Origin: Kiritimatiellia bacterium
Lineage (GTDB): Bacteria > Verrucomicrobiota > Kiritimatiellia > JAAZAB01
Direction of reading: 5' to 3'
Length of the DNA: 10,501 bases
NCBI GenBank assembly: GCA_018400335.1
Contig: JAGYMT010000033.1
Coordinates: 1-10,501, forward strand
Position 1 is the stretch's first letter. The number at the start of each line of letters is the position of its first letter. The notes under the pieces are model-generated. The model made no database searches. It was given only the letters and a program-made list of their open reading frames with translations, and had not been told where the DNA came from. The translations under genes and the position numbers were made by a program. This document shows, in pieces, positions 1-10,501 of this stretch.

Positions 1-810
1 CACGAGGAAAGAGTCTTCAACGAAAGCAGCTATTCCTATGGCATCCGCAAGCACCTGCTCGAATCGACGGACGATTTTCCGGTGGTCGAGTTCCTCATGG
101 CGTGCCTGCAATGCACGCCGAAATGGGAGCGGTTCCATGCCTGGAAAGCGGCGCTGGGCGATTTGGCCTATCCCTACGCGCAACTGCCGTATTCCGGATC
201 CGGCTACCTGATCTCGCGCAATATGGGGGTCGAGAAGACTGTTTTCGCGGCGCTTGACGAGCCGGAAAAAGTCCTGAGCCTGGTCGCTGCGGTCAATGCC
301 TGCAATTTGCGCGTCCTGGACGCCATTCTCGACGGCCCGTTCGAGACCCTGATCATCAGCGACAACTACGACAGCAACGTCCAGACGAAGGACTTTTTCG
401 ACCGCTACGTCCGCGAGTACTACACGGAGGTCGCCCGGCGGCTGCACGCCCGCGGCAAGTACCTGGCGGTGCATGTGGACGGCGAAAGCCGCGGCGTCCT
501 CGGCTGGCTGGCCGAATGCGGCGTGGATTGCGCCGACGCCCTGACCCCCGCGCCGATGTTCTCCCCGACCCCGGCGCAAATGCGCGACCAGGCCGGCCCG
601 GACCTGATTCTTTCCGGCGGCGTCCCGCCCACGATTTTCGGTCCCGGCGCGTCGGACCGGGAGTTCGACGATTGCGTCAAGCGCTGGCTCGACACCCGAC
701 TGACCTCGCCGCGGCTGATCATGGCCGCAGGCGACCAGGTGCCGATCGAAGCGCCCTTCGAACGGATCGCCCGGCTGCCGGAGCTGGTCGAGCGGTATGG
801 GAGGTATTGA
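1..810 (+). CDS. Uroporphyrinogen decarboxylase-family (UROD/MtaA-like) protein, 5' end outside window
   Basis: The frame is open from base 1 and ends at the TGA at 808-810, giving the last 269 residues of a protein whose start lies upstream. The layout fits the UROD fold family, which includes haem-pathway decarboxylases and the methyltransferases MtaA, MtbA and CmuA. A segment reading LAVHVDGES followed by LAECGVDCADAL sits where methyltransferase members carry their HxC zinc motif, and LILSGGVPP plus LIMAAGDQVP match the C-terminal strands of the barrel. Both positions where methyltransferase members have zinc-binding Cys appear to be Asp here (codons at 478-480 and 733-735). There is no haem-synthesis context; its neighbours are carbohydrate and amide enzymes, so a methyl-transfer or other sugar-linked role is more likely than porphyrin decarboxylation, but this is inference. 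The stop is 3 bases before the next start, which implies co-translation. Fold assignment is fairly secure; the reaction is not. Confidence 0.8.
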   Translation, partial: HEERVFNESSYSYGIRKHLLESTDDFPVVEFLMACLQCTPKWERFHAWKAALGDLAYPYAQLPYSGSGYLISRNMGVEKTVFAALDEPEKVLSLVAAVNACNLRVLDAILDGPFETLIISDNYDSNVQTKDFFDRYVREYYTEVARRLHARGKYLAVHVDGESRGVLGWLAECGVDCADALTPAPMFSPTPAQMRDQAGPDLILSGGVPPTIFGPGASDREFDDCVKRWLDTRLTSPRLIMAAGDQVPIEAPFERIARLPELVERYGRY

Positions 811-813
811 GGT

Positions 814-1950
814 ATGAAGATCATGAATCAAGGAACCGTGTTTTCAAGTGCGCCCGGAACCGACCGCCAGAGCTGCGCGTTTCCGCAGGTGGCGGTGCTG
901 CCGGGCGGGCGCTGGCTGGCCGCCTGCCGGGCCGCCTGCAGTAAGGGCGGCAAGGATGGTCAGCATGTGATGCTGGCCATATCGAACGACGAGGGCCGGA
1001 ACTGGCGGATCGACAAGGCGCCTTTCGACGCGCCCGTTCTCGACGGCAAGCCCGGCCAGTTCCGGGCGCTGGGGCTGACCGCGCTCGGCGACCGCCGTGT
1101 GCTGGCCACGTTGTACTGGGTGGATAATTCCGATCCGTCGCTGCCCTTCTTCAATGAGCAGACCGAGGGGCTGCTCGACTCGCGGATCCTGTTCGCCGAG
1201 TCGGAGGACGGCGGGGACTCCTGGACAGCGCCGACACTGATGGACACCACGCCCTTCAACGTGCCCACGCCGATCACCGGGCCGCTATTGTTGCTGCCCG
1301 ACGGCGAACGGGTCTGCCAGTTCGAGACCAACAAACCCTATTACGACACCACGAAATGGGTACATCGCTCGGTGCTGATGTTTTCGCGTGACGGCGGACG
1401 CACTTGGCCGCACCATGCGGTCGTTACCGAGGATCCGCGCGTTTTCTATTGGGACCAACGCCCACAAGTTTTGCCGGACGGACGGATTTTCGACTTGTTC
1501 TGGACCTACGACAACCAAGCCGGCGCCTACCTCAGCATCCACGCCCGCGAGTCGCGCGACGGCGGCCGGACCTGGTCGGCCCTGTGGGATACCGCCGTGC
1601 CCGGCCAACCGGCGCCCGTGGCGCCGCTCCCTGACGGGCGGCTGGTCATGGTCTATGTGGACCGCAGCGGCGCGCCGGCAATTCGTTTACGGACCAGCGC
1701 GGATGACGGGCGCACTTGGCCCGCCGATACGACGTTGACGCTTTACGAAAGCGTGTTGCCCAGCCAAACGACGCGCAAGGACGGGATGGCGGACGCCTGG
1801 TCGGAAATGGGCAAGTTCTCCGTTGGGCTGCCGACCACCGCGGCGTTGCCGAATGGCGATGTCCTGGTGGTCTATTACGCCGGCCCGGCGACCGATAGCA
1901 CGAGTATAGAGTGGGTGCGGGTGAAGTCCCGCCTTCGACAATCATCATAG
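814..1950 (+). CDS. Sialidase-fold (BNR/Asp-box) protein, probably cytoplasmic, catalytic activity doubtful
   Basis: The protein has 378 residues and five Asp-box repeats of the S-x-D-x-G-x-x-W type at residues 57-64, 130-137, 191-198, 247-254 and 295-302. This spacing is typical of a six-bladed sialidase beta-propeller. The start at 814 is preceded by GGGAGG at 799-804; an in-frame ATG at 823 is the alternative. No signal peptide or membrane segment is visible, so it should act in the cytoplasm. The region near residue 28 that should hold the (F/Y)RIP motif with the first catalytic arginine reads CAFPQVAVLPGG, so that Arg seems absent. Cleavage of sialic acid is therefore uncertain; it may be a hydrolase for another sugar or a binding protein. 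It overlaps nothing, but its stop codon forms part of the next gene's Shine-Dalgarno region, which indicates tight translational coupling. Confidence 0.82.
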   Translation: MKIMNQGTVFSSAPGTDRQSCAFPQVAVLPGGRWLAACRAACSKGGKDGQHVMLAISNDEGRNWRIDKAPFDAPVLDGKPGQFRALGLTALGDRRVLATLYWVDNSDPSLPFFNEQTEGLLDSRILFAESEDGGDSWTAPTLMDTTPFNVPTPITGPLLLLPDGERVCQFETNKPYYDTTKWVHRSVLMFSRDGGRTWPHHAVVTEDPRVFYWDQRPQVLPDGRIFDLFWTYDNQAGAYLSIHARESRDGGRTWSALWDTAVPGQPAPVAPLPDGRLVMVYVDRSGAPAIRLRTSADDGRTWPADTTLTLYESVLPSQTTRKDGMADAWSEMGKFSVGLPTTAALPNGDVLVVYYAGPATDSTSIEWVRVKSRLRQSS

Positions 1951-1959
1951 GAGATTCTG

Positions 1960-4275
1960 ATGCAGAACTGGACCTTTACGGAGTTAGACGCGCGCCTGGC
2001 CGCGGAACTGCGGGACCAACTGCCGCCGGTTGTGTTCGACGCCCACGCGCATGCGTGGCGGACGGCTGATTTGGCGGATTCTTCTTCGGGACTCTGGGCG
2101 GAGGGCCCCGCGAAGGCCGGCGTGGACGCCTGGCGGCAGCATGTCGGGCGCCAGGTCGGCAACGAGCGCTTGGCTGGCGGCTTGCTGATTCCCAATCCCT
2201 TGGTCGGCGATGCCGTCGCCCGGGCCAACGCATTCGTCTTCGAACAGATCGCCGGTGACGCCGCCATGAGGGGACTGGCGCTGGTCACGCCGCACAGTGT
2301 GCCGGGCGCATACGACTCACTTTTCGAGAATCCACAGTTCGCCGGATTCAAGCCGTACCACGTCTTCAGCGAGCACCGACCTACTTTCCAGGCGCCGTTG
2401 TCCACGTTCCTGCCCGAATGGGCCTGGGAAATGGCGCACGCCCGGGGCTTGGCGATCACCCTGCACATGGTTCGCGACAGGGCGCTGGCGGACCCGGAGA
2501 ACCGGCGCGAGATCGCCGACCATTGCCGCCAATATCCCAATGCCCGCCTGATTCTGGCACACGCGGCGCGCGGCTTTCATGCGCCGAATACCGTCAACGG
2601 CATTGCCGGTCTGCGCGGGCTGGAGAATGTCTGGTTCGACACCTCGGGCATCTGCGAATCCGAAGCGCTCGCAGCCATTCTGCGCGAATTCGGTCCGCGA
2701 CGCCTGATGTGGGGCACCGATTTCCCGGTCAGCGAAATCCGCGGCCGCTGCGTCACCGTCGGCGACGGGTTTGCCTGGCTGGAGCCAGGCTCGGTGGCGT
2801 GGGACAAGACCGGGCCGCAGGGCTGTCCGACGCTGGTCGGCCTGGAAGCGCTACGTGCGCTGTTGTCCGCCTGCGACATGCTTGGGCTGAACGCCGCCGA
2901 CCGGCAGGATATTTTCGCCGACAACGCCCGCCGGCTGTTCGGGCTGCTGTCCGAATCGGGCACATTGACCCAGGATCTCTACCGGCATGCCAAGGACCGT
3001 ATTCCCGGCGGCACGCAACTGCTGAGCAAGCGCCCGGAAATGATGGCGCCCGGGCAATGGCCTGCGTACTTTCGCGAAGCCCGCGGCTGCGAGGTCTGGG
3101 ATCTTGACGGCAGGCACTACTATGATTTCTCGACCAACGGTATCGGATCCTGTCTGCTCGGATTCCGCGATCCCGACGTGACGCGCGCCGTGCGCCGTCG
3201 GATCGAGCTGGGAAGCATGTGCACTCTGAATCCCCCGGAGGAGGTCGAGCTGGCGGACTGGCTGTGCGCGCTGCACCCCTGGGCGGAACAGGTGCGCTTT
3301 GCGCGCTGCGGTGGCGAAGCCTGCGCCATGGCCGTCCGCATCGCCCGCGCCACTACGGACCGGTCGGTGGTGGCGCTCTGCGGATATCACGGCTGGCAGG
3401 ACTGGTATCTGGCGGCGAATCTCGGCGAAAGCGACGCCTTGCGCGGCCACCTGCTTCCCGGCCTCAACCCGCTCGGCGTGCCGCGGGAGCTGCGCGGCAC
3501 CACCGATACGTTCGCCTTCAATGACCGCGCCGCATTCCAGGCGCTGCTCGACCGTCACGGCGACAGGCTGGCCGCCGTGATCATGGAGCCTTGCCGCTCC
3601 CAGGATCCGAATCCGGGGTTCCTCGAATTCGTCCGCGATGGCGCCCATCGCGCCGGGGCTTTGCTTATTTTCGATGAGATCACCATCGGTTTCCGGCTGC
3701 ACCGTGGCGGCGCGCACTTGAAATTCGGCGTCAGCCCGGACATCGCTGTCTTCGGCAAGGCGCTGGGCAACGGGCACCCGATGACGGCAGTGATCGGCAG
3801 CAGCGCGGCCATGGCCGGCGCGCACGGTTCGTTTATCAGCAGCACCTACTGGACCGAAAGCGTCGGTCCCGTGGCGGCGTTGGCGACATTGCGCAAAATG
3901 GCGGAGGTGTATTTGCCGGATCATCTTGCCCGCGTGGGATCGCGGATTCAAAGGTGCTGGGAAGAGAAAGGACGGCAGCACGGTCTGCCGGTGCATGCCG
4001 GCGGCTATCCCTGCCTGGCGCACTTCCGGTTCGACCACGAGCAAGCGGGCATTCTGCGAACGCTATACACCCAGCAGATGCTTGCCCGCGGATTTCTGGC
4101 CGGCACTGGACTCTATCCGACGCTGGCCCATACCCCGACTATCACGGAACGGTACGAGGAAGCCATTGACGGCGTCTTCAGTGAAATCGCCGGAGTGTTG
4201 GCGGACGGAGGCGATTTGACCCGACACCTTCGCGGCCCCGTCGCCCATGACGGGTTTCGACGGCTGGCGCGATAA
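1960..4275 (+). CDS. Bifunctional fusion: amidohydrolase (Amidohydro_2-like) + class III PLP aminotransferase (GSAM-like)
   Basis: One uninterrupted 771-residue frame encodes two enzymes. Residues about 20-328 form a metal-dependent amidohydrolase TIM barrel: HAH (H29, H31), K131 in GFKPYH, H169 in TLHM, H201 in LAHAARGF and D254 in WGTDFP, which is the ligand order expected for that superfamily. Residues about 335-771 are a fold-type I class III aminotransferase close to glutamate-1-semialdehyde aminomutase: RIPGGTQLLSKRP at the entry, D572 in IFDEITIGFR for the PLP ring nitrogen, and K600 in FGKALGNG as the Schiff-base lysine. The linker of about ten residues contains no stop or start that would separate the two. 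The start is set by AGGAG at 1949-1953. No export signal is present. A plausible role is hydrolysis of a lactone or amide followed by transamination, or amino shift, of the product, with direct transfer between domains; the substrate is unknown. Both active sites look intact, so this appears to be a working gene. Confidence 0.9.
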   Translation: MQNWTFTELDARLAAELRDQLPPVVFDAHAHAWRTADLADSSSGLWAEGPAKAGVDAWRQHVGRQVGNERLAGGLLIPNPLVGDAVARANAFVFEQIAGDAAMRGLALVTPHSVPGAYDSLFENPQFAGFKPYHVFSEHRPTFQAPLSTFLPEWAWEMAHARGLAITLHMVRDRALADPENRREIADHCRQYPNARLILAHAARGFHAPNTVNGIAGLRGLENVWFDTSGICESEALAAILREFGPRRLMWGTDFPVSEIRGRCVTVGDGFAWLEPGSVAWDKTGPQGCPTLVGLEALRALLSACDMLGLNAADRQDIFADNARRLFGLLSESGTLTQDLYRHAKDRIPGGTQLLSKRPEMMAPGQWPAYFREARGCEVWDLDGRHYYDFSTNGIGSCLLGFRDPDVTRAVRRRIELGSMCTLNPPEEVELADWLCALHPWAEQVRFARCGGEACAMAVRIARATTDRSVVALCGYHGWQDWYLAANLGESDALRGHLLPGLNPLGVPRELRGTTDTFAFNDRAAFQALLDRHGDRLAAVIMEPCRSQDPNPGFLEFVRDGAHRAGALLIFDEITIGFRLHRGGAHLKFGVSPDIAVFGKALGNGHPMTAVIGSSAAMAGAHGSFISSTYWTESVGPVAALATLRKMAEVYLPDHLARVGSRIQRCWEEKGRQHGLPVHAGGYPCLAHFRFDHEQAGILRTLYTQQMLARGFLAGTGLYPTLAHTPTITERYEEAIDGVFSEIAGVLADGGDLTRHLRGPVAHDGFRRLAR

Positions 4276-4279
4276 CCCA

Positions 4280-4381
4280 TGGTAAAAGGAGGAAGATGAC
4301 ATGATTTTTGATCAACTTGAGAATGCAGCGTTGTATGGCGGGCTCGGCGAGCGGTTCCGGATGGCCTTGTCGTGGTAAAAG
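4280..4381 (+). repeat. 9-bp direct repeat bracketing the YhcH stub
   Basis: TGGTAAAAG occurs at 4280-4288 and again at 4373-4381, 93 bases apart. The first copy runs into the stub's Shine-Dalgarno sequence and the second supplies its stop codon (TGG TAA). The repeat may mark the endpoint of a slippage or deletion event that removed the rest of the gene, or may be coincidence. Confidence 0.5.
4301..4378 (+). pseudogene. YhcH/YjgK/YiaL (DUF386) family N-terminal stub, 25 codons
   Basis: A strong Shine-Dalgarno sequence (AAAAGGAGGAA, 4284-4294) leads to ATG at 4301 and a 25-residue peptide that begins MIFDQLENAALYGGLG and ends RFRMALSW. This matches the characteristic start of the YhcH/YjgK/YiaL cupin family (about 150 residues; some members, such as NanQ, are sialic-acid anomerases). 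The frame then hits TAA, and none of the three forward frames before the next gene at 4427 continues the family with its conserved metal-binding His and Glu residues. The gene is therefore cut to about one sixth. The perfect translation signal suggests that the loss is recent or that the stub serves as a spacer or leader between its neighbours. Identification rests on a short match, so it is tentative; a genuine unrelated small peptide is the alternative. Confidence 0.6.
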
Positions 4382-4426
4382 TGGCGGACGGGTGAACAGC
4401 GACAACCTTACAGAAGGATATATCCG

Positions 4427-4753
4427 ATGAGTATACAGAACATGCGCCAGAGCAGGGTGCTCCATAAACTGCGCAATGGCGAGGTGGCGAGCTGCTTCAA
4501 GCTCAACCTGGCCGATGCGCGGGCCGCCGAGCTGGCCGCCATGGCCGGCTTCGACTGCCTGTGGCTCGATCTGGAGCACGTTCCCAACGATCTGGCGGCG
4601 ATCGAAAAAGGAATCTGGGCGGCCAAAAGCCAGAATCGAGATGTCCTGGTCCGGGTGCCCCGCGGCAGCTATAGCGACACTATCCGGCCACTCGAGATGG
4701 ATGCCGCCGGCGTCATGGTGCCGCATGTCATGAGCCTGGCCGATGCCCTGTAA
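4427..4753 (+). pseudogene. HpcH/HpaI-type aldolase, C-terminally truncated (108 codons of about 255)
   Basis: The frame starts at an ATG preceded by AGAAGGA at 4412-4418 and ends at TAA 4751-4753. It matches the first half of the HpcH/HpaI aldolase family, which cleaves or forms 2-keto-3-deoxy acids with a divalent metal: VLHKLRNGEVASCFKLNLADAR, then WLDLEHVPND with the probable catalytic H51, then VLVRVPRGSYSD with the probable substrate Arg R76, then the GVMVPHV strand. It stops at MSLADAL, before the part that holds the metal-ligand Glu and Asp (H45, R70, E149 and D175 in HpaI). No frame downstream continues the fold, because the nitrilase gene follows within 20 bases. It cannot be an active aldolase on its own. 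It is most likely a deletion remnant; a sequence-assembly error that dropped the second half is possible. Confidence 0.8.
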
Positions 4754-4762
4754 CAACCATGA

Positions 4763-4770
4763 AGGGAGAA
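4763..4770 (+). promoter_or_regulatory. Ribosome binding site that sets a GTG start for the amidase gene
   Basis: AAGGGAGA at 4763-4770 lies 3 to 5 bases ahead of an in-frame GTG at 4774. The upstream ATG at 4759 overlaps this site and has no Shine-Dalgarno sequence of its own, and neither have the downstream ATGs at 4807 and 4810. Confidence 0.6.
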
Positions 4771-4773
4771 CGA

Positions 4774-5637
4774 GTGATTAACGCACGCAATACCACGGAT
4801 AGCACAATGATGACATCCTTGCATGTCGCCTCCGCCCAGATCAGCTCCGAGGCGGGCTCGCCGAAAACGCTGCCCCGGATGGACGCGCTCGCGCAGGCTG
4901 CGGCCTGCATCGGCGCGGAGATCATCCTTTTCTCGGAGGTGGCCGTCCACGGGTACGACTACGACATGACGCCGGAATCGGTGCGGGCCGTGGCGGAGCC
5001 GGTGGACGGACCTGTCGCGCGGGAGCTTCTCGCCATCGCTGCCCGGCGCCGGATCGTTGTTCTCGCCGGCATGTTCGAGCGGGATAATGACGCGGTGTAC
5101 AACAGCCACCTGATCGCCGAGCCGTCTGGTCGGCTACGCGTGCAGCGCAAGCACAACCTGACCGAAGGCGAGCGGCGCGCCCGGCTTACCCCGGGACCGC
5201 GAACATTGGAGGTCTTCTCCATCAACGGGATTCGCTGTGCGGTGCTGATCTGCGCCGACAGCGGGCTTGACGGGATGCCCGCGGAGTGCCGTCGGCTCGG
5301 AGTGCGGGTGCGTTTCTTGCCCACAGGCGGCGGCGGCAAGCTGGACGAGATGCTGTGTCAGCGCGACCTGGCGACACCGGAAGGTCGCGGGAAATACGAA
5401 CAGAACCGTCCGCGCGTCTTCCTGCCGGATGCCTTTGACCCGAAGTTTGCCGAGTGGGGCAGCGCGCTGGTCACGGCCAACGCGCTTGGCCCTGCAGGCG
5501 CCGCCACTTGCCATCAGGGGCACTGCGTTATTGTGGACAACATGGGCGTGCTGCGCGCCCAGGCCGTGGGCACAATCGTGCGGGAGCACATGCACGAGCA
5601 GTTGATCAACGCCGTGCTGCATTTTCCAGGCGCATAG
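4774..5637 (+). CDS. Carbon-nitrogen hydrolase (nitrilase superfamily amidase)
   Basis: With the GTG start at 4774 the protein has 287 residues, normal for this family, which hydrolyses amides, carbamoyl groups or nitriles by a Glu-Lys-Cys triad. The three elements are visible in the right order: E55 in IILFSEVAVHG, K126 in VQRKHNLTEGER and C160 in CAVLICADSG (add 5 if the ATG at 4759 is used). The segment HNSHLI-like YNSHLIAEPSGRL and the late block GHCVIVDNMGVL fit the alpha-beta-beta-alpha sandwich. No signal peptide is present. It follows the aldolase stub by 20 bases and precedes the GH5 gene by 26, so it belongs to the same transcript. The substrate cannot be read from the sequence; an amide or carbamoyl group on a sugar-derived compound would fit the cluster. 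Family assignment is secure. Confidence 0.88.
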   Translation: MINARNTTDSTMMTSLHVASAQISSEAGSPKTLPRMDALAQAAACIGAEIILFSEVAVHGYDYDMTPESVRAVAEPVDGPVARELLAIAARRRIVVLAGMFERDNDAVYNSHLIAEPSGRLRVQRKHNLTEGERRARLTPGPRTLEVFSINGIRCAVLICADSGLDGMPAECRRLGVRVRFLPTGGGGKLDEMLCQRDLATPEGRGKYEQNRPRVFLPDAFDPKFAEWGSALVTANALGPAGAATCHQGHCVIVDNMGVLRAQAVGTIVREHMHEQLINAVLHFPGA

Positions 5638-5663
5638 CGCCGTCCGGAGGGGCGGAAAAAATC

Positions 5664-6797
5664 ATGAATGATAACGAAAGAATAGAGACGAGCGAGAGAA
5701 AACCGGCATTTCCGTTTCATCGGGGAAGCAACCTGGGAGGCTGGCTTTCGCAGGCAAATGTGCGCGACGAAACGCATCTGGCCGGCAAATACCGGCGCGA
5801 GCACATCGCCCGGCTGGCCGCCGCCGGTTTCGACCATCTGCGTTTGCCGGTGGACTACGAGCTGATCGAAGAGACGGAATCGCCGCACCGATTGCGCAAG
5901 CAAGGGATGCGCTGGGTGGAACAAGCCATAGACTGGACCTGGGCCGAAGGGCTGGGCGTGACGCTCGATTTGCACAAGTGCGCGGGCATGTCCTTTTTTA
6001 CCCCCGAGATCAACCGGCTCTGGGAAGATGCCGGGCTACAGCGCCGGTTCGCCGGCCTCTGGCGAAAGCTGGCCGGACATTTCGCCGGAGCGCCACACGA
6101 TCGCCTCGTATTCGAACTGCTCAACGAACCGACGTCCGCCGATAACGAGCGGTGGAATGACCTTGCGGCACGGGCGCTGGACGCCATCCGCGAGGTCGAT
6201 CCGCGGCGTTGGGTCGTGATCGGCTCGAATTCCTGGAACGTGCCGTCAACCTTCGCCGACCTGCGCGACTTCCGCGACCCGCGTGTGGCCTACGCCGTGC
6301 ACTGGTATGAACCGTTTATTTTTACGCATCAGAAGGCGACATGGTGTGAGTGGCTGAAACGACTCGACCTGGCCGTCGCCTATCCGAGCGTGATGCCCGA
6401 TCTGGCGCCAAGGCAGGCGGAACTTCGCGATCCGGCCTGGCGCGAGCAGATGATGCTTTTTTCGGAGCAAACCTTGAATTATGAACGCATGGAGCGTTGT
6501 TTTGCGCCCGTGGCGGCGTTCGCGGCGCGCACCGGAGCGCCGATCTACTGCACCGAGTTCGGTTGCTGGGATCCGGCTCCGCCGGAGTCGCAGCTCGGCT
6601 GGTTCCGCGACTCCCTCAAGCTTTTCGCCACCCATGGTGTGGCCTGGGCGCAATGGGAATACGGTTGTCTGTTCGAACGCGACGGCAGGGCAAAGCCGCC
6701 GCTGGCGGTGTTGTTCGCCGATGACAAGACATCTTTCCTTCCCGACAATCCCGGTTCCTTGTGTCGGGAAAGAGGAGCATCACGTCCGTTAACCTGA
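5664..6797 (+). CDS. Glycoside hydrolase family 5 (cellulase-like) enzyme, no signal peptide
   Basis: The 377-residue protein has the hallmarks of clan GH-A family 5: RGSNLGGWLS near the start, R60 in HLRLPVDYE, the acid/base E155 in FELLNEP, H213 and Y215 in AVHWYEP, the nucleophile E298 in IYCTEFG, and the late Trp in AWAQWEYGC. The frame stays open upstream to 5454 but that stretch overlaps the amidase gene; the ATG at 5664 is chosen because GGAGGGG (5646-5652) precedes it and family similarity begins about 20 residues later. GH5 enzymes hydrolyse beta-linked glucans, mannans and related glycans with retention of configuration. The absence of an export signal points to action on small oligosaccharides or glycosides in the cytoplasm. 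The short polar C-terminal tail after FLPDNPG has no recognisable domain. It is the last gene of the block; no clear terminator follows. Linkage specificity is not predictable here. Confidence 0.9.
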   Translation: MNDNERIETSERKPAFPFHRGSNLGGWLSQANVRDETHLAGKYRREHIARLAAAGFDHLRLPVDYELIEETESPHRLRKQGMRWVEQAIDWTWAEGLGVTLDLHKCAGMSFFTPEINRLWEDAGLQRRFAGLWRKLAGHFAGAPHDRLVFELLNEPTSADNERWNDLAARALDAIREVDPRRWVVIGSNSWNVPSTFADLRDFRDPRVAYAVHWYEPFIFTHQKATWCEWLKRLDLAVAYPSVMPDLAPRQAELRDPAWREQMMLFSEQTLNYERMERCFAPVAAFAARTGAPIYCTEFGCWDPAPPESQLGWFRDSLKLFATHGVAWAQWEYGCLFERDGRAKPPLAVLFADDKTSFLPDNPGSLCRERGASRPLT

Positions 6798-6855
6798 ATC
6801 CGGCAGTGGCATTCTTTCTGACAGGGATACATCCTCTCCTATTGCTCTTTCCAGG

Positions 6856-6881
6856 ATTATTCGCGAATCATTGCGAATAAT
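6856..6881. promoter_or_regulatory. Perfect 9-bp inverted repeat (operator or hairpin)
   Basis: ATTATTCGC (6856-6864) is the exact reverse complement of GCGAATAAT (6873-6881), with 8 bases between. A 10-bp palindrome ATTCGCGAAT (6859-6868) sits inside it, and GCGAAT is also repeated directly at 6863 and 6873, ten bases apart, about one helical turn. It lies 58 bases after the GH5 stop and 187 before the next start. No T-tract follows, so it is not a standard terminator; a transcription-factor site for the downstream gene is the more likely reading. Confidence 0.5.
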
Positions 6882-6906
6882 TGAGGTCGGATGTGGACGA
6901 ACTGCC

Positions 6907-6924
6907 TGCCAGCTCCGCCTGGCA
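6907..6924. repeat. Small REP-like hairpin
   Basis: TGCCAG (6907-6912) and CTGGCA (6919-6924) pair around the loop CTCCGC. It resembles the short GC-rich palindromic repeats found dispersed between genes in many genomes. Only one copy was noticed in this window, so repeat status is unproven. There is no T-tract, hence no clear terminator role. Confidence 0.35.
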
Positions 6925-6964
6925 ATGTCCCCGGCATTCAAAACATCACCGGAAGATGCTGGAT

Positions 6965-7011
6965 AAAAAAAGCGAAAAACTGGAACACGGAAAAAAACAT
7001 TCTGCTATGAT
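6965..7011 (+). promoter_or_regulatory. Candidate promoter region with A-tracts and extended -10
   Basis: A-tracts at 6965-6971, 6975-6979 and 6991-6997 make this stretch far more AT-rich than its surroundings. TGCTATGAT at 7003-7011 resembles an extended -10 element; no good -35 hexamer is seen at the proper distance. It would start transcription about 50 bases before the large gene at 7069. The call is weak and based on composition and position. Confidence 0.3.
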
Positions 7012-7068
7012 TCAATCCAATTATCGAAGGCGTTTTTCCCGGGTCTCAAAAAACGAAGGAGGGATCGA

Positions 7069-10000
7069 ATGAGAAGGAAATTCATTTCAGACTTGTTTTA
7101 TTCCGTTTTGCGCGCGTTCGACAAGAGGTTTGTCTCAACGGTATTGCGCGGGATTCCGGCAGCCGTCGCTCTCATCTGCCTGACGCTGGAGACGTCGGCG
7201 GACAATCGTGTATTCGCCTGCCGCAATTGGATTGACCGCGACTGGCCGCAGACGCTGCTGCATTACGACATCGAGGCGAAAGCGGGCGAATTCGCGCCCG
7301 GCAAGCTCGAACTGGTTGACGCGGAAGGCGCGCCGGTGGAATGCCAGGTGGATGTTGTCGAGAAGCATTCGGACGGCTCGATCAGGAAGGCGCGCGTCAG
7401 CTTCTACGCCGGCCTCACGAACGGCGCGGCGTGGAGCTACACGCTCAAGCCCTCATCTCGTCCGTCCGGGTTTCCTGATCGTGTGACCAGCCGCCGGCGC
7501 GGCTGGTTGCGGACGCAGGCGATCGAGGTGGCCAATGCCGAAGCGGGAGTTTTACTGCCGCCACCCGGCGAGAAGACGTTCAAGACGTCCGTCGAGCCCA
7601 AGGATGTTCCCGCGCCCATCCTGGGTTGGCGGCTTTCCGACGGCAAGTGGGCGGGCAAGAGCTGGCTGGAGAGCGACCGCCAGGTGACGGGCTGGTCGCA
7701 GCGCGTGGTGGCCGACGGACCGTTGTACAAGGAGTACGAGTACGAAGTGCGTTTCGCGCCGGGCGCGCCGCCGCGCGACACGCCCGGTTACTACCGTGTT
7801 CGCGTCCGAATCGAGGCCGAAGAGCCGCTGGTCTTCGTTGCCGAGGAGTTCGACTTCGGCTGCATCACCGCCGGGAAGGACTGTTTCGTAATGGTCCTGA
7901 ACGACGGGTGGCAGCCGGATACGGCGGTGTTGTCGAGCTATAGCCAACCGGCAGGGCAGCCCGATCGAGTTCCGGGCAGCGGACGCGGCTCCCGTTCCTG
8001 GGACAACGGCACATGGGTTGCGCCTCTGGCGAAACTCGCCGATGCCGCGCCCGCGAATCCGTTCACAATGGAGCCCGCGCGGTTCGGAGCGGATGAGATG
8101 GGGCAATTGCGTCCACTTGCGATGATATGGCCGTGGCTGGATTTCAGCACGGGCGCGCAGTGGTTCAGCACTTTCGCGAATGCCGGCGCCGCCGACAGTC
8201 CGCAGGTCGGCTTGATGCCGATGCACGCCGGCGCCTGGCGTTTGACCGGTAAACATGCCCCGCGGATACTGGGCAGCCGAAATGGCGCGTTGCTGGCGCG
8301 CATGCCCATCTCGGTGCCGCTAAGCGGGTTCATGTCCAACCCGTTTAATAGCGGCGAGATGGATCCCGACCTGCCGCAGACGCTTGGCCGGCGCATGTGG
8401 GCGCTGGCGCTCGGCCCGCGGCCCGCCGTGAAGATGAAAGCGGACGGCACGACGCCCACGCTGGATGTTTCCGCCATGGATGAGTATCGCTCCTACCATG
8501 GTTACATCACCTTGGACGACTACAAGGATTGGGTTCTCGACTGGCCAGAGGCGCCGAGCGTCACACGCCCGCGGGTGTTCACCACGCCCGCGGATCTAGC
8601 CCGCCTCAAGGCGAACCTCGACCGATGCCCCGGGAAAGAGGCGATCAAGGATTGCTCGCTGATCACCGGTGATCCGAAGACCGCGGAGGCCGAGGCGAAG
8701 CAGGCCTCGTCATGGCTCGAAGGCGGCATTGGCGACATGCTGCAATGGTATATCGCCCACTTTAGGATGACGCAAAATGCCTATGGCCCGGGCTTTCGCG
8801 CCGACAGCGCCCTGGTCTGCCCGGAGCTCCCCGATGAATTGCGCCGGGAGCTGCGGGCGCGACTGGCGCTTGTCTGTCAGATATGGACCCACCCCGATTT
8901 CAATCCACGCGGCGCGGCGTTTCATCTCGGCAACCCGAACATGCCGATCAATCGCGACATGGGACTGTCGCTCTACGCCGGGCTGATCCCCGACCATCCG
9001 AAGGCGAAGGAGTGGATGGAGAAAGCTATGCGTCGCCTGGAATGGAAAGCGGAACACAACATCGCCTCGGGCGGCGGCATGTTCCGCGAGAACCAGCCTT
9101 ACACGACCTACGGCCCGAGCATTTTCCTGACCACCGCGGCGGTGGCGCTGCGCAACAACGGCTACGACATCAGCGGCGTCCTGCCCGCCCTCAAGGAGCT
9201 GGCGCTGCACCTCAACGGCATTGACACTCCTCCCACGATCACGCGCGCCCCGCGCCCAAATTACAAGGACGGGCCGCTGAAGGATGACCGCAAGGTGCGC
9301 GTGATCCCCGGCTTGATGGGCGGACGCGATGTGCCCGGCGGCCAGACCCGCATGATGCTGGCCAACCTGACGGCCAAGAGCGACCCCGCCTTTGCATCGG
9401 AGATGATGGGCGCGTTCCAAGAGGCAGGCGCCTTCCTCGGCACGGAGATGATCGGGCCGGAGCAGTGGTTCTACTGGAACCCGGACGTCGTCGCAAAGAC
9501 CCCGCCGCGCCCCGATCAGATCTTTGCCGGGCTGGGCGGAGTCCTTCGCGCGCACGTCGGGACGCCCGAAGAGGCCTGCTTCGCGTTGCGCATGGGCTAC
9601 TCGCAGCAGCGCGGCACCGACCAGGGCGCATTTGCGCTCTACGCCTATGGGGCCAACCTGATCCGCACTTACGGCGCGCATGACCCGGCCAAAGGCCTGT
9701 GGCGCCATCCCGTGGTGGTCTACGGCGAGCCGCCCGCGGAGCACGAGCACGGCCGCGTGGACACCAATATCGAGGACTACGGATTCCTGCCTTCGGTCGG
9801 CTACCTGCTCGGACGCCAGACCTACAAGGGCCGACTCGACGCGATTGAGGCATTCAGGAAACGCTATCCCGGCGTCGAGCCGGAACTGATCTGGGACAAG
9901 CAGTTCCAACTGCTGAAGAACGACTTTGTCCGCAGCCGCCAGGTGGTGATGCTGCGCTCGACCGCGCCGTCCGGGCCAACCTATTACGTGATGCGCGACA

Positions 10001-10501
10001 CGACGCAGGGCGACTGTCCGCTGCCGACCCGCTGGCATCTCGCGCTGACCGCCGGCGCCGACAACGTCAAGCCGATCCCCGGCGGCGTGCGCGCGGTGGC
10101 GCAGCAGGATCCCGCGGTCAAGCTGGACGTGCTGTTCGTCGAACCGGCCAATCCCGAGGTGGCGATCATCCCGGAGCCGCCGGATCACGGCGACACGAAC
10201 GCCTACGCGCAGATTCGGGTGGCCCAACCGGTGGGGAAAGGGTATCTGACGGTCTTGTACCCCCACCGCGAGGGCGATCCGGCGCCAAAGAGCGTGGAAA
10301 GGCTGGGCGACGGAATCGTCAAGATCGTCACCGCCGAAGCGACCGACTATGTGTTCTGCGCGGTGGATGAACCCGTGGTCTTCAAGGACGACGTGGTGGA
10401 TATCAACGCCATGGCCGGAGCGGTGCGGGTGTTCAAGGACAAGGCGCTGCTGGTCAACGCGGCGGGACAACACGGCTCGGTGGGTTACAAGGGGGTGGTT
10501 G
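7069..10501 (+). CDS. Large secreted heparinase II/III-like (polysaccharide lyase-like) protein, 3' end outside window
   Basis: From ATG 7069, set by AAGGAGG at 7056-7062, the frame runs without a stop to the window edge, giving 1144 codons so far. Residues 1-44 form a signal peptide with a long basic N-region, hydrophobic core GIPAAVALICLTL and likely cleavage after TSA at 44. Residues about 50-480 are beta-rich; the opening (NWIDRDWPQTLLHYDIEA, LELVDAEGAPVECQVDV, DGSIRKARVSF) resembles the N-terminal barrel of exo-rhamnogalacturonan lyase (YetA)-like proteins. From residue 499, TRPRVFTTPADLARLKANL is the entry typical of the alpha/alpha toroid in heparinase II/III and alginate-lyase-like proteins, followed by FHLGNPNMPINRDM (618-631) and ENQPYTTYGPS (674-684), where such enzymes carry catalytic-site residues. 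GTDQGAFALYAYG (849-861) matches their usual HxHxDqgsF block but lacks the histidines. The rest is beta-rich. Likely role: extracytoplasmic attack on a polysaccharide, possibly acidic; catalytic competence is uncertain. Confidence 0.75.
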   Translation, partial: MRRKFISDLFYSVLRAFDKRFVSTVLRGIPAAVALICLTLETSADNRVFACRNWIDRDWPQTLLHYDIEAKAGEFAPGKLELVDAEGAPVECQVDVVEKHSDGSIRKARVSFYAGLTNGAAWSYTLKPSSRPSGFPDRVTSRRRGWLRTQAIEVANAEAGVLLPPPGEKTFKTSVEPKDVPAPILGWRLSDGKWAGKSWLESDRQVTGWSQRVVADGPLYKEYEYEVRFAPGAPPRDTPGYYRVRVRIEAEEPLVFVAEEFDFGCITAGKDCFVMVLNDGWQPDTAVLSSYSQPAGQPDRVPGSGRGSRSWDNGTWVAPLAKLADAAPANPFTMEPARFGADEMGQLRPLAMIWPWLDFSTGAQWFSTFANAGAADSPQVGLMPMHAGAWRLTGKHAPRILGSRNGALLARMPISVPLSGFMSNPFNSGEMDPDLPQTLGRRMWALALGPRPAVKMKADGTTPTLDVSAMDEYRSYHGYITLDDYKDWVLDWPEAPSVTRPRVFTTPADLARLKANLDRCPGKEAIKDCSLITGDPKTAEAEAKQASSWLEGGIGDMLQWYIAHFRMTQNAYGPGFRADSALVCPELPDELRRELRARLALVCQIWTHPDFNPRGAAFHLGNPNMPINRDMGLSLYAGLIPDHPKAKEWMEKAMRRLEWKAEHNIASGGGMFRENQPYTTYGPSIFLTTAAVALRNNGYDISGVLPALKELALHLNGIDTPPTITRAPRPNYKDGPLKDDRKVRVIPGLMGGRDVPGGQTRMMLANLTAKSDPAFASEMMGAFQEAGAFLGTEMIGPEQWFYWNPDVVAKTPPRPDQIFAGLGGVLRAHVGTPEEACFALRMGYSQQRGTDQGAFALYAYGANLIRTYGAHDPAKGLWRHPVVVYGEPPAEHEHGRVDTNIEDYGFLPSVGYLLGRQTYKGRLDAIEAFRKRYPGVEPELIWDKQFQLLKNDFVRSRQVVMLRSTAPSGPTYYVMRDTTQGDCPLPTRWHLALTAGADNVKPIPGGVRAVAQQDPAVKLDVLFVEPANPEVAIIPEPPDHGDTNAYAQIRVAQPVGKGYLTVLYPHREGDPAPKSVERLGDGIVKIVTAEATDYVFCAVDEPVVFKDDVVDINAMAGAVRVFKDKALLVNAAGQHGSVGYKGVV

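What the first reader, a model, noticed from the sequence alone, without database searches (positions are those of the whole stretch)
1960..4275. Amidohydrolase fused to a GSAM-like class III aminotransferase, both active sites intact
The sequence shows one frame with the amidohydrolase ligand set (H29, H31, H169, H201, D254) followed by the PLP site (D572, K600). Fusion implies that two consecutive steps act on the same compound, for example ring or amide opening followed by transamination or amino migration. I know of no established pathway that uses this pair. With an amidase and an aldolase remnant nearby it suggests an undescribed route for an amino- or amide-bearing sugar acid.
Basis: partly seen in the sequence, partly recalled or inferred. 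Interest (0 to 1): 0.75.

Follow-up and report, generated by a model that had tools for sequence, protein, structure and literature searches.

The report
Fused lactonase-like hydrolase and aminotransferase enzyme
One bacterial protein joins a hydrolase that resembles sugar-lactone-opening enzymes to an enzyme that moves amino groups; the pairing is widespread in bacteria, nearly always keeps both active sites, and often sits among sugar-breakdown genes, so it probably carries out two linked steps in the breakdown of a still unknown amino sugar.

Summary
The fusion is real. It is neither unique nor an artefact: the 120 best matches listed, window included, all carry both domains. Fusions occur in PVC bacteria, Cyclobacteriaceae and Paenibacillaceae. 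The halves also occur as neighbouring genes and as lone genes. The AT is not glutamate-1-semialdehyde aminomutase: its HemL score is far below cut-off and HemL motifs are missing. The AHD fold is nearest to COG3618 enzymes. About half of the fused loci (23 of 45) have SDR, Gfo/Idh, AKR, aldolase or other partner genes nearby; 0 of 20 control regions did. Best reading: a non-phosphorylating oxidative amino-sugar route in which AHD opens an aminoaldonolactone and AT removes the amine. Substrate and step order are inferred. Against it: in L212, the most complete operon, the AT half has lost its lysine while the AHD is intact. Lone AT relatives lie in sialic-acid-like (NulO) biosynthesis clusters, the main rival. 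No description of the fusion was found in the open-access searches made.

The parts
1960..4275 (+). 771-aa fused protein: amidohydrolase (AHD) plus class-III aminotransferase (AT)
1960..2952 (+). AHD half, residues 1-331; metal-ligand set H29 (2044-2046), H31 (2050-2052), H169 (2464-2466), H201 (2560-2562), D254 (2719-2721)
2959..4272 (+). AT half, residues 334-771; PLP-site D572 (3673-3675) and K600 (3757-3759)
814..1950 (+). BNR/Asp-box protein ('BNR9'), 9 bases upstream of the fusion; a relative (39% identity) is fused directly to an AT in L043
   Evidence: PF13088; spacing; L043 fusion; family alignment
1..810 (+). URO-D family protein (5' end beyond the window), 3 bases upstream of the BNR gene; homologues in the L073, L001 and L017 loci
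   Evidence: PF01208; spacing; 79% DNA identity with L001
4427..4753 (+). N-terminal remnant of an HpcH/HpaI aldolase; full-length relatives lie in other clusters
   Evidence: PF03328 partial; tblastn residues 5-106 of 274 at 65.7% identity, remainder not found in the window
4759..5637 (+). nitrilase-superfamily CN_hydrolase; neighbour, membership in the pathway not supported
   Evidence: PF00795; Glu-Lys-Cys motif positions picked by eye; no comparable gene in the other loci

Best explanation
A bifunctional enzyme of a non-phosphorylating oxidative route for an amino sugar. Proposed order: SDR or Gfo/Idh dehydrogenases oxidise C1 to an aminoaldonolactone; the AHD half hydrolyses the lactone to the aminoaldonate; the AT half, with PLP on K600, moves the amine to a keto acid and leaves a ketoaldonate; reductases (2-hydroxyacid dehydrogenase, AKR or SDR) give an aldonate; a dehydratase gives a 2-keto-3-deoxy acid; an HpcH- or DapA-type aldolase releases pyruvate and an aldehyde. 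A chemical reason for the fusion could be that free 4- or 5-amino aldonates close to lactams (recalled chemistry), so handing the opened acid straight to the AT would avoid a dead end. Shown here: the fused frame, catalytic residues, recurrent gene neighbourhood, fold kinship. Inferred: lactonase activity, transamination, substrate, order, channelling.
Against: In L212, the most complete operon, the AT half has N for K600 and lacks much of the region around the GYHGWQDWY motif while the AHD is intact, so there the route must run without this transamination. 22 of 45 fused loci show none of the partners; 14 of these are under 18 kb long but 8 are not (L005, L038, L075, L133, L203-L206). 8 of the 23 positives are one family, Cyclobacteriaceae. 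The dehydratase was found in only 3 loci and the 2-hydroxyacid dehydrogenase in 5 of 118. PhyH, URO-D, MttB and BNR partners are not explained. The lead over decarboxylase folds is only 2.4 Z units, at 19-21% identity. Lone AT relatives in NulO clusters do not fit an aminoaldonate substrate. One Hydrogenedentota AHD seems exported (L069, by eye).
Confidence: 0.4

Rival explanations
1. The substrate is a nonulosonic (sialic-acid-like) or related 2-keto-3-deoxy amino sugar. The AT and an AKR interconvert an amine and a hydroxyl on it; the fusion clusters run the reaction for breakdown, the NulO clusters for synthesis. The AHD opens a lactone of it.
For: 24 of 118 loci hold a lone AT relative next to NeuB and/or SpsF genes (chosen by that, so the 17 NeuB and 19 SpsF are by definition), 9 of them with an AKR hit. 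AKRs of both contexts share motifs in part and are mixed in a tree without outgroup. The AT is fused to AKR and SpsF-type domains in L065. BNR protein, sodium symporter and aldolases would suit sialic-acid-like breakdown. PMC3694923 lists a GSAM-named gene beside PseG in a Legionella O-antigen cluster (two passages seen; that gene was not compared with this AT); PMC7371886 describes an AKR-SpsF protein in a pseudaminic-type cluster (two passages seen).
Against: 0 of 45 fused loci hold NeuB or SpsF; Gfo12, BNR9 and PhyH occur in 0 of 24 NulO loci. With one AKR query at 35% identity or more, none of 18 NulO loci had the AKR. The BNR family shows no Arg where sialidases have their RIP motif (read by eye; motif recalled).
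Confidence: 0.25
2. The AHD half removes an N-acyl group and the AT half then removes the freed amine, like a NagA/NagB pair.
For: Lone-AHD locus L145 lies with GH20-, GH4- and GH57/38-type genes, as for N-acyl amino-sugar breakdown.
Against: Among the named enzymes in the list of nearest folds are lactone hydrolases and decarboxylases, no deacetylase (a list of 50 is no proof).
Confidence: 0.15
3. The AT half is an amine shifter or an ammonia-lyase rather than a transaminase, acting for example on the alpha-amino aldehyde that the aldolase releases.
For: GSAM and its relatives are the nearest AT sequences; class III includes lyases (PbfA model 103.9 bits, cut-off 525).
Against: HemL motifs SPVRAF and SWGP are replaced; the 25 NCBIfam models shown all score below cut-off; it does not explain fusion to the lactone-type AHD.
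Confidence: 0.12
4. The fusion is a frameshift, assembly join or chance read-through.
For: None found; one relative (L036/L222) has the gene broken into two frames.
Against: 119 other listed matches with both domains; open fused frames in at least 7 of 194 genomes of the phylum of G001 (Verrucomicrobiota), 6 of 104 of the family of G003 (Paenibacillaceae) and 8 of 246 of the phylum of G002 (Planctomycetota).
Confidence: 0.01

Closest known systems
COG3618 / PF04909 sugar lactonases (L-fucono-1,5-lactonase from Burkholderia multivorans; that PDB 4dlf/4do7 are this enzyme is recalled, their titles say only COG3618 amidohydrolase from B. multivorans)
   Different: 19-21% identity; fused to an AT; substrate unknown
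Glutamate-1-semialdehyde aminomutase (HemL) and the PRK06209 group
   Same: class III PLP fold, Asp and Lys of the PLP site, about 28% identity to 5i92
   Different: TIGR00713 182 bits against cut-off 527, PRK06209 222 against 486; HemL motifs absent; fused to AHD
PctV 3-aminobenzoate synthase, which binds 3-dehydroshikimate (4zm3/4zm4), and FumI aminopentol aminotransferase (6hbs/6hbv)
   Same: among the best sequence and fold matches of the AT half
   Different: solved as single aminotransferases of other pathways; 25-30% identity
Non-phosphorylating L-fucose and L-rhamnose pathways
   Same: SDR dehydrogenase, COG3618-type lactonase, dehydratase, HpcH-type aldolase (pathways recalled; six fuconolactonase passages seen in PMC13406643)
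   Different: adds an aminotransferase, Gfo/Idh and AKR enzymes; the dehydratase was seen in only 3 loci here

Membership tests
Class III aminotransferase (PF00202) | score above Pfam cut-off; PLP Asp and Schiff-base Lys | tested here: met
   133 bits against 30.5; D572 and K600 in 120 of 120
Amidohydrolase 2 (PF04909) | score above Pfam cut-off; HxH, H, H, D ligands | tested here: met
   60.7 bits against 26.4; ligands conserved
HemL glutamate-1-semialdehyde aminomutase | TIGR00713 score at or above 527.3 | tested here: not met
   182.2 bits
HemL glutamate-1-semialdehyde aminomutase | SPVRAF and SWGP motifs seen in four HemL-like proteins (L223, L224, L225, L227) | tested here: not met
   The four were taken as HemL by motif, not scored. 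Of the six regions fetched, L226 is another class III protein without these motifs and L228 an AHD relative; neither was used as HemL
PRK06209 (GSAM-named) | score at or above 486 | tested here: not met
   221.7 bits
COG3618 sugar lactonase | fold | tested here: inconclusive
   ranked first by fold but decarboxylases follow within about 2.4 Z units
COG3618 sugar lactonase | hydrolysis of an aldonolactone | not testable with these tools
   needs an enzyme assay

The most novel reading that the evidence does not exclude
A non-phosphorylating oxidative amino-sugar pathway in which a lactonase and an aminoaldonate transaminase are fused so that the opened amino sugar acid is deaminated before it can close into a lactam, shared by PVC bacteria, Bacteroidota and Bacillota.
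Probability: 0.3. Interest if true: 0.7.

Novelty: new variant of a known kind. Interest (0 to 1): 0.5.

Why it matters
It gives a widespread but apparently uncharacterised bifunctional enzyme together with a candidate gene set. Named strains of Cyclobacterium, Lunatimonas and Paenibacillus carry it, so an unassigned amino-sugar route becomes directly testable. It also shows an aminotransferase that nature has joined, in different genomes, to five other domain types (AHD, BNR, AKR, cytidylyltransferase, 2-hydroxyacid dehydrogenase), and that some genes named 'glutamate-1-semialdehyde aminomutase' are probably something else.

Tried and rejected
Artefact reading: rejected (and three genome samples). 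HemL function: rejected. CN_hydrolase as a pathway member: no support. Sialidase reading of the BNR gene: best PDB matches are weak (E 4.6e-05 to an uncharacterised chain, 0.001 to sialidases); left open. Literature: searches returned 0 papers; one search returned 1, a gene-order table for lysine genes that is unrelated (one passage seen). (78 papers, 15 listed) led to PMC3694923, PMC7371886 and PMC3765264; two searches listed the first two again among others; led to PMC13406643. One search gave nothing on point. One search found 6 papers (5 listed, none opened); the nearest, PMC9529869, concerns glucosaminate-6-phosphate ammonia-lyase (listing only). Absence of a description rests on this open-access library without preprints. 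Active-site distance between the halves: no coordinates were available to me, so whether the sites face each other is untested. The printed rows of the whole-model fold searches were AT matches, so the AHD was folded and searched alone.

I first took L212 as the clearest example of the whole route; a check of its residues then showed that its AT half has lost the lysine, so it supports the AHD and sugar-acid part only. A first co-occurrence count (one query per family, 35% identity) gave 0 AKR in 18 NulO loci; the later count (three AKR queries, 30% identity) gave 9 of 24. Both are reported. In one search three duplicate records (L130, L134, L222) were dropped from 121 loci, leaving 118; a later check showed that L146 repeats L069, so 117 are distinct and AHD-only loci are 6, not 7. 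Two loci (L072, L077) passed neither AT nor AHD threshold. The class 'sep' of 8 there includes L036 (broken frame) and L207 (a lone AT plus a fused gene), so true separate pairs are 6 (L041, L071, L074, L136, L137, L219). The 20 control regions come from 11 of the genomes, on contigs of the matches. In the genome samples only 3-10 candidates per genome were scored, so those counts are lower bounds. In one search, 12 of the 85 rows of the earlier tree were left out (unrelated class III copies, partial or broken rows).

Full report
Window 1960-4275 (+) is a single open frame of 771 codons plus stop. Residues 27-329 match PF04909 and 368-665 match PF00202, each above its curated cut-off. The metal-ligand set H29, H31, H169, H201, D254 and the PLP residues D572 and K600 are present. 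The gene has an AGGAG-like stretch before its ATG (read by eye) and starts 9 bases after a BNR gene, which itself starts 3 bases after a URO-D family gene, so the three look like one operon.

The fusion is a common protein, not an accident. A protein search scored 7999 candidates; 7171 passed E 0.001 and the 120 best were listed, window included. All 120 listed carry both Pfam domains, at 62-81% identity for the others. The seven catalytic residues are kept (117 of 120 for the HxH pair because of gaps, 120 of 120 for the rest). A search of named genome contigs kept the 80 best of 477 relatives: fusions from Verrucomicrobiota, Planctomycetota, Lentisphaerota, Armatimonadota, Cyclobacteriaceae and Paenibacillus among others, and lone ATs from Hydrogenedentota, Lentisphaerota, Patescibacteria and Pelagibacteraceae among others. 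In one search the other 12 of 19 genomes with a match had the two halves as adjacent genes (G193), an AT-half match only (10 genomes, one of which, G176, proved to have a distant AHD beside it) or an AHD only (G159). Few candidates per genome were scored, so these are lower bounds.

The halves also occur apart, in ways that tie them together. L137 (G176) has AHD (26% identity), AT (66%), Gfo/Idh, SDR, HpcH aldolase, SDR, AKR in a row, the first two frames overlapping by 8 bases. L219 has symporter, propeller protein, HpcH, Gfo/Idh, PhyH, an unlabelled gene, SDR, AT, AHD in a row. L136 has AHD (28%) next to AT; L071 and L074 have AT, PhyH, AHD; L041 has AT and AHD about 1.8 kb apart on opposite strands with two other frames between. 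A lone AHD in L145 stands beside AKR, SDR, c44, c30 and a weakly DapA-like gene (27%), and lone ATs in L028 and L033 stand beside SDR, c44, c30 and DapA genes. Of nine Hydrogenedentota genomes searched, five (G006, G008, G009, G010, G019) have an AT (about 70%) and a close AHD (over 400 bits; 45-50% identity in the four measured) on different contigs, and one of these AHDs begins with a Tat-like signal (L069, read by eye), which speaks against a strict partnership there. A tree rooted on four HemL-like proteins places fused and unfused ATs intermixed; with every row that is not one fused frame counted as unfused, it needs at least 7 changes, and 21 of 76 inner branches are weak.

The AT half is a hub for fusions. 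Besides the AHD it is joined to a BNR protein related to the window's own neighbour (L043), to AKR and cytidylyltransferase domains (L065), to what looks like a cytidylyltransferase (L068, L072; read by eye from length and first residues), and to a 2-hydroxyacid dehydrogenase (L074).

Neighbourhood. Around the fusion clusters recur SDR, Gfo/Idh, AKR, HpcH-type aldolase, PhyH, BNR and sodium symporter genes. L212 holds a solute-binding protein, HpcH, 2-hydroxyacid dehydrogenase, an enolase-superfamily dehydratase, SDR, the fusion, a regulator (read by eye), AKR, Gfo/Idh, SDR and a second Gfo/Idh. The same dehydratase (68-70% identity) and 2-hydroxyacid dehydrogenase are adjacent in L135 and L073. 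L073 also has URO-D and BNR genes like the window's, an MttB-family gene and full-length HpcH. The window's HpcH is only a remnant. In one search, of 118 loci after dropping 3 duplicates, 45 held a fusion (window included), 8 held both halves in different frames, 7 AHD only (L146 repeats L069), 24 AT with NeuB or SpsF, 32 AT with neither, and 2 neither half by these thresholds. Of the 45 fused, 23 have at least one hit to 12 partner queries (E 1e-12, 30% identity, 55% coverage); without the five that supplied queries it is 18 of 40. Eight of the 23 are Cyclobacteriaceae. None of 20 control regions of 20 kb, from 11 of the genomes, has a hit to any of the 12 (one has NeuB). Of the 22 fused loci without a partner, 14 are under 18 kb, but 8 are longer and still show none, so other contexts exist.

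What it most likely does. The partners fit a non-phosphorylating sugar oxidation (dehydrogenase, lactonase, dehydratase, pyruvate aldolase), with the AT handling an amine. That points to an amino sugar whose lactone the AHD opens and whose amine the AT removes. The HpcH protein of L212 is nearest YfaU and its dehydratase scores best against arabinonate, galactonate, talarate/galactarate and gluconate dehydratases, all below cut-off. Against this: in L212 itself the AT half has asparagine at the lysine position and lacks part of the active-site region, while the AHD ligands are intact. I read that as a lineage that uses the lactonase part for a sugar without an amine, but it means the most complete operon does not show the two steps together. 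L135 and L073, which share the dehydratase, keep the AT residues. PhyH, URO-D, MttB and BNR genes remain unexplained.

The main rival is a link to nonulosonic acids. Lone AT relatives (about 39-56% identity) sit in clusters with NeuB, SpsF, PseG-like or DegT genes, some with an AKR. PMC3694923 lists a GSAM-named gene in such a cluster (two passages seen; not compared with this AT) and PMC7371886 describes an AKR-SpsF protein in one (two passages seen). PMC3765264 was checked and has no such gene in the five passages seen. I put the specific aminoaldonate reading at 0.4 and the nonulosonic reading at 0.25.

Novelty. Both domains are known families; the pairing and its gene set were not found described, which cover open-access papers only. 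I file it as a new variant of a known kind.

Noticed in passing
L212:8953-11136: A fused gene whose aminotransferase half has lost the PLP lysine and a conserved loop region while the amidohydrolase half and the neighbouring sugar-acid genes look intact: a natural half-dead fusion.
   Followed up: partly
L065:1-2487; L068:9254-11272; L072:9254-11290: Pelagibacteraceae genomes join an aldo/keto reductase and/or a cytidylyltransferase-like domain to this aminotransferase, so these probably act together in making a nonulosonic acid.
   Followed up: partly
L043:8507-11299: BNR protein fused to the aminotransferase in an Acidobacteria genome; the BNR is a relative (39%) of the neighbour at window 814-1950.
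   Followed up: partly
L073:8514-9947 and 13182-14291; window 1-810: MttB-family and URO-D-family genes in the clusters; their role is unexplained.
   Followed up: no
L028:12855-13768; L145:10895-11919: Two small protein families (c30, c44; no Pfam hit at E 1e-5 for the L028 copies) recurring as a pair next to aminotransferase-only and amidohydrolase-only loci.
   Followed up: no
window 7069-10500: Protein of at least 1144 aa, open at the window's end, with no Pfam or NCBIfam match at E 0.001.
   Followed up: no
L017:3-1535: A lone aminotransferase (80% identity) that starts at a contig end with what looks like the tail of the amidohydrolase domain (by eye), so it may be a cut or decayed fusion.
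   Followed up: no
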